From NCBI GenBank assembly GCA_029210725.1, contig JARGFM010000015.1, forward strand, positions 1 to 64,000: a stretch of DNA of 64,000 bases. The letters are read 5' to 3'. The notes beneath the pieces were generated by a model. It saw only the letters and a list, made by a program, of their open reading frames with translations, searched no databases and had not been told where the DNA came from. Below are positions 1 to 64,000 of the stretch, piece after piece. Both the position numbers and the translations under genes were made by a program. Position 1 is the first letter of the stretch. Every line of letters begins with the position of its first letter. The DNA comes from Bacteroidales bacterium (GTDB lineage: Bacteria; Bacteroidota; Bacteroidia; Bacteroidales; GCA-2748055).

Positions 1-138
1 GAAGATGCAATCACAGTACAGCTGAAGAAGAAAAGAAATCTCCCCCTGATACTGGAGGTAATGCAAACGTTTTCCCGACAGAAATACCCCTGGCTTAAGG
101 GTAAGAATGTTATTTTTGAAGGAGCAACCTATTCATAG
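1..138 (+). CDS. C-terminal fragment of an unidentified protein (5' end outside window)
   Basis: Frame 1 is open from the first base to TAG at 136-138 and gives 45 residues ending in GKNVIFEGATYS. The piece is basic, with a short lysine/arginine run, and I do not recognise its family. It could be the end of a real gene or a chance open frame, since no start is visible. The DNA after it has no gene until the tRNA-Phe terminator. Confidence 0.45.
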   Translation, partial: EDAITVQLKKKRNLPLILEVMQTFSRQKYPWLKGKNVIFEGATYS

Positions 139-492
139 CCGTAAATACGGGTGGTTGTTTACCGTGAAATTCTATGATAATACTTTGTTACAAGGATTAT
201 TAATCAATAATATGCCAACATTATATAAAGTATGTGTCTGGACAATTCCATTCCCCCCAACGAATAGAGATATGTTCGTCTTATCAGAAGGCAGCCCAAA
301 TATTTATTTTACAACCGAATGCAATTAGATTACATTAACTCTGATTTTGGGTAGTGTTCAGCTTCTTGTGTCTGGCCACAGCTGTCTTCCTGATGAATCC
401 TTTCCTCATTAAATCAGTCAACTACCCCGTAAACATCAATTGCAAAGCCCCCGAACATCCGAAGATAAACGGGGGCTTTCGCGGTTTGGCGG
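139..492. other. Intergenic stretch without a recognisable gene
   Basis: About 350 bases lie between the fragment at the left edge and tRNA-Phe. They hold short open frames with no family resemblance and no conserved composition. The only structure I can support is the hairpin at 444-479, which serves the tRNA. Confidence 0.6.
444..479 (-). terminator. Rho-independent terminator of tRNA-Phe
   Basis: A perfect 10-bp inverted repeat (AAAGCCCCCG at 444-453, CGGGGGCTTT at 470-479) with a 16-nt loop lies just beyond the 3' end of the minus-strand tRNA-Phe. The stem ends in U residues in that direction. Confidence 0.75.
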
Positions 493-565
493 TGGTGCCA
501 CCAGGAATCGAACCAGGGACACCAGGATTTTCAGTCCTGTGCTCTACCAACTGAGCTATGGCACC
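493..565 (-). tRNA. tRNA-Phe (GAA)
   Basis: The reverse complement folds as a 73-nt cloverleaf. The acceptor arms are GGTGCCA and TGGCACC, the D-arm has GCTC-AGTTGGTAGA-GC, and the anticodon stem CAGGA/TCCTG encloses loop CTGAAAA, giving anticodon GAA. The T-arm contains GGTTCGATTCC and the discriminator is A. The 3' CCA is not encoded. A TAAATTTG -7 element lies upstream at 585-592 and a strong terminator downstream. Confidence 0.97.
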
Positions 566-584
566 GATGCTGTAAAAAGCGAGG

Positions 585-592
585 CAAATTTA
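585..592 (-). promoter_or_regulatory. Bacteroidota -7 element for tRNA-Phe
   Basis: The minus strand reads TAAATTTG, an exact match to TAnnTTTG, 20 nt before the tRNA 5' end. No clear -33 TTTG is visible upstream. Confidence 0.5.
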
Positions 593-642
593 TATATTTT
601 TTTGGAAAATTCCCATTATGGCTCTAAATGCGCTGGATTTTA

Positions 643-650
643 TACTTTTG
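643..650 (+). promoter_or_regulatory. Bacteroidota -7 element before the M16 peptidase
   Basis: TACTTTTG matches TAnnTTTG and ends 8 nt before the ATG at 659. Transcription would begin at or within a few bases of the start codon, so the mRNA would be leaderless or nearly so. Confidence 0.55.
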
Positions 651-658
651 TGGCGAAA

Positions 659-1885
659 ATGACCTCCTTTTTACAGACATACCAGTTAACGAATGGCATC
701 AGGCTCATTCACAGACCCCACTCTTCGGAGGTGGCTCATTTTGGCCTGCTTGTTCATACGGGCACACGGGATGAAAATCCAGAAGAACACGGGCTGGCAC
801 ATTTTATGGAGCATATGTTCTTTAAAGGCACGGCCAAAAGATCCCCTTATCAGATTATATCCAGGCTGGAAGATGTTGGCGGGGAAATTAATGCCTATAC
901 CACCAAAGAAGAGACGGCCCTGTATGCCTCCTTTCTGAAACAGGACTTTAACAGAGCCGTGGAATTAATCCAGGATATATTTTTGCATTCCTCTTTCCCG
1001 GAAAAAGAGCGGGAAAAGGAGGCCGAAGTGATCCTGAGCGAAATCCAGGGCTACGAAGATTCTCCCTCCGAATTGATTTTTGACCGGGCGGAGGAGTTAC
1101 TCTTTCCCAAGCATCCCATTGGAAGAAACATCCTGGGTACCGAGGAGTCCCTTGGCAGCTTCCGGAACGGAACGCTGGAAAAATTCCTGGCGGAGAACTA
1201 CTCTACGGAAGAGATGGTCCTTTCCCTGGCCGGTGATATCCCTTTTAAGAAGTTCTGCCAGGTCGCCGAAAAATATTTTGGAGACATTCCGCAAAAACCC
1301 AGAAGCAGGAAGCGGATCAAACCTATAGCTGTTACAGCAGAGAAGCTTATTGAAAAACGAAATGTTTTCCAGAAGCACTGCATGATGGTCGGGCCTGCCT
1401 ATGCATTGCCCGACCAAAAAAGATTACAGCTCTATTTATTAAATAATATCCTTGGGGGGCCGGGTATGAACTCCAGGCTCAATATGGCCCTGAGAGAACG
1501 CAGGGGATACTCCTACAGTGCAGAATCGCACTATGCTCCTTATACGGACACCGGGGTGATTATGATCTACTTTAGTTGTGATCCGGATAAATTCAACCGT
1601 TCCATGCAGGTTAGCCGGGAAGAAATCCGCAAGCTGCGCACCTCCCTGATCACAGATAAAAGAATGAGTCATGCCCGGAAACAGCTGATGGGACAACTGG
1701 CCATTTCATACGAAAATAACGAGCACCTGATGCTTACATCGGCCAAAAGACACCTGGTTTTTAATCAGGTGGACAACCTGGAAACCATCCGTCAGAACCT
1801 GGAACTTATTACTCCTGAAATGCTCAGGGAAACGGCCAATGAGATCCTGGATCCCCGGAATCTGAATACCCTTATTTTTGAGTAA
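659..1885 (+). CDS. M16 family zinc metallopeptidase (insulinase/processing-peptidase type)
   Basis: This 408-residue protein is a pitrilysin-clan metallopeptidase related to YmxG/mitochondrial processing peptidase. The inverted zinc motif HxxEH is HFMEH at residues 48-52, followed by the family's FKGT. A downstream acidic helix (EKEREKEAEVILSE) supplies the usual third zinc ligand region. The second, inactive-like M16 half contains GGPGMNSRL and RERRGYSYS, the typical substrate-clamp signature. The reading frame stays open back to 440 through the tRNA, but ATG 659 is the credible start because it follows tRNA-Phe and a -7 element and begins at the family N-terminus. No signal peptide is seen, so it is probably cytoplasmic. 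The stop overlaps the start of the next gene by one base (TAATG), which indicates translational coupling. Confidence 0.93.
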   Translation: MTSFLQTYQLTNGIRLIHRPHSSEVAHFGLLVHTGTRDENPEEHGLAHFMEHMFFKGTAKRSPYQIISRLEDVGGEINAYTTKEETALYASFLKQDFNRAVELIQDIFLHSSFPEKEREKEAEVILSEIQGYEDSPSELIFDRAEELLFPKHPIGRNILGTEESLGSFRNGTLEKFLAENYSTEEMVLSLAGDIPFKKFCQVAEKYFGDIPQKPRSRKRIKPIAVTAEKLIEKRNVFQKHCMMVGPAYALPDQKRLQLYLLNNILGGPGMNSRLNMALRERRGYSYSAESHYAPYTDTGVIMIYFSCDPDKFNRSMQVSREEIRKLRTSLITDKRMSHARKQLMGQLAISYENNEHLMLTSAKRHLVFNQVDNLETIRQNLELITPEMLRETANEILDPRNLNTLIFE

Positions 1886-2529
1886 TGAATCTTTTTGAAA
1901 ATGCTGAATCCCTGGACCAATACCTGGTAGAACATTCTTCCCCGGAAGATCCGGTGCTTAAGGAGCTGGCCCGCCACACCTATCTGAAAGAGGTACATCC
2001 AAGAATGCTGTCGGGGCACATCCTGGGAAGCTATCTCTCCATGTTCTCAAACATGATCGCACCAACGCGAATCCTTGAAATAGGAACCTATACCGGGTAT
2101 TCGGCCATCTGCCTGGCGCGGGGACTCAGGCCCGGGGGGAAAGTGATCACCATCGAGGTCAATGATGAACTTCGTTCCACTGCCCTGCATTTCTTTAAAA
2201 AAGCAAATCTTCTTGAACAGATTCAGCTGATCAACGGGGATGCCCTGAAAGTCATACCTGAAATAGAAGGCCCCTTTGACCTGGTGTTTATTGACGCCCA
2301 TAAAGATCACTATCCGGACTATTACCCTCTGGTTTTTGAAAAGCTCCGGCCGGGTGGATATATTCTGGCTGACAATGTGCTCTGGGGAGGCAAGGTCCTG
2401 GGGGCTTCAGAAAGGGATCATACTACCAGCACCATCGACCGATTCAATAAAATGATTACGGCAGATGCTCGGGTGGAAAATCTCCTGCTGCCTGTCAGGG
2501 ACGGCATTATGGTAATTAAAAAGAAGTAG
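1885..2529 (+). CDS. O-methyltransferase, class I SAM-dependent (caffeoyl-CoA OMT-like family 3)
   Basis: The 214-residue protein has the Rossmann SAM-binding motif EIGTYTGYSA near residue 68, then IEVND (motif II), GDALKVIPE and the acidic FIDAHKDHY segment, where family members bind a divalent metal. The C-terminal DNVLWGGKV is also typical. Length and motif order match the bacterial 'O-methyltransferase' group; the natural substrate is not known for most members. It is coupled to the M16 peptidase gene. I cannot name the methyl acceptor from sequence. Confidence 0.92.
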   Translation: MNLFENAESLDQYLVEHSSPEDPVLKELARHTYLKEVHPRMLSGHILGSYLSMFSNMIAPTRILEIGTYTGYSAICLARGLRPGGKVITIEVNDELRSTALHFFKKANLLEQIQLINGDALKVIPEIEGPFDLVFIDAHKDHYPDYYPLVFEKLRPGGYILADNVLWGGKVLGASERDHTTSTIDRFNKMITADARVENLLLPVRDGIMVIKKK

Positions 2530-2553
2530 TTGTTTAATATAATTAAGTATAAG

Positions 2554-2585
2554 AGTAAACAATTCCTTTCTGTAAATTGTTTACT
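2554..2585. promoter_or_regulatory. Inverted repeat upstream of the MerR gene, probable operator
   Basis: AGTAAACAATT (2554-2564) and AATTGTTTACT (2575-2585) form a perfect 11-bp inverted repeat with a 10-bp spacer, 30 bp before the MerR start. A third TTGTTTA half-site lies at 2530-2536. The same AAACAATT half-site recurs upstream of the ECF sigma gene. This is consistent with autoregulation by the MerR protein, which is inference. Confidence 0.6.
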
Positions 2586-2614
2586 GCCTGTAAGTGATTA
2601 GAAGACCTATCTAA

Positions 2615-3499
2615 ATGGCTGTTTATTCAATCAAAGAGCTGGAAAAATTCGCAGGAATTAAGGCCCATACCATCCGGATATGGGAAAAAAGATACAATCT
2701 GATTGAGCCCCACCGCACCAACACCAATATCAGATATTATACCGACAGTGACCTGAAAAAAATTCTGAATGTCGCTGTACTTTACCGGCATGGTATAAAA
2801 ATATCCAATATTGCCAGGTTGAACGACCTGGAACTTCGTGAAGAGATTATCCGGGTATCCGCAACAGCAGAGACCAACGCTGTACTTATCGACTCCATGG
2901 TGCTCTCTATGATTGACCTGGATGAATACAAACTGGAGGCAGTCATCGATAAATCGATTCATAAAATTGGGTTCAAACCGACGGTTACGGAGGTACTTTA
3001 TCCCTTTTTGGAGAAAGTTGGAATCCTCTGGCAATCAGGAGATGTCTATCCAGCCATGGAACATCTGGTAACTTATCTGATCAGGCAAAAAATTATTTCC
3101 GCCACTGAACTTCTTTCAAAAGCTTTTAACCCGGCAGGGAAAAAGTTTCTTTTGTTTCTTCCGGAAGGGGAATGGCATGAAATAGCCCTGCTGTTTGCCC
3201 AGTATCTGATCAAAGAGTCCCATCATGAGGTTCTCTACCTGGGACAATCTATTCCCTACTCCGATATACTGGCCATTGGCGCTTCCAAGAAATTCGATTT
3301 TATCCTGGTCTCCAGTGCAAATCTACAGCCTGGTTTTGACCTTGGCTCCTATCTGAAAGAGCTGGGGGTGGCTCTTCCGGATAAAAAGATCCTGTACTTC
3401 TCAAGCTGCAAAGGAGACCTTCCTGATAAGCTGTCGCCGAACCATATCTATCTGAAGCAGATCCACGACCTTACCAGCTTTTTGGGCAATTTGTCCTGA
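2615..3499 (+). CDS. MerR-type regulator with cobalamin-binding domain (CarH/LitR-like)
   Basis: The 294-residue protein has an N-terminal MerR winged helix (residues 3-70, with HTIRIWEKRYNLI and the NIRYYTD wing). A helical B12-binding cap follows, and then a Rossmann-type cobalamin-binding domain (about 175-290). The cap carries the W-x9-EH motif of light-sensing CarH proteins (W139, E149, H150). The B12 domain has ExHxxA at 186-191, where H188 matches the lower axial ligand; the usual glycine of ExHxxG is Ala. Known relatives bind 5'-deoxyadenosylcobalamin and act as dark repressors released by light. Here the downstream partner is an ECF sigma gene with matching operator-like sites. No carotenoid genes are in the window, so the target process is open. 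Confidence 0.9.
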   Translation: MAVYSIKELEKFAGIKAHTIRIWEKRYNLIEPHRTNTNIRYYTDSDLKKILNVAVLYRHGIKISNIARLNDLELREEIIRVSATAETNAVLIDSMVLSMIDLDEYKLEAVIDKSIHKIGFKPTVTEVLYPFLEKVGILWQSGDVYPAMEHLVTYLIRQKIISATELLSKAFNPAGKKFLLFLPEGEWHEIALLFAQYLIKESHHEVLYLGQSIPYSDILAIGASKKFDFILVSSANLQPGFDLGSYLKELGVALPDKKILYFSSCKGDLPDKLSPNHIYLKQIHDLTSFLGNLS

Positions 3500-3647
3500 T
3501 ACCGGGAACAAATAAAAAAAAGCCGAGGTTCCTGTAATTTAGAATGGCTGATATTAAAATACCTCTTAATCCTCTATTATCAAGACTTTCCCTTCTCTAC
3601 CTTATTTGGAATATTTTATATTTCAATGGGTTATAAATCAATAAAGC

Positions 3648-3678
3648 TTGACCAATGTTTAATTATATCATATATTTG
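3648..3678 (+). promoter_or_regulatory. Promoter of the ECF sigma gene
   Basis: CTTG ending at 3650 and TATATTTG at 3671-3678, separated by 20 bp, match the Bacteroidota -33/-7 promoter. The predicted start is near 3685, giving a leader of about 35 nt before ATG 3721. Confidence 0.65.
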
Positions 3679-3688
3679 TTAAACAATT
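3654..3688. promoter_or_regulatory. Candidate MerR operator overlapping the ECF promoter
   Basis: AATGTTTAATT (3654-3664) and GTTAAACAATT (3678-3688) are inverted half-sites that resemble those upstream of the MerR gene. They sit between and over the -33 and -7 elements, where a bound repressor would block RNA polymerase. The assignment to the neighbouring MerR protein is inferred from shared half-sites. Confidence 0.5.
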
Positions 3689-3720
3689 AAGCGATTGTAG
3701 AACATAAAGCACCTGATATT

Positions 3721-4224
3721 ATGACAACAATGGAATTTAACAGCAAACTGATAAATATGGAAGAAAGACTTGAGAGATTTGCCATTAGTCTTACTTCCAA
3801 CCGCGAAGCCGCAAAAGATCTGGTTCAGGAGACTTACCTGAAAGCTCTTTCTTCCAAAGATAAATTTGTTGAATTCACAAATTTTGAAGCCTGGGCATAC
3901 ACTATATTGAAGAATACCTTTATAAATAATTACAGGAAGTCCGTCAGACAAAACACAATTGTTGATACCACCAAGGATCTTTACTACCTCAACAACTCCA
4001 GAGAATCTAACTTTATCAAGCCAGATTCCAGTATGCAGCATAAAGAGATCAACAAACACATCGATAAGTTGCAGGATGAGCTAAAGATTCCTTTTTTAAT
4101 GCACACAGAAGGGTATAAGTATAAAGAAATTGCTGAAAAGCTTGACTTGAAAATAGGTACCGTGAAAAGCCGGATCTTCTTTACCAGGAAGAAATTAATG
4201 GAATCACTCGCCGACTATCAGTAG
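3721..4224 (+). CDS. ECF-type RNA polymerase sigma factor
   Basis: The 167-residue protein contains sigma-70 region 2 (about residues 10-75, with AKDLVQETYLKAL and FEAWAYTILKNTFIN) and region 4 (about 105-160, with YKYKEIAEKLDLKIGTVKSRIFFTRKKL), the usual minimal ECF layout. No anti-sigma factor gene lies beside it, so control is probably at transcription. The upstream promoter overlaps half-sites shared with the B12-binding MerR gene. In other Bacteroidota such MerR/ECF pairs occur with carotenoid genes; none follow here, and a terminator closes the unit. Confidence 0.93.
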   Translation: MTTMEFNSKLINMEERLERFAISLTSNREAAKDLVQETYLKALSSKDKFVEFTNFEAWAYTILKNTFINNYRKSVRQNTIVDTTKDLYYLNNSRESNFIKPDSSMQHKEINKHIDKLQDELKIPFLMHTEGYKYKEIAEKLDLKIGTVKSRIFFTRKKLMESLADYQ

Positions 4225-4252
4225 GAGTATAAGCGGATATAGAAGGAATTAC

Positions 4253-4280
4253 AAGGGCAGTCTCCAACAAGACTGCCCTT
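4253..4280 (+). terminator. Rho-independent terminator after the ECF sigma gene
   Basis: AAGGGCAGTC (4253-4262) pairs perfectly with GACTGCCCTT (4271-4280) across an 8-nt loop and is followed by TATCTTTT. It lies between the sigma gene and the convergent malic enzyme gene. Confidence 0.85.
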
Positions 4281-4304
4281 TATCTTTTCCCATCCACGAA
4301 GAAT

Positions 4305-6572
4305 TTACCCGCGAAACTGAGCATCAACAACTGCAAATGCAGCCATATCAATGATTTCACGAACCTCACTCTCCATCTGCAGGATATGAATTGGTTTTCC
4401 TAATCCCAGAAGAATGGGCCCGGTGACCTCTCCTCCCCCGATCTCCTGCATCATTTTATAAGCGATATTACCAGAACTCAGGTTGGGAAATATGATGGTA
4501 TTCACTTTTCGGTTACCCAATTTGCTGAACGGGAATTTCTGTTTCCTCAATTCCGTATTCAAGGCATAATTCATTTGCATTTCTCCATCCGCAATAAGTT
4601 CGGGATGCTCCCTGTGAAGGATCTCTACAGCCTCACGGGAACGGAGGGCGCTGGCGCCTTTAATGGCTCCGAAATTTGAATAAGAGACCAGGGCAATCAC
4701 CGGTTCCATATTAAAATGAGAGACCTGTTCAGCCACCATGACCGTGGCGTCAACCAGTGTGCGGGCAGAGGGTTGCACATTTACGGTGGTATCAGCGAAA
4801 AAGTAGGGACCCTTCTTTGTATGAACAATGTACATGCCGGCAATATGATGCTGAGGATTATTGGTGCCGGCAATTTGTATGGCGGGTTTGATCACATCGG
4901 CATATTTGCTGGAGAACCCTGAAAGAAATGCATCTGCATCTCCTTCGGTTACCATCATCATTCCAAACTGGTTGGACAGGCGCATCTGCTTTAATGCATC
5001 CTCATAAGTCATCCCTTTTCTCTGACGGATTTTATAGAGCTTCTGCGCATATTTTTTTCTGGTTGCCTCCATTTCCGGAGCTGCCTGATCCAGTATTTCA
5101 ATCCCGTTAAGATCGAGATGATACTCTTCAATTAACTGTTCTATCCGTTGCTTATCTCCCAACAATAACGGATTAGCAATTTTGTCCTGAATGATCGTCT
5201 GCACAGCCTTTAGCATTTTAAAACTGGCCGCTTCCGCAAAGACAAGCCGTTTTGGATTCTGTTGAGCTTTCACTCTAACCTCGTGAATCAAACGATTCTC
5301 TATTCCCATCCTCTCCTTCAACACCTCTTCATAAGCCTCCCAGTCCGTGATGGGTGTTTTGGCCACGCCACTCTCCATGGCTGCCCTGGCCACAGCGGGT
5401 GCCACATGATAAATTAACCTGGGATCGAGCGGCTTCGGAATGATATAGTCCCTTCCAAAATACAGATTTTCGACCTTATAGGCCTTGTTGACCACCTCTG
5501 GCACATTGGTTTTGGTCAGAGAAGACAGTGCATTTACTGCCGCAATTTTCATCTCTTCGTTAATGGAGGTGGCCCTGACATCCAGAGCCCCCCTGAAAAT
5601 AAAAGGGAAGCCAAGCACATTATTGATTTGATTGGGATAATCGGATCGCCCTGTGGCAAAAATGATATCCTTTCTGGCGGCGATGGCTTTCTCATAAGAA
5701 ATTTCAGGATTGGGATTGGCCATGGCAAATACAATGGGATCACGATCCATGGATTTAAGCATCTCCGGAGTCAGCACATCTGCAACTGAAAGACCCAGGA
5801 ATACATCAGCCCCCTTCATGATCTCCTCCAGAGTATTGGCTTCGGTTTCCCTGACAAACTCTTTCTTATACTTATTCAACCCTTCCCTACGGGTATTCAG
5901 AACACCGCGCGAATCAACCATAAACAGATTTTCGGCTTTAACCCCCAGGGAAATATAGAGTTTTGCACAGGAAATCGCTGATGCGCCAGCACCATTGACC
6001 ACAATCTTCAATTGATGAATCTTCTTATCAACCAATTCCAGGGCATTTAGCAAGCCGGCGGCAGAAATAATGGCCGTTCCATGCTGATCATCATGAAATA
6101 CCGGAATATCCAGCTCTTCTTTCAGGCGGGTCTCTATCTCAAAACACTCAGGCGCTTTGATATCTTCCAGATTGATCCCTCCAAAAGTAGGAGCAATGGC
6201 TTTAGCCACCTCAATAAACTGATCCACATCCTTGCGGTCAATCTCGATATCAAACACATCCACATCGGCAAATATCTTAAAAAGCAAGCCCTTCCCTTCC
6301 ATCACGGGCTTACCCTGTAAAGCACCAATATCACCCAGGCCGAGTACCGCCGTTCCATTTGACATTACTGCCACCAGGTTCCCTTTTGCCGTATACTTAT
6401 AGGCGTCCTCCGGATTATCTTTGATCGCCAGACAGGGGTCAGCCACACCGGGCGAATAGGCCAGTGAAAGATCCCTCTGAGAAGAGTATGGTTTGGTGGG
6501 TATAACTTCTATTTTCCCTGGTCTTCCACTGCTATGGTAATTCAGGGCATCTTCGCGGGTATTTTTAGACAT
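4305..6572 (-). CDS. maeB: NADP-dependent malic enzyme, MaeB type with phosphotransacetylase-like domain
   Basis: This 755-residue enzyme converts malate to pyruvate and CO2 while reducing NADP. The malic N-terminal domain (about 1-170) contains the [12 protein letters not shown] and FHDDQHGTA signatures. The NAD(P)-binding domain (about 170-400) has [14 protein letters not shown]. The C-terminal 330 residues resemble phosphate acetyltransferase, as in other long MaeB proteins, where this part is regulatory rather than catalytic. Full family length is present. It stands alone in its transcription direction, about 120 bp downstream of the hydroxyproline genes. Confidence 0.96.
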
Positions 6573-6627
6573 AACCAGATATGTTTTTAGTAATCAATCA
6601 TAAAAGTACAAAGAGTGTGATCTCATT

Positions 6628-6642
6628 GTCATTCATAATGAC
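6628..6642. repeat. Short inverted repeat in the malic enzyme upstream region
   Basis: GTCATT and AATGAC are perfect 6-bp arms around CAT, about 56 bp before the malic enzyme start. It could be a regulator site; the arms are too short for a confident terminator call. Confidence 0.3.
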
Positions 6643-6694
6643 CTAAAACATCATGTTGTTAAGCAGCATGTCCACCTTGCCATCCCCTGAATGT

Positions 6695-7747
6695 CTATCT
6701 GAAGAAAAAACCCTCCTTCAGAGGGTCCTCCGGATCGAAGCAGAAACTGTTTCTGCCAGTAAAGGAAGCCGAACCCGTAACTTCAGGTATCACCGCTTCA
6801 TGGGGTCCAAAGCGTGTCAATTCGGCCACCCTGACTTCCATGGTGGTTCCCAGGATACTTTCGATCATCATAGACTGTCCCATTTTCAACTCTGCTCTTG
6901 CAAAATGCAGCGCTGCACGTGCACTCACTCCGGAACCTGTGGCAGAACGATCCACTTCGCCATCGGCGAATATGCAAACATTGCGACTATCTCTCGAGGG
7001 ATGGTGCGCCTTTCCTGTGAAGATGGTTCCATACAGGAAACTCAGATCCGGCTCAAAGGGATGGTTGATTTGCTGCTTTTTTATCACACTATGCTTGATC
7101 TGCATGCCGGTTTCAATCATTCTGTTAACTCCCGAAGGCTCCATCGATATATTCAATCTGTCTGCATCCACAATGGCATAAAAGGCACCGCCATAAGCCA
7201 CATCATACTGTACCTTTCCCAGTCCCGGCACCTCAACTTGCTGATCTCTGGACAACACAAATGAGGGAACGTTTTTAAAGGAAATCGAATGAACGATCCC
7301 CTGTTCCCGAAAGCCGGTGGAGACAATCTGTCCCGGAGGAGCATCAATGATTACCTGCGGAGCGTCTCCTGCTATCTCAATCAGTCCCGTATCCAGTACA
7401 AATTTCGTCAGGGCAATAATGGCGTGTCCGCACATGGTACTGTACCCTTCATTATGCAAAAAGAAGGTCCCGAAATCTGCCTCTTTCGTAAAGGGTCTGG
7501 TAAGCACCGCCCCATACATATCCGCGTGGCCCCGGGGTTCCCACATAAGGCCTTTACGTATATGGTCCAGGTGATCCCTGAAATACTTTCTCATCTCCAG
7601 CACGGACCCGCCCTTTATTTCCGGATATCCATCCAGAAGTATCCGAAGTGGTTCTCCTCCGGTATGCATATCCATGGTTGAGATCCTGAGCCAGTGGCCG
7701 GGTGGGTCCCATTTCACCTTTTTAAGTTTGCGATCCACGATTTCCAT
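6695..7747 (-). CDS. Trans-3-hydroxy-L-proline dehydratase (proline racemase superfamily)
   Basis: The 350-residue protein belongs to the proline racemase fold. The first catalytic site is Cys106 in STMCGHA. At the second site racemases and 4-hydroxyproline epimerases have Cys in a CGTG-like motif, but here the motif is DRSATGSG with Thr270. That Cys/Thr pair is the hallmark of trans-3-hydroxy-L-proline dehydratase (human L3HYPDH has Cys104/Thr273), which yields delta-1-pyrroline-2-carboxylate. The gene begins 5 bp after the stop of an ornithine cyclodeaminase-family gene. Members of that family reduce pyrroline-2-carboxylate to L-proline, which supports the call. Expected location is the cytoplasm. 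Confidence 0.88.
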   Translation of the reverse strand: MEIVDRKLKKVKWDPPGHWLRISTMDMHTGGEPLRILLDGYPEIKGGSVLEMRKYFRDHLDHIRKGLMWEPRGHADMYGAVLTRPFTKEADFGTFFLHNEGYSTMCGHAIIALTKFVLDTGLIEIAGDAPQVIIDAPPGQIVSTGFREQGIVHSISFKNVPSFVLSRDQQVEVPGLGKVQYDVAYGGAFYAIVDADRLNISMEPSGVNRMIETGMQIKHSVIKKQQINHPFEPDLSFLYGTIFTGKAHHPSRDSRNVCIFADGEVDRSATGSGVSARAALHFARAELKMGQSMMIESILGTTMEVRVAELTRFGPHEAVIPEVTGSASFTGRNSFCFDPEDPLKEGFFFR

Positions 7748-7752
7748 TGATT

Positions 7753-8682
7753 TCAGGAGAGGCTTTCATAAACCAGCCTGGCCCCATAGAGGTCAAATGC
7801 CGCCATGCCCACCGATTTAAAAAACCGGGTTTCCCCGCTTCGTTTAACTCTTTCAAGGATCAGTTCCGACAGAGGGATTACCTGCCCTTCCCGGATCAAC
7901 CCTTTTTTCAGGGGTTCCATCAGATCTCCGGTCTCAACAAGAGCAACCGGGGTATCAACAAAAACCTGGTCGATATGCGCAAATATCTCATCTGGAAATT
8001 CTCTCATATCAGGCTTATAGGAACCAATCCCGATAATCGTTTTCCCTTTCCACCATTCACCCCGGGCCGGTACAACGGCCCGCTGCGATCCGGTAGCAGT
8101 AATTAAGATCTCCGATTGCTCGCAAAGCTCCTCTGCACTTTTACAGGATATGACTTCAATGTCCGGATAAAAGCTCATAAACCGGTCTGTAAACCGGGAC
8201 ATGACCTTTTCGGAGCGATCCAGGATCCTGAGTTTTTCTATGGGGCGCTGCTGACAGGCAAAAAGCGCCTGGTGAAATCCCTGAATACCCAGACCAACAA
8301 TCCCCAGGGAGGAAGCTTCTGTCGGGGCGAGGTAACGTATAGCCACAGCTCCCACGGCGGCTGTACGCATCGCTGTTAATTTACTTCCATCCAAAACGGC
8401 CAGGGGCTTTCCGGTCTGTCCATCATTCAGAACGACCGAACCATAGATCAAAGGCTCCTTTTTTTTCAGGTTCTCAGGAAAAACAGAGACGATCTTCGTG
8501 GAAAAATAGGAGCTTCCAAAGCAGGGCATCAGCAGAAGTGTATTGGAACCTCGGTCGACATGAACCCTTTGAGGTACCTCAACGATCCCCTTGGCGGTGT
8601 CAATGAAGGCCTGTTCCATGGCATCCGTCCACTGAACGACAGTGGAGGCATTTGCTATGTCCTGGCTGCTAAAATTTTTCAT
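7753..8682 (-). CDS. Ornithine cyclodeaminase/mu-crystallin family protein, probable delta-1-pyrroline-2-carboxylate reductase
   Basis: The 309-residue protein has the family's substrate domain (GSVVLNDGQTGKPLAVLDG, LTAMRTAAVGAVA) and the Rossmann motif GIVGLGIQGFHQ at about residue 125. This family includes ornithine cyclodeaminases, alanine dehydrogenases and ketimine reductases, which sequence alone separates poorly. Its tight pairing with a trans-3-hydroxyproline dehydratase points to NAD(P)H-dependent reduction of pyrroline-2-carboxylate to L-proline. It is the first gene of the two-gene minus-strand operon. Confidence 0.85.
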   Translation of the reverse strand: MKNFSSQDIANASTVVQWTDAMEQAFIDTAKGIVEVPQRVHVDRGSNTLLLMPCFGSSYFSTKIVSVFPENLKKKEPLIYGSVVLNDGQTGKPLAVLDGSKLTAMRTAAVGAVAIRYLAPTEASSLGIVGLGIQGFHQALFACQQRPIEKLRILDRSEKVMSRFTDRFMSFYPDIEVISCKSAEELCEQSEILITATGSQRAVVPARGEWWKGKTIIGIGSYKPDMREFPDEIFAHIDQVFVDTPVALVETGDLMEPLKKGLIREGQVIPLSELILERVKRSGETRFFKSVGMAAFDLYGARLVYESLS

Positions 8683-8824
8683 GTCAAAGACTTAGGGAAC
8701 AAAATATGAAATTAACATAAAACTATGATTTTTAATGATCCCATATTTGAATACTGGTTGAAACAGGGTGCGAGTTTGTACTTGTAAGAACCGAGTTTAA
8801 AGGCTCAGCTAAAAAGCCAATAGC

Positions 8825-8835
8825 GGCGTTATGTA
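8825..8835 (+). repeat. GGCGTTATGTA, inverted partner of 10135-10145
   Basis: This 11-mer lies just beyond the 3' end of lgt. Its exact reverse complement TACATAACGCC is found at 10135-10145, just beyond the 3' end of the toxin gene. Together they bracket lgt and the first long repeat copy. Confidence 0.4.
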
Positions 8836-8841
8836 TTGATT

Positions 8842-9684
8842 TTATTCGCTATTCTCCTTTGAAAAGTACCTTGGTTTCGTTTTCGTCCAGACAATTATCC
8901 CGATACCTGCAATAATAAACGGAAGGCTCAACAACTGTCCCATATTTAAACTCATTCCTGCTTCAAAGGTGACCTGGTCATTCTTCAAAAATTCAATTAA
9001 AAATCTTGCACTAAACAGGACAATCATAAAGACACTGAAAATGAAACCATCCCGTACTTCCATGTTCCTCTTTCGATAAAAAACGAATGATGAAATGAAA
9101 ATCAAAAAGTAACTAAGGGCTTCGTATAATTGTGTTGGATGCCTTGGCACAGTTGGGAGTATATTACCAGTAGTACTATCGTAAAGCCTATCTCTGACAA
9201 ATTCCACACCCCAGGGCAAATTGGTTGGAAAACCATAAATTTCTGAGTTGAAAAAATTCCCCAGACGGATGAAGACACTGGCTAAAGCCACCACAATTAC
9301 AATCCTGTCCATAAGCCAGAGGAAAGGAATCTTATATTTTCTATTATAAAGCCAAAGAGCGAGAAGAATGCCTATGGCCCAACCATGACTTGCCAGTCCC
9401 CCTTTCCAAATTTTGAGGATCTCCAACGGATTCTTCAGAAAATAGTCTGGTTCATAAAATAAACAATGACCGAGTCTTGCACCAACTATACCGGCAATTG
9501 CAAGATAAACCAATAGACTATCGACCATTTCTAATGTGAGTTTGTTCCCACGGAGAAATCGTTTAAAAATCAAGTACCCGACAAATAAGGCTGAAGCAAT
9601 CATTAAGCCATACCATCTGATACCATGGTTACCGATTGAAAAAATCTCCGGATCGAAATCCCAGGTTATTGCACAAAGTACCAT
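8842..9684 (-). CDS. lgt: Prolipoprotein diacylglyceryl transferase
   Basis: Lgt transfers diacylglycerol from phosphatidylglycerol to the lipobox cysteine of prolipoproteins at the inner membrane. The 280-residue form starts at ATG 9684 (MVLCAITWDFDPEIF), the family N-terminus in Bacteroidota; the frame runs 26 codons further upstream without family similarity. Visible motifs are GIRWYGL, GGLASHGWAIG and the Lgt signature RLGNFFNSEIYG, with about seven hydrophobic segments. The gene is visibly more AT-rich than its neighbours and sits beside a repeat-flanked toxin-antitoxin pair, so lateral origin or relocation is possible. Confidence 0.93.
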   Translation of the reverse strand: MVLCAITWDFDPEIFSIGNHGIRWYGLMIASALFVGYLIFKRFLRGNKLTLEMVDSLLVYLAIAGIVGARLGHCLFYEPDYFLKNPLEILKIWKGGLASHGWAIGILLALWLYNRKYKIPFLWLMDRIVIVVALASVFIRLGNFFNSEIYGFPTNLPWGVEFVRDRLYDSTTGNILPTVPRHPTQLYEALSYFLIFISSFVFYRKRNMEVRDGFIFSVFMIVLFSARFLIEFLKNDQVTFEAGMSLNMGQLLSLPFIIAGIGIIVWTKTKPRYFSKENSE

Positions 9685-9806
9685 AAGGTATAGAGTTGAG
9701 GTAAAAATAAAGCTAACATTAATTTCAATATCCTGATATCCAAAATATATAAATGTGAACACCAGTTATCAGTGAGACCGGGTGTGATCGGGAGTGGGAA
9801 TATGTT

Positions 9807-9906
9807 CTGATGGCGACGTAGTTATATCTGATTTGAAATTATTATATCGAACCTATTCTTGAAACAAGTTTTTTGATGAGATATTTCAGATTACCAATGA
9901 GTTACA
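9807..9906. repeat. 100-bp direct repeat, copy 1
   Basis: Identical base for base to 10723-10822 (offset 916). Weaker similarity continues through a terminator-like hairpin into the tRNA-Leu remnant. This copy lies downstream of the decayed tRNA; the other lies downstream of the intact tRNA-Leu. Confidence 0.9.
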
Positions 9907-9954
9907 GAATAATAAAAGAAGAAACAGATGAAAAATCCGTTTCTTCCGTTTCTG

Positions 9955-10083
9955 TACCCAGAGCCGGATTGTTTTCCGAACCATTTTTGAAGGATCTGGA
10001 TTTGATTTGGCAGCTGGATATAAGTTCAAATTCAACTCATCTTGATTCAATTTAAACCGAATAAGCATTCCGCCAATGTCGGA
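9955..10083 (-). pseudogene. Decayed tRNA-Leu copy
   Basis: The stretch aligns in pieces with tRNA-Leu at 10873-10958. The 3' acceptor/T-arm (TACCCAGAGCCGG), part of the anticodon arm (CTGGATATAAGTTCA against CTGGATTTTAAGTCCA) and the 5' end (ATTCCGCCA) are recognisable, but insertions and mismatches break every stem. It occupies the same position relative to the 100-bp repeat as the intact gene, so a duplicated tRNA that has since eroded is the best explanation. Confidence 0.55.
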
Positions 10084-10134
10084 ATAAAAAAGTGCCAAAA
10101 GCCGGAATACCTTTCTAACCCCATATAAATATTT

Positions 10135-10145
10135 TACATAACGCC
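10135..10145 (-). repeat. Inverted partner of 8825-8835
   Basis: TACATAACGCC is the exact reverse complement of the 11-mer at 8825-8835. It begins 5 bp beyond the toxin stop codon. Confidence 0.4.
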
Positions 10146-10150
10146 AGTTA

Positions 10151-10444
10151 TTATTTCTTTTTAAATGGATCGTCTTTGTATTTTGAAAAACCGAATACTG
10201 TTATAATACCTTTTTTATCATCAACCTTATAAATAACTATATATCCTTTAAAAATTAAATCTCGAATATCTTCACGATCAAAGAAGATTGATTTTCGGTT
10301 AGCAAAAGGCATATCGGGAATATCCCTGATCCTTATTATTATATCTGTTTTAAACTTTCTTGCTGCGCCTGGTTTATCTTTAGCAATATAATCAACTTGA
10401 TCATTTAGTCTATCCCCAAATGTTTTAAGAATTCTAATCTTCAT
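10151..10444 (-). CDS. Type II toxin, RelE/ParE family
   Basis: The 97-residue protein (from ATG 10444, MKIRILKTF) has the compact RelE/ParE layout: two N-terminal helices, then a beta-sheet with IRDIPDMPFANRKS, a strand YIVIYKVDD and a C-terminal VFGFSKYKDDP. The start overlaps the antitoxin stop by 11 bp, typical of antitoxin-first modules. ParE-like members poison gyrase and RelE-like members cut mRNA on the ribosome; I cannot decide which from sequence. It lies between two copies of a 100-bp repeat beside tRNA-Leu. Confidence 0.82.
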   Translation of the reverse strand: MKIRILKTFGDRLNDQVDYIAKDKPGAARKFKTDIIIRIRDIPDMPFANRKSIFFDREDIRDLIFKGYIVIYKVDDKKGIITVFGFSKYKDDPFKKK

Positions 10445-10667
10445 TTTTATGGATAGTTGCATCAAGTCTGTTTTCTAAGGCTTTAACAGTCGTGTATTTC
10501 GCAGTGCCTTCTTCAACGCTGGCTAATTCCTTTTCCAGGTATTGTTGGATGGATAGAAATGTATCATTTTCTTCAATCACTTCGACTTCATCTTTACTGA
10601 ATTTGCTAAGAAGCCTGATCAAATTCTTGTACACTTTATCCTTTACGCGTAATCGAATCGTTTGCAT
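10434..10667 (-). CDS. Antitoxin of the RelE/ParE-type module
   Basis: This 77-residue acidic helical protein precedes and overlaps the toxin gene. Its first part (MQTIRLRVKDKVYKNLIRLL) could form a small DNA-binding fold, and its C-terminal part (EEGTAKYTTVKALENRLD) would wrap the toxin. The family resembles the small antitoxins that accompany RelE/ParE toxins in Bacteroidota; its precise family is not certain. An inverted repeat TGCAT-N4-ATGCA just upstream is a candidate autoregulatory site. Confidence 0.75.
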   Translation of the reverse strand: MQTIRLRVKDKVYKNLIRLLSKFSKDEVEVIEENDTFLSIQQYLEKELASVEEGTAKYTTVKALENRLDATIHKNED

Positions 10668-10696
10668 GATTCATATTTTTCCTAAAGATACAAATT

Positions 10697-10710
10697 TGCA
10701 TGGATATGCA
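10697..10710. promoter_or_regulatory. Candidate operator of the toxin-antitoxin unit
   Basis: TGCAT and ATGCA arms around GGAT lie 30 bp before the antitoxin start. On the minus strand TATCTTTA, a near match to TAnnTTTG, lies between it and the gene. Confidence 0.4.
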
Positions 10711-10722
10711 GATAATAGATGA

Positions 10723-10822
10723 CTGATGGCGACGTAGTTATATCTGATTTGAAATTATTATATCGAACCTATTCTTGAAACAAGTTTTTTGATGAGATAT
10801 TTCAGATTACCAATGAGTTACA
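10723..10822. repeat. 100-bp direct repeat, copy 2
   Basis: Identical to 9807-9906. This copy lies directly beyond the terminator of the intact tRNA-Leu, so the toxin-antitoxin genes are enclosed by the two copies. Confidence 0.9.
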
Positions 10823-10831
10823 AAATAAAAA

Positions 10832-10868
10832 AACGGAAGATGCAGATCAAAAATCTGTTTCTTCCGTT
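10832..10868 (-). terminator. Terminator of tRNA-Leu
   Basis: AACGGAAG (10832-10839) pairs with CTTCCGTT (10861-10868), with inner pairs CAGAT/ATCTG around a CAAAA loop. In the minus direction a T-rich run follows. Confidence 0.8.
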
Positions 10869-10872
10869 TCCG

Positions 10873-10958
10873 TACCCGGAGCCGGGATCGAACCGGCACG
10901 GCCATTACTGGCCACTGGATTTTAAGTCCAGCGCGTCTACCAATTCCGCCATCCGGGC
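10873..10958 (-). tRNA. tRNA-Leu (TAA)
   Basis: The reverse complement gives an 86-nt type II tRNA. The acceptor is GCCCGGA/TCCGGGT, the D-arm has GGCGGAATTGGTAGACGC, and the anticodon stem CTGGA/TCCAG encloses loop CTTAAAA (anticodon TAA, reading UUA). A long variable arm (TGGCCAGTAATGGCC) and a T-arm with GGTTCGATCC follow. Discriminator A; CCA not encoded. Its first 11 bases and upstream flank are repeated at 11016-11043, and a decayed copy lies at 9955-10083. Confidence 0.96.
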
Positions 10959-10975
10959 ATCAAGCTGGTAGTTGC
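10948..10975. repeat. 28-bp imperfect direct repeat at the tRNA-Leu 5' end, copy 1
   Basis: This stretch covers the tRNA-Leu 5' end and 17 bp of upstream flank. It matches 11016-11043 with two mismatches (offset 68). Confidence 0.8.
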
Positions 10976-11015
10976 ATAAAATATGTATAATACCTTTCTA
11001 ACTACAATTTGCCCT

Positions 11016-11043
11016 GCCATCCTGGCATCAAGCTGGCAGTTGC
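11016..11043. repeat. 28-bp imperfect direct repeat, copy 2
   Basis: A second copy of the tRNA-Leu 5' end and flank (GCCATCCTGGCATCAAGC...) in the otherwise empty gap between tRNA-Leu and tRNA-Gly. Confidence 0.8.
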
Positions 11044-11105
11044 CTTTGCTCAGCGCTGGCTTGCAAATTTAATCAAAATGCTTTAATCTGAATGCCGGGC
11101 ATGAA

Positions 11106-11133
11106 AAAAGGGCACCCGCCTGGACACCCTTTT
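11106..11133 (-). terminator. Probable terminator of tRNA-Gly
   Basis: AAAAGGG (11106-11112) and CCCTTTT (11127-11133) form a 7-bp stem with a 14-nt loop and a U-rich end in the minus direction, 10 bp beyond the tRNA-Gly 3' end. Confidence 0.6.
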
Positions 11134-11142
11134 CTTCATTTG

Positions 11143-11215
<73 letters not shown>

Positions 11216-11302
11216 AAATGGATTGCAAATATAGTACGCAAAAATCAATCCTGCAAACCAAATCGTTCTATTTTTCAGATTGATTAGTCCTCAAAAGGCT
11301 GA

Positions 11303-13918
11303 TTATAATCCAGATAGCTTCTTTATCTCGTTCAATTTATTGAGCGCCTCCACCGGAGTGAGGTTATTGATATCCAGATCGGCTATCTGGTCGCGTATCT
11401 GCTTTAATACTGGATCGTCCAGCTGGAAGAAGCTCATCTGCAAGCCCTCTCTGCCTCCGGCCAGCTCGGCCACGGGCTTACTTAAATTCTTTTCTCCTCC
11501 GGTCTTTTCCAGCTCTGCAAGAATCTCATTGGCCCTCTTAACCACACTTCTGGGCATTCCTGCCATCCGGGCCACATGAATCCCAAAGCTGTGTTCGCTG
11601 CCTCCCGGAACCAGTTTCCTCAGAAATAGGACCCGGTCGTCCAGCTCTTTGATGGAAACATTATAATTGCGGACCCTGGAGAAAGAGGCCGCCATTTCAT
11701 TCAATTCATGGTAGTGTGTGGCAAATAGTGTTTTTGCTTTCCCTCCCGGAAGCTCGTGGATATACTCCACCATAGCCCAGGCAATGGAAATACCGTCGTA
11801 GGTACTTGTTCCGCGGCCTATCTCATCCAGAATGACCAGGCTGCGCTCCGAAAGATTATTTAATATGCTCGCAGCCTCCAGCATTTCAACCATAAAGGTG
11901 GATTCTCCCAGAGAGATATTGTCCGAGGCCCCCACTCTGGTAAAAATCTTATCCACCCAGCCAATACTGGCCGACTCGGCCGGAACAAAACTTCCCACCT
12001 GAGCCATCAGGGTAATCAGTGCGGTTTGTCTTAGAAAAGCCGATTTACCTGACATATTGGGACCGGTAAGAATCATGATTTGCTGGTCTTTTTCATCCAG
12101 TCTGACACTGTTGGAGACATAGGTCTCATCCACCGGTAGCTGCTTTTCAATGACCGGGTGGCGCCCTTCGGTGATCTCAATGCAGGTAGAATCATTCACT
12201 TCGGGCCGGCAGTATCCGTTTTCCAGGGCCGTCACAGCAAAGGAGAGAAGACAATCGAGCCGCGCCACCAGGGAAGCATTTAATTGGATAGGCTTCACCC
12301 ATCCGGAAATATCTGTAAGCAGTTTTTGATACAGACTTGCTTCCAGCGCCAGGCTCTTTTCTTCGGCCCCCAGGATTTTCTCCTCATAGGCCTTCAACTC
12401 CTCAGTGATATAGCGTTCGGCGCTAACAAGCGTTTGCTTCCTGATCCATTCTTCAGGGACCTTATCCTTGTGTGTATTGCGGACTTCAATGTAGTATCCA
12501 AATACATTGTTATATCCGATCTTGAGGCTCGAAATACCGGTCCGCTCCATCTCCCTCTGCTGCATGCCTACCAGATAATCCTTCCCTGCAAACATGATCT
12601 CCCTGAGTTCATCCAGTTCGTCTGATACTCCGGCTGCTATAACGCCTCCTTTGTGGACCTGAGCCGGGGGTTCTGCTTCTATTTCCTTTTCGATACGATC
12701 CTTCACCTCTGCACAGGGGTCCAGCTGAGAGGCCAGCTGTTGCAGGGATAACTCTTCCGATTTTTTGCATCGTTCCTTCAGCGGAGCAATGGCTTCCAGT
12801 GCGATCTTCAGCTGAATAAGTTCTCTGGGGCTAACCCTGCCTACAGCCACCCTGGAGATAATTCTTTCCAAATCACCCACCTGATTGATCTGCCGGGACA
12901 AAAAGTCCCTGAATTCTTCTTCCTGGCTGATGTACTCCACCAGGTTGTGCCGTTCACGGATCAGCAGTACATCTTTCAGCGGAAGCGAAATCCATCGCTT
13001 CATCAAACGGGATCCCATGGGAGTGACTGTCCGGTCCATCACATCCAGCAGGGTAGGAGCTCCTTCATACAGGGATTGGAATATCTCCAGGTTCCGGATG
13101 GTAAAGCGGTCCAGCCAGACATAATGATCCTGTTCTATGCGAGACAGACCGGAAATATGCCCCGTGCGGTTATGCTGAGTCAGATCAAGGTATTGAAGAA
13201 TGGCTCCGCTGGCTATGATTCCATGACTCATCTCCTGAATTCCGAAGCCCTTCAGGGTCTGAGTGCCAAACTGTTGCTGCAGCTTGTCTCTGGCATTCTC
13301 TTCTGTATAGACCCACTCCTCCAGCAAAAAAGTGAAATAACTATCCCCGAATATCTCCTGGAACTGATCGCGATGGCTTCGCTGTACCAGGACCTCTTTG
13401 GGCTTAAAGCTGGTCAGCAGTTTATCTATAAAGCTCTGATCGCCCTGAGAGGCCAGAAACTCACCCGTTGAAATATCCAGAAAAGCGATGCCGTTGATCT
13501 GCCGGCCCAGATAAATACTGGCCAAAAAATTATTCTCCCGGTTATCCAGCACATTTTCATGGTAGGTAACACCCGGTGTAACCAGTTCGGTAATCCCTCT
13601 TTTTACAATTTTCTTTGTGAGTTTGGGATCCTCCAGCTGTTCACAAATGGCCACCCTTTGCCCAGCCCGAACCAGCTTAGGCAGGTAGTTGTCAAGCGCA
13701 TGGTATGGAAATCCTGCCAGCTCCACAGAGGAGGCTGCTCCGTTGGCCCGTTTTGTAAGTGTAATGCCAAGGATTCCGGCGGTTCGGATGGCATCTTCTC
13801 CAAATGTCTCATAGAAATCTCCAACCCGGAAGAGCAATACTGCATCCGGGTGACTCGCCTTAACGGAGTAATACTGCTTCATCAGAGGCGTTTCAACGAT
13901 ATTTTTCGGAGTGGCCAT
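11303..13918 (-). CDS. mutS: DNA mismatch repair protein MutS
   Basis: The 871-residue ATPase recognises mismatches at the start of methyl-independent or MutL-dependent repair. The N-terminal mismatch-binding domain has the Phe-x-Glu contact ([13 protein letters not shown], near residue 32). Connector, core and clamp domains follow. The C-terminal ABC-type ATPase carries Walker A GPNMSGKS, the Walker B/signature region [15 protein letters not shown] and the family ATHYHEL motif. Full MutS length, single gene unit, with a TATTTTTG -7 element 17 bp upstream. Confidence 0.98.
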
Positions 13919-13935
13919 CTAAACACCTTGTCCCC

Positions 13936-13943
13936 CAAAAATA
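13936..13943 (-). promoter_or_regulatory. -7 element of mutS
   Basis: The minus strand reads TATTTTTG, an exact TAnnTTTG match, 17 bp before the mutS ATG. Confidence 0.5.
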
Positions 13944-14022
13944 GAGCTAATGTCACGATTATCGAAGGGTTGTTGAAAAGTAAGGGCTTTTATTTCTTCT
14001 GGTTTTTCACGTACTTCATACT

Positions 14023-15228
14023 ATGAGTCCGGGAAAACACACGCTTACCTATCTTATTTTTGCCGGTTTCTTTCTGGGAATCCTTTTTGGCTGGCTCATC
14101 GGGGAACCCATTATACCGGTGGCTGAACCCATGCAGGAACTGTTCCTGAGGCTTCTCAAAATGGCCATCCTGCCGCTGGTAATCACCTCCATCATCAGTG
14201 CGGTGATCCAGGTTGGAAGTGGTAAAGGGTTGGGAAAGATCAGTTTGAGAACATTCATTTACTACATTAGTACAAGTGTTTTAGCCATTCTCACCGGACA
14301 ATTACTGGTGAATATTTTCCGGCCTGGGAAAGGCGCCGAAATTGGCCTGATGGAACAGCCTGAAGGGATTGGAGTGGTGGACCAGGGCTTTGGGGAGATG
14401 CTGCTTAACCTGATTCCGGAAAATCCCTTTGCTGCCATGGCCAACGGCGATGTACTCCCTGTGATCTTTTTTTCTCTTCTCTTCGGTTTTTTTGTCACAC
14501 GCCTGAAAAAAGACCAAAAGCACTTGATGGGCGGATTTTTCAAGGCTGCCTTCGAAGCCATGATGAAGTTGACCTCCTTTGTGATCTGGACCGCCCCCAT
14601 CGGTGTGTTTGGAATTATTGCCGGTATCGTGGCCAAAACCGGTTTTGAAGCTTTTGCCTCCCTGGGAAAGTTCTTCCTGGTTGTTATGGCGGGCCTGGCC
14701 ATTCATTTTTTTATCACCCTCCCCCTGATCCTGAAATACCTGGGGAAGTGCAGTCCGGTTAAACACTACCGGGGCATGCTTCCCGCTTTGATAACTGCTT
14801 TTTCCACCTGTTCAACCATCGTGACTCTCCCCTTAACCATGAAAGCGGTCACTGAAACATCGGGAGCCTCGGAAAAAGCAGCTGGCTTTGTGCTTCCCAT
14901 CGGGGCCACCATCAATATGGATGGAACGGCCCTTTATGAATGTGTGGCCACCATTTTCATTGCCCAGGTATATGGATTTGATCTGGGACTGGCTCAACAG
15001 GGCATTGTGGTGCTCACCGCGGTCCTGGCCTCCATAGGTGCGGCCAGCATCCCCATGAGCGGACTGGTCATGCTGACCATCATCCTCCAGGCTGTGGGGC
15101 TTCCTCTGGAAGGAGTGGCCATGATCCTGGCGGTAGACCGGATCCTGGATATGTTCCGGACCACCGTAAATGTGTTTTCAGACAGTGTGGGGACCGTGGT
15201 TATCAGCCGGCTGGAAGGCGACTCATAA
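14023..15228 (+). CDS. Dicarboxylate/amino acid:cation symporter (DAACS family)
   Basis: The 401-residue inner-membrane carrier belongs to the GltP/DctA family. It has about eight transmembrane segments, the re-entrant serine-rich loop FSTCSTIVTLPLTM, the substrate/sodium-binding NMDGTALYE motif and a second hairpin loop ASIGAASIPMSG. The motifs place it in the family but do not decide between glutamate/aspartate and C4-dicarboxylates as substrate. The gene is transcribed alone and ends at a bidirectional terminator. Confidence 0.94.
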   Translation: MSPGKHTLTYLIFAGFFLGILFGWLIGEPIIPVAEPMQELFLRLLKMAILPLVITSIISAVIQVGSGKGLGKISLRTFIYYISTSVLAILTGQLLVNIFRPGKGAEIGLMEQPEGIGVVDQGFGEMLLNLIPENPFAAMANGDVLPVIFFSLLFGFFVTRLKKDQKHLMGGFFKAAFEAMMKLTSFVIWTAPIGVFGIIAGIVAKTGFEAFASLGKFFLVVMAGLAIHFFITLPLILKYLGKCSPVKHYRGMLPALITAFSTCSTIVTLPLTMKAVTETSGASEKAAGFVLPIGATINMDGTALYECVATIFIAQVYGFDLGLAQQGIVVLTAVLASIGAASIPMSGLVMLTIILQAVGLPLEGVAMILAVDRILDMFRTTVNVFSDSVGTVVISRLEGDS

Positions 15229-15232
15229 AAAA

Positions 15233-15260
15233 TACCGTTCCTCCTGAAGGTGGAACGGTA
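15233..15260. terminator. Bidirectional terminator between convergent genes
   Basis: TACCGTTCC (15233-15241) and GGAACGGTA (15252-15260) are perfect 9-bp arms. CTTTTAG follows on the plus strand and an A-run precedes it, so it can serve both the symporter and the OmpP1 gene. Confidence 0.85.
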
Positions 15261-15282
15261 CTTTTAGATATTGTGAGGGTCT

Positions 15283-16761
15283 CTATAAACTTATATCCAC
15301 CCCAACGGCAACAATCATGGTGTTCTTTCCATAGACATCTGCAAAAGGCACGGCCTGGGGAAAACCGGTAGGCTGATAGGACTGCGACTTGCTGTAGTCG
15401 TCGTACATGGTAAGGCTGACCCCGGCATTGATGGTGATCTTTTCGCCCACATCCACGAACACTCCGCCACCCACGGTCTGGCTCTTTAATGCATAGCTGA
15501 GATCCGACTGGTAACTGGCATTGACTCCATTGTTCCCAGTATAATACCCGGCGCTCACACCAAGAATACCCAGCAGCTTATACTCCAGGCCTGCGGAAAA
15601 GGTATACCCATTCTGATCAATGGACAGTTCGTTATTGATCTGCTCCCCGGCTTCATCGGTTTTTCCGTAATAAGCCGGCTTATCCAGGAAATAGTTGAAT
15701 CCCACACTGGCCGTAAGTTTATTAATGGGCTTCAGTTCCGCACCCAGGGAGAGCATGCCGGGAAGATCGGCGCGGACCTTCTCTCCATCGGGGAACATGC
15801 CCACATCATCCGCCTCGGTATCATTGGTCAGTTCGATCTTGGTATGATGTTCATACTTGACCGCCACATTAAGCATATCTGAAAGATGCAGGTTCACTCC
15901 GATAATCGGGGTAAAGCCAGTTCCTTTTTGTGTCGCATTCAGCTCTTTATCGGCCGTCTGGATATCGAGGGCAGCAGCGGTTCCGTTCAGAAGACCAACG
16001 GTAGTAGGATCCAGTCCGGGAGTCAGGGCTACAATCCTCAGATAATCACCGGCAGGCATGGTCCCGCCGTAGGCAACAGGGGCATCAATGGTAATCCTGC
16101 TCAGCGAACCTTCGTAACTGTTGCTGGCCATAACCATCCTGGCTCCAAGAAAGACTGATAACATATCATTCACCGCATAGGTAGCACCCAGCTGGTAACC
16201 CATGTACGCAGAGGTTCCATTAAAGGAAGCATCCAGGTTATAACCGGTGATACTGCGAAATCCCGGATCTGTACCAATCGCATCAAGGATTCCCTGATCT
16301 ATGGGAGCTAGTGCGCCCTGCAGCATCGGTACCAGGGAGGCCACGGGAATTTCGAAAGAAGGAAGTCCGGTGGGAAAATCGGCGCTTCCGCCTCCTCCAA
16401 TAATATTGAACCCTCCGGAGAAAGTCCACTTATTCACTTTAAAAGCCGCATATATACTGGGGAAGATGGGGGCCATCAAATCCGCCTCGTAAGTTGCCGG
16501 AGAACCAGCTAAATAGGGGTAATCACTGGAGATGGTTCTGGTCTGAAAAATGGTCTGATTGGAAACGGACAGATGGAGTCCGTTATTCAGCTGGGCGAGG
16601 CCTGCGGGATTAAAGTAAACGGCATCCACTCCCAGGGTGGCATTCCTGGCTAGCATCCGTACCCACGCTGCACTCTGGTTCACATTGGTTACCAGTCCAC
16701 CCGCCATCAAAATCTGGGAAGATACCAGCATACCAAGCACCAATAAATTCATTCTTTTCAT
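15283..16761 (-). CDS. OmpP1/FadL-family outer membrane transporter
   Basis: The 492-residue form begins at ATG 16761 with a clean signal peptide (MKRMNLLVLGMLVSSQILMAGG). The frame extends 19 codons upstream, but that part is not signal-like. The mature N-terminus carries the FadL hatch motif region (NVNQSAAWVRMLARNATLGVDAVYFNPAGLAQL, split here by reading as NPAG), followed by alternating amphipathic strands ending in an aromatic-containing C-terminus. FadL proteins move long-chain fatty acids or other hydrophobic compounds across the outer membrane; the cargo here is unknown. Confidence 0.9.
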   Translation of the reverse strand: MKRMNLLVLGMLVSSQILMAGGLVTNVNQSAAWVRMLARNATLGVDAVYFNPAGLAQLNNGLHLSVSNQTIFQTRTISSDYPYLAGSPATYEADLMAPIFPSIYAAFKVNKWTFSGGFNIIGGGGSADFPTGLPSFEIPVASLVPMLQGALAPIDQGILDAIGTDPGFRSITGYNLDASFNGTSAYMGYQLGATYAVNDMLSVFLGARMVMASNSYEGSLSRITIDAPVAYGGTMPAGDYLRIVALTPGLDPTTVGLLNGTAAALDIQTADKELNATQKGTGFTPIIGVNLHLSDMLNVAVKYEHHTKIELTNDTEADDVGMFPDGEKVRADLPGMLSLGAELKPINKLTASVGFNYFLDKPAYYGKTDEAGEQINNELSIDQNGYTFSAGLEYKLLGILGVSAGYYTGNNGVNASYQSDLSYALKSQTVGGGVFVDVGEKITINAGVSLTMYDDYSKSQSYQPTGFPQAVPFADVYGKNTMIVAVGVDISL

Positions 16762-16864
16762 GAGAATTTTTTTATGTTTAGCGCACACAAGAAAGTAAAT
16801 ATTTTTGAATATCAACATTTTTCCTTCTTTTTGGTTATCTCTGTATTCGTTAAAATGCTAGGAT

Positions 16865-17464
16865 ATGAAACCTTTATGGGATAAAAGATACAGTGACCCG
16901 GAGTATGTTTACGGCAAAGAACCCAATGGTTTCTTTGCCGCTCAGCTGGAGCATTCCGATTTGGGTACTCTTCTTCTTCCGGGAGAGGGAGAGGGCAGAA
17001 ATGCTGTTTATGCGGCCCTTAAAGGGTGGAAGGTGGATGCCTTTGATCAAAGTCCGTCAGGATATGAAAAAGCAATCGGTCTGGCGTCGGAAAAGAAAGT
17101 CCGGATAAACTACCAGGTGAGTCTATTGGAGGACTTTACCTTTAAACCGGACTATTATGATTTGGCCGGACTGATCTTCTTCCATGTGGAAGGCCCCATG
17201 AGAGAATATCTGCATCAGAAAATATTTGAATCCCTGAAACCAGGAGGATCCCTGATACTGGAAGCCTTTCATAAAGAGCAGGCAAACAGGGACACCGGAG
17301 GTCCCAAATCCCTGGAAATGCTATTTGATAAGGAGACCCTTTTATCGGATTTTGCCGCATTTGAAACCAGGTTTCTTGAGAAGAAAGAGATCCTGCTGGA
17401 TGAAGGACCCTTCCACCAGGGAGAAGCCTCGGTCATCCGCTATATTGGGAAAAAACCTCATTAG
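16865..17464 (+). CDS. Class I SAM-dependent methyltransferase (TehB/TPMT-like)
   Basis: The 199-residue protein opens with WDKRYSDPEYVYGKEPN, the typical start of TehB/thiopurine-methyltransferase-like enzymes. The SAM motif follows as LLPGEGEGRNAVYAALKGWKVDAFDQS, read in segments, with acidic DQS at strand 2. The substrate is unknown; relatives methylate tellurite, thiols or small electrophiles. One base separates it from the flavin reductase gene, so the two are almost certainly co-transcribed, with rlmN following. Confidence 0.87.
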   Translation: MKPLWDKRYSDPEYVYGKEPNGFFAAQLEHSDLGTLLLPGEGEGRNAVYAALKGWKVDAFDQSPSGYEKAIGLASEKKVRINYQVSLLEDFTFKPDYYDLAGLIFFHVEGPMREYLHQKIFESLKPGGSLILEAFHKEQANRDTGGPKSLEMLFDKETLLSDFAAFETRFLEKKEILLDEGPFHQGEASVIRYIGKKPH

Positions 17465-17465
17465 T

Positions 17466-18131
17466 ATGTCAACCAGTTTTAATCATTCATTAAGCCAGGT
17501 AAATATCCTCTCCTCGGAAGAACTCTCTCCGGGCCTGTTCCTGATAAGCTTTAAACGTAGCTTCAACTTTAGAGCCGGACAGGTCATCGGAATTACCCTG
17601 CGCGAGGATGATGCCTGTCGTCTTTACAGCATCTGCAGCGGGGAAAAGGAAGAGGAGATCCGGATTCTGTACAAAGTGGTGGATGAGGGCTATCTGACTC
17701 CTCAACTTTCCGATCTGATGGCCGGGGATTCCATCTGGATCACTCCTCCGGGGGGAGAATTTACCGGAACACCGGAACCTGCTGTCTGGATTGCCTCTGG
17801 AACCGGAATCGCTCCCTTTTACGCCATGCTGCGATCCGCTCTGGGGCAAAACAAAATCCTGATCCATGGGAACCGTTACCTGGAGCAGTTCCATTTTTAC
17901 GGAGAATTCCGGGAGGTCCTGGGCGAAAATTGCATCAGGTGCTGCACGGCTGAAACGAACCGGGATGTTTACCACGGAAGGGTAACAGCCTATCTGGAAG
18001 AGCAAGCGGAACTGGATCCCGCCTTAAAGTATTACCTTTGTGGAAGTGCCGATATGGTGGTTGAGGTCAGGGACCTTCTGATCAGCAAAGGGGTTCCTTT
18101 TCGTCATATTATCTCTGAAATCTATTTCTGA
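17466..18131 (+). CDS. Ferredoxin/flavodoxin-NADP+ reductase-like flavoprotein
   Basis: The 221-residue protein starts at ATG 17466, one base after the methyltransferase stop; the frame is open further upstream only by overlap. It has the FAD-binding barrel with RLYSICSG (the RxYS motif), the GDSIWITPPGGEF loop, and a NAD(P)-binding half with ASGTGIAPFYAML and YLCGSADMV. Layout and length match the short Fpr group of ferredoxin-NADP reductases. The electron partner is not known. Confidence 0.88.
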   Translation: MSTSFNHSLSQVNILSSEELSPGLFLISFKRSFNFRAGQVIGITLREDDACRLYSICSGEKEEEIRILYKVVDEGYLTPQLSDLMAGDSIWITPPGGEFTGTPEPAVWIASGTGIAPFYAMLRSALGQNKILIHGNRYLEQFHFYGEFREVLGENCIRCCTAETNRDVYHGRVTAYLEEQAELDPALKYYLCGSADMVVEVRDLLISKGVPFRHIISEIYF

Positions 18132-18134
18132 TCC

Positions 18135-19157
18135 ATGCGCGAAGTACTGTTCGGTAAGACCCTGGAAGAGTTAAAAGAAGTAAGTCAAAACCTGGGACTC
18201 CCTTCTTTCACTGCTAAACAACTTGTCGAATGGCTCTATAAGAAAGATGTCTCTGCCTTTCGGGATATGACCAATCTATCCAAGAAGGCCCGGGTTCTGC
18301 TGGATGAAAAGTACCTTACGGGGCTTATGCCCCCCGTGGATGTACAGGAGTCGGCCGATGGCACCAGGAAATATCTATTTCCTGCCGTCGGGGGAAAGTT
18401 TATCGAAACAGCCTATATTCCCGAAATACGGCGAAAGACAGTATGTATATCATCGCAGGTGGGTTGCAAAATGGGCTGCCTGTTCTGTATGACCGGGAAA
18501 CAGGGTTTCCAGGGAAATCTGAGTTCAGGCGAGATTCTCAACCAGTACAGAAGTATTCCGGAATGGAGGGAGATCACCAACCTGGTATACATGGGAATGG
18601 GCGAACCCCTGGATAACCTGGAGGAGGTTCTGAAAAGCCTGGAGGTGCTCACTGCGGACTGGGGTTTTGCTCTGAGTCCACGAAGAATCACTGTATCCAC
18701 CATTGGGATCACCCCTGCCATGGTCGAATTCCTTAAGCGGAGCGAAACACATCTGGCGCTAAGCCTGCACACTCCCTTTGAAAATGAACGGCGGAAACTG
18801 ATGCCCGTTCAGCAGGTCTATCCCCTGAAAGAGGTTTTAAAGGAGATCAAATCCTGGGATTTTGGCCGGCAACGCAGGGTCTCCTTTGAATACATCCTGT
18901 TTAAAAATTTCAACGATTCAGCGGCGCATGTGAACGAACTCTCACGAATCCTTCATGGCATCCGGTGCCGGATCAACCTGATCCGCTTCCATCCCATCCC
19001 CGGCACCCCCCTTGAATCGCCAGACGAGCAAAGCATTCATGCATTTATGGAGAAACTGAAATCCAAAGGCATAAACACAACCATCAGGGCCAGCCGGGGG
19101 CAGGATATCTGGGCGGCCTGTGGTCTTCTTTCCACCAAAAAGCTGGCTGATAAATAG
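18135..19157 (+). CDS. rlmN: Dual-specificity rRNA/tRNA adenine-C2 methyltransferase RlmN
   Basis: RlmN is a radical SAM enzyme that methylates C2 of A2503 in 23S rRNA and A37 in some tRNAs. The 340-residue protein has the cluster motif CKMGCLFC (CxxxCxxC, about residue 106), MGMGEPLDN, ALSLHTPF and the C-terminal RASRGQDIWAACGLL, whose Cys is the methyl-carrying residue in the family. The start at 18135 lies 3 bp after the upstream flavin reductase, indicating an operon. Confidence 0.97.
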   Translation: MREVLFGKTLEELKEVSQNLGLPSFTAKQLVEWLYKKDVSAFRDMTNLSKKARVLLDEKYLTGLMPPVDVQESADGTRKYLFPAVGGKFIETAYIPEIRRKTVCISSQVGCKMGCLFCMTGKQGFQGNLSSGEILNQYRSIPEWREITNLVYMGMGEPLDNLEEVLKSLEVLTADWGFALSPRRITVSTIGITPAMVEFLKRSETHLALSLHTPFENERRKLMPVQQVYPLKEVLKEIKSWDFGRQRRVSFEYILFKNFNDSAAHVNELSRILHGIRCRINLIRFHPIPGTPLESPDEQSIHAFMEKLKSKGINTTIRASRGQDIWAACGLLSTKKLADK

Positions 19158-19184
19158 CAACTGAATCCATCAATCCTTAAAAGG

Positions 19185-19868
19185 ATGACCTGGATAAATG
19201 ATCTGGTGTTGCTGTTCTTTCCATCAAACTGCCTGGTTTGCGGGAAACGGCTTCACGGCCCGGGAGAAATACTGTGCTTTACCTGCGAAACTGAATTGCC
19301 AAGAACCGGATTTGAGAAAGATCAGAAGAATCCGGTCTCTCAGATTTTCTGGGGAAGGGTCCCGGTGATCTACGGAACCTCCCTGCTCCGATTTGAAAAA
19401 GGATCCTCCTGCCAGTCTCTGCTTCACGATCTTAAATACCGGGGAAACCGGAAGGCGGGACTCTACCTGGGGCGACTGCTTGGACAGGCTCTTTTGTGTT
19501 CCTCCTACTCGAATAGTGACCTGATCATTCCTGTACCCCTACATCCCAGAAAATTCAGGGAGCGCGGATATAACCAAAGCGAAATCATTGCCCGGGGGCT
19601 TACTGAAATAACCGGGATACCCCTGGCTGCAGGAATAATCAAACGTAAAGACTACAGCTCCTCGCAGACTGTCATGAACCGGCAGGAGCGCTTTGAGAAT
19701 ATATCTGAAGCCTTCATGCTTTGCGACCCTTCTCCTGATCTAAATGATAAAAAGATATTGATGATTGATGATGTGGTTACCACCGGGGCAACCCTGGAAG
19801 CATGTTGCCAGGTATTGAGCAGACATTTCAAATGCCGGATCTGCATTGCCACCGTATTTTGTGCATAG
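19185..19868 (+). CDS. ComF family phosphoribosyltransferase-like protein
   Basis: The 227-residue protein begins with a Cys4 zinc-finger-like segment (CLVCGKRL...CFTCE, about residues 13-35). A phosphoribosyltransferase fold follows with VPLHPRKFRERGYNQSE, split by family motif, and the PRPP loop MIDDVVTTGATLE. ComF homologues take part in natural DNA uptake and in replication-restart contexts; whether this one does is not shown. It follows rlmN by 27 bp. Confidence 0.92.
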   Translation: MTWINDLVLLFFPSNCLVCGKRLHGPGEILCFTCETELPRTGFEKDQKNPVSQIFWGRVPVIYGTSLLRFEKGSSCQSLLHDLKYRGNRKAGLYLGRLLGQALLCSSYSNSDLIIPVPLHPRKFRERGYNQSEIIARGLTEITGIPLAAGIIKRKDYSSSQTVMNRQERFENISEAFMLCDPSPDLNDKKILMIDDVVTTGATLEACCQVLSRHFKCRICIATVFCA

Positions 19869-19869
19869 C

Positions 19870-20475
19870 TTACTGTGGAGCAAAGCTATAAGCCAGGGAG
19901 AGGGATATGGAATTATGATAATACCCCCTGTATTGCGGATGGTTCCATTCTTCGGGATCGCGAAACGGAATAGCAGAATTCGTGTATCGGAGACCGGTCA
20001 TGATCCTGTCATGGAGCCGGTATCCAATGCCCGCAAAAACACTCAAACCAAATCTTCGGTTTTCGGGATATATGGAGGGATCTATGATTCCATTCTCATC
20101 CCAAAACCTCGCGCCTGCCAGGATCTCAGGCGCAAATCCTGTCTCCACCTTGATCTTTTCATCATAGAAATAGTGAACCGATAGCGGCAGTTCCACCAAA
20201 TGATAAGTGCTCCGGATAAGAGTCAGATCGTTATCGGACGGACCCTTATAAACACCCCGGGTACCATACTTGATTTCGGCCTGCCAGTAAATTTCATATT
20301 CAATAAGGCGATTCATAAACAATCCGGCACATATTCCCAGTTTATTGAATCCCTTATAAAAGTCTCCATGCACCTGGGAAGCGGTCAGACCTCCAAAAAC
20401 ACCCAAATTCAACTTCTGAGCCCTTGCTGAATCAGGAAGGAGAAAAATGACACAGAACAACAGGATCTTTCCCAT
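19870..20475 (-). CDS. PorT-like outer membrane beta-barrel protein
   Basis: The 201-residue form starts at ATG 20475 with a signal peptide (MGKILLFCVIFLLPDSARAQ). The mature part has alternating strands such as LNLGVFGGLTASQVHGD, YHLVELPLSVHYFYD and FGLSVFAGIGYRL, and ends in SISLSLAYSFAPQ, a typical small eight-stranded outer-membrane barrel (outer membrane protein beta-barrel/PorT family). It converges on comF with one base between the stops. No specific role can be assigned. Confidence 0.82.
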   Translation of the reverse strand: MGKILLFCVIFLLPDSARAQKLNLGVFGGLTASQVHGDFYKGFNKLGICAGLFMNRLIEYEIYWQAEIKYGTRGVYKGPSDNDLTLIRSTYHLVELPLSVHYFYDEKIKVETGFAPEILAGARFWDENGIIDPSIYPENRRFGLSVFAGIGYRLHDRIMTGLRYTNSAIPFRDPEEWNHPQYRGYYHNSISLSLAYSFAPQ

Positions 20476-20491
20476 ATGCCGGCTGCCGGTT

Positions 20492-21178
20492 CTAGCCATT
20501 CTTAAGCTCTTTTATCAGCAACTGCACTCCTTCTCCAGCGCCCTTGGGGATAACCCTGATTCTGGGATGACTCAAAATGTCAACTTCATTGGGATCAATT
20601 ACATATACCGGGACCTCCCCTCGAATATAGTGGATCAATCCCGCTGCCGGGTAAACATTCATGGAAGTCCCAACAATCACAAAAATATCTGCCGACGAAA
20701 CGATTTTCACCGCCTCTTCAAAAGCAGGTACCGCCTCTCCGAACCACACTACATGAGGGCGCAATTGTGATCCCTTTTCACACAGATCTCCCTCTTCCAG
20801 TTTCCAGCCCTCAATATCATAAATCAGTGTTGGGTCCACCGTGCTGCGAGACTTACGCAGTTCTCCGTGAAGATGCAGGATGGATCTGGATCCGGCTCTT
20901 TCATGCAGGTCATCTACATTTTGTGTTATAATGGAAACCTCATAATGCTGTTCCAGCTCCACCAGGCCGAAGTGTCCCCGGTTAGGTAGTGTTTCAAGCA
21001 GCTGTTTTCTCCGCTCGTTATAGAATCGTAAAACCATCGATCGGTCACGTTGCCATCCACCCGGACTGGCCACATCGTATACATTGTGTTCCTCCCACAA
21101 GCCCCCCATTTCCCGAAAGGTTCTCAGTCCGCTCTCTGCGCTTATACCGGCACCGCTCAGTACCACCAGTTTCTTCAT
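20492..21178 (-). CDS. cobB: NAD-dependent protein deacylase, sirtuin class III (CobB-like)
   Basis: The 228-residue sirtuin starts at ATG 21178 (MKKLVVLSGAGISAESGL). It has the NAD-binding GAGISAESGLRTFRE, the TQNVDDLHERAG motif and catalytic HLHGEL. FYNERRKQL contains the Y-x2-R pair that in class III enzymes recognises succinyl or malonyl lysine. The two CxxC zinc pairs of typical sirtuins are missing, as in several Bacteroidota homologues. Deacetylase versus desuccinylase activity cannot be decided here. Confidence 0.92.
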   Translation of the reverse strand: MKKLVVLSGAGISAESGLRTFREMGGLWEEHNVYDVASPGGWQRDRSMVLRFYNERRKQLLETLPNRGHFGLVELEQHYEVSIITQNVDDLHERAGSRSILHLHGELRKSRSTVDPTLIYDIEGWKLEEGDLCEKGSQLRPHVVWFGEAVPAFEEAVKIVSSADIFVIVGTSMNVYPAAGLIHYIRGEVPVYVIDPNEVDILSHPRIRVIPKGAGEGVQLLIKELKNG

Positions 21179-21403
21179 AAATATGCCAATTAAGTCTGCT
21201 CTTCGGCTTCCAGCCGGCATTTATCACTCTTCCTGGCCAGGGTTTTTAACGGACCTGCTTCATTTGCAGAAAACCAGATATTGAACCCGTCCCTGCGTGC
21301 AATTCATCGTTGTTCCAAATTTCATGTTCCGGCAAAAAAATGACGTCTTTTACGTAAATATAAGATTTTGGCTGAACAATTAGTTTCCTTACTTTTAAGC
21401 AGC

Positions 21404-23359
21404 ATGATCGACCAGCAAACCATAAATCAAATTTTCGATATTGCCGATATTGTTGAGGTTATCTCCGATTTCGTGACTCTTAAGAAAAGCGGAGCCAACT
21501 ACAAGGGACTCAGCCCCTTTTCCAATGAAAAAACCCCCTCATTTATGGTTTCACCGGCCAAAGGGATCTTTAAAGATTTCAGTTCGGGAAAAGGAGGCAA
21601 TGTGGTTGGTTTTCTGATGGAACATGAGAAACTCACCTATCCGGAAGCACTCAGGTACCTGGCCAAAAGATACAACATTACCATTGAGGAGAAGGAGCTT
21701 AGCGCCGAGGAGATCCAGCAAAAAAATGAGAGAGAGAGTCTGATGACGGTCACCGCCTTTGCCACTTCTTACTTTTCTTCTCAACTGGATAGCGAAGAAG
21801 GGAGAGCGGTCGGTCTGGCTTATTTCAGGAAACGGGGTTTTCGTGATGATGTTTTGAAGAAATTTGAGCTTGGTTACAGTCCCGAAAAACGTACTGCTTT
21901 CAGTGATGAAGCCAGTAAAAAGGGTTACAAGAAAAGCTACCTGGTGAAAACCGGACTCTCCATCGAAAGAGAGGACTATCTGTTTGACCGTTTTGCCGGA
22001 AGGGTTCTTTTTCCCATCCATTCTCTTTCCGGAAATGTCATAGGTTTTGGGGGCAGGACACTGAAATCAGATAAAAGTATTGCCAAATACCTGAACTCGC
22101 CCGAGTCTGATATTTATCATAAAAGCAGGGTTCTGTACGGGCTGTTTCAAGCAAAAAAAACAATTGTTTCAGGTGAAAAATGTTTTCTGGTAGAAGGCTA
22201 TACCGATGTGATCTCCCTGCATCAGGCCGGAATAGAAAACGCAGTAGCTTCCTCCGGAACCGCATTAACCGTGGATCAGATCCGCCTTATAAAGCGTTTT
22301 ACCCAGAATATAACCATTCTCTACGATGGGGACGAAGCGGGTATCAAGGCCTCTTTCCGGGGTATTGACATGATTCTGGAAGAGGGAATGAATGTGAAGG
22401 TGGTGCTGCTGCCCCACGGGGAGGATCCCGACTCTTTTGCACAATCGCACAGCTCTTCCGAATTCCTTGAGTATATCCGGTCTCATGAAAAGGATTTTAT
22501 CTCCTTCAAAGCCGAAATCCTGCTGGCCGACGCTCAGCATGATCCGATCAAACGGGCACAGTTGATCACCGATATCGTCCGATCCGTCTCGGTGATTCCC
22601 GATGGTATCATGCGAAGTGTATTTCTGAAGGAAAGCAGCCTGTTGCTAGGTCTGGAAGAGCAGGTCCTCTACAATGAAGTCAATAAGATCAGGCGCCGAA
22701 AACAGGAAGAACAATGGCGCAGGGAACAAGCAGGTCTCCGCCAGTACGGGGATCCTTCCGTCACCACCCTGCCCAGACAGCCCGTGGTTCCGGGCTTTGT
22801 AGAGAACGTCTATTCCGAAGTAGAAGAGAGAGAGATCATCTACTTTTTACTGAAATTTGGGAATCATAAACTTCATATAAGTGGAGAGGAAAATGCCGAG
22901 ATTAGTGTGGCTCTCTACATTATCCGTGAGATCCAGAATGATGAACTTGAGTTTACCAACCTGGTATACAAACAGATCTTTGAAGATGTAAAAGATTTGA
23001 TTGAACACGGAGATGAAGTGGCAGAGCGCTATTTTGTATACCATGATCACCCCGAAGTACGGAAACTGGCAGTGGATATTTTTACTTCGCGCTATGAATT
23101 AAGCAAGGTGTGGAAACGCAAGGAGGCCTATGTTGAATTGCCCGGGGAAAACCTGGGTTTCGAAGTTCCGAAGACGATGCTATCTTATAAAATGATGGTC
23201 ATTGAGAAAGCACTCTCCCAATTGCGAAAGGAACTGGAGGAAAGTGAAAAAAAACAGGATCTGCAAACCCTGAACGAAATCATCGTTAGGATTCAAAGCC
23301 TTGAAAAGGTAAAACGGGAGCTTTCCATTGGCTTGGGGGGACGAACGATAATCCGCTGA
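21404..23359 (+). CDS. dnaG: DNA primase DnaG with a zinc-less N-terminal domain
   Basis: DnaG makes RNA primers for replication. The 651-residue protein starts at ATG 21404; a TTG at 21368 in frame is unlikely. The CHC2 domain (1-100) keeps the fold (YKGLSPFSNEKTPSF, GKGGNVVGFLMEHE), but the four zinc ligands are S37, S40, D58 and S61 with the exact CHC2 spacing x2/x17/x2. The TOPRIM core is complete: LVEGYTDVISLHQAG and ILYDGDEAGIKAS. A C-terminal helicase-interacting region follows. Loss of the zinc site is known in parts of Bacteroidota as far as I recall, so it is probably a lineage trait rather than damage. Confidence 0.97.
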   Translation: MIDQQTINQIFDIADIVEVISDFVTLKKSGANYKGLSPFSNEKTPSFMVSPAKGIFKDFSSGKGGNVVGFLMEHEKLTYPEALRYLAKRYNITIEEKELSAEEIQQKNERESLMTVTAFATSYFSSQLDSEEGRAVGLAYFRKRGFRDDVLKKFELGYSPEKRTAFSDEASKKGYKKSYLVKTGLSIEREDYLFDRFAGRVLFPIHSLSGNVIGFGGRTLKSDKSIAKYLNSPESDIYHKSRVLYGLFQAKKTIVSGEKCFLVEGYTDVISLHQAGIENAVASSGTALTVDQIRLIKRFTQNITILYDGDEAGIKASFRGIDMILEEGMNVKVVLLPHGEDPDSFAQSHSSSEFLEYIRSHEKDFISFKAEILLADAQHDPIKRAQLITDIVRSVSVIPDGIMRSVFLKESSLLLGLEEQVLYNEVNKIRRRKQEEQWRREQAGLRQYGDPSVTTLPRQPVVPGFVENVYSEVEEREIIYFLLKFGNHKLHISGEENAEISVALYIIREIQNDELEFTNLVYKQIFEDVKDLIEHGDEVAERYFVYHDHPEVRKLAVDIFTSRYELSKVWKRKEAYVELPGENLGFEVPKTMLSYKMMVIEKALSQLRKELEESEKKQDLQTLNEIIVRIQSLEKVKRELSIGLGGRTIIR

Positions 23360-23379
23360 ACTGATTTTCCTCCCGGGGT

Positions 23380-23772
23380 TTAATCCTCCTCCTTCAGTTT
23401 TTCCGCCAGGCTGTTCATCCCGCGCAGCACCCCCTTCTCAATACTCCTGAAATCCGATATTTCTCTATGCTGGTATTGTATGACCATATGAAGAGTTCTG
23501 CTCTTCTGCCTTAACAAATCATATAAGTCTTTTTTATTTAAGCGGTAAGCCTCTCTGATCCTTCTCTTCAGGAGATTCCGGTCCACGGCCCGTTTAAAAA
23601 GCCTCTTGGGCACCGAAACCGCCATAGCAACAGGATTGGTGCCCAACTCCTCCAATCTGAAGATGATCTTCAAGGGAGGAGCATAGACCGCACGGCCCGT
23701 CTCAAACAGGGAGGAGATGGCTTTCCGGCCGGAAAGCCTTTCGCTTTTAGAAAGTGAAAACTCTTTTACGAT
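23380..23772 (-). CDS. rnpA: Ribonuclease P protein component, apparently with a non-standard start codon
   Basis: RnpA is the protein cofactor of RNase P. The core motif RAVDRNLLKRRIREAYR is clear. A TTG at 23673 would give only 97 residues, yet the frame upstream of it reads on as rnpA-like sequence (FSLSKSERLSGRKAISSLF), the conserved N-terminal part. Between the in-frame stop TAA (23779-23781) and that segment the codons are CGG GAA ATC GTA AAA GAG, with no ATG, GTG or TTG. I set the start at ATC 23772, giving 130 residues, the usual length. This ATC overlaps the hemD stop (ATCGTAA), so re-initiation after hemD is a likely mechanism. A sequencing error cannot be excluded. Confidence 0.85.
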   Translation of the reverse strand: MVKEFSLSKSERLSGRKAISSLFETGRAVYAPPLKIIFRLEELGTNPVAMAVSVPKRLFKRAVDRNLLKRRIREAYRLNKKDLYDLLRQKSRTLHMVIQYQHREISDFRSIEKGVLRGMNSLAEKLKEED

Positions 23773-24527
23773 TTCCCGTTACTCTTATTGTAATCTTTTA
23801 TAAATTTTTCCAGCGCCATGGTCATAGAAGGGGCCTGAGGCTGAGGAGCCGTAATGTCCAGGCGTAAACCGGCCTCTTGAGCAGCTGCTGCCGTCTTGGC
23901 GCCAAAGGAAGCGATTTTTGTATTGTTCTGTTTAAAATCAGGAAAATTCTGGAACAATGATTTAATCCCCGATGGACTGTAAAATACCAGGATATCATAA
24001 TTCACATCAGCCAGGTCAGAAAGATCGCTACATTCAGTCCTGTAGAGTATCGCTTTGGAAAAATTGAAATTGCCTTTTTTCAGCAACTCTGGAATTTCCT
24101 CCTTATGTGCCGCAGACAGAGGCAGTAAGAATTTTTCTTCCTTATGCTTATTCATGATCTCCACCAGATGGGGAATTTTACCATTCCCGTAAAAAATCTT
24201 CCTTTTCCGGTATACGATATACTTTTGAAGATAGTAAGCCGTAGCTTCAGAAACGCAGAAATATTTCATCGTATCCGGAATGCTGGTCCGGGTCTCCTCA
24301 GCCATCCTGAAATAATGGTCAATGGATGTTTTACTTGTAAAAATAACGGCTGTGTGAGAACCAAGGTCCACTTTTTCCTGACGAAAATCTCTGGCTGTAA
24401 CCCCTTCAACATGAATGAAGGGCCTGAAGTCAATTTTCAGGTTATGCTTACTTGCTAAATCAAAGTAGGGGGATTTGTTATTCTCAGGCTCTGGCTGAGA
24501 AACAAGGATTTTCCTTATTCTTCCCAT
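23766..24527 (-). CDS. hemD: Uroporphyrinogen-III synthase
   Basis: HemD closes the linear tetrapyrrole to uroporphyrinogen III in heme and cobalamin biosynthesis. The 253-residue protein starts at ATG 24527 (MGRIRKILVSQPEPEN). Family features are the N-terminal ILVSQPEP strand, AVIFTSKTSIDHYF, DILVFYSPSGIKSLFQNF and ASFGAKTAAAAQEAGL. The family is poorly conserved, but its position between DUF4271 and rnpA is a standard Bacteroidota arrangement. Its stop overlaps the rnpA start region by 7 bp. Confidence 0.92.
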   Translation of the reverse strand: MGRIRKILVSQPEPENNKSPYFDLASKHNLKIDFRPFIHVEGVTARDFRQEKVDLGSHTAVIFTSKTSIDHYFRMAEETRTSIPDTMKYFCVSEATAYYLQKYIVYRKRKIFYGNGKIPHLVEIMNKHKEEKFLLPLSAAHKEEIPELLKKGNFNFSKAILYRTECSDLSDLADVNYDILVFYSPSGIKSLFQNFPDFKQNNTKIASFGAKTAAAAQEAGLRLDITAPQPQAPSMTMALEKFIKDYNKSNGKS

Positions 24528-24550
24528 AGTATTCCGTTTAAATTTCTCTC

Positions 24551-25306
24551 TTAAAGGACACCTTCTAACCACCTGTATAATAATACAAGAGGCACTATTT
24601 CAAGGGCACAAAGGTACAAAAACATATAGAAAACCAAAACTTCTTTTCGATAAGAAAATACGATCCCCCTTATGATTCTCATGACCACGACCCCGGAGAG
24701 GACTAAGATACTTGACCAAAAAAACACCTCCTTCACAGCGCCCTGGGTGTAAACCAGCAGGAACATAAGGGGCAAAATTACGATTCCCAGGAGTTTGTTA
24801 AAAATGAAAATGTTATACAGATATTCCCGGACAATCCCTGGTTTATTAAACAGGAAAGCGGCCGTATTAAACAACACCAGCTTGCCTAAAAACAGGCTCG
24901 CCAGCAAAGCCAGATTAAACAGGTACAGTAAAGCTCCCTGCAATTCATAGGGATGACGACCCACCCTGTTCTCGATAAGGAAGAGCAGAAAAGCCAGGCT
25001 AAGAAAATAATAAATGTATAAGATTATGTCTAACTGCCTCTGCAACTGGCTATTGTCATGATATATTCTGTTGGCAACCTGAAAATTTGTAGAAGCCTGG
25101 AGCGTTTGTATCAGCATGTTGCCATAATAGAGTCTGATCCATGCAAAAAAGCCGATCATTAAAAACAGATAGATAAAGAACCAGGTGGGTTGGTGAAACG
25201 GTATTCTAGCCATGATCTCTATCCCCCCTCCAGGGGGAACAACAGATGAAATTTCAACAGCAGAGCCCGTAAAAATGGCTTGTACGATGGTATCCTGGCC
25301 CGGCAT
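24551..25306 (-). CDS. DUF4271 family integral membrane protein
   Basis: The 251-residue protein has about six to seven hydrophobic segments (for example FFIYLFLMIGFFAWIRLYY and ILYIYYFLSLAFLLFLIENR, each quoted in part) and no catalytic motif I can recognise. It matches the Bacteroidota-specific DUF4271 proteins that lie upstream of hemD, here 23 bp away, and is likely the first gene of the DUF4271-hemD-rnpA unit. Function unknown. Confidence 0.85.
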   Translation of the reverse strand: MPGQDTIVQAIFTGSAVEISSVVPPGGGIEIMARIPFHQPTWFFIYLFLMIGFFAWIRLYYGNMLIQTLQASTNFQVANRIYHDNSQLQRQLDIILYIYYFLSLAFLLFLIENRVGRHPYELQGALLYLFNLALLASLFLGKLVLFNTAAFLFNKPGIVREYLYNIFIFNKLLGIVILPLMFLLVYTQGAVKEVFFWSSILVLSGVVVMRIIRGIVFSYRKEVLVFYMFLYLCALEIVPLVLLYRWLEGVL

Positions 25307-25437
25307 TTGTATAAAATTTGATCACAAAGATACATATCACAATTATTAAAAAAAGTTAATATGTGCGGAAGAATTAAATTCTTTATGGTTCCTTTATACC
25401 CTCTTGAACCAAGTGATAACATGACTTGTAATAAAAT

Positions 25438-27132
25438 ATGGAACGGATGAAAAAGAAGAAACATATCATATACATCGCCGGATTTCTCGTTTTCTTCCTG
25501 AGCGTTGGCTTTTCCACTTTAAAAAACAAGGATCTTGAACTGGTTAAGAACCTGGATATCTACTACACACTATTCCGGGAGCTGAACATGTTTTATGTAG
25601 ATGAAACGGATCCTGAGAAACTTGTTACCACCAGTATTGAGGCCATGCTCTCTTCCCTGGACCCCTATACAACCTATATTCCGGAATCCGACATGGATGA
25701 TTTTCAATTTCAGACAACCGGGGAATATGGAGGCATCGGTTCTTTAATCCGCAGGTCCGATGAACAGGTGATGATTGCAGAGCCTTATGAAGGATTTCCG
25801 GCAGCAAAAGCCGGAATCAGAGCTGGCGATCTAATTCTGAAGGTAGATGGGGTCTCTACTGAAAATATGGAGATAGAATCGGTCAGTGACAGACTTAAGG
25901 GAAAACCCGGGACAGAGTTCTCTCTGACCATTGAACGATTTGGAGAAGAAAAGCCCCTGCAATTTAAACTGACCAGGGAGAAAATTTCGATTCTAAATGT
26001 TCCTTATTACGGGATGATTGACCAGGGAACGGGATATATCCGCATCTCTAACTTTACGACCGGAGCAAGCCAGGAAGTTGAAAATGCAATTAAGGAGTTA
26101 AAAAAAGAACCTCAGCTGCACTCTCTGGTGCTGGATTTACGTTCCAATCCGGGAGGTTTACTGATTGAGGCTGTCAGAATTTGTAATCTTTTTGTCGATA
26201 AAGGAGAGTTGATCGTAAGCACAAGGGGCAAGATGAAACAGTGGGATTCTGATTATTCCACCACCAGGGAGCCCATGGACCGGGAGATCCCCCTGGTGGT
26301 ATTGATTAACCGTGGATCGGCCTCCGCCTCTGAAATTGTGGCGGGTGCCCTGCAGGACCTGGACCGTGCCGTAGTCGTGGGCCAGCGGACTTTTGGTAAA
26401 GGTTTGGTCCAGACCTCAAGGCCCCTGAAGTATAATGCACAATTAAAAGTTACCACCGCTAAATATTATATTCCCAGCGGGCGTTGTATCCAGGCTCTGG
26501 ACTATACTCATCGCAATGAAGATGGCAGTGTGGGAATGATTCCCGATTCCCTTATTTCTGAGTATCAAACCCAAAACGGGCGTCTGGTTTACGATGGTGG
26601 AGGCATCCAGCCAGATTTTGAAGTCATCCCGGAAAAACTCTCTGAGATGGCCATACAGCTTTATACTCAGGGGGTATTTTTCGATTATGCAACACGTTTC
26701 CGAAACACACATGAAGATATAGATTCTCCAGAATCATTCTCATTATCAGATGAAGAATATGCGCTATTTAAATCTTTCATTGAAGATAGGGAATTTGAAT
26801 TTCAAACCGCAAGCGAAAAAGCCTTTGAGTCCCTCAGGGAAAGTGCCAAAAGGGAAAAATATTATGCTCTGGCACAGGAGGAATTTTCTTCCCTGGAAAG
26901 TAAGCTTGTCCACAATAATCTAAAAGATCTGGAAACATTCGATTCCGAGATCCGGCAGATTCTCTCCGAAGAGATTGTGAACCGTTATTATTATATGAGG
27001 GGCAGAATCTTAAAACAGATACAGGATGATAACCAGCTGGACAAGGCTCGTGAAATTCTAAATGAACCCGGTCTGCTAAAAGAGGTACTGAGCGGAAACC
27101 AGGGGGCCCTGGCTAAAGCCGGCACCGGCTGA
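25438..27132 (+). CDS. S41 family C-terminal processing peptidase (CtpA/Prc type)
   Basis: The 564-residue protein has an N-terminal lysine-rich start and one hydrophobic anchor/signal (IIYIAGFLVFFLSVGFS). It has a PDZ domain (about 85-170, GGIGSLI...AGIRAGDLILKVDG) and the S41 protease domain. The catalytic serine lies in RGSASASEIVAGAL and the lysine in GQRTFGKGLVQ, with the family's LDLRSNPGGLL. A C-terminal helical extension of about 120 residues follows. It cleaves proteins near their C-termini in the periplasm. ATG 25438 is used; ATG 25447 is an alternative. Confidence 0.94.
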   Translation: MERMKKKKHIIYIAGFLVFFLSVGFSTLKNKDLELVKNLDIYYTLFRELNMFYVDETDPEKLVTTSIEAMLSSLDPYTTYIPESDMDDFQFQTTGEYGGIGSLIRRSDEQVMIAEPYEGFPAAKAGIRAGDLILKVDGVSTENMEIESVSDRLKGKPGTEFSLTIERFGEEKPLQFKLTREKISILNVPYYGMIDQGTGYIRISNFTTGASQEVENAIKELKKEPQLHSLVLDLRSNPGGLLIEAVRICNLFVDKGELIVSTRGKMKQWDSDYSTTREPMDREIPLVVLINRGSASASEIVAGALQDLDRAVVVGQRTFGKGLVQTSRPLKYNAQLKVTTAKYYIPSGRCIQALDYTHRNEDGSVGMIPDSLISEYQTQNGRLVYDGGGIQPDFEVIPEKLSEMAIQLYTQGVFFDYATRFRNTHEDIDSPESFSLSDEEYALFKSFIEDREFEFQTASEKAFESLRESAKREKYYALAQEEFSSLESKLVHNNLKDLETFDSEIRQILSEEIVNRYYYMRGRILKQIQDDNQLDKAREILNEPGLLKEVLSGNQGALAKAGTG

Positions 27133-27140
27133 GAAAGATA

Positions 27141-29954
27141 TTAATGTGCCTCAAGCCAATTGGCTCCCTGGCCCATATCTACGATAAGAGGAACGGATAG
27201 TATGGCTGCATTCTCCATCTCCGTTTTTGTAATTTCTTTTACCCTCTCCAGCTCCCGGGGTAATACATCGAAATTCAATTCATCATGAACCTGAAGAATC
27301 AGGGCCGACTTTAGCTTCTCTTCTTCGAATACCTCCTGAATCCGGATCATCGCTATCTTAATAATATCCGCAGCAGAACCCTGTATGGGCGAATTAATGG
27401 CATTACGTTCGGCATTACCCCGCACCACCGAATTCCTCGAAAGAATATCCGGAAGATAGCGTCTTCTTCCGAACATAGTTTCCACATAACCCTTCTCACG
27501 AGCCATCCGGATCGAGGTATCCATGAATTCTTTTACTTTGGGATAACTTTCAAAATATCCATCTATGAGACTTTTTGCTTCCGCCCTGGATATAAGCATT
27601 CTCTGCGACAAACCAAAGGCCGATATCCCGTATATGATGCCAAAATTTGCTGTTTTGGCCCGGCTTCGCATCTCCCTGTTAACTTCCTCAGGATCAATCT
27701 TATATACTTTAGAGGCCGTCGCTGTATGGATGTCTTCATGACTTACAAAAGCCTGAATCATCTGCTCGTCTCCGCTTAAATGCGCCATCACTCTTAATTC
27801 AATCTGAGAATAGTCGGCTGAAAAGAAAACATTTTCCTTTTTTTCCGGTATAAAAGCCCGCCGGATCTCCCTGCCGCGCTCCTCTCTGATTGGTATGTTC
27901 TGTAAATTCGGATTTACAGAGGAAAGCCTCCCCGTAGTAACCAGGGCCTGATTAAAAGAAGTGTGTATTTTACCTGTAGAAGGCTTCACAAGCAGGGGAA
28001 GTGCACTAACATAAGTGTTTAGTAATTTCTTTAACGATCTATATTCCAACACCTTACCCACCACAGGGTGTTTGTCTTTCAATTGTATCAGAACCTCTTC
28101 GCCGGTTGCATACTGCTTGGTTTTCGTTTTCTTGGGATTCTCAACAATTTTCAGTCTCTCGAAGAGTACCTCTCCAAATTGCCTGGGCGAATTGATGTTA
28201 AACTCCATGCCCGCCAGTGAAAATATCTGTTGTTCTGTTTCCAGGATATCTTCTCTTAACTTCCTTGCAAAAAGATTCAGAGCCTCTACATCCAGTTTCA
28301 CTCCATGATGCTCCATCTTCATCAAAACCGGAATGAGGGGCATTTCAATATTCTCGGAAAGCTCATTGAATCCATTATCATGCAGTTCTTTTCTCAGAAT
28401 CTGAGCCAGCTGCCAGGTAATGTCTGCGTCCTCTCCTGCATATTCACAAGCTTTCTCCGGATCAATGGACCGGAATGATAATTGTCTGTTTCCCTTTTTA
28501 CCTATCAGAGTTTCTATGCTGATCATGGAATAATTCAGGTATTGCTCTGCCAGCACATTTAAACCATGCTTCTGTTCGGGTTTTAAGATGAAATGTGCAA
28601 TCATTGTATCAAATAAGAATCCCTTTACATCTATATCATAATTCTTTAAGATGTGAAAATCATACTTTAAATTTTGCCCGATTTTTTCTATCGTTTTATC
28701 CGCGAACGGGGCCTTTAATAACTCCAACCATTCCAATATTTCTTCCCGGTCCTCCCCAAATGCAATATAGGCCGCTCTGTTTGCCTCCCAGCTAAATGCA
28801 AGACCAACCAGTTCTGCTTCTATCACATCCAGACCGGTTGTCTCGGCATCAAAGCAAAATGATTTTTGACCGGATAACTCCTCAGCCAGCGAAGCAACCT
28901 CTTCTTTGGTATTGATCAGCCTGTAATGGTGATCGACCGTTTCAATAGAAGCAAACAAATTTACCCGACTGGCTTCCCTATGTTCAGCAGAATCCCCAAA
29001 TAGATTTCCCTGTCCGTTCATCGAGGCAGAATAAGCAGGCTCAGGTACTGCTTCATTCGTCGTTCCGGGGGCTTCGGTCCGTGTAGAACCCAACACCCTT
29101 CCGGCTAGATTTTTAAACTCCAGTTCATCAAATAAATGAATAAGCTCCTCTTTGTTAAGCTCTTTTCTTATAAGATCATCCAGGGAAATTTGTACGGGTA
29201 CCTCTAAATAAATGGTAGCAAGTTCTTTTGAAAGCAAAACCTGCTCCCGGGAAGATTCCAGGTTCTCCCTCTGTTTACCCTTTAACTGATCAATATGTTC
29301 GTAAACTCCTTCCACGGATCCGAATTGCCCGATCAGCTTCTTGGCTGTTTTTTCACCTACTCCTTTCGCTCCGGGAATATTGTCGGCTGAATCTCCCATT
29401 AATGCCAGATAATCAATTACCTGTTCGGGTTGTTCCACGAGGAACTTCTCCCTCACTTCATTTACTCCTATCACTTCAGCTGCTCCTCCTCCTCGCCCTG
29501 GCTTATACATAAATATCCGATCCGAAACCAGCTGGGCAAAATCTTTATCAGGAGTCATCATATAGACAACAAAACCCTCTTTCTCTGCATGCTTTGCCAT
29601 GGTTCCGATTACATCATCCGCCTCATAACCAAGCTCTTCAATAACAGGAATATTGAATCCCTTCACAATTTTCTTAATATATGGAAGGGCCGCTTTGATA
29701 TCTTCGGGAGTAACATCCCTGTTCGCTTTGTAATCCGGGAACATCCCATGCCTGAAGGTGAGGCCAGGAGGATCAAAAACCACAGCAATGTGTGTGGGAT
29801 CTTCCTTTCTGAGAATCTCTTCAAGGACCAGAGTAAAACCAAATACGGTTGAAGTCGGCAAGCCCTTTGAATTGGTCATGGGGTTTGAAATAAAGGCATA
29901 ATAAGCCCGGAAAATCAAGGCATAAGCATCCAGAAGGAACAGTTTTTTTTCCAC
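27141..29954 (-). CDS. polA: DNA polymerase I
   Basis: The 937-residue enzyme has all three domains. The 5'-3' exonuclease (1-290) has LLDAYALIFRAYYAF, FDPPGLTFRH and LMGDSADNIPGAKGVGEKTA. The 3'-5' exonuclease (about 340-520) keeps the acidic DAETTGLD, so proofreading is probably retained. The polymerase (about 540-937) has SADYSQIELRVMAHLSG, RSRAKTANFGIIYG and LQVHDELNFDV. It works in Okazaki fragment maturation and repair. queD lies upstream with 15 bp between. Confidence 0.98.
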   Translation of the reverse strand: MEKKLFLLDAYALIFRAYYAFISNPMTNSKGLPTSTVFGFTLVLEEILRKEDPTHIAVVFDPPGLTFRHGMFPDYKANRDVTPEDIKAALPYIKKIVKGFNIPVIEELGYEADDVIGTMAKHAEKEGFVVYMMTPDKDFAQLVSDRIFMYKPGRGGGAAEVIGVNEVREKFLVEQPEQVIDYLALMGDSADNIPGAKGVGEKTAKKLIGQFGSVEGVYEHIDQLKGKQRENLESSREQVLLSKELATIYLEVPVQISLDDLIRKELNKEELIHLFDELEFKNLAGRVLGSTRTEAPGTTNEAVPEPAYSASMNGQGNLFGDSAEHREASRVNLFASIETVDHHYRLINTKEEVASLAEELSGQKSFCFDAETTGLDVIEAELVGLAFSWEANRAAYIAFGEDREEILEWLELLKAPFADKTIEKIGQNLKYDFHILKNYDIDVKGFLFDTMIAHFILKPEQKHGLNVLAEQYLNYSMISIETLIGKKGNRQLSFRSIDPEKACEYAGEDADITWQLAQILRKELHDNGFNELSENIEMPLIPVLMKMEHHGVKLDVEALNLFARKLREDILETEQQIFSLAGMEFNINSPRQFGEVLFERLKIVENPKKTKTKQYATGEEVLIQLKDKHPVVGKVLEYRSLKKLLNTYVSALPLLVKPSTGKIHTSFNQALVTTGRLSSVNPNLQNIPIREERGREIRRAFIPEKKENVFFSADYSQIELRVMAHLSGDEQMIQAFVSHEDIHTATASKVYKIDPEEVNREMRSRAKTANFGIIYGISAFGLSQRMLISRAEAKSLIDGYFESYPKVKEFMDTSIRMAREKGYVETMFGRRRYLPDILSRNSVVRGNAERNAINSPIQGSAADIIKIAMIRIQEVFEEEKLKSALILQVHDELNFDVLPRELERVKEITKTEMENAAILSVPLIVDMGQGANWLEAH

Positions 29955-29969
29955 TACTAAGCTATTTAA

Positions 29970-30422
29970 CTACTGATTATCTGTTAGATACCACTCCGCA
30001 TAAGAAGTCGCTGTCTCATAGAGTTTAATAGAATACAACTCTACACCGGCAGGAAGAGAGGGACTTAATTTTTCTGCAATATGTATGACCAGGTTTTCAC
30101 AAGTAGGCTGAAAATCAACGAGATGAACCTTTTCATACATCTCATTAGCCTTTTCTGGAAGAGAGCTCTGCGCATCTCTGTTTATACACAGGGAATGATC
30201 GAAGTAATCAACCACCGGTCCTTTAACCATTGCTTTCAGATCCGCAAAGTCGAGGACCATCCCCAACTTGGGATTATCCTTATTTGTTATGGGGGCTCCT
30301 GCAACGGTTATGAAAAGCCTGTAGGAATGTCCGTGAATATGCCTGCACAAACCATCATAGTTCTGCAGCGCATGCGCCATTTCGAAATGAAACTCCTTGG
30401 TAAGCCTGACTTTGTTCATCAT
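29970..30422 (-). CDS. queD: 6-carboxy-5,6,7,8-tetrahydropterin synthase (QueD/PTPS family)
   Basis: The 150-residue protein belongs to the 6-pyruvoyltetrahydropterin synthase family. Zinc-binding histidines are in FHFEMAHAL and HIHGHSY, and the catalytic Cys is in DGLCRHIHGH, as in QueD, which acts in the queuosine/7-deazaguanine pathway. The C-terminal LYSIKLYETATSYAEW contains the pterin-binding Glu. No other queuosine genes are in the window. An ArsR-type gene lies 11 bp upstream on the same strand. Confidence 0.93.
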   Translation of the reverse strand: MMNKVRLTKEFHFEMAHALQNYDGLCRHIHGHSYRLFITVAGAPITNKDNPKLGMVLDFADLKAMVKGPVVDYFDHSLCINRDAQSSLPEKANEMYEKVHLVDFQPTCENLVIHIAEKLSPSLPAGVELYSIKLYETATSYAEWYLTDNQ

Positions 30423-30433
30423 TAAAGGCTAAA

Positions 30434-30760
30434 TTAATCGCATGCACATTCGCTGATACACCTTATCAGAGTACTAAGGTTTTTTCGTTTCAGGTAATAA
30501 AGGGTGTTCTTACCTTGCCTCACTGAAGCCAGAATTCCTTTGTCCTTTAAAATACCGAGATGATGAGATGCTGTCGATTGTTCTATTTTCAGCAGATTGT
30601 GTATTTCGGTTACATTCAATCGGTTTCCTTCCCCCAGATAACCAAGAATGGCCAGACGCATGGGATGTGAAATTGCTTTGATCATGTTAGCAGCCCGATC
30701 AATCTCCTCCGGTTTAAGATCTGAAAACTCCATGTGTGTACTATTGTTTTGCGAATACAT
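30434..30760 (-). CDS. ArsR-family winged-helix transcriptional regulator
   Basis: The 108-residue protein has the ArsR fold: ISHPMRLAILGYL, then the helix-turn-helix VTEIHNLLKIEQSTASHHLGILKDKG and the wing SVRQGKNTLYYLK, with a C-terminal ECACD. The frame can be extended to a TTG at 30775, but a -7 element covers that codon, so ATG 30760 or the later ATG 30733 (MEFSDLKPEE) is the start. The metal-site Cys pair of helix alpha-3 ArsR proteins is absent; the terminal CxC could bind metal. Targets unknown. Confidence 0.88.
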   Translation of the reverse strand: MYSQNNSTHMEFSDLKPEEIDRAANMIKAISHPMRLAILGYLGEGNRLNVTEIHNLLKIEQSTASHHLGILKDKGILASVRQGKNTLYYLKRKNLSTLIRCISECACD

Positions 30761-30772
30761 ATTGATCGAATA

Positions 30773-30780
30773 CAAATATA
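30773..30780 (-). promoter_or_regulatory. -7 element of the ArsR/queD/polA unit
   Basis: The minus strand reads TATATTTG, an exact TAnnTTTG match just upstream of ATG 30760. It rules out the TTG at 30775 as the start codon. Confidence 0.55.
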
Positions 30781-30851
30781 TTAATATTTAAGGTATTTAA
30801 TATGTTATTCTGCCCCATATAAAAATTAACACGATTCAGCATTCTTTTTTC

Positions 30852-30859
30852 TACCTTTG
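30852..30859 (+). promoter_or_regulatory. -7 element of the polyprenyl synthase gene
   Basis: TACCTTTG matches TAnnTTTG and lies 20 bp before ATG 30880, in the divergent gap with the ArsR gene. Confidence 0.55.
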
Positions 30860-30879
30860 AAAATTCTCAATAATTACCA

Positions 30880-31854
30880 ATGATCAATCTGGAGAATATC
30901 AAGAAACCCGTGAGCCTTGAAATGAAAGAATTTGATTCTCGTTTCAAATCCGAAGTTTCCAGCAATATTCCTCTATTGACGATGGTAACCCGCTTTGTTC
31001 TTCGCCGCAAAGGAAAACAGATGCGCCCGCTGTTTGTGTTCCTTTCTTCCAGGCTGACAGGAGAGATAACCGAGGCCACCTATACGGCAGCCTCCCTGAT
31101 AGAACTGATGCATACAGCCACCCTGGTCCATGATGATGTGGTGGATGAATCCAACGAACGCCGGGGAATTTTTTCGGTTAATGCTATATGGAAATCAAAA
31201 ATTGCCGTGCTTTTTGGTGATTACCTTCTTGCCCAGGGCTTATTGCTGGCTGTTGAGAGAAAAAACTACGATTTGCTGGAAATCGTATCTCGCGCCTCCA
31301 GAGAGATGAGTGAAGGAGAACTGTTGCAGATTCAAAAATCCCGAAGTCTGAATATCGATATGGAAACCTATTTCGAAGTGATCCGAAAAAAGACTGCCAG
31401 TCTGATCGCTTCCTGTACAGCTTGTGGTGCCAAAGCGGCCGGAGCCACCCAGGAAATGGTGGATCGCGTATATGAAATGGGTATTCAAATTGGTATGGCC
31501 TTTCAAATTAAGGATGATTTATTTGATTATCAACAACATGGGACAATCGGGAAGCCTACCGGAAACGATATAAAGGATAAGAAATTTACGCTCCCCCTGA
31601 TTTACGCACTGAATCAGGCAGAGTCCTCCAGGAAAAAGGCAATTATTCGAAAAATAAAAAACGGAAATCGCAGTCAACATGTGGTCAACGAGGTGATACA
31701 GTTTGTGAATGAAATGGGGGGAATCGATTTTGCCGTTTCTAAAATGCAGGAATATAAATCAGCCGCCATGGATATCCTTTACACTTTTCCTGATTCTCCG
31801 TCGAGAAATTCTCTGCGAGATCTTGTTGAGTTTACAGTTTCCCGAAAAAAATAG
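30880..31854 (+). CDS. ispB: Polyprenyl (octaprenyl-type) diphosphate synthase
   Basis: The 324-residue trans-prenyltransferase adds isopentenyl units to an allylic diphosphate to make the side chain of menaquinone. Both aspartate-rich motifs are present: LVHDDVVDES (DDxxD, FARM, about residue 84) and FQIKDDLFDY (SARM, about 208). GDYLLAQG and KPTGNDIKDKKFTLP are also typical. Chain length cannot be fixed from sequence alone, so the symbol is by similarity. It converges on uvrC with one base between the stops. Confidence 0.93.
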   Translation: MINLENIKKPVSLEMKEFDSRFKSEVSSNIPLLTMVTRFVLRRKGKQMRPLFVFLSSRLTGEITEATYTAASLIELMHTATLVHDDVVDESNERRGIFSVNAIWKSKIAVLFGDYLLAQGLLLAVERKNYDLLEIVSRASREMSEGELLQIQKSRSLNIDMETYFEVIRKKTASLIASCTACGAKAAGATQEMVDRVYEMGIQIGMAFQIKDDLFDYQQHGTIGKPTGNDIKDKKFTLPLIYALNQAESSRKKAIIRKIKNGNRSQHVVNEVIQFVNEMGGIDFAVSKMQEYKSAAMDILYTFPDSPSRNSLRDLVEFTVSRKK

Positions 31855-31855
31855 A

Positions 31856-33664
31856 TTATTTTTCAAGATTCTGAAAATGTGTCTGTACCAGCCTGGCCCG
31901 GGCTAAGCCTATTTCCTCTGAAAGTTGCTTTGCGCTTGCACGTTTTATCCCATCTATGGATTTGAAGCGACGGTATAATTTTTCAATAGAGCGGCTTCCT
32001 ATTCCTTGAATTTCCTCCAGCTTAGAACGGCTCATGGCTCCTGAACGCTTCAGCCTGTGAAAGCTAATTCCAAATCTGTGTGCCTCATTTCTGAGGTTTT
32101 GAATCAATTTTAAGGATTCTGAATTCTTATCTATATATAGCGGAATCTGATCGCCGGGAAAATAGATCTCTTCCAATTTCTTGGCAATTCCCACAATGGC
32201 AATTTTATCCCGCAAATTGAGTTTGTCCAGACTACTTAGCGCCGAACTTAACTGTCCCTTTCCCCCATCCACGACAATCAATTGAGGAAGGGGTTTCTGC
32301 TCCTCCAACAAGCCTTTATAACGTCTGTAAACAACCTCTTTCATACTCGCGAAATCATCGATTCCCTTTACCTCTTTTATATTGTAGTGCCGGTACTCTT
32401 TCTTCAGTGCTCTGCCATTCTTAAAGACCACACAGGCCGCGACAGGATTGCTTCCCTGCATATTGCTATTATCGAAACACTCAATATGTCTGGGCAGGTC
32501 CTTCAACCTGAAATCTGCCTGAACAGCTTTCAGAATTCTCTCTGCGGATCCCGGTGGTTTTTTTAAGCTGCTTCTTTTAAATTTTTCCAGCCTATAGCTT
32601 TTGGCATTCCTGAGAGACAATCTTAGTAATCTCAGTTTATCGCCTCTCTGGGGAATGACTATTTTCAAATGCGGAAAATACTCCTTCATATCCAGGGGAA
32701 CAATGATTTCCCGGGAATTGCTCTCCATTCTGGTTCTGATATCTGTGATGGCAAAAGCCAGAATTTCAGCATCTTCTTCATCCAGTTTTTTCCTTATTTC
32801 AACGGTGTGTGCCTGAATGACGGCTCCTTTGACAAGCTTGAGAAAATTTACAAAGGCTTCTTTCTCATCGCTAATAATGCTGTATACCTCCACATCATGA
32901 ATGGAGGAATTTACGATTGTGGATTTACTTTGATACCTGGATAGTATTTCAATTTTCTCTTTAATCTGATTTGCCTCCTCGAAGCGAAAAGCTGTTGCAT
33001 GACGCTTCATTTCACCCTCCAAATAAGTGATCACATCGTTCAGGTTCCCCTTTATAATGTCCCGAATCTGGCCAATACTCCTTTCATAGTCCTCTTCATT
33101 CTGCAATCCGGCGCAAGGCCCTTTACAATTCCCAATATGGTATTCCAGGCAAACTTTAAACCTTCCTGCTTGAATGTTCTTTTCCGTTAATGCGTATTTG
33201 CAGGTTCTTAATTGATAAAGTTGCCTAATCAGGTTCAGTAATATTTTTACCGCATAAGCGGATGTATAGGGTCCATAGTATTTTGATCCATCGTTTAGAA
33301 CTGTTCGCGTGGAAAAGACTCGTGGAAAAGGTTCCTTTTTAATGCAGATCCATGGGAAGGTTTTATCGTCTTTTAGTAAGATATTGTATCGCGGTTGATG
33401 CTTTTTAATCAAATTGTTTTCCAATAATAAGGCATCCGATTCACTATCAACGACGATCACTTTGATATCAGTAATCCGGTCAACCAGAACCTTTATCTTG
33501 TAAGAATCAAATTTGTTTTTGGTGAAATAGGACGAGACCCGCTTTTTTAAATTCTTGGCTTTCCCGATATATATAATAGTTCCCTTTTTATCATAAAACT
33601 GATACACCCCCGGTTGATCAGGAAGTGAATGAAGGATCGAAGAACCGTCAAATTTTTGACTCAT
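31856..33664 (-). CDS. uvrC: Excinuclease ABC subunit C
   Basis: UvrC makes both incisions in nucleotide excision repair. The 602-residue protein has the GIY-YIG nuclease (PGVYQFYDKKGTIIYIGKA, residues 18-36), a Cys-rich segment (CKYAL...CLEYHIGNCKGPC) and the UVR motif (FEEANQIKEKIEIL). The RNase H-like second nuclease has ECFDNSNMQGSNPVAACVVF and VVDGGKGQL, and a C-terminal helix-hairpin-helix contains IQGIGSRSIEKL. Full length. It ends the long minus-strand run. Confidence 0.97.
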   Translation of the reverse strand: MSQKFDGSSILHSLPDQPGVYQFYDKKGTIIYIGKAKNLKKRVSSYFTKNKFDSYKIKVLVDRITDIKVIVVDSESDALLLENNLIKKHQPRYNILLKDDKTFPWICIKKEPFPRVFSTRTVLNDGSKYYGPYTSAYAVKILLNLIRQLYQLRTCKYALTEKNIQAGRFKVCLEYHIGNCKGPCAGLQNEEDYERSIGQIRDIIKGNLNDVITYLEGEMKRHATAFRFEEANQIKEKIEILSRYQSKSTIVNSSIHDVEVYSIISDEKEAFVNFLKLVKGAVIQAHTVEIRKKLDEEDAEILAFAITDIRTRMESNSREIIVPLDMKEYFPHLKIVIPQRGDKLRLLRLSLRNAKSYRLEKFKRSSLKKPPGSAERILKAVQADFRLKDLPRHIECFDNSNMQGSNPVAACVVFKNGRALKKEYRHYNIKEVKGIDDFASMKEVVYRRYKGLLEEQKPLPQLIVVDGGKGQLSSALSSLDKLNLRDKIAIVGIAKKLEEIYFPGDQIPLYIDKNSESLKLIQNLRNEAHRFGISFHRLKRSGAMSRSKLEEIQGIGSRSIEKLYRRFKSIDGIKRASAKQLSEEIGLARARLVQTHFQNLEK

Positions 33665-33677
33665 TTTAAGCCAAATT

Positions 33678-33851
33678 ATGATGAAATTTCAAGGGCAGGG
33701 TCCGTTAGCTAATAAATATGCTCTTCTAAGAGCACTACAAGCACTTAAAAAATTAGAATTTCCAGATCTAAGTGTCTCATCCTTATTGTATTTTCAAGAG
33801 CGAGCCATCCCTAATCAGCGAAAGGAATACCATAACATAGAGCTGAATTAA
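33678..33851 (+). CDS. Possible small protein of 57 residues
   Basis: An open frame (MMKFQGQGPLANKYALLRAL at the start) fills almost the whole 183-bp gap between divergent uvrC and convergent apt, overlapping the apt stop by 4 bp. Its composition is protein-like, with a predicted helical middle, but I recognise no family and see no promoter. It may be chance. Confidence 0.3.
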   Translation: MMKFQGQGPLANKYALLRALQALKKLEFPDLSVSSLLYFQERAIPNQRKEYHNIELN

Positions 33852-34405
33852 TGCCCTTCGAAGCTAATAACCGAAGCCACATCGTAAGTGCCCAGCTTTT
33901 TTCTTCCGCCAAGTTCAGGCAGCTCAACCAGGAACAGCACTTTTACAATCTGACCCCCCGCCTCCTCCACCAACTTACATCCCGCCTCCGCGGTTCCTCC
34001 GGTTGCCAGCAAATCATCTACCACCACGACCAACTCTCCCGGTTGAACAGCATCCACATGCATTTCCAGTGTATCTTCACCGTACTCCAGCTTGTATTTT
34101 ATTCCCATTTTCTTGTAAGGAAGCTTTCCCGGCTTTCTCAATAAAGCCACTCCTCCTCCCATTTTTGCCGCCAGTGCTCCGGCTAAAATAAAACCCCTGG
34201 CCTCAATTCCAACAAATTTGTTGAAAGCGACAGGCTGCTTTTTTTCGTCGATCAGACAACTTTGCAGCATTTCCAGGGCCAATGAAAAAGCATCTCCATT
34301 TTGAAAAACGGTGGTCAGGTCCCGGAAGATGATCCCTGGTTTTGGATAATCAGAAATGGAACGGGTGATTTCCTTCAGTCTAGTTACAGCTTCCTTTTTA
34401 TTCAT
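33848..34405 (-). CDS. apt: Adenine phosphoribosyltransferase
   Basis: Apt salvages adenine to AMP using PRPP. The 185-residue protein has the family N-terminus (SISDYPKPGIIFRDLTTVF), GIEARGFILAGALA, LLRKPGKLPYK and the PRPP loop VVVDDLLATGGTAEA. It lies 35 bp after mnmG and is probably in the same unit. Confidence 0.97.
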   Translation of the reverse strand: MNKKEAVTRLKEITRSISDYPKPGIIFRDLTTVFQNGDAFSLALEMLQSCLIDEKKQPVAFNKFVGIEARGFILAGALAAKMGGGVALLRKPGKLPYKKMGIKYKLEYGEDTLEMHVDAVQPGELVVVVDDLLATGGTAEAGCKLVEEAGGQIVKVLFLVELPELGGRKKLGTYDVASVISFEGH

Positions 34406-34440
34406 AATGCCGAAATTTACAAAAAACGTTCCACGTGGAA

Positions 34441-36315
34441 CTATCTCCCCATATAAATGAGCAGGACACTTATGTCGCTGGGTGAAACTCCGGATATACG
34501 CGAAGCCTGGCCAATGGTAGCCGGCTTAATTTTGCTTAACTTCTGCCTCGCCTCAGTAGATATACTTTTTAGACGCTGATAGTCAAAATTCTCATCAAGC
34601 TTAATCTTCTCCAGGCGCTTTATCTTAGCGGCCATTTGTTTCTCCCTGGCAATATACCCTTCATACTTAATGGCAATTTCGGCTGCTTCAATAATCTCTC
34701 CGGCTCTTTTTCCACAGCTATGTTCAATAATCTTCAAACCTTCAAACTCCGCCATCAATTCATTCAAACGAACCTGAGGCCTTTTGGCCAGTTCAATTAA
34801 TTTCACCTTTTGTTTCAGGGGGGTGGTTTTATATCGCTTTAAGAAGTCATTAATCTCTTCCGGAGCCACACTATACGATTTCAAATACTCTATCAGGCGA
34901 TTCACCAACTCTCTTTTGCTCATCAAAAGTTTCATCCGCTCAGGACCAGCTAAACCCAGCCTGGAACTCAGCTCAGTTAGTCTTTCGTCGGCATTGTCCT
35001 GCCTTAACAATATTCTAAATTCTGCTCTCGAAGTAAACATCCTGTAAGGTTCATCCACTCCTTTTGTAACCAGGTCATCTATCAATACTCCAATATAAGC
35101 CTGGTCCCTACCTAAAACAAACTCCTCATAACCTCGTATTTTAAGGCTTGCATTTATTCCGGCCATCAGGCCCTGTGCCCCTGCCTCTTCATATCCAGTG
35201 GTACCATTGACCTGCCCGGCAAAATAGAGGTTCTTCAATCGTTTTGTTTCTAGCGTATGATAAAGTTGGGTGGGGGGATAGTAATCGTATTCTATGGCGT
35301 ATCCAGGCCTGAATACTTTCACATTCTCCAGCCCTTTAATCTCCAACATCGCCTTGTATTGTACCTCCCAGGGTAAGGAAGAAGAGAATCCATTGATATA
35401 GTATTCAATAGTATCTAGTCCCTCGGGCTCCAAAAATAACTGATGCTCCTCTTTCTCCGAAAAAGTGACTATCTTGTCTTCAATACTCGGACAGTAGCGC
35501 GGACCAATACTCTGAATGGTTCCATCAAACATGGGGCTGTCTGAAAAACCTTTTTCCAATTCCGAATGAACCGTCAGATTAGTATGCGCAATATAACAGC
35601 TTCGGTGGTCCGAATAATCAATTTCATAATCGAGATAACTAAACTTTCTGTTTTCCGTATCTCCGGGCTGCTCCTGCAGTTTTCGAAAATCGATACTCCT
35701 TCCATCAATCCTGGCTGGGGTCCCTGTTTTCATCCGACCAATTTCAAAGCCATTTTTAGCAAGTTGTTCGCTTAACCCATGAGAAGGAGAGTCGCCCATT
35801 CGCCCCCCTTTCATCTGCACTTTCCCCACATGCATTAGCCCATTTATAAAAGTGCCTGCTGTCAAGACCACCTTCTTTGAACAAAATTCAATGCCCATCA
35901 CGGTCCTGACCCCCTTAACCCGATCCTCCTCTATAATTAATTCGCTTACCGTATCCTGCCAGAATTCCAGGTTTCCAAGGTTCTCGAGCACTTTTCTCCA
36001 CTCCAGCGTGAAGAGAGTTCTGTCGCATTGCGCCCTGGGGCTCCACATGGCCGGACCCTTGCTTCTGTTCAGCATCCTAAATTGAATCATGGACCGGTCC
36101 GTCACAATGCCGGAATATCCTCCAATTGCGTCTATCTCTCTGATTATTTGACCTTTAGCTACACCACCCATGGCTGGATTACATGACATTTGCGCATATT
36201 TTGTCATATCCATGGTGATTAACAGGGTCCTGCTTCCCATATTGGCAGCTGCAGCAGCAGCCTCACATCCTGCATGCCCCGCCCCAACAACAATAACATC
36301 GTATTGTGCTTTCAT
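34441..36315 (-). CDS. mnmG: tRNA uridine 5-carboxymethylaminomethyl modification enzyme MnmG (GidA)
   Basis: With MnmE it modifies the wobble uridine of several tRNAs. The 624-residue protein has the FAD-binding VVGAGHAGCEAA (residues 9-20), the conserved SCNPAMGGVAKG with its Cys, GTFINGLMHVG, YCPSIEDKIVTF, and the C-terminal MnmE-contact domain ending in RISGVSPSDISVLLIYMGR, quoted in part. Full length. It starts one base after the ybeY stop. Confidence 0.97.
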   Translation of the reverse strand: MKAQYDVIVVGAGHAGCEAAAAAANMGSRTLLITMDMTKYAQMSCNPAMGGVAKGQIIREIDAIGGYSGIVTDRSMIQFRMLNRSKGPAMWSPRAQCDRTLFTLEWRKVLENLGNLEFWQDTVSELIIEEDRVKGVRTVMGIEFCSKKVVLTAGTFINGLMHVGKVQMKGGRMGDSPSHGLSEQLAKNGFEIGRMKTGTPARIDGRSIDFRKLQEQPGDTENRKFSYLDYEIDYSDHRSCYIAHTNLTVHSELEKGFSDSPMFDGTIQSIGPRYCPSIEDKIVTFSEKEEHQLFLEPEGLDTIEYYINGFSSSLPWEVQYKAMLEIKGLENVKVFRPGYAIEYDYYPPTQLYHTLETKRLKNLYFAGQVNGTTGYEEAGAQGLMAGINASLKIRGYEEFVLGRDQAYIGVLIDDLVTKGVDEPYRMFTSRAEFRILLRQDNADERLTELSSRLGLAGPERMKLLMSKRELVNRLIEYLKSYSVAPEEINDFLKRYKTTPLKQKVKLIELAKRPQVRLNELMAEFEGLKIIEHSCGKRAGEIIEAAEIAIKYEGYIAREKQMAAKIKRLEKIKLDENFDYQRLKSISTEARQKLSKIKPATIGQASRISGVSPSDISVLLIYMGR

Positions 36316-36316
36316 C

Positions 36317-36742
36317 TTAAACCATTTTCAACCACAAATGTAATGCTTCATTTTCCAATTGATGCATGGTTTTGCGCTCTTGCTCGTTCGCATCCTTATA
36401 ACCCATCAAATGAATAACTCCATGAATCATTACTCTACGGATTTCTTCCTCCACCTCCGTGTTGAATTTTACTGCATTCTTCCTGACCTGATCAACACTT
36501 ATAAAGATATCTCCCGATATCTTTTTCCCTTCCGTATAGTCAAAACTTATAACATCTGTGAAATAATTATGGTTTAAATACTCCTGGTTTATGAGTTTGA
36601 TATGTTTATTCGAAGTAAAGACATAGGCGATATCTCCGCAAACAGCCTGATGCGATTCAATCCACTCTTTAACCCAGCGCTTATGCCGACGTTTTTGACC
36701 TAAAGAAAAATCGAGATTTTTTGTATGGAATGTTACGGACAC
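36317..36742 (-). CDS. ybeY: Endoribonuclease YbeY (rRNA maturation)
   Basis: The 141-residue protein matches YbeY, needed for 16S rRNA 3' maturation and ribosome quality control. Family residues include the DVISFDY segment and ISVDQVRKNA. The zinc motif HxxxHxxxxxH appears as HGVIHLMGYKD: two His are present but the third ligand position is Asp. I recall GYKD in other Bacteroidota, so it is probably a lineage variant. The start overlaps the upstream ATPase stop by one base. Confidence 0.92.
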   Translation of the reverse strand: MSVTFHTKNLDFSLGQKRRHKRWVKEWIESHQAVCGDIAYVFTSNKHIKLINQEYLNHNYFTDVISFDYTEGKKISGDIFISVDQVRKNAVKFNTEVEEEIRRVMIHGVIHLMGYKDANEQERKTMHQLENEALHLWLKMV

Positions 36743-37137
36743 TAGATCCTAAACTTAAGCACCACTATCCTGCCATCTTCGAGATACAGGATCTCATCCG
36801 AAAGCCGTTCCATTAAAAAAATACCCCGCCCATTAATTTTTTCCAGATTTTCTGGTGCTGTTGGATCGGGTACGGTGGAATAATCGAATCCTTGTCCCTG
36901 GTCCTCAATATGAATCATTAACTCCTTCTGTTCAAAAAGGATTTCAATCTTGACCGTTTTTTGGGGATCGGAATTGTTACCATGAATAATGGCATTATTG
37001 GTAGCCTCCATGGTTGCAACCAGAACATTCCCATAAACTTCATCGCTCAAATCAAGCTCAAGCGACAACTCATCTATGGCTTTCTCTACCAGACTCAAGT
37101 TTCCAATTTCAGAAGGGATATTCAGATCTTTTCTCAT
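36742..37137 (-). CDS. Anti-sigma regulatory factor-type ATPase (RsbW/SpoIIAB-like HATPase_c)
   Basis: This 131-residue single-domain GHKL ATPase has an N box (VATMEATNNAIIHGN), a G1 box (IEDQGQGFDYS) and a G2-like ENLEKINGRGIFLMERL. Such proteins act as Ser/Thr kinases on anti-sigma antagonists or as sigma-binding switches. No antagonist or phosphatase gene is next to it, so its partner is unknown. It sits between envC (58 bp upstream) and ybeY (1-bp overlap). Confidence 0.88.
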   Translation of the reverse strand: MRKDLNIPSEIGNLSLVEKAIDELSLELDLSDEVYGNVLVATMEATNNAIIHGNNSDPQKTVKIEILFEQKELMIHIEDQGQGFDYSTVPDPTAPENLEKINGRGIFLMERLSDEILYLEDGRIVVLKFRI

Positions 37138-37195
37138 AACAATTCCAATGGACGTTTCTTATACGGTGCCCATTCCCCAAAGGTTCCAAAAATTG

Positions 37196-38383
37196 TTATT
37201 TACTTATCCATTCCGCAGGATTTAGAATTGTCCTTTCCTGCCAGACCTCGAAATGAACAAAGGCCACATTTTCGTCCTCATCTGTAAATGCCTCCCCCAA
37301 AGCTTCCTTTGTCAATACTTTATCCCCTGTTTTTACCCGTACGTTTACCAGATTCTGATAGACCGACAGAAACACACCATGCCGGATCAGTACCGTGTAA
37401 TTTGCACCCAGAATTGCAAAAACCTTCGTAACCTCCCCTTCGAATACAGCCCGTACCATGGTCCCCGGGGTGCTGGTAATATCGACTCCGTTATTCTTTA
37501 CACTTGAACCTCTTAAACCCGGCAATTCGTGATTTCCGAAGCCAACAGTAATGATACCCTGCTCTACTGGCCAGGGAAGCTTGCCCTTATTATTCCTGAA
37601 ATCATCTCCAACCAGTTCCTGTTCAGGCGTAAGCGTTGCATAAGCGTTCGCCCCACTACTCTTTCGGGCTTCTTCCTCAATAATCTCACGAATCCGGCTC
37701 TCAAGCTCTCTGGCGATCCTCTCCTTCTCTTGTACTTCTTTTCTTAATTGCGCCTCTTTTGTCTTAAGATCGTTTACCAAATCCGCTTCCTGTCCACGTT
37801 GAACCACCAACTTACCCTGCTCCTCCTCCTTCTCTTCCAGAGCTTGAATTTTTTCTTTCATCAGCTCATTTAGTTGTCTATTCTTAATATCTAATTCCTC
37901 CATGAAAGCCTCAATTTCTTCAGCTTTTTGTTTCCGGTAATCACTGATATACTTTAAATATTTATAACGCTGATATGACTGAGAGATGGTGGCGCCAGCC
38001 AGAATATACATCAGTTTTTCATAATCCGTATGATTCCTGTACGCATAATAGATCAAACGTGCATACTCTTCCCTGTTTTTTTTGTTATCTATACTTAACT
38101 GAGCAATTATCCCCTCGGTCTCCTGGATTTTCTTGCTTAACATTCCTAGTTCCGATTCCAGTGCAGATATCAATCTGGCCCTGGCGTTAATGCCGTTTTG
38201 AAGAAGGCTGAGCTGTTTCACGGAGTTAGATCGCCGGGCCGAGGTCTTTTCCATCAGTTCTTTAGTCAGCTTCAGATCGTCATAGGCTCTTTGCTTCTGA
38301 ATCTGCAGCTCCTCTTTAGATTGCCCGTAGACAATTCCCGCCATTAAAAAGAATATCCCAATAAAGGCAATGATTATCTTCAT
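37196..38383 (-). CDS. EnvC-like amidase activator with degenerate M23 (LytM) domain
   Basis: The 395-residue protein has a signal peptide (IIIAFIGIFFLMAGIVYG), two long coiled-coil stretches (about 20-110 and 150-245) and a C-terminal LytM domain (about 280-395). Active M23 enzymes carry HxGxD and HxH; here these read NNGVD and FVHFE, so zinc binding is unlikely. This matches EnvC, which activates cell-wall amidases during division rather than cutting peptidoglycan. It overlaps the DUF4292 gene by 4 bp. The amidase partner is not in the window. Confidence 0.9.
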   Translation of the reverse strand: MKIIIAFIGIFFLMAGIVYGQSKEELQIQKQRAYDDLKLTKELMEKTSARRSNSVKQLSLLQNGINARARLISALESELGMLSKKIQETEGIIAQLSIDNKKNREEYARLIYYAYRNHTDYEKLMYILAGATISQSYQRYKYLKYISDYRKQKAEEIEAFMEELDIKNRQLNELMKEKIQALEEKEEEQGKLVVQRGQEADLVNDLKTKEAQLRKEVQEKERIARELESRIREIIEEEARKSSGANAYATLTPEQELVGDDFRNNKGKLPWPVEQGIITVGFGNHELPGLRGSSVKNNGVDITSTPGTMVRAVFEGEVTKVFAILGANYTVLIRHGVFLSVYQNLVNVRVKTGDKVLTKEALGEAFTDEDENVAFVHFEVWQERTILNPAEWISK

Positions 38384-39117
38384 CTCAGCTCTGTAAATGA
38401 ATATTTCCTGGGATTCACCTCCATTTTTACGGCTATGTCCCGGTTAAAGGTAAGGCTTCCGCCTCTTGCCACAATTTCGAATTCCGTAATCATAAAATTC
38501 GAATATATTTTAAAGGAATCTTCCCTTCGTTCTCCCATCAAATACCGGTTAGTTTGCTGATGATAGAATTCAAAAATACGCAAATCCAAACCAACCCTGT
38601 TCAGGATTATCCTCTTCTTTATCCGTTCTTGATCAAACTCAAAAACAATGCTGTTAAGATGATCATCCCTGGCCATTTCCAGGTGATCGCACAAACAATA
38701 TGAACAGATCAGGTTCTGCAAATCAGTAAAGTCTACCGGATACTGATACCCCAATCTCCTTTGCAGCGGAGCCCTGTATACAATCTTATCCATACGGTTA
38801 ATCACCATAATGGAATCTGGCTTTACCGAAGCCCTTAAAATTTCGAATCCACTATTTACAGCAGAAAGATAAATAATCGAATCTCTCTTTGCATAGAGGG
38901 TGACATTAACTTCATAGCGCTGCTCATCGAAAGTCAGGATCGCTTCAGCCTTAGTGATCAAAATACTCGTAATACTTTCCTCTTCAATGCAGTTCAGAAC
39001 CAGGGCCTCCAATCCTTCTAATTCCGGCTTCGCTGGCCTGGGGGCTTCTTTCACAACACCACATTGATAAAGGAATAAAAGTGTAAATATGAAAATCAGG
39101 GTTACGGCTTTACTCAT
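38380..39117 (-). CDS. DUF4292 family lipoprotein
   Basis: The 245-residue protein has a lipoprotein signal peptide (TLIFIFTLLFLYQCGVV, lipid-anchored Cys at residue 19). The body resembles the LolA/LolB-like beta-sheet folds proposed for DUF4292: repeated strands such as SIIYLSAVNSGFEILRA and LNSIVFEFDQ. In Bacteroidota it is regularly placed between a TPR protein and EnvC, as here (8-bp and 4-bp overlaps). A part in outer-membrane or cell-wall assembly is plausible but unproven. Confidence 0.86.
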   Translation of the reverse strand: MSKAVTLIFIFTLLFLYQCGVVKEAPRPAKPELEGLEALVLNCIEEESITSILITKAEAILTFDEQRYEVNVTLYAKRDSIIYLSAVNSGFEILRASVKPDSIMVINRMDKIVYRAPLQRRLGYQYPVDFTDLQNLICSYCLCDHLEMARDDHLNSIVFEFDQERIKKRIILNRVGLDLRIFEFYHQQTNRYLMGERREDSFKIYSNFMITEFEIVARGGSLTFNRDIAVKMEVNPRKYSFTELR

Positions 39118-40810
39118 ACTCCGGGTTTTTTATCCGTTGAATTTTAACTTCTATCTTTTCCCGGTCGCCGCCAAGTATAAGGGCTTTCATATAGTAAGAC
39201 CTGGCGATCTGATAACTCTTCAGTTTAAGCTGTATATCCCCGGCATGTTCGTTAATTTCCGGATCATTTTCTCCACCTTTATCCAGTGCAGATAATATGT
39301 ACTGCTCCGCTTCTTCATACAATTCCAGCTTATACAATACCCAGGCATATGTATCTAAAAAAGTGGCATTATCCGGGTTATTTCTTACAACTTCAGCACT
39401 CCATTCCCTGGCTTTTTCGAGTTTTTCACCCCGCTCTGCCAGATAATAACTGTAATTATTCATGACCATATAATTCCCGGGATCCTGCCGGATCAGAATC
39501 TCAAATAAAGAATCCGATTTTACAAAATCGTCCGTCCTGTAGTAAGCTTCAGCCATAAGCATTTTCGCCTGCGAAGCGTATTCAGGAGAGGAATAATGGT
39601 CCGGAGATACATTCTGAAAATTATTGATAAGTAACTGATATTCAGCTGTCTGATATAAGGCCAGGCCTCTGAAAAACCGGATATCGCTGCTATCCGGATA
39701 CATTTTCAGGGCTTTTCCGGTCATATATATCAGTTCCTCATCCATAGAAGCAGCATTGGCAAGCAATATCGTCTGCATGTAGATATTATAGTTTCCCTTT
39801 TGAAGCTCCAGGTAATGTTTCAAATGGGAATAGGCCTTTGCATATTCCTGGTTCTGGATATAGAAGTCGGCTGCAAGCAGGCGAATATCACTTTCATCGG
39901 GATGGGTCTCCGTAAAAACATCAATGACCCGGCCTAACTCCTTTGAATATAAGTGAATATGTTCTTCATCAGATAAATAATAAGATAGAATAGCCGTTTT
40001 TCTGTTAAGTTCAATCTGATCACTCTGGAAGGATTTAGCCAGATATTTGTAACTGCTTTTAAAGTCTTCCTTCTGGCGGTAATAGTCTGTCAGGTTTGTC
40101 AAAGCAAAAATATTAAGACTGTCCACTTCCAGAATTTCCATGTAATACTGAGCGGCAGCATTTTCATCCCCGCTCTTTAAACAAAGCTCGGCAGCCACCA
40201 CACGAAATTGAATAGCTTCGGGAAATATTGCCAACACTTTTTCAATCTCCTCCCTGGCCAGCTCATATTTCTCCTCACTTTCATAAATAGAAGCTTTTAA
40301 GAGGGTAATTTTTTCGCTAAATCCCTTTTCCCTTTCTATTTTTTCCAGGATTCTTCTGGCCTTTCCCTCTCTACCCATACTAAACCAGGTGACAGCAAGC
40401 TTGTACTCCCATTCGGTTTTTTCCAGGCTGTATTTGATTTTCTTCTTTAAAATATCGCGAGCTGCCTCATACTCTTTCAATGCTCCAAGGACATTCAGGA
40501 AGGCCAATGTATACCATTCGTTCCCCGGATCAATCTCAAAGGCCCTGGCCAGGTTCTTACGGGCAAGTTCCAATTGATTCGTAACCAGATAGATCGATCC
40601 CGACTCATAATAGGCTACTGCACAATCGGGTCTATCCTCAATAACCAGATTGTAGAGCTTAACAGCTTCCGCCAAATTTCCCAGATTTTTTTGCTTTACC
40701 GCCTCTATAAGGACATACTGATAATCTCTGTTGCTCTCCTGTCCCTGGGAAACAAAAGCCAGGGAAAACCATACACCCATCCATATGCCAACAAGCACCT
40801 CTCTCTTCAT
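39110..40810 (-). CDS. Secreted tetratricopeptide-repeat protein
   Basis: The 566-residue form starts at ATG 40810 with a signal sequence (VGIWMGVWFSLAFVSQGQ). Around a dozen TPR-like helical pairs follow through most of the chain, for example YYESGSIYLVTNQLELARKN and AYYRTDDFVKSDSLFEIL, the latter in part. A longer frame would overlap dut and is not needed. Function is likely protein-protein scaffolding in the periplasm; its co-location with DUF4292 and EnvC suggests an envelope task. Confidence 0.87.
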   Translation of the reverse strand: MKREVLVGIWMGVWFSLAFVSQGQESNRDYQYVLIEAVKQKNLGNLAEAVKLYNLVIEDRPDCAVAYYESGSIYLVTNQLELARKNLARAFEIDPGNEWYTLAFLNVLGALKEYEAARDILKKKIKYSLEKTEWEYKLAVTWFSMGREGKARRILEKIEREKGFSEKITLLKASIYESEEKYELAREEIEKVLAIFPEAIQFRVVAAELCLKSGDENAAAQYYMEILEVDSLNIFALTNLTDYYRQKEDFKSSYKYLAKSFQSDQIELNRKTAILSYYLSDEEHIHLYSKELGRVIDVFTETHPDESDIRLLAADFYIQNQEYAKAYSHLKHYLELQKGNYNIYMQTILLANAASMDEELIYMTGKALKMYPDSSDIRFFRGLALYQTAEYQLLINNFQNVSPDHYSSPEYASQAKMLMAEAYYRTDDFVKSDSLFEILIRQDPGNYMVMNNYSYYLAERGEKLEKAREWSAEVVRNNPDNATFLDTYAWVLYKLELYEEAEQYILSALDKGGENDPEINEHAGDIQLKLKSYQIARSYYMKALILGGDREKIEVKIQRIKNPEYE

Positions 40811-40817
40811 CCTTTTA

Positions 40818-41252
40818 CTATTTAGTGCCAGTATGACCAAATCCCCCAGCTCCACGCGCTGAATCATCCAGTGTTCCGACCTGTTTCCATTGTATTGTTT
40901 CTACCTTATTAATAACCATCTGGCATATACGCTCTCCATTTTCGACAACAAAATCTTCCGCCGACAAATTTACCAGAATGATCCCGATTTCACCCCTGTA
41001 ATCAGCATCAATAGTCCCCGGAGTATTTAGCACAGAAATTCCATTTTTAAGGGCTAATCCGCTCCTCGGTCTTATTTGAGCCTCGTATCCTTCCGGCAAT
41101 TCGATGTACAATCCCGTGGGAATTAGCCTTCGCTCCAGGGATTTTAAAATCACTGCTTCCCTCAGATTTGCACGAAGGTCCATCCCCGCCGAACTGGATG
41201 TACTGTAATCCGGAAGAGGATTACCGGAGCTGTTTACAATCTTCACTTCCAT
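40818..41252 (-). CDS. dut: dUTP diphosphatase
   Basis: Dut hydrolyses dUTP to dUMP, keeping uracil out of DNA. The 144-residue trimeric-type enzyme has all five motifs: [35 protein letters not shown] and the C-terminal [10 protein letters not shown]. It overlaps the flippase stop by one base and precedes the TPR gene by 7 bp. Confidence 0.97.
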
Positions 41253-42730
41253 TAATCTTGACCTTTTTTATATTGATTAAATGTCGATCTCTCTCCCCAT
41301 ACTACTACAATACTAAAAACCACTAAGAGCAATAAGGCCCATAAATTCGCAGGACCCCCCGTTTTCTGTAAAAATAGTTCACTGAACAAATATATAAACA
41401 GGGCCAGAAAGATATATCCCATGAGTCGTCCTGTCCGGTAAGGTATTGCATAATGTTTTCTCGACCATAAATATGAAATGATTACCATGGTGCTGTAGCA
41501 GAACAGATGTGCCCAGGCAGAGGCCACATAACCATATCTGGGAATAAACAGCATATTAACAGTCACCGTAATTATAGCCCCCAGTATGACAAGAACGGCT
41601 CCGAAATGTGTTTTATTGGTCAGTTTATACCATATAGACAAGTTAAAAAAGATACCCATCACCAGATTAGCCAGGAGCACCACCGGAACAATCTCGACTC
41701 CCTCCCGGAAATCGGCACCAATAAAAAGAATAAAATAATCGAGGTAGAGATTAACCAGAAGGAAAATAAATAATCCCGCCACTACAAAAAACATCATCAC
41801 ATCTGCATATAGCTTTTTTGCATCCTTCTCTCCGGATTTTGAAAAGAAAAAAGGTTCGGCAGCATATTTAAACATCTGCACAAAAAGAGTCATTAGCACT
41901 GCCAGTTTGTAGTTTGCCCCGTAAATACCCAGCTGTTCCATGGGATTCTGTTCCAGAGGAATCAAGTGTTTTAACAGAATCCGGTCCAGGGCTTCATTAA
42001 TGGTCCCCGCCAATCCGGCTATAAGCAGGGGGTAAGAATATCTGAGAATCTCTTTGAAGAGTTTCCGGTCAAATACGGCCCGAAAGGCCGCCAGCATTTC
42101 CGGGACCAGCAATATAAGTTTTAAGGCGGAGGCAATCAGGTTAGAGAGCAAAACATACCCTACCCCTACGTTTTTATTATAGATCATAGTTACAAACTCC
42201 GATTCGGTATGCCGGGGGCAATAGTGCAGAAAAAACAGATTCAGTCCGATATTCACAGAAACTTCTGCAATACGGATCAATGCATATTTAATGGGCTGGT
42301 TCCTTAAGCGGATTCTGGCAAAAGGAATGGTAGTAAAAGCATCAACACCTACAATAACTGCCAGCCATTTGATGTATTCAGGATGCGCCGCATAACCAAT
42401 GGCAGAACTTATGGGGCCCGACCAGAAGAGGACACTCAGGATAAAAAGCAGGGAGCTGACAAAGAGGGAACTGATTACTGTACTGTATACTTTATCCTTC
42501 TGCTTTGAATTGCTGGCATAGCGGAAATACCCCGTCTCCATCCCGTAGGTAAGAATCACCAGAAGAAATACTACATAAGCATAAAGTTCTGTGATAATTC
42601 CGTAGGTAGCCTTTTCAAATATCCTTGTATAAAAAGGTGTAAGCAACAAGTAGTTGAGCAAGCGCGGCAGCACAATTCCAAGTCCGTAGACGGCTGTCTG
42701 CCCGAATAATTGTTTTATGGGATTTTTCAA
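41252..42730 (-). CDS. Wzx-like polysaccharide/lipid flippase (MATE/MVF superfamily)
   Basis: The 492-residue protein has about 14 hydrophobic helices and the typical start [20 protein letters not shown], as in O-antigen or lipid-linked sugar flippases of the inner membrane. No polysaccharide synthesis genes adjoin it; its neighbour is dut. The substrate is therefore unknown. It is the first gene of the minus-strand run down to uvrC. Confidence 0.88.
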
Positions 42731-42776
42731 AATACAGGCAAGCTTTCTGCAAAAGTAGCATTATCCAGCCTGCCGG

Positions 42777-45074
42777 TTACACGTCGGACGATTTTTTATT
42801 GAATAGCAAATAACCAAAACTGAGCTGAAAAATCCACGGATTCTCTTCATCTGTAATATAACCCAGGTGTAAAGACACGGGGCCTGCTACCGAAACAAAA
42901 TTAAGGGATCCGTGAAACATGGTTTTCATGCTCTTGAAGTAATTCCCGAAATAAGCTTCATTGTTCACCTCCCCCAGTATTATCTCCTGCACGGGAAAAT
43001 ACGCATAAGCCTCCACTTTGGCATGAAGCTGCTTTGTGAAATTGTATACGGGTATCAGTCCCGCTGCCAGAAACTGATGCGCTCTGTAGTGTTCCATAAA
43101 CAGTCCTTTGGTAACCATGTTCGGCTGAAACACAGGAGCATCAATAATCGTTGAAAAGTAGTTGCTCAAAAGAGGCTTAAAAGTGGCTTCAGCCTGAAAA
43201 TAGTATCCGAGTGTAAAAGAGGAGGTGAGGGGGACAAATCCATGGTTTTTGATACTGGCCGAAAACCAATAGAAACTTTTTCTTTTACTGATTTCTTCCT
43301 CTGCCGTAGAGCCGGGATAATAGGACTCGGCTCCGTACCCGGCCCTGAGTGCCAGAATTCTCTGTGTCCCTTCAGTAGCAAATTGTTTGTTATTCAGCGT
43401 GTTTCTATCACTGGCCATGTAAACTGAAACCTTGTTCACATTGGACACCTCCGAGGTATCCGTGGAAGAGAAGTCTTTGTTCATGTAATAAATCTCGCGG
43501 TTCCTTCCGATCCCGACTCCGCTTTTAATAATACCGTTGATCTGGTAAGGAAAGCCCACGTCAAATCTGAAATTGATTTCATCCTCTGTGAGATAGGAGG
43601 GCTTCAGGTCCTCAAAAAAGAAATTGGTGTTATAGCTGTTGTATTCATACCCATTGTAGCTGAAGTTCCCCTGGAAAAAAAGGGGCCTCCTTGCCGGATA
43701 ATCAAATCTGAAACCCAGGTTTACACCATCGTAAAAGCGTCCGAATTGAATGCTTCCCTTCAGGTGTGTACTTAGCTCTGATATCTGTCTGTAACTGAAA
43801 CCCAGATAGGTTTGAGCCAGTCCGGTTGTAGAAAAGAAAAGACCAAACCTGGCTTCCAGCGGGGCCTGGGGAATTACCCGGAGGTTCATGGTAAACAGGC
43901 TGTCTTCCGGCTTATACACGGCATGTGGATAAATATAAAAGAGACTTTTATCATTGGACAGCTTCAGGTATTCCTGCTTCACTTCGCTTATATCGAGAAT
44001 TGAATCCGCTTTTCTGATGCTCTGTTCCACATAATACTTCTGGTGCTCATTTAATCCCTCTATTTCAAATTCATTAAAACGAAGTTCCGGAAAACTGTTT
44101 ACAAAAGCCGCCCTTTTAAGGTTCAGGGAAAGGGTATCCTCCGCTTTCCGGCTAATCAATAATTTAATACTATCCATTTTCGCCATGGCCGTATTGTAAC
44201 CCAACTCTACAAATTCATCCAGTTTATCGAATGAAAGCAGAGATTCCTTCTTAAAATCCATATCGAGCAAGATCCCTTTTTCCGAATCAATTTTATAGTT
44301 CGAGGGCTTCATGACGATATTCTCTATCTGAGCCAGAATATCAAATTCATCGGGCGGGGTATTGCCCTCGGCGGCCTTGCTTCCAATGATGATATCCGGA
44401 TGAAAATGTTCCTCTACGTGTTGAACCGGAAAATTGTTATAGATACCTCCATCATATAGTATATTTCCGTCGATCACAATGGGACGAAAGTAAAGAGGAA
44501 CGGTCATGGAAGCCCGGACTGCCTGAGAAAGATCTCCCTTTCTGAAAACAATTTCGCGGTTGTTGCTGATATCCACAGCATTACATAAAAACGGAATAAA
44601 CAGACTGTCAAAATCATACCCGGCTGCTGCGCTGGCCCTGGAAAAAATTTCCATAAATGCAAAATCCATCAGGTGATTGGGGATCACGCTCAGGGGTAAT
44701 CTTGTTTTTGGAACCGTATCCTTCAAATCGATTCCAATATTGAGAATGTCAGGAGCGGGATCTTCTGCTTTAAAATAGTATTTATGCTCCTCTTCCAATA
44801 CACCACTCATCCAATACCCAAAATCATCCGACCGGATGATCTCCATGATCTCCCCGGTCGTCATTCCCATGGCATAAGAGGCGCCCACAATGGCTCCCAT
44901 GGAGGTTCCTCCTATAAAATCTATAGGGATCCTGTTCTCTTCCAAAGCTTTAATTACTCCGATATGTGCCAATCCCTTGGATCCTCCCCCGCTAAGTACA
45001 AGACCAACCGACTGACCTGTCGCCATAAACGGCAACAAAGCAATCAGGCCGAGTATGAAATACTTTTTCAACAT
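42777..45074 (-). CDS. Patatin-like phospholipase fused to an outer-membrane beta-barrel
   Basis: The 765-residue protein has a signal peptide (FILGLIALLPFMATGQS) and a patatin domain (about 25-300). The oxyanion loop is SGGGSKGLAHIG, the nucleophile lies in GGTSMGAI, and the catalytic Asp in YDGGIYNNFP. A POTRA-like linker (about 310-400) and a C-terminal barrel of the BamA/surface-antigen type complete it. PlpD/RssA-like proteins of this design carry or expose a lipase at the cell surface. The catalytic dyad is intact. Confidence 0.92.
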   Translation of the reverse strand: MLKKYFILGLIALLPFMATGQSVGLVLSGGGSKGLAHIGVIKALEENRIPIDFIGGTSMGAIVGASYAMGMTTGEIMEIIRSDDFGYWMSGVLEEEHKYYFKAEDPAPDILNIGIDLKDTVPKTRLPLSVIPNHLMDFAFMEIFSRASAAAGYDFDSLFIPFLCNAVDISNNREIVFRKGDLSQAVRASMTVPLYFRPIVIDGNILYDGGIYNNFPVQHVEEHFHPDIIIGSKAAEGNTPPDEFDILAQIENIVMKPSNYKIDSEKGILLDMDFKKESLLSFDKLDEFVELGYNTAMAKMDSIKLLISRKAEDTLSLNLKRAAFVNSFPELRFNEFEIEGLNEHQKYYVEQSIRKADSILDISEVKQEYLKLSNDKSLFYIYPHAVYKPEDSLFTMNLRVIPQAPLEARFGLFFSTTGLAQTYLGFSYRQISELSTHLKGSIQFGRFYDGVNLGFRFDYPARRPLFFQGNFSYNGYEYNSYNTNFFFEDLKPSYLTEDEINFRFDVGFPYQINGIIKSGVGIGRNREIYYMNKDFSSTDTSEVSNVNKVSVYMASDRNTLNNKQFATEGTQRILALRAGYGAESYYPGSTAEEEISKRKSFYWFSASIKNHGFVPLTSSFTLGYYFQAEATFKPLLSNYFSTIIDAPVFQPNMVTKGLFMEHYRAHQFLAAGLIPVYNFTKQLHAKVEAYAYFPVQEIILGEVNNEAYFGNYFKSMKTMFHGSLNFVSVAGPVSLHLGYITDEENPWIFQLSFGYLLFNKKSSDV

Positions 45075-45120
45075 TCCTTTTATCTTTACAGGATTAATCT
45101 ATTTTAAAAATACATCAAAT

Positions 45121-45801
45121 ATGATGAAGAATGGTCTGTTGGTCCTGATTGTTTCCGCGCTAATGCTTTTCTTTTTTCAAGCATTTCCCGTCACGGCACA
45201 GGAAATCCAGGATGAACAAAAAATAAAAATAGAGACCTCGTCGGGCACTATGCTTATTAAGCTATATAACGAAACTCCCGCACACCGCGACAATATGATT
45301 AAGTTGATCAAAGAGGGCTTTTATAAGGACCAGCTTTTCCACCGGGTTATAAAAGATTTTATGATCCAGGGAGGAGATCCTCATTCCGCAGGTGCAAAAA
45401 AGGGACAGCGACTGGGTTCGGGCGGACCTGGATATACAATACCCGCTGAATTCCATCCGGCTCTTATCCATAAAAAAGGAGCCCTGGCAGCTGCCAGAAA
45501 AGGAGACGCTGAAAACCCGGAACAGGCTTCATCGGGCTCCCAGTTTTACCTGGTTCAGGGAAGGGTCTTCCTGCCTGAGGAACTCCGTATTCTTAGCCAA
45601 AGGGGCCTGACAACCTTCACAGAAGAGAGCTCGGAAATATACACCAGTCTGGGAGGTACTCCTCACCTGGACGGTGCCTATACTGTTTTTGGAGAAGTCG
45701 TAGAAGGGCTTGATGTTCTTGATTCCATCGCCAATCAAGCAACAGATGCCTACAACCGTCCTCTGGAAGATGTCGTCTATTCGATTTCACTGGTAAAATA
45801 A
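45121..45801 (+). CDS. Secreted cyclophilin-type peptidyl-prolyl isomerase
   Basis: The 226-residue protein starts at ATG 45121 with a signal peptide (LLVLIVSALMLFFFQAFPVTAQ); the longer frame from 45055 lies inside the divergent patatin promoter. The cyclophilin core has LFHRVIKDFMIQGGDP, SGSQFYLVQG and YTVFGEVVEGLDVLD, with the catalytic Arg in FHRV. It assists proline isomerisation of proteins in the periplasm. Confidence 0.93.
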   Translation: MMKNGLLVLIVSALMLFFFQAFPVTAQEIQDEQKIKIETSSGTMLIKLYNETPAHRDNMIKLIKEGFYKDQLFHRVIKDFMIQGGDPHSAGAKKGQRLGSGGPGYTIPAEFHPALIHKKGALAAARKGDAENPEQASSGSQFYLVQGRVFLPEELRILSQRGLTTFTEESSEIYTSLGGTPHLDGAYTVFGEVVEGLDVLDSIANQATDAYNRPLEDVVYSISLVK

Positions 45802-45813
45802 TCAGGATTATTA

Positions 45814-45821
45814 TACTTTTG
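45814..45821 (+). promoter_or_regulatory. -7 element of pheS
   Basis: TACTTTTG, an exact TAnnTTTG match, lies 20 bp before the pheS ATG and 12 bp after the cyclophilin stop. Confidence 0.5.
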
Positions 45822-45841
45822 CTTCTCTAATTCAATCAGCA

Positions 45842-46861
45842 ATGCTTCAAAAAATTGAGCGACTCCTTGAAGAGGCCGGAGAGTTCAGGGCCGATACCAG
45901 GGAAGAGGTGGAACAATTCCGGATCAAATACCTCAGTAAAAAGGGTGTTCTTTCGGAATTGTTCAGAAGTTTTAAAGAGCTTCCGGCCGGTGAGAAGAAA
46001 GAGGTGGGTCAGAAGATCAATCAACTGAAGCAGTTTATTAGTGACAGAATAGACTCTCTGCTGGAGGGTATTCCTGAAGATACTGATAAGGAGGACCGCC
46101 GGGACCTAACCCTGCCCGGACCCCCGATCCTTTCTGGTGCAAGGCATCCCATCTCCATCGTAAGAAATGAAATCATTTCCATCTTTGGAAGGCTGGGCTA
46201 TACCATTTCAGAAGGTCCGGAAATTGAAGATGACTGGCATGTTTTCTCTTCTCTGAATTTTCCTCCGGAACATCCGGCACGTGACATGCAGGACACTTTT
46301 TTTATCGAAAAAGATCCGGATATCCTGCTCCGGACCCACACCTCCTCCGTGCAGGTCCGGGTGATGGAAAAAGAGTCTCTTCCCATACGAACCATCTCTC
46401 CGGGCCGGGTTTTCAGAAATGAAGCCATCTCAGCCCGGGCACATTGTATTTTTCACCAGGTGGAAGGTCTTTATATTGATGAGAACGTTTCTTTTGCCGA
46501 CCTGAAACAGACGCTGCTCCATTTCGCCCGGGAAATGTTCGGTAAAAGTGTGGAGATTCGCCTGCGCCCTTCCTACTTTCCTTTCACGGAACCATCCGCA
46601 GAGATGGATATAAGCTGCCAGATTTGTGGGGGCAGTGGATGTAATGTATGTAAATACACCGGCTGGCTGGAGATCCTCGGTTGTGGAATGGTCGATCCGA
46701 ATGTGCTGGAATACAACAATATTGACTCTTTTAAATACACAGGCTTTGCCTTTGGCATGGGCATCGAGCGGGTTGCTATGCTAAAATACCAGGTAAAAGA
46801 CCTAAGGCTCTATTTTGAAAATGATATTCGCTTTCTGGAGCAATTTAAAGCGGCCTATTAA
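45842..46861 (+). CDS. pheS: Phenylalanine-tRNA ligase alpha subunit
   Basis: The 339-residue subunit has the N-terminal coiled coil that contacts tRNA (1-95) and the class II catalytic core: motif 1 near HPISIVRNEIISIFGRLGY (in part), motif 2 RTISPGRVFRNEAISARAH (in part), the zinc-like CQICGGSGCNVC and motif 3 GFAFGMGIERVAML. It is complete. The beta subunit pheT is not adjacent; the next gene is a convergent OsmC. Confidence 0.98.
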   Translation: MLQKIERLLEEAGEFRADTREEVEQFRIKYLSKKGVLSELFRSFKELPAGEKKEVGQKINQLKQFISDRIDSLLEGIPEDTDKEDRRDLTLPGPPILSGARHPISIVRNEIISIFGRLGYTISEGPEIEDDWHVFSSLNFPPEHPARDMQDTFFIEKDPDILLRTHTSSVQVRVMEKESLPIRTISPGRVFRNEAISARAHCIFHQVEGLYIDENVSFADLKQTLLHFAREMFGKSVEIRLRPSYFPFTEPSAEMDISCQICGGSGCNVCKYTGWLEILGCGMVDPNVLEYNNIDSFKYTGFAFGMGIERVAMLKYQVKDLRLYFENDIRFLEQFKAAY

Positions 46862-46880
46862 TTTTTTTTCTTCATCCGGT

Positions 46881-47297
46881 CTATTCTTCCAGGATAATTT
46901 CATAAGTAATGGGAAAGGCCTTGCTGTAATTGGCCGAAACACCACAGTATTTAGTTGTTGAGAGAGTTACTGCTTTTTCCACGCTTTCCCGGCTGATCTC
47001 CTTTCCTTTAAACCGGTATATCACCTTCATCCCTAAAAATCTCCTGGGATGATCTTCTGAGATATTACCCTCCACATCCACGGAAAATTCATCAAACTCC
47101 ACCTTCATTTTTCTAAGTATGGCTGCAACATCCATGGCCGTACAGCCAGCCAGGGCCACCATCATTAAAGGTTTCGGCCTCGGACCGGTATTCTTTCCAC
47201 CATGTTCCATGGATGAATCCATATAAACCTTATGCCCGTCTACTTCCGATTCAAATGCCAGGTCGCTGAGCCATGTAGTTGTGATTGTTTCTTTCAT
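46881..47297 (-). CDS. OsmC/Ohr family protein
   Basis: The 138-residue form starts at ATG 47297 (MKETITTTWLSDLAFE); an ATG at 47312 is possible. It carries the family's GCTAMDVAAIL with the first conserved Cys and LSTTKYCGVSANY with the second. These are the two thiols used to reduce organic or lipid hydroperoxides. It stands divergent to a Crp/Fnr regulator that may control it. Confidence 0.92.
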   Translation of the reverse strand: MKETITTTWLSDLAFESEVDGHKVYMDSSMEHGGKNTGPRPKPLMMVALAGCTAMDVAAILRKMKVEFDEFSVDVEGNISEDHPRRFLGMKVIYRFKGKEISRESVEKAVTLSTTKYCGVSANYSKAFPITYEIILEE

Positions 47298-47324
47298 TGT
47301 TCTGTTTTGCAATTGATATTTATT

Positions 47325-47332
47325 TAATTTTG
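47325..47332 (+). promoter_or_regulatory. -7 element of the Crp/Fnr gene
   Basis: TAATTTTG matches TAnnTTTG and lies 16 bp before ATG 47349 in the divergent osmC gap. Confidence 0.5.
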
Positions 47333-47348
47333 AAAATTACACAATTCC

Positions 47349-48053
47349 ATGATGGATGACAATCTTTTTGATTTAAGCTGTGATTCCTGCGCTCTCCGTA
47401 CAAATTCTCTTTTTCGGCACCTGCTGGAGCCAGAGCTTCAGGAGATAATGCTTAACAAGATAACAGAAAGTTACAAAAGAGCTTCGATCGTCTACCGGGA
47501 AGGAAACCGCATGAAAGGATTTTGCTGTGTCCGGTCCGGAATTATAAAAGTATTTAAAACCGGATTTGACGGAAAAGAACAAATCATCCGCTTTGCCAAA
47601 CCGGGTGACATTATTGGCTACCGTTCAGTGGTAAGTGATGAACCGGCGTGCACGACTACGGAGGTAATCGAAGATGCTGTCCTTTGTCATATCCCTACGG
47701 AGATATTACTTAAGCTGGTTAAGAATAATGGAAATTTTGCAGTAGAGTTAATGAAATTAACCTGTAAGGAACTGGGTGAAGCCAACTCCTATATTACCGA
47801 CATCGCACAAAAAACGGTGAAGGAGAGGCTGGCGGAAATCCTGATCCACCTGGAAGGTGAATTTGGAGAAGACTCACAGGGGGTACTTAAAATATCATTG
47901 ACCCGTGAGGAACTTTCCAATATCGTCGGAACGGCCACAGAATCTATTATCAGGCTATTATCGGAATTTAAATCCGGGGGTTACATTGAAATAAACGGCA
48001 GGAAAATAAAAATCCTGGACAAGCCAGGATTGAAGTATATTGCAAATATTTAG
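47349..48053 (+). CDS. Crp/Fnr-family transcriptional regulator
   Basis: The 234-residue protein has a cyclic-nucleotide-type beta-barrel (about 35-130, GIIKVFKTGFDGKEQIIRF, FAKPGDIIGYRS) and a C-terminal winged helix (about 160-225, LTREELSNIVGTATESIIRLLSEF). Cysteines C11 and C14 near the N-terminus, with C59, C60, C101 and C113, could hold an iron-sulfur cluster or form a thiol switch as in Fnr, but spacing differs from E. coli Fnr. Divergence from osmC suggests an oxygen or redox role. Confidence 0.92.
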   Translation: MMDDNLFDLSCDSCALRTNSLFRHLLEPELQEIMLNKITESYKRASIVYREGNRMKGFCCVRSGIIKVFKTGFDGKEQIIRFAKPGDIIGYRSVVSDEPACTTTEVIEDAVLCHIPTEILLKLVKNNGNFAVELMKLTCKELGEANSYITDIAQKTVKERLAEILIHLEGEFGEDSQGVLKISLTREELSNIVGTATESIIRLLSEFKSGGYIEINGRKIKILDKPGLKYIANI

Positions 48054-48062
48054 CCGGGAAAA

Positions 48063-48236
48063 TCAGTCCACTATTTTGTTTATGACAATATGGGCAAACA
48101 GGCCACCGATGATCAGAACCAGGCTAAGTAAAAGATATCCATTTGTTTGAACTCCCATGAAGACCACAATACCTAAAAAGATTACACCGATCAGTATAAC
48201 CAACAGTCCTGCATTCTTTAGTAAATTTTGTAACAT
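48063..48236 (-). CDS. Small two-helix membrane protein
   Basis: A 57-residue frame on the minus strand starts at ATG 48236 and encodes two hydrophobic helices (LLVILIGVIFLGIVVFMGV and YLLLSLVLIIGGLFAHIVI) with short polar ends and a Lys after the second. The high density of membrane residues makes chance unlikely. It lies 41 bp downstream of ruvB on the same strand. No known family is recognised. Confidence 0.7.
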   Translation of the reverse strand: MLQNLLKNAGLLVILIGVIFLGIVVFMGVQTNGYLLLSLVLIIGGLFAHIVINKIVD

Positions 48237-48277
48237 AATTGCTTCCGTTTCAGTTCCTCACAAATATATATAAAATA

Positions 48278-49297
48278 TCAAAATAAAAAGTTCTGCTTAT
48301 CTGTATATTTCCCAAGGTGTACATATGCATTTTTGGTAACTTCTCTGCCCCGGGATGTTCTTTTTATATATCCCTCCTTGATCAGAAAAGGTTCATAGAC
48401 TTCCTCGATGGTGCCAGCTTCTTCTCCAACAGCTGTAGCTATGGTATTTAATCCAACCGGTCCACCCTGAAATTTATCGATAATTGTTAAAAGAATTTTA
48501 TTATCCATTTCGTCCAGCCCGGAGCGATCAATATTCAATGCATCCAGTCCGAACCTGGTGATCTCCATATCTATGATCCCGCTTCCTTTCACCTGGGCAA
48601 AATCTCTGATTCGTCGCAACAGGGCATTGGCAATTCGGGGCGTCCCTCTGCTCCTGGAGGCAATTTCCTTAGCGGCATCATCACGAATCTCCACTTTAAT
48701 TATCCCGGAAGACCTTTTCACAATACCTGTAAGTATTTCCGCATCATAATATTCAAGCAGAGACTTTATTCCAAACCTGGCCCTCAGCGGACCCGTTAAC
48801 AATCCGGATCTGGTGGTGGCTCCAATTAAGGTAAATGGCTGGAGATTTAACTGCACGGAACGTGCGGCAGGCCCTTTATCAATCATGATATCTATGCAGT
48901 AATCCTCCATGGCCGAATAGAGGTACTCCTCCACTATAGGAGAAAGCCGGTGGATCTCATCAATAAAAAGAACATCTCCTTCCTCCAGACCCGTCAGTAA
49001 GCCAGCCAGATCGCCGGGTTTATCGAGTACGGGCCCGGAAGTAATTTTAATACCCACCTCCATTTCGTTGGCAATAATATGAGCCAGGGTTGTTTTTCCC
49101 AGGCCCGGAGGTCCGTGCAGGAGCACATGATCCAGCGCTTCATCCCGTAATCTGGCCGCCTTCACAAATATTTTCAGATTCTCGACGATTTTCTTCTGTC
49201 CGTCAAAATCTGAGAAAACCGTAGGTCTTAACCGGGCTTCTACCTCCGGATCAATTTCGGATATATTTTTATCCCTGAATTCAAAATCGTCTGCCAT
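48278..49297 (-). CDS. ruvB: Holliday junction branch migration helicase RuvB
   Basis: RuvB is the hexameric motor that drives branch migration with RuvA. The 339-residue protein has Walker [12 protein letters not shown], Walker [10 protein letters not shown], sensor 1 [10 protein letters not shown], the arginine finger region GPLRARFG and the C-terminal DNA-binding winged helix ([20 protein letters not shown], in part). Complete. It starts 7 bp after the YwqK-repeat gene. Confidence 0.98.
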
Positions 49298-49304
49298 ACC
49301 CCAA

Positions 49305-50882
49305 TTAACGAATTAATTTGACATCACTTTCAGGAAGATTTAATTTGACGCCATTTATCCTCAGCTCTTCGTTACTCTTATAGGTGATGGTCATTACCAG
49401 ATTTCCTTCCGTGTCGTATTTTTTCCAGTTTTTTTCCCTGATACCCATTTCATAGTATTGTTCTTCCTTCAGGGTGCCATCCGGGTAATAATATTTATGT
49501 CTTTTATCTGGATTCCCTTGTGAATAAGTACCCTCGTATTTCACTTTCCCGTTTGGATAATAGTATTTCCAGGTACCTTCCCTCAGTCCGATCACATATC
49601 GGCCCTGCTCCTCATGGTCCCCTACCTGGTAGATCCATTCGCCCTCTCGTTCACCTCCAATATAATCTCCCCTGGTAAGAATATTTCCATCGGGATCATA
49701 TTCTACAAACATCCCATCCTCTCTTCCGTTGAAATAACTTTCTTCTCTCCATTTATTTCCATTTGGATAGTACCAAATCCAGATACCCTGGTATCTGTCT
49801 CTTTCGAACTTTCCTTTCTGTTCAATTCCCCCTTTTTTGAAATAGTAAGTCCAGTTTCCCGAGCGCTGATTATCTACATAAGCCCCTTTAGCCCTGACTT
49901 CCCCTCCAGGATAAAAATCGGTCCAGCTGCCTTTCCGTCTTCCCTGTTCATCGATAATACCTTCCGAAACTTTCTGTCCCAGCTCATTATACAGATAAGC
50001 ATTTTCAACCACTCCAGCTGTATCATAAAACCTGTGTATCCCCACCGGAACACCTTCCTTATAAGCTCCGGTAAAAATAAGCCTTCCTTTCTCATCATAG
50101 GTGCTTTTCATATCCAGCAACTCTTTCAGGTCCTCATCAATTTCCTCTACAATCTTACCCCGTTCATAACGCAGGGCCATAAGCAATTCCCCCCTCCCGT
50201 CAAATTCCCTGTAGTATCCATGAAGTTGATTATCCAGATAGTGCTCCTCCTTCTTTATCTTACCGTTTTCATAATACTCCCTGAAGGTCCCCTGTTTATT
50301 TCCATCCTCATCCGTCCTGTTCAGCCGTTCCCTGTCCACCACATAATTATCCTTATACTGCACCACGGTGACCAGGTTGCTGTCCTTTGAAAATTCTCTG
50401 GATAATCCCTGCCTCTTTCCGTTTTCATAAAATACAATCAATTTCAGCTCACCTGTAGGGTAATAGTAATAGGAGGCTCCCTCTTTATTTCCCATTACAT
50501 ACAACTCCCTGGAAATCAGTGTAGGCTGACCTGGATTCAGAGGATTATTGTAACTGTATTTATTTGAATACCCGTTTTTTTCCCCGACCGTATAAGATAT
50601 CTGTTCGGTAAGTTCTCCTGCCTGGTTATAAAAGTTCCAGATACTATCCAGTAAAAAATTCGTTCTTCTTCCTTCTGATTTAATGATCCCTGGCACATAA
50701 TACGTACGCCAGTAACCATCAGGTTTTCCATCCCGCATGGTTCCCTCACTGGATACCTGGTTGTTTGGATAAAAAAACTGTACAAACCCATTTTCCACCT
50801 CTTCTCCCTGGCCGGATAACTGTATATGCCAGAATCCCAGAATAAGGAGGGCCAAGACATATGGATAGATGCATTTTAACAT
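49305..50882 (-). CDS. Secreted MORN/YwqK-repeat protein
   Basis: The 525-residue protein has a signal peptide ([18 protein letters not shown]) and is built almost wholly of roughly 22-24-residue repeats of the type G-x-W-x-YY-x-NG-x-x-x-x-EG-x-Y-x-x-G, for example [16 protein letters not shown]. These are the MORN-variant repeats of the YwqK family. Databases often call such proteins 'antitoxin YwqK', but nothing here suggests a toxin partner. The repeats probably form a long beta-solenoid at the envelope. It lies between nadA and ruvB on one strand. Confidence 0.88.
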
Positions 50883-50890
50883 GTAACTAC

Positions 50891-51892
50891 TTATAATTTC
50901 AGACGCTTTGATATTTCCAGCATTCTGACGATCGATCCCCTTGCTTTGTCCATCAAATCCTGTTCCAAAGTTATTTCAGGAAGCTCATACTTCAAAGTAT
51001 TATATATCTTTTTCAAGGATATTAGTTTCATGAATTTACAATCGTTACAGGCACAGGTCGAATCTTTGGGAGGAGCCGGAATAAAAAGTTTTTCGGGACT
51101 GGCTTTTTTCATCTGGTGCAGAATACCCGATTCTGTGGCCACAATAAAGGTTTTTCCGCTGTTTTTTATGCTATAGTTCAGCAAAGACGTAGTCGATCCG
51201 ATATGATCTGCCACAATTAATATCTGCTTTTCACATTCAGGGTGTGCAATAATTTGAGCTTCAGGGTATTGCTTTTTCAGCTCCAGTATTCTTTCCAGGC
51301 TGAACTCCTCATGCACATGACAGGCTCCGTCCCAGATAAGCATCTCTCTTCCGCTTACGCTTTTAATATAATTGCCTAGATTTCGGTCAGGCGCAAATAT
51401 GATTTTTTCCTCTGACGGAAGGCTCTCCACAATCTGAAGGGCATTGGTGGAAGTGCAGATTATATCCGTTAAAGCTTTAATCTCAGCGCTTGTATTTACG
51501 TAGGAGATCACGGTGTGATCAGGATATTTTCTTTTAAAGGCCGCAAAATCTTCCGGGGGACAAGAATCGGCCAGTGAACACCCTGCCTGTATATCCGGAA
51601 TCAACACCTTCTTATCTGGTGCCAGTATTTTCGCGGTTTCAGCCATAAAATGCACTCCTGCAAAGAGAATAATGTCTGCTTCCGTTGCAGCTGCCTGCTG
51701 AGACAAAGCCAGGCTGTCGCCCACAAAGTCGGCAATATCCTGTATTTCTCCTTCCTGATAAAAGTGTGCAAGTATTACCGCATTCTTCTCTTTTCTCATC
51801 CGGTTTATCTCTTCCACCATATCGATGGACCTGTCCACTTCCAGGTTTATAAAACCCAGTTTCTCCAAATCAGATTTATTCACAATACTCAT
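50891..51892 (-). CDS. nadA: Quinolinate synthase A
   Basis: NadA condenses iminoaspartate and dihydroxyacetone phosphate to quinolinate for NAD synthesis using a 4Fe-4S cluster. The 333-residue enzyme has the three cluster cysteines in AGCSLADSCP, ICTSTNALQIV and TCACNDCKFM, plus VILAHFYQEGEIQDIADFVGDS (in part) and IAHPECEKQI. nadB and nadC are not in the window. Confidence 0.97.
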   Translation of the reverse strand: MSIVNKSDLEKLGFINLEVDRSIDMVEEINRMRKEKNAVILAHFYQEGEIQDIADFVGDSLALSQQAAATEADIILFAGVHFMAETAKILAPDKKVLIPDIQAGCSLADSCPPEDFAAFKRKYPDHTVISYVNTSAEIKALTDIICTSTNALQIVESLPSEEKIIFAPDRNLGNYIKSVSGREMLIWDGACHVHEEFSLERILELKKQYPEAQIIAHPECEKQILIVADHIGSTTSLLNYSIKNSGKTFIVATESGILHQMKKASPEKLFIPAPPKDSTCACNDCKFMKLISLKKIYNTLKYELPEITLEQDLMDKARGSIVRMLEISKRLKL

Positions 51893-51948
51893 ATAATATA
51901 TATTATCATATTAAAGTATAAATCTATTTTAATGATGATTATAGGCGG

Positions 51949-51983
51949 TTGATTCTGTTTTAAAAAAACAGAAGGTATCTTTG
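51949..51983 (+). promoter_or_regulatory. Promoter with embedded perfect inverted repeat
   Basis: TATCTTTG (51976-51983) is an exact -7 element. TTG at 51949-51951 could be the -33 box, though the 24-bp spacing is long. Between them lies a perfect 9-bp inverted repeat, TTCTGTTTT (51953-51961) and AAAACAGAA (51965-51973), in operator position. It points toward rpiB, 280 bp downstream. Confidence 0.5.
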
Positions 51984-52262
51984 TATAATCCATTATTGAA
52001 TGATTAAACACATTCTATTAACAATCGGGATATTTGTTAAGTTTTGAAAGCCGGGATGTTACAAAAAAATTTAACAACTGTTAACAAGGGTTCGCTTTAA
52101 TAAAAACATCTGTAAAAAGAAGCGCCTGACTGTTGAAAATCTGTTTATCATTCTTAGTAAAGTTAGCTTAAATATCGGCTTCGTTAATAGAGCGTACAGA
52201 GAAACGTCTTTTTTAGATTCAATGAACAACAAATCAACAGGACGATTGTTAAAAAAAGGAAT
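51984..52262 (+). other. Long leader or non-coding RNA region before rpiB
   Basis: About 280 bp between the promoter and rpiB hold no credible protein gene. Stretches such as TTAACAACTGTTAAC suggest local structure. It may be a long 5' leader of rpiB or a separate small RNA; I recognise no riboswitch class. Confidence 0.35.
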
Positions 52263-52703
52263 ATGAAAGAACCCCTGGTTATTGCTTCGGATCATGCCGG
52301 ATACAACTTGAAGATGGACCTCATTAAGTATCTGGAGAATAAGGGTTATGAGTTAATGGATTTAGGAACAAATTCTGCAGAAGCGGTGAATTATCCGGAT
52401 TTCGGACACCCCCTGGCTGAAGCCGTCGAATCCGGCAGGTTTAGCAGGGGAATCTCTCTCTGCGGAAGCGGGAACGGCATCAATATGGTCACGAATAAGC
52501 ACCCGGGAATCCGCGGGGCCTTGTGTTGGAACAGAGAAATATCCCGGATGGCCAGGATGCATAATGATGCAAATATCTGCTCTTTACCTGCCAGATATAT
52601 TGATCTGGAGACAGCTAAGGATATCTTGGATGCCTTTCTCAACACAGAGTATGAAGGAGGGCGGCATGATATCAGAATCAATAACATACCCATCCAAAAA
52701 TAA
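52263..52703 (+). CDS. rpiB: Ribose 5-phosphate isomerase B
   Basis: RpiB interconverts ribose 5-phosphate and ribulose 5-phosphate in the pentose phosphate pathway. The 146-residue protein has IASDHAGYNLK, LGTNSAEAVNYPD, the active-site Cys in LCGSGNGINM and NKHPGIRGALCW. It is followed 3 bp later by an Rrf2-type regulator in the same direction. Confidence 0.96.
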   Translation: MKEPLVIASDHAGYNLKMDLIKYLENKGYELMDLGTNSAEAVNYPDFGHPLAEAVESGRFSRGISLCGSGNGINMVTNKHPGIRGALCWNREISRMARMHNDANICSLPARYIDLETAKDILDAFLNTEYEGGRHDIRINNIPIQK

Positions 52704-52706
52704 CGA

Positions 52707-53138
52707 ATGTTATCCAATACAAGCAAGTATGCTATCAGGGCTCTGATCTATCTGGAACTCTATTCTTCTCCTGAGAATAAACAGGGGATCAAAGTAATTT
52801 CTGGCCAACTGTATATTCCTTCTCCCTTTTTAGGGAAGATTTTGCAGCTTCTTGTGAAACAGCAACTGCTGGAATCTGTGAAGGGACCGCATGGTGGCTT
52901 TTATTTAAGGAAACCGGCCATGGATATCTCTGTCATGGAAGTTATAGAGCTGATGGAGGGCAAGGAGCCATTTGATAGTTGCGTCATACGAACCACTCCC
53001 TGCGATTTGAACAATCCCTGCAGCATGCATAAGAAACTAGCCCCGATCAGACACGAACTTAAAGCGCTCTTTACTACTGAAACTATAGCCGATCTGGTGT
53101 CGGAATTCAGGGAGGGAAGAGAGAAAATCAGGATTTAA
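52707..53138 (+). CDS. Rrf2/IscR-family transcriptional regulator with cluster-type cysteines
   Basis: The 143-residue protein has the Rrf2 winged helix (SNTSKYAIRALIYLE, IPSPFLGKILQLLVKQQLLE, in parts, and GPHGGFYLRKP). Three cysteines follow as C-x6-C-x5-C (SCVIRTTPCDLNNPC), the arrangement that holds a 2Fe-2S cluster in IscR or NsrR. It could sense iron-sulfur status or NO. It is co-transcribed with rpiB, and no Isc/Suf genes are nearby. Its end overlaps the convergent VanZ gene by 11 bp. Confidence 0.92.
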   Translation: MLSNTSKYAIRALIYLELYSSPENKQGIKVISGQLYIPSPFLGKILQLLVKQQLLESVKGPHGGFYLRKPAMDISVMEVIELMEGKEPFDSCVIRTTPCDLNNPCSMHKKLAPIRHELKALFTTETIADLVSEFREGREKIRI

Positions 53139-53520
53139 GAAATCGAAACCACCGGAATTTCCCCCAAAGCCTGTAAGCCAGATAGCCTGCAATGAGCCCT
53201 CCCAGATTGGCCAGTAAATCGGTCCATTCTCCCCCACGGGAGGCGATCAGAGTTGCCTGTAAAATTTCGATGAGTGCACTGAGTAAAAAAATGCCCATCA
53301 CAATAAACAGGTGGTTTCCAAAGCAATGACTTTTACAACGATTCTCCATCAATGCGATAAAGCCGAGAGGGGAATACATGGAAAAATGAATCAGCTTATC
53401 CAGGTAGGGGATTGAAAACAGGGGGCTGTATGGAAGACTACTACCGGGAATCAGGCTCATCATAGCAATCAGAATGGCCAGGAGGATGGAAAATTTATAT
53501 TGGAACACGTACCTTAGCAT
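53128..53520 (-). CDS. VanZ-like small membrane protein
   Basis: The 130-residue protein has four hydrophobic helices with the VanZ-family DKLIHFSMYSPLGF motif and LIEILQATLIASRGGEWTDLLAN (in part). VanZ relatives are linked to teicoplanin tolerance in Gram-positives; in Bacteroidota their role is unknown. A TACTTTTG element lies 24 bp upstream. Confidence 0.88.
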   Translation of the reverse strand: MLRYVFQYKFSILLAILIAMMSLIPGSSLPYSPLFSIPYLDKLIHFSMYSPLGFIALMENRCKSHCFGNHLFIVMGIFLLSALIEILQATLIASRGGEWTDLLANLGGLIAGYLAYRLWGKFRWFRFLKS

Positions 53521-53544
53521 ATCCGGAAGGCAAAGATCAGTTTA

Positions 53545-53552
53545 CAAAAGTA
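53545..53552 (-). promoter_or_regulatory. -7 element of the VanZ gene
   Basis: The minus strand reads TACTTTTG, an exact TAnnTTTG match, in the divergent gap before the 1385-residue glycosyltransferase gene. Confidence 0.5.
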
Positions 53553-53568
53553 GGATAATTAATCTGTA

Positions 53569-56500
53569 ATGAAAGTAGTCGAACTGCTTGCAAAACTACG
53601 CGGAGAGAAAATAGAGAACTGGTTTGACCTGGGACTTTTTCTGGATCGGATCAAAGAGGAGCGGGGCTATCCACCCATTCGCCTGCCGGGGGCCTACGAT
53701 GAATTCAAAGAGGTTTGCAGATCCGGGGGAGTGGCCTTTCTTACCTTTCATTATATGGTTGATGGCGTCACCACAGAGGTAGATAAATATGCTGCATTAA
53801 TGAAGCGTAATATACCAGGTACTCCCATTCATTATATTGCCGGCAGGATCCATTCCCAAACAGCCCCTTTCATCCAGAACGAATACAGGAAGAAGATAAT
53901 TCCGGAGCTATCCGGTTTTGATGAGTGGGAACTCTATAAGGACTTCTTTTTTAAGAAACTGGAAAGAGGAGGACCTGCCTATAATGAACTTATCCGGAAG
54001 TTTTGGATACAAACTCTGGACATAGTGCATAAACTGGGTGAATATATTGAGGAACAGGGAATCAGCCTGCTCTATATCATTAATGTATGTTCTAATCCCG
54101 GAAATGTAGCCTATGCCCTGGCCCTGGTGTTGCTGTCTGAATTTTTGAAAATACCGGCGATTAATAACAATCACGATTTTTACTGGGAGGGAGGGATGTG
54201 CCTGACCGACAGGGAGAAGAAGGGAACCAGGCCGGGTCCCCGTGATTTCTTTTTTACCAACTGTCATCTGGGAGAGGTTTTCTCGATCATAGAAACCCTG
54301 TATCCCTGGCAGTCCCGCACCTGGATGCAGGTAAATATTAACAGAGAACAATCCGAACACCTGGTGAAGCTAAACGGGCACAACCCGGCCAATGTCATGG
54401 AAATAGGCACAGCAGTGGACACCACTCTTTATACCAAAACAGATAAACGAAAAAACATCAACACCTTTTTGCAGCTGGAGAAAATTCTTTCGAGGTATAC
54501 CGAAAGCCTGATCAGTTATTCGGTTGAGGATGTTTTGTCGGAGGGACTGGTATCCGGGAAGAATCCCAGACCTGTTCTGATCGGGGAGCGCACAAAGCCG
54601 GTGGAAGCTTTTATTGGAGAGAACATTATTCTCCTGCAACCCACGAGAATTTTATCCAGGAAAAGAATAGAAAGTTCCTTTAACCTTTTTCTCAAGATGT
54701 TTCAGGAGGAGGATATGAAATTACGGTTCCGGCTGACCTCTCATTTGAAGATAACCCTGCTTATCACAGGTCCCGTTGCCGCAGGACACTTTGCATATTT
54801 TACAAAATTGATTGAGAGATTCAGGGACCTTCTGAATGAAGTTATTCCTGAATTGAGACAGCGGGTTTACCTGGCGTTTTTGTTTGGAGAGACCGACCGG
54901 GAAAGCTTCAAAGAGCGATATGAGAATCCCATCGGCATTGCAGAGCTTTATAATATTTCCTCGCTGGTGCTGTTGCCCAGCAAAACAGAAGGGCGGGGAT
55001 TGCCAATTATTGAGGCGACAGCCTGCGGAACCCCCATTTTCTGCAGGCGATATGAACCCGAACAGGTTTTTTCGGAAGTGATTGGAGAACACCTTGGTGA
55101 GAGGGAGCGTTTAAAAGTGCTGGAATTTAAGGGGAAAAGAATATCAAAAAGCATGGTCAGGAAGATCACAGACAGAATTTTTTTCCCACACCGCTATACC
55201 GATGAAATCAGGCACAACCAGAAAGTGGTAATGAAGAGGTACAGCCTGGAAGCGCTTAACGGGAACCTGCACCAGATCCTGCTTCGTCTTTTTGCCCAGC
55301 TTCGTCAGCAAAAAACAGTCCTGAGAAATGTAAAGGAAAGCCTGGATGATTACAGGGAAATGGTAAGTTTCAGCGATGAGAACCTGGAAGCCTTACTGGA
55401 CAACAGGAACAGGCAGTATCTTCCCGGCTATTCGAAGCTTTCATTTATGTTTATGCTGAAATCACTGATTGATCCCAGTTTTTTCAGGATAGAACAACAG
55501 AGGATCCGGGGAATGTCCTTTCATTTTTCCCGGGCCATAGTCACTGAGGATCCCGATTCGGAATATATTCCCGGGAAGATTATTAACCAGTTTTATAATG
55601 CGGTGGAGACGCTTTTCGAATACCGGGAGGGAAGCAATTCCATACAGCACGATCATTCCATGTCGTACCGGCACCGGAATAACTATCACTATCCCTATCA
55701 GGACTTCACCTTCCAGGAGTTAACCGGATTAATTAATTTGCTTTACATCCGTATTGTTCAACCGGTACCCCGCAATAAGATAGACCTGAGCCCGCAGTTT
55801 TTTACAGACTGGAACCTGGCTCTGATGCAGCTGACAGGAAGCTCGCACCTGGCTATTGACAACAGGAAACGATTAATAGAAAGGCTCAGGCAAAACCGGC
55901 CCATTGCCTACTTTCCCGGGGCTTATATTATGTATGAACTGGAGTTTTTTGCCTTGCAGTCGATCCGTTCCCGACTGCATCTCCCCCTGGAGACGATGAT
56001 CAGCAGGCAGATGCTGGAGAAGGAAGCGGCATTTTTGCAAGCGGTCTATATATTTGCCCAGGAAAAAAAACTTGGGAAACAACTTAATAAAGATGAAATC
56101 ACCGATTATATCATACAGGGAGTTTCGGAAGAGTTGAAATTGCTGTATGAGTTTAAGGTGATTCAGATCATTCGCACCAAACAGGTATGTGTGGGTATCC
56201 ATTTTCCTCAACTGGGGAAAGAGGCATTGAAAGTATTACGAAAGATCAGGGATCAAAACGGCTATATCCTTACCAATCGAAGCAATGCTTCTATGACGAC
56301 CGACCTGGTCGATATGGACCGTTTTCATATTGGCAAGGTTTCCAATGAGTTTACCGCTCATATGATGGGTATCCCGGTTTCCAGCGGATATATTCAATTT
56401 GTGCCGGCAGGGCTCAGGTCCACTTTGTCATATCCGGCTCCTGTTCAGACATCAAAGGAGTTTGACCAGGGAATGAAGAGCGAGCTCTATAAAGAGCTTG

Positions 56501-57726
56501 TGAAAGAACTGGGAGAGGAAAGGGTATTGGCCAATATCAAAGAAGATGCCGTGTTTAACGGAAGCCCGTTGAAGCATGTGCTTTCGGGGATGCGAGGTCA
56601 GGGATCAAAAAATAAAGCATTGGTTTATGAATTTTTCAACGGTCTTTTCGTCGATGGCTTGCCTTACAGCGGGGCCATAGCCAGGCTGAATCTTAAACAC
56701 AGTCCCTGGGACTTTGCGGCTGTCTCCTCCGTTGATCAGCCCAGGTCGGTTAGCCAGTTTGCAGAGGCATTTTGTAAACAAAGTGGTCATCAGGCCCGGA
56801 TTGCCTGGAATGGAGGTTATATCTTGAATGCAGAGCTGGTTGGAAAACTCGGGCTGCCCGAAACCTATATCGGTGCTCCTCTGGGGCTGCTGATAAGCGA
56901 AGGAATAGTAAGATCAGTCCCCCTCTTTAATAAACCTGCACTCCTGATTTACAAGGATGGTTCCGTAGATATCAGGCGGGTAAATAGCAGCGGGGGATTC
57001 AAGGTTTTTTGCAGAGGGAACGAGATTGTCTTCAGTAGCCGGGATTATAACAGGGCAGGGAACAGCATAAGGCATGCTTATTATGACCTGCTTTATCCGG
57101 ATGAAATGATCCAGGGCGGAGGCAGAACCATTATCCGGCTCTCCGGGAATGAGGTGAAAGAGGTGTTGCAAACCAGGGAAGGAGAACAGGTACGCCATAT
57201 TCCGGTGGGACTTACCCTGGCCCTGAAGCCTTTCGAAATACCGGAAGATTTACAAGCAGGTGAGTTTATGGATCTGAAAATTCCCGGCATGGAAGAGGTC
57301 ATGCACGCGGTTGAGGCCGGACCTATGTTGCTGGACCGCGGCAGCTGTGTTATTGATATGGAGCTTGAGGGGTGGAATAGCAATAACTCCATTCGCACAC
57401 AGGCTGCCAGACTGGATTATACGAATATGCGCGGACCCAAGATAGCCGTAGGAATTAATCGGAAACATGAACTCGCGGTGCTGACCATAAACGGAAGAAT
57501 CAGGGAGTCAGTCGGGGCGACTCACCACGATATGGCGGAAATACTTCTCAAACACGGGATGGAAAAGGCCATGGGTTTTGATCCCGGCGGAAGCAGCACC
57601 CTGGTGGTGGGCACTGATACTTTGAATATTTCCCCATATAACAGCGAGTATGAGCAGGACGTTTATGCGCTCCCCCCGGAGCCCAGAGCGGTTTCCAATG
57701 CCATAATCGGATTTATCAGGGAGTAG
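53569..57726 (+). CDS. GT4-type glycosyltransferase fused to a C-terminal phosphodiester glycosidase (NAGPA/DUF2233)
   Basis: This 1385-residue single frame has three parts. Residues about 60-590 look like a GT-B glycosyltransferase of the GT4 kind: YMVDGVTTEVDKY at the N-lobe, NNNHDFYWEGG, LLQPTRILSRKRIESSF and E474-x7-E482 in EGRGLPIIEATACGTPIF. Residues about 590-1040 match nothing I know; they contain HFPQLGKEALKVLRKIRDQ and GYILTNRSNASM. Residues about 1045-1385 are a phosphodiester glycosidase as in NAGPA: WNGGYI (1080-1085), VEAGPMLLDRG, GATHHDMAEILLKHG, FDPGGSSTL (D1338) and RAVSNAIIGF. No signal peptide or clear membrane segment is seen, so both activities appear cytoplasmic, which is odd for a NAGPA domain. 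hemW follows 2 bp later. The substrate is unknown. Confidence 0.88.
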   Translation: MKVVELLAKLRGEKIENWFDLGLFLDRIKEERGYPPIRLPGAYDEFKEVCRSGGVAFLTFHYMVDGVTTEVDKYAALMKRNIPGTPIHYIAGRIHSQTAPFIQNEYRKKIIPELSGFDEWELYKDFFFKKLERGGPAYNELIRKFWIQTLDIVHKLGEYIEEQGISLLYIINVCSNPGNVAYALALVLLSEFLKIPAINNNHDFYWEGGMCLTDREKKGTRPGPRDFFFTNCHLGEVFSIIETLYPWQSRTWMQVNINREQSEHLVKLNGHNPANVMEIGTAVDTTLYTKTDKRKNINTFLQLEKILSRYTESLISYSVEDVLSEGLVSGKNPRPVLIGERTKPVEAFIGENIILLQPTRILSRKRIESSFNLFLKMFQEEDMKLRFRLTSHLKITLLITGPVAAGHFAYFTKLIERFRDLLNEVIPELRQRVYLAFLFGETDRESFKERYENPIGIAELYNISSLVLLPSKTEGRGLPIIEATACGTPIFCRRYEPEQVFSEVIGEHLGERERLKVLEFKGKRISKSMVRKITDRIFFPHRYTDEIRHNQKVVMKRYSLEALNGNLHQILLRLFAQLRQQKTVLRNVKESLDDYREMVSFSDENLEALLDNRNRQYLPGYSKLSFMFMLKSLIDPSFFRIEQQRIRGMSFHFSRAIVTEDPDSEYIPGKIINQFYNAVETLFEYREGSNSIQHDHSMSYRHRNNYHYPYQDFTFQELTGLINLLYIRIVQPVPRNKIDLSPQFFTDWNLALMQLTGSSHLAIDNRKRLIERLRQNRPIAYFPGAYIMYELEFFALQSIRSRLHLPLETMISRQMLEKEAAFLQAVYIFAQEKKLGKQLNKDEITDYIIQGVSEELKLLYEFKVIQIIRTKQVCVGIHFPQLGKEALKVLRKIRDQNGYILTNRSNASMTTDLVDMDRFHIGKVSNEFTAHMMGIPVSSGYIQFVPAGLRSTLSYPAPVQTSKEFDQGMKSELYKELVKELGEERVLANIKEDAVFNGSPLKHVLSGMRGQGSKNKALVYEFFNGLFVDGLPYSGAIARLNLKHSPWDFAAVSSVDQPRSVSQFAEAFCKQSGHQARIAWNGGYILNAELVGKLGLPETYIGAPLGLLISEGIVRSVPLFNKPALLIYKDGSVDIRRVNSSGGFKVFCRGNEIVFSSRDYNRAGNSIRHAYYDLLYPDEMIQGGGRTIIRLSGNEVKEVLQTREGEQVRHIPVGLTLALKPFEIPEDLQAGEFMDLKIPGMEEVMHAVEAGPMLLDRGSCVIDMELEGWNSNNSIRTQAARLDYTNMRGPKIAVGINRKHELAVLTINGRIRESVGATHHDMAEILLKHGMEKAMGFDPGGSSTLVVGTDTLNISPYNSEYEQDVYALPPEPRAVSNAIIGFIRE

Positions 57727-57728
57727 GC

Positions 57729-58856
57729 ATGCAAGGGATTTATATCCATATACCCTTTTGCCGGAAAGCCTGCAGGTATTGTGACTTCTTTTTTACGGTG
57801 AGCCTGCAGTACCTGGACCGCTTTGTAGAAGCCCTGGTGCAAGAGATCCAACAAAAGGGAGAAGCAAATCCGGGCCGCACCCTGGAAACACTCTACCTCG
57901 GCGGAGGAACTCCATCGCTCTTGTCGCCTGTTCAGCTGGAAAAAATTGTGGATACCATTGGCAGGTACTTTACTTTTGTGAAGGATCCGGAATGGACCAT
58001 GGAATGTAATCCGGATGATCTGGATCAGATTACCTTAAACAGGTTGTACCAGATGGGTTTTAACCGCCTGAGTATTGGAATCCAGTCGTTTCACCAGAAA
58101 GATCTGGAGATCATGCGGCGCTCCCATCATGCCGGGCAGGCCGAAGAAGCGGTCAAACGGGCTGCCGGTTGCGGATTTAAAAACCTGACCATGGATCTGA
58201 TCTATGGAGTTCCGGGTCTGTCCACCGCCGGGTGGGAAGACAATATTTCACGGGCACTCTCTTTACCTGTAAACCATCTTTCCGCCTACCACCTGAGTTT
58301 TGAGCCGGGTACTGTATTCGATCACTGGAGGAAGAATGGAAAACTGATCCCGGTGCCTGAGGAGGAAAGTGTAATACAGTACAGGATTCTGAGAGAAAGT
58401 CTGCTTTCTGCAGAATTTGAACATTATGAGCTTTCCAGCTTTGGCAGAAGCGGATACTTTTCGAAACACAACATGCTCTACTGGTCGGGACGGCCCTACC
58501 TGGGGCTTGGTCCCTCGGCTCACTCCTATGATGGTGAGCGGCGGAGCTGGAACACCTCCTCCTTAAAAGAATACATGGAGCGTGTTTTTTCCGGAGGCAA
58601 AAAGGACGAGACAGAACATCTGACAGGGACTGAAAAATATCACGATTATTTGATTACTTCACTGAGAACCAAATGGGGGGCCGATCCCGTTCACCTTGAA
58701 CTAGTTTTTGGTCTGGAGTACAGGCTGCATTTTGAACAGCAGGCTCAGGCTTTTCTTCGTTCAGGAAGCATGATAAAAACAGACGGAAAAGTGGCCATTG
58801 ATCCGGATCAGTGGCTGATAACTGATCATATACTGCGGAAGCTGTTTATGGACTAA
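57729..58856 (+). CDS. hemW: Radical SAM heme chaperone HemW
   Basis: The 375-residue protein is of the coproporphyrinogen-oxidase-like radical SAM group now known as HemW, which passes heme to respiratory enzymes. It starts directly with IYIHIPFCRKACRYCDFFF, carrying the CxxxCxxC cluster site (C12, C16, C19 region). LYLGGGTPSLL, NRLSIGIQSFHQKDLEIMRR (in part) and SFEPGT follow. True oxygen-independent HemN carries a longer N-terminus, which is lacking. It lies 2 bp after the fusion glycosyltransferase and overlaps the convergent GT4 gene by 4 bp. Confidence 0.94.
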   Translation: MQGIYIHIPFCRKACRYCDFFFTVSLQYLDRFVEALVQEIQQKGEANPGRTLETLYLGGGTPSLLSPVQLEKIVDTIGRYFTFVKDPEWTMECNPDDLDQITLNRLYQMGFNRLSIGIQSFHQKDLEIMRRSHHAGQAEEAVKRAAGCGFKNLTMDLIYGVPGLSTAGWEDNISRALSLPVNHLSAYHLSFEPGTVFDHWRKNGKLIPVPEEESVIQYRILRESLLSAEFEHYELSSFGRSGYFSKHNMLYWSGRPYLGLGPSAHSYDGERRSWNTSSLKEYMERVFSGGKKDETEHLTGTEKYHDYLITSLRTKWGADPVHLELVFGLEYRLHFEQQAQAFLRSGSMIKTDGKVAIDPDQWLITDHILRKLFMD

Positions 58857-60148
58857 GATTCTGCAGATACCAGGGCCCTTCGGATCAGCCGGTTAAGTTT
58901 TCCCCTGAGAGTGTCATAACTGAACTCTTTCTTACCCAGCTTGAAATTATAATCAGCAATTTCTTCGGCAAGGGTGGGATTGTAGATTATTTCCGCCATT
59001 TCACCGACGGCTTCACGGGTAAGTTCTCCATTCTCAATCATAACAGTTTTAAAACCCTTACTACCAATATCGGGCAGATAAACCGGTTTGTAGTTGTTTA
59101 CAAAAACAGGTCGTCTGGCTAAAACAGCTTCCACAAAGGCATTCCCAAAACCCTCATAAGTACTGAAATAGGTACAGGCAGTGGCCTTGGCATAGGCGTC
59201 GGAGAGAGAAAAGCGCAGCTCTCCGGCTCCATTGGAGAGACCTTTGTTATGAAACAGGTGGAAGGCAAAACCAAATTGTTCACCCAGCTTAAGTTCGTGT
59301 ATCAGGTTTACCAGTTCGTTGTAATAGGCACTTCCTGCATCATCTGCGTAATTGCCGGTAATGATCAACTTGATTTTTTTGTCATTCAGTTCATGGATGA
59401 GGCGAATGGCAGTCTCAATCCCCTTGCGCCTGACAATACGGGTAATCTGAAACAGGAAAATATCTGTTTTCCTAAATCCCAGATGTTCGGCCAGGTTCTC
59501 ATTTTTCTTTGTATGCAGCCCGAAAGGCTGATCAAAATTCATCACATTCGGCACGATGATTGCTTCACGCCCAAAACGCTCCTGCAAAGTATTGGCAGCA
59601 TGACTGTTAATTACTGCATGGACCGAATTGGGAGCTCTGAGAGGAAATACATCCGAAATAAAATCATTAATTTCCCTGTGTGGCGATAAGTACCTGTCGC
59701 CACGCTCCCAGGCAAAATCATGATCGTGAGTAATGGTAGGTATCCCGGTTTTATGCACCGCTTTATTGATGGCCATTCCCATCTCCAGGTGGGAGGGAAG
59801 AGCAGAAGCATTTTCAGAAATGAGCAATTCGATATGTTGTTCCTGTATCCAGCGAATAATTTTTTTATAGATCACCTTTGAATAAAGATTCAGGTGCTCG
59901 ATGAGCTCTTCCGGATTGGTTTCAGGATAGAAGAAAGCTTTTTTCTGACTCCAGAAACTTTCGGGAGAGAAGAAGGACATTTCAGGAACCAGCGTTTCAG
60001 TATCCGGGTTCATAGGGCGTTCCTGGTACTGTCCGGAAAGAGTAAAAACCTTGTGGCCCATGCTTTTCAGGACCTCGATCCATTTTTCCGTTTCCAGAGC
60101 GACACCATCCACGCCACCAATTCGCCCGATGATAACACCAATATGCAT
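58853..60148 (-). CDS. Glycosyltransferase, GT4 family
   Basis: The 431-residue GT-B enzyme opens with IGRIGGVDGVALETEKW, the nucleotide-sugar enzyme N-lobe. THDHDFAWERGDRY follows, with IVPNVMNF and FQITRIVRRKGIETAIRL at the C-lobe start and the E-x7-E motif in EGFGNAFVEAVLARRP. The VDGV-x2-E and HDF-x-WE motifs recur in the N-terminal part of the 1385-residue protein, so the two are probably distant paralogues. Donor and acceptor are unknown. It lies 15 bp downstream of the coiled-coil protein gene, likely in one unit. Confidence 0.92.
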   Translation of the reverse strand: MHIGVIIGRIGGVDGVALETEKWIEVLKSMGHKVFTLSGQYQERPMNPDTETLVPEMSFFSPESFWSQKKAFFYPETNPEELIEHLNLYSKVIYKKIIRWIQEQHIELLISENASALPSHLEMGMAINKAVHKTGIPTITHDHDFAWERGDRYLSPHREINDFISDVFPLRAPNSVHAVINSHAANTLQERFGREAIIVPNVMNFDQPFGLHTKKNENLAEHLGFRKTDIFLFQITRIVRRKGIETAIRLIHELNDKKIKLIITGNYADDAGSAYYNELVNLIHELKLGEQFGFAFHLFHNKGLSNGAGELRFSLSDAYAKATACTYFSTYEGFGNAFVEAVLARRPVFVNNYKPVYLPDIGSKGFKTVMIENGELTREAVGEMAEIIYNPTLAEEIADYNFKLGKKEFSYDTLRGKLNRLIRRALVSAES

Positions 60149-60163
60149 GCCGGGGCAGGAGTT

Positions 60164-61051
60164 TTACTTCAGGACAAAGGAAGATTGGCCGATCATTTTA
60201 TCTTCCGAGTAGAGCTCAACGGTATGTTCACCCGGTACAATCTCCCCATCATTGTTCCAGAAGATAGAGACAGGCAGATCCTCATTTTCGTAGTTGATAA
60301 GCCTGGAAGCAGAGGCCGGAATCTGTTCGCCTTTGAATTCAATCATTTCCAGTCCGGGAGATCCCAGAACCACCTGATCGGGCCTGATAATTCTCAGATA
60401 GATGTTTTTTTCTCCTGCGGGAGTCACCTTGTTGGCTCTGAGGACAAAGTCCACCCTGACCTTAACAGCAGTCCGGATGCGTTCGGTGTTCTTGTCACGT
60501 TTATTTAGCAAAACCAGGCCGATTTGTGATGCCTGAAGCGTGGTAGCCAGATCCTTGATCTCTTCCAGCTGGGATTTATCTTTTTCAAGCTGTTCCTTTT
60601 CCGTGGTCAGGCGCAGTTCGGTATTACGCAGCTGCTTATTCATGGCCAATAACTCCTGGTTTTGCATATTCAGAGAGTCGATCTGAACGATATAACTCCG
60701 TAAAACAGAGCGGAGGGTCTCCATCTCTTTACGGTACATACGGATCTTGTAGGCATCTTCTGCCTTAAGAGAGATAAGCTTATCAATTTTCTCCTGCTGT
60801 TGCTGCATCTCCAGCTGCATCTCCAGATTATTGGTTTCAAGGGTATCATACCTGAAATAGATATTGCGCAACTCACCCTCCAGAGAATCTTTCTCCATAC
60901 GAAAGAATTCTGTTTTTTCAGCCAGATCTGCAGAAACCAGGTTCAGATTTTTCCGCGTATCCAGAAGCATATATACGGCAATACCCAGAATAACAACCAG
61001 TAATCCGAGTACTCCGTAGAGTGCATTTACATTGGTTTTCTTTTCAGCCAT
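60164..61051 (-). CDS. Membrane-anchored coiled-coil protein
   Basis: The 295-residue protein has one N-terminal transmembrane helix (YGVLGLLVVILGIAVYMLL, residues 12-30). A long coiled coil follows (about 35-175, with LEMQLEMQQQQEKIDKLISL and LRLTTEKEQLEKDKSQLEEI), and then a beta-rich C-terminal domain of about 110 residues (VKVRVDFVLRANKV, EHTVELYSEDKMIGQSSFVL). Orientation suggests the coil and C-terminal domain lie in the periplasm. I recognise no family. It has its own -7 element and leads into the GT4 gene. Confidence 0.85.
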   Translation of the reverse strand: MAEKKTNVNALYGVLGLLVVILGIAVYMLLDTRKNLNLVSADLAEKTEFFRMEKDSLEGELRNIYFRYDTLETNNLEMQLEMQQQQEKIDKLISLKAEDAYKIRMYRKEMETLRSVLRSYIVQIDSLNMQNQELLAMNKQLRNTELRLTTEKEQLEKDKSQLEEIKDLATTLQASQIGLVLLNKRDKNTERIRTAVKVRVDFVLRANKVTPAGEKNIYLRIIRPDQVVLGSPGLEMIEFKGEQIPASASRLINYENEDLPVSIFWNNDGEIVPGEHTVELYSEDKMIGQSSFVLK

Positions 61052-61071
61052 GACGGATGGTTTAGTTTTTA

Positions 61072-61079
61072 CAAATATA
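61072..61079 (-). promoter_or_regulatory. -7 element of the coiled-coil/GT4 unit
   Basis: The minus strand reads TATATTTG, an exact TAnnTTTG match, 20 bp before ATG 61051. It separates this unit from the upstream LuxR gene. Confidence 0.55.
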
Positions 61080-61083
61080 AGAA

Positions 61084-61698
61084 TTACTTAGCAGGTAAGG
61101 AGCTTACCTCTTCGATGGTGATAATGTTATTCACAATGGCATAGACAGTTAGTCCGGAGACAGATTTAATACCCAGTTTGCTGGTAATATTTTTCCGGTG
61201 GGTCATAACGGTATGGGCAGACAGAAACAGCTTTTCAGCGATTTGCCGGTTTGTGAGCCCCGTGGAGACCAGCCTGACAATGGTTATTTCGCGTGACGAC
61301 AGTTTCATGGAATGAATCCCGTCTTCCCCGTCCCCTCCCTGGTCGATAAGTCCCCGGATTTTTGCGATCAAACTCTCTTTATTCTCCAGGAGATGGATGG
61401 AAGCCGGAACTCCCTGTACATGCTTTTTTGTAGAAGGCTCCTCTGTGTGGGGCTCTTCCAGCAAAATGGTTTTTTCGAGTAATTCAGGTTTTGAAATAAA
61501 AAGATCGGTCCACATCGTAAAAGCAGTCTGGGAGATAATCATAAAGTCCACGGAGTGATTCTCCAGAAAGGCCGGGAAAGGATCAGATGAGCCAAACTCT
61601 TTCAGTACTCTGATCCCCTGAATCCGGTTCAGCATAGAGACCACTCCTTTTCGAAGCAGGTAAGAATCAACAACCAGTATGAAACTTGAAATCCTCAT
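61084..61698 (-). CDS. LuxR/NarL-type regulator with degenerate receiver domain
   Basis: The 204-residue protein has a receiver-like N-terminus (ILVVDSYLLRKGVVSML) and a C-terminal LuxR helix-turn-helix (about 135-195, KLSSREITIVRLVSTGLTNR, IAEKLFLSAHTVMTHRKNI). At the phospho-acceptor strand the sequence is SVDFMIISQTAF, with no Asp after the strand, and the first acidic pair is reduced to one Asp. Phosphorylation control is therefore unlikely. The gene overlaps the hemerythrin gene by 4 bp, which suggests it works with that protein. Confidence 0.9.
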   Translation of the reverse strand: MRISSFILVVDSYLLRKGVVSMLNRIQGIRVLKEFGSSDPFPAFLENHSVDFMIISQTAFTMWTDLFISKPELLEKTILLEEPHTEEPSTKKHVQGVPASIHLLENKESLIAKIRGLIDQGGDGEDGIHSMKLSSREITIVRLVSTGLTNRQIAEKLFLSAHTVMTHRKNITSKLGIKSVSGLTVYAIVNNIITIEEVSSLPAK

Positions 61699-62429
61699 GC
61701 AAGAGACGAAGGGTTTAGTAAGTGGTTTTCCAACTCTGCCACCCTGGGAATTAACACCTTATCTTCCACATCTGCATGATCAACCAGGTCTTTCATCAGC
61801 GCTGCAAGATCCTTCAGGACCTCATGACACAACTGCAAATCGTCAAATGGGCGCAGATATTTTATAATGAGTTCAGACAGATGCCTCAAACTTGTTTCTA
61901 AACGATTGTGCTCTTTCTCAAATTCACGGATAGAATAGCGCTGAAGCTTCTGAATGAAAGAAGCTTCGGCTTCCTTCAGGGCAGCCTGCTTTTCCAGTTC
62001 AAGGATATAAGGTAAAATTTGCTCCTCTTCCTGGGAGATATGGGCCATAAACTCCTCTTTATAATCATTGAAAAAAGCGGTTACCAGAGTAACCTCCTTT
62101 TCGGACAGAGAAGAATGTTCCATCAGGCGCAATATTTTATACTCCACCATGGGAAGGGCAATCTCTTTGTAGTACTTATGGGTGGAGCTAATGTAATCAA
62201 CCATGGTACTCAGCGGGAACAGGGCCAGTCCCTCTTCGGGGACATACAGTTCATCCAGGTAAGCGTTTGCAATTTCCAGGAAAAAATCCGTATTCACTCC
62301 GTGGGCCTGACACACCTCATCCACACTAAGCTCTCCGAATCCAGACTTCAGGTTGAACCGGGGCAAGAGAGGCAGCAACTGAAGGTTTTCGAGTATTACC
62401 CTGTACATGGGCCAATCCCTGGTAATCAT
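61695..62429 (-). CDS. Hemerythrin-domain protein (RIC/YtfE-like)
   Basis: The 244-residue protein has an N-terminal segment (SVDEVCQAHGVNTDFFLEIA, about 33-52) resembling the N-domain of RIC/ScdA iron-centre repair proteins, but without their CC pair. A four-helix hemerythrin domain (about 75-235) follows with ligand-type residues in STHKYY, HISQEEEQILPY, FEKEHNRLE and DHADVEDKVLIPR. This His/Glu set can bind a di-iron centre. It may serve NO/oxygen sensing or repair of iron centres. It overlaps both the CDF transporter and LuxR genes by 4 bp. Confidence 0.9.
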   Translation of the reverse strand: MITRDWPMYRVILENLQLLPLLPRFNLKSGFGELSVDEVCQAHGVNTDFFLEIANAYLDELYVPEEGLALFPLSTMVDYISSTHKYYKEIALPMVEYKILRLMEHSSLSEKEVTLVTAFFNDYKEEFMAHISQEEEQILPYILELEKQAALKEAEASFIQKLQRYSIREFEKEHNRLETSLRHLSELIIKYLRPFDDLQLCHEVLKDLAALMKDLVDHADVEDKVLIPRVAELENHLLNPSSLA

Positions 62430-63361
62430 CTCTGTTTTTTTTCTTTTTCAATCTCCGTTTCCGTAATTCCGTATTTTTCATCTTCCTCCTGGTTGCCCAG
62501 GGGCTCAACATGAACCATGATGTCATAAATATTCCGGAGATTTGATTTAATACTATTTTCCACTTTTTTAGCAATATCATGCGCCTCTTTGACCGACAGT
62601 TCAGGATTCACTTCAATGTCGAGGTTTACCATATAGTAATGTCCGATTTTACGGGCCCTGACCCGGTGAGGATTATGGGCCCCCTTTACCATATGAATGG
62701 ATTCGAAGAGACGCTTATAGAGTTCTGTATTGTCGATGCCGTCCATCAGATCAATATTGGATTTCATAAAGATCCGGAATCCTTCGTACATAATGAAAAT
62801 ACTGATTAAAAGAGCGATGATACGGTCGATCAGGGGTTCTTCCAGAACCAGGGTAAAGATCAGGCTGATGAGAACACTTAAAGAAAGCAAGATATCATTT
62901 CTCATATTTCGGGCATTGGCCTCCAGCATGCTGCTCTCCACCTTTCTGCCTGTTCTGAACAGGACGAGAGAGAGAATAAATTTTCCACCGATGGAGATCA
63001 GGGTTACCCAGAGCGCCAGTTTACCCGGGATTTCCATGCTCTCGCCAGCCACAAGCAACTGTACGGTGGAGTAGGCCAGCTGTACGCCGGCAAAAAAGAT
63101 CAAAAAGGAAAGCACCTTGGTAGCTACCGTATCGGCTTTTTTATACCCGTAGGGAAATTTGATATTGGGGGGCCTGGCGATAATCCGGGCAGCGACCAGC
63201 ACCACCAGCGAAGAAACAATATCAGAGACCGAATCGATGCCATCGGCAATCACAGCAAAACTGCCTGAAATTAAACCAGCCGCCAGTTTCAAAAAAGCCA
63301 GCAGGGCGTTACCGGTTATGGCCCACCAGGAAGCTCGGATGATCTGTTGTTCTCTTTTCAT
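62426..63361 (-). CDS. Cation diffusion facilitator (CDF) family transporter
   Basis: The 311-residue inner-membrane exporter has six transmembrane segments. The metal-site pattern is IADGIDSVSDIVSS in helix 2 (D-x3-D), a second site in LEANARNMRNDILLS (helix 5), and a cytoplasmic C-terminal domain (MVNLDIEVNPELSVKEAHDI, in part). CDF pumps remove divalent cations such as Zn, Fe, Mn or Co. In helix 5 the common HxxxD is NxxxD, seen in Fe/Mn-type members, but specificity cannot be settled. It overlaps its upstream CDF neighbour by 4 bp. Confidence 0.92.
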   Translation of the reverse strand: MKREQQIIRASWWAITGNALLAFLKLAAGLISGSFAVIADGIDSVSDIVSSLVVLVAARIIARPPNIKFPYGYKKADTVATKVLSFLIFFAGVQLAYSTVQLLVAGESMEIPGKLALWVTLISIGGKFILSLVLFRTGRKVESSMLEANARNMRNDILLSLSVLISLIFTLVLEEPLIDRIIALLISIFIMYEGFRIFMKSNIDLMDGIDNTELYKRLFESIHMVKGAHNPHRVRARKIGHYYMVNLDIEVNPELSVKEAHDIAKKVENSIKSNLRNIYDIMVHVEPLGNQEEDEKYGITETEIEKEKKQR

Positions 63362-64000
63362 CTCTTCACGGTATGATGAATGAAATGAGGATCATGTTCT
63401 GATTTATATTCTATCTGAAGGGTGATGTGCCCGATACCGAAATCATCTCTGAGAAGCTGCTCGATTTTGTGCCTCAGGTGATTCACACGACTCAGTTTAA
63501 GATCGACATTCAGCTCTACATGAGCCTCCAGATGAACCTCGCTGTCGGTAAGCATCCAGGCGTGTATATGGTGAATATTCAAGACCTCGGGCACCAGTTC
63601 GACCATATTTTTGATAGCCGGAAGATCCAGGTGTTCAGGAGCCGATTGCATCAAGATACGGACCGACTCTTTAAGAATTATCAGTCCCGACCTTATGATA
63701 TATATGGAAATCAGGACCGTGATCACAGGATCGATCCATGTGATTTCAAAAACCTGTATCAGGCCCCCCCCGATGATCACCACCACGGAGGAGAGGCTGT
63801 CGCCGATCAGGTGGATGTAGGCGGCCTTTACATTGATGCTTTTTCCTGCGTCTTTTCTAAGGATAAGGACCGCATAGAGATTGGCCAAAAGGCCAATCAT
63901 TCCCACCACCAGCATGATCATGGAGTTAATGACGCCCGGATTCTGCCACCTGTGCCAAGCTTCTTTGATCAGGAAAACGCTCATGACTATAAGGATAACC
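63358..64000 (-). CDS. Second CDF-family cation transporter (5' end outside window)
   Basis: The C-terminal 213 residues are present and the frame stays open to the right edge (VILIV before the ATG at 63984), so the start is beyond the window. Visible are late transmembrane helices and the helix-5 site NVKAAYIHLIGDSLSS (HxxxD, Zn-type). A soluble domain follows with HHIHAWMLTDSEVHLEAHVE and a His-rich end (EHDPHFIHHTVKR). It resembles CzcD/ZitB zinc exporters. It heads the four-gene overlapping unit. Confidence 0.92.
   Translation of the reverse strand, partial: VILIVMSVFLIKEAWHRWQNPGVINSMIMLVVGMIGLLANLYAVLILRKDAGKSINVKAAYIHLIGDSLSSVVVIIGGGLIQVFEITWIDPVITVLISIYIIRSGLIILKESVRILMQSAPEHLDLPAIKNMVELVPEVLNIHHIHAWMLTDSEVHLEAHVELNVDLKLSRVNHLRHKIEQLLRDDFGIGHITLQIEYKSEHDPHFIHHTVKR

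Follow-up and report, generated by a model that had tools for sequence, protein, structure and literature searches.

The locus described here, within a window of 64,000 nucleotides of Bacteroidales DNA, raises the question of what could be made by a single polypeptide that begins as a glycosyltransferase and ends in a fold associated with phosphodiester glycosidases. On the forward strand, a frame is open from an ATG through 1385 codons (53569-57726), as the preliminary description had reported. Among 79 loci fetched for comparison, 68 carry full-length frames of at least 1370 amino acids (stop-to-stop) that align over the whole of this giant protein, and the shorter frames of the other 11 all reach within 2 bases of an end of their locus. 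Of 17 further genomes from the host genus, 13 also carry the gene, the four that are without it being 69-88% complete. The end-to-end relatives and the same-genus genomes rule out an assembly join of two genes, and the frame is a real, conserved protein in which three domains (GT4, DUF89 fold, and DUF2233/NAGPA fold) follow each other in a fixed order. The union of a transferase and a NAGPA fold in one chain is therefore supported within a conserved gene; among the matches listed, we found no paper on this domain architecture in the open-licence literature. Variable-length insertions, which matches of 4.7-5.7 kb had brought to mind, are likewise ruled out, the extra length coming from the neighboring partner gene, which was merged into the match. 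No hydrophobic segment marks the N-terminus, where mean hydropathy over 19 residues peaks at 0.24, in agreement with the reported lack of a signal peptide.

The first domain (residues ~45-580; 53701-55308, forward strand) is a GT4-like glycosyltransferase by fold and motif. Its predicted model matches GT-B enzymes, including BshA and HepE, with Z scores of 16-17 over 350-370 residues, and PF00534 is recovered on residues 457-496 with 31.1 bits (Pfam cut-off 26.4). R360, K365, E474, and E482 are invariant in all 69 giants counted here and below, that is, in the 68 full-length relatives and that of the window. The two glutamates are found where they had previously been placed, in an EX7E motif (E474-x7-E482), R360 and K365 being presumably the donor-binding Arg and Lys; the concern that the N-terminal part might not be GT-B was thus not borne out. 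The listed fold matches include BshA, MshA, and the sucrose-phosphate and trehalose-phosphate synthases, whose acceptors are small and soluble, and also glycogen synthase, WaaG, and PimB', whose acceptors are large or lipid. The top NCBIfam model for this domain is the mannosylglucosylglycerate synthase NF041101, which aligns through its second half with 45-47 bits, far below its cut-off of 640.

The middle of the protein, initially thought to match no known family, has, in its predicted model, a DUF89/ARMT1 phosphatase fold (residues ~601-951; 55369-56421, forward strand). The best match among the structures listed is At2g17340 (1xfi), with a Z score of 19.7 and 3.8 A over 292 residues, when the first unrelated row falls to Z 6.5, and a second, overlapping model of the giant matches the DUF89 fold with Z 16.4-17.2. 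The giant shares this fold with the metal-dependent phosphatases At2g17340, PH1575, AF1104, and yeast Ymr027w, from which it differs by its fusion to a glycosyltransferase, by the lack of a PF01937 match, and apparently, on a weak register, by the replacement of Asp-Asn with Pro-Gly. Residues 600-1012 are indeed without Pfam match, PF01937 was recovered in none of 24 middle-domain sequences at E up to 10 (where the majority of matches beyond 0.1 are removed by the HMMER filters) nor in the genome of the window, and the weak Pfam matches obtained for the 24 sequences at the same E value comprise families hit in one member each, a single family hit in three, and no DUF89. With hhalign, the whole middle domain gave no sequence link to DUF89. 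Core alignments used 7 of 20 available DUF89 proteins, 9 having been selected and 2 of these set aside because they lack the searched motif: three local runs yielded a probability of 0.5% and an E value of 0.12, with a shared register from about residue 826 on, and three global runs yielded nothing usable. We take an Asp-Asn pair, located on the first strand, together with a second Asp, to form the metal site of DUF89 proteins. Strand counting, itself a weak register, puts this Asp-Asn on P783-G784 and the second Asp on a variable loop; hhalign agrees with the count from strand 2 on, but for the first strand two windows give residues 779-784, though not confidently, and the third gives another position. 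On this weak register, the catalytic Asp-Asn of DUF89 seems to be lost in the giant. Ten residues are nonetheless invariant in the domain (R615, D635, R640, E642, D695, Y700, R701, R703, D912, and R950). All 21 matches to the middle domain in two genome samples, of 199 and 295, lie inside the giant architecture, and none is free-standing.

The third domain (residues ~1016-1385; 56614-57723, forward strand) is a DUF2233/NAGPA fold by its Pfam match and its predicted model. PF09992 scores 56.1 bits on residues 1233-1379 against a cut-off of 25, aligning through positions 59-166 of its 169, the predicted model matches 6pku with Z 16.2 over 240 residues, and the three motifs WNGGYI (1080-1085), FDPGGSSTL (1337-1345), and RAVSNAII (1373-1380) are in place. 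The earlier view of a complete-looking NAGPA domain does not hold at the level of single residues, judged by the signature positions that vary little or not at all among 26 ordinary NAGPA-family proteins from the phylum: D1338, G1340-G1341-S1342, N1081, R1310, and R1373 are kept, whereas five family-typical positions are changed in 69/69 giants (R1291K, T/S1292I, D1308N, N1336G, and G1339P). The loss of NAGPA catalytic residues, which the preliminary description had named as grounds for refutation, is thus borne out in part. Invariant charged or polar residues of the domain include D1338, N1353, and R1373. The giant thus shares fold, Pfam score, and D-x-GGS with the phosphodiester glycosidases UCE, BACOVA_00430, and Slr0280, and departs from them by its fusion, its missing signal peptide, and the presence of K1291, I1292, N1308, G1336, and P1339 instead of the usual residues. 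The catalytic roles that we attribute to DUF2233 and DUF89 residues are presumed, in part from conservation in this analysis. Because the NAGPA signature is changed and the DUF89 Asp-Asn seems lost, the textbook activity of either hydrolase fold is not to be assumed.

Tabulating the neighborhood of the giant across loci revealed a single constant partner, a second GT4. In the window, this partner is a 431-aa protein on the reverse strand (58853-60148), separated from the giant by a HemW-like radical SAM gene (57729-58856, forward strand) that we regard as a neighbor in this lineage and not as part of the system. The partner aligns to NF041101 over its full length with 215 bits, and the four partners scanned all score 210-216 bits, below the cut-off of 640; the likeness to mannosylglucosylglycerate synthase, which extends over the whole model here and over its second half in the giant, is therefore far from family membership in both cases. 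Giant and partner have 45 conserved positions in common in a 27-locus sample. Across 295 genomes of the order, counted raw and regardless of kinship, the partner is present in 17/17 genomes with the middle domain (54-100% identity) and in 0/278 genomes without it, two of which hold only relatives at 28% and 32%. Since 7 of these 17 pairs are on different contigs of draft genomes, some may still be neighbors. Over 80 loci (the 79 and that of the window), the partner lies on the locus of the giant in 58; in 39 it is the same-strand gene immediately upstream, at a distance of 10-70 bases in 31 of them. Of 10 genomes in which the giant has no partner on the fetched locus, including Marinifilum genomes, where about 10 kb were searched on each side of the giant, 9 hold it elsewhere (two hits being partial), hence the pairing is more than linkage. 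It was not found in the genome of locus L047, a 2.2 Mb bin that has the giant, and one partner copy contains an internal TGA. Pairwise identities of giants and partners correlate (r = 0.965; 1431 pairs from 54 loci), as expected of any two co-inherited genes.

Overall, this near-constant partner points to an undescribed two-protein pathway. We tentatively favor, at somewhat less than even chances, a cytosolic route in which the giant and its partner make a small soluble glycoside, most likely osmolyte-like or protective. One GT4 would move a sugar from a nucleotide sugar onto a small acceptor that is probably phosphorylated or acidic, perhaps glycerate or 3-phosphoglycerate; the GT4 domain of the giant would add a second sugar; and, within the one chain, the DUF89-fold and DUF2233-fold domains would hold and process a phosphorylated intermediate, and we propose that this would render the route irreversible. 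We infer the small size and solubility of the product, the sequence of steps, and what the two C-terminal domains do, whereas the identity of the acceptor and the osmolyte role are guesses. The strict pairing, the NF041101 matches, the small-acceptor fold matches, the absence of a signal peptide, and the apparent bias to marine genera speak for a small glycoside; the matches to glycogen synthase, WaaG, and PimB' and the distance of the partner from the NF041101 cut-off speak against it. The processing of a phosphate may moreover be wrong, because each of the hydrolase folds seems to be missing some of its usual signature residues. Synthase-phosphatase fusions for compatible solutes likewise combine, in a single chain, an N-terminal glycosyltransferase with a following fold that removes phosphate, but the glycosyltransferase and hydrolase families of the giant are different, and it has DUF2233 as an additional domain and another GT4 as a constant partner.

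The altered signatures lend themselves to other readings. It is possible, though less likely than not, that both hydrolase folds have acquired new active sites and that they constitute, together with the GT4 domain and the partner, an unrecognized two-protein pathway to an undescribed metabolite, found mainly in marine Bacteroidota and in a few other phyla. Should both folds have become non-catalytic binders of sugar phosphates, the giant would be a regulated or substrate-channeling glycosyltransferase; the altered NAGPA signature would fit, as would the position P783-G784 that strand counting assigns to Asp-Asn and that profile alignment backs weakly and not always consistently, but the many invariant charged and polar residues of both domains exceed what a passive scaffold seems to need, and we hold this rather unlikely. 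We deem it slightly less likely still that the giant builds a phosphoglycan or sugar-phosphodiester and trims or unmasks it through an active C-terminal phosphodiester glycosidase. The fold, the above-threshold Pfam score, and the retained residues are compatible with such an activity, and a CDP-alcohol phosphatidyltransferase gene lies downstream of the giant at one locus (L054). A nucleotide-sugar or sugar-phosphodiester substrate can be imagined in light of human UCE, which also hydrolyzes UDP-GlcNAc (PMC12024695). Against it stand the five altered positions in 69/69 giants and the genomic context: the 29 flanking genes annotated at 16 loci in other lineages represent unrelated families, none recurring, and apart from the gene at L054 no polysaccharide, surface-glycan, glycogen, or lipid-carrier family is named among them. 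The masking and unmasking of a phosphoglycan, as suggested in the preliminary description, thus finds nothing in our results that points to it.

The same context, together with a top family model for a small soluble glycoside, makes it improbable that the two glycosyltransferases modify or prime a macromolecule in the cytosol, be it glycogen, a protein, or a surface-glycan precursor, as the fold matches to glycogen synthase, WaaG, and PimB' could hint. Least credible to us is a defense or conflict system with the GT4 as effector, which we regard as very improbable. The distribution above genus level is patchy (17/295 genomes), PF20706 (GT4-conflict) matches the giant weakly (17.6 bits for a cut-off of 26), and NB-ARC, HipA-type, and RhuM genes each occur near the giant at a single locus (L064, L051, and L037, respectively). 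However, PADLOC returned no family for giant or partner at E up to 0.01, the plasmid collection contained no match to the DNA of the region or to the C-terminal 786 amino acids, the phage collection contained no match to the whole protein, the gene is present in 13/17 other same-genus genomes, and gene order is retained at the loci of that lineage.

Of 296 genomes sampled across the phylum, 93 match the giant at E up to 0.001, that of the window alone beyond short one-domain stretches. Two poorly understood hydrolase folds are tied here to one synthetic step, in a defined two-gene set amenable to expression. If the two rebuilt folds catalyze something else, they would represent new chemistry for DUF89 and DUF2233. 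Host genera include Marinifilum, Winogradskyella, Flavivirga, Lutimonas, Lutibacter, and Maribacter, all of them marine, among others, and if a protective solute is made, it would account in part for the way in which several marine Bacteroidota cope with salt. Marinifilum, Winogradskyella, and Flavivirga provide cultured hosts among the carriers of the giant, which makes a comparison of metabolites feasible.

The frame at 53569–57726 (+), 1385 codons without interruption, had been read in a preliminary description as a single fusion, and this is borne out by its relatives. Scanning a collection that represents each species by a single genome showed such relatives to be encoded in 117 stretches, the best 80 of which were retained and amount to 79 loci. 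At 68 of these 79 loci the frame reaches at least 1370 amino acids, and with the window's protein they form a set of 69 giant proteins (hereafter giants) that align from end to end, with pairwise identities of 41–98% among the 54 compared; the remaining 11 loci, whose shorter frames each reach to within 2 bases of one end of the locus, were excluded from the alignment. The giant is therefore a fixed architecture, and an assembly accident is ruled out by the 69 full-length sequences.

Two overlapping AlphaFold2 models, each computed from the 69-sequence alignment, cover residues 1–1062 (pLDDT 85.0, pTM 0.83) and 592–1385 (pLDDT 83.5, pTM 0.83), and structure comparison assigns them three folds that are all known, GT4, DUF89, and DUF2233. 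Residues ~45–580 resemble GT-B enzymes (HepE, Z 17.3; BshA, 16.6; MshA, 15.7), and R360, K365, E474, and E482, residues with roles known in GT4 enzymes, are present in 69/69 giants, which upholds the GT4-type N-terminus proposed earlier. The middle domain (~601–951) had been said to match no family, yet in the 592–1385 model it resembles the DUF89 proteins At2g17340 (Z 19.7, 3.8 Å, 292 residues), PH1575 (Z 19.4), and AF1104 (Z 18.6), against only Z 6.5 for the highest unrelated fold, and it is therefore a known fold, though without a Pfam profile match (PF01937 is absent from the Pfam results of 24/24 members, E up to 10). The 1–1062 model gives Z 16.4–17.2 to the same three proteins. Finally, residues ~1016–1385 match the DUF2233 protein Slr0280 (Z 17.4, rmsd 7.9 Å), guinea-pig NAGPA (Z 16.2, 2.8 Å, 240 residues), and BACOVA_00430 (Z 15.4).

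The six core strands of the middle-domain model start at 779, 826, 865, 899, 917, and 940, and we take six putative strand motifs of DUF89 sequences to correspond to them in order. Counting strands on this assignment places the DUF89 Asp–Asn at P783–G784 (P in 63/69, G in 67/69) and the second DUF89 Asp within a variable loop; a profile alignment of the core favors the same register from strand 2 on, without reaching significance (E 0.12), and yields no consistent register for strand 1. Loss of the Asp–Asn is likely and not proven, since D764 (D in 65/69 giants), followed by D or N in 62/69, is possibly its alternative location. Because other charged or polar residues are invariant (D635, R640, E642, D695, Y700, R701, R703, D912, R950), conservation suggests a working but altered site. 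As for the C-terminal domain, previously regarded as a complete-looking NAGPA/DUF2233 domain, we aligned it with 26 ordinary members of the NAGPA family from the phylum, each retrieved through its similarity to the giant. The fold and 11 signature residues are kept (N1081, P1290, G1309, R1310, G1316, D1338, G1340, G1341, S1342, N1353, R1373), but five positions are altered and then fixed in 69/69 giants (R to K1291, T/S to I1292, D to N1308, N to G1336, G to P1339); guinea-pig NAGPA has the bacterial family residue at all five and differs at R1310 and P1290. The role first proposed for the giant, the trimming of a phosphoglycan, is possible only if this altered site still cuts phosphodiesters.

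The giant is accompanied by a separate 431-aa GT4, its partner, encoded in the window at 58853–60148 (−). A partner relative lies on the giant's locus in 58/80 cases (window counted), directly upstream and on the same strand in 39/80, with a gap of 10–70 bases in 31 of these 39; in the window's lineage it stands two genes downstream, on the opposite strand. A genome-wide check of 10 genomes without an on-locus partner and of one control whose copy adjoins the giant (locus L082 was not included) recovered the control and found the partner elsewhere in 9/10 (two matches partial); it was not found in the genome of locus L047, one of the 10 searched. In the order, the middle domain occurs in 17/295 genomes, all 17 of which have the partner (54–100% identity), and the partner is found in 0 of the other 278, two of which show nothing closer than relatives at 28% and 32% identity. 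Giant and partner are on separate contigs in 7 of the 17, all drafts. The probability of this pairing under shuffling is ~10^-27, a figure that ignores the kinship of the genomes, and pairwise identities of giants and partners correlate (r = 0.965, 54 loci), as expected of co-inherited genes. Single copies are usual; upstream of the giant at locus L063 two partner-type genes stand in tandem (425 and 434 aa), a Labilibaculum genome with a closer partner also has a distant (32%) second relative (L142, G361:C27:220120-221439), and one partner copy (L185, G659:C215:21359-22645) contains one internal TGA in a genome whose giant is an open frame of 1415 aa.

The middle-domain profile matched only frames of 1387–1441 aa, both in the order (17/17) and among 199 genomes of the Winogradskyella psychrotolerans family (4/4). 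The giant gene is present in 13/17 other genomes of the window's genus and is patchy above genus level, and it also occurs in MAGs assigned by title to Calditrichota, Planctomycetota, Desulfobacterales, Gammaproteobacteria, and Chlorobiota, though such bin titles may be wrong; the tree is no proof of transfer. Its named cultured hosts belong to marine genera. Among the matches listed from the open-licence literature, we found no description of the GT4/DUF89/DUF2233 combination, the cryptic DUF89 domain, the altered signatures, or the strict giant–partner pairing.

Across 16 loci outside the window's genus, 29 genes adjoining or near the pair fall in unrelated families (molybdopterin oxidoreductase, histidine kinase, gingipain-type peptidase, ribosomal protein S9, formyl transferase, dihydrouridine synthase, aldehyde dehydrogenase, sodium:solute symporter, HipA-type, NB-ARC, and others); no family is assigned at E 1e-5 to five of the 29, and the FlgD_ig repeat is the sole family named at two loci (L049 and, under the cut-off, L059); the pair thus has no constant third gene nearby. 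Giant and partner, both soluble, occur together amid otherwise unrelated neighborhoods and so look like a self-contained pathway. The closest characterized family to both GT domains is mannosylglucosylglycerate synthase, to whose model the partner aligns over its full length, but at 215 bits (210–216 for three distant partners), far under the cut-off of 640. Its product is described as a compatible solute of Petrotoga and the marine Rhodopirellula baltica (PMC3694870), and synthase–phosphatase fusions are described for compatible solutes such as trehalose (PMC3634074). Since the nearest GT family makes a compatible solute and such fusions exist, a small soluble glycoside would by analogy be the likeliest product, the DUF89-fold and DUF2233-fold domains acting on a phosphorylated intermediate; that it is an osmolyte is a guess, less likely than not.

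A HAD-type phosphatase gene directly upstream of the partner on the same strand (L052:7783-8457), with a related gene near the pair in L051, possibly encodes a pathway phosphatase of that lineage, and a CDP-alcohol phosphatidyltransferase gene lies downstream of the giant in L054. The window also encodes a 525-aa protein with MORN_2 repeats (49305–50882, −), weakly matched by the LIC20035 adhesin model (78 bits against a cut-off of 250), and, adjoining the partner, a 295-aa protein (60164–61051, −) with no Pfam family above cut-off and related genes in 11 loci.
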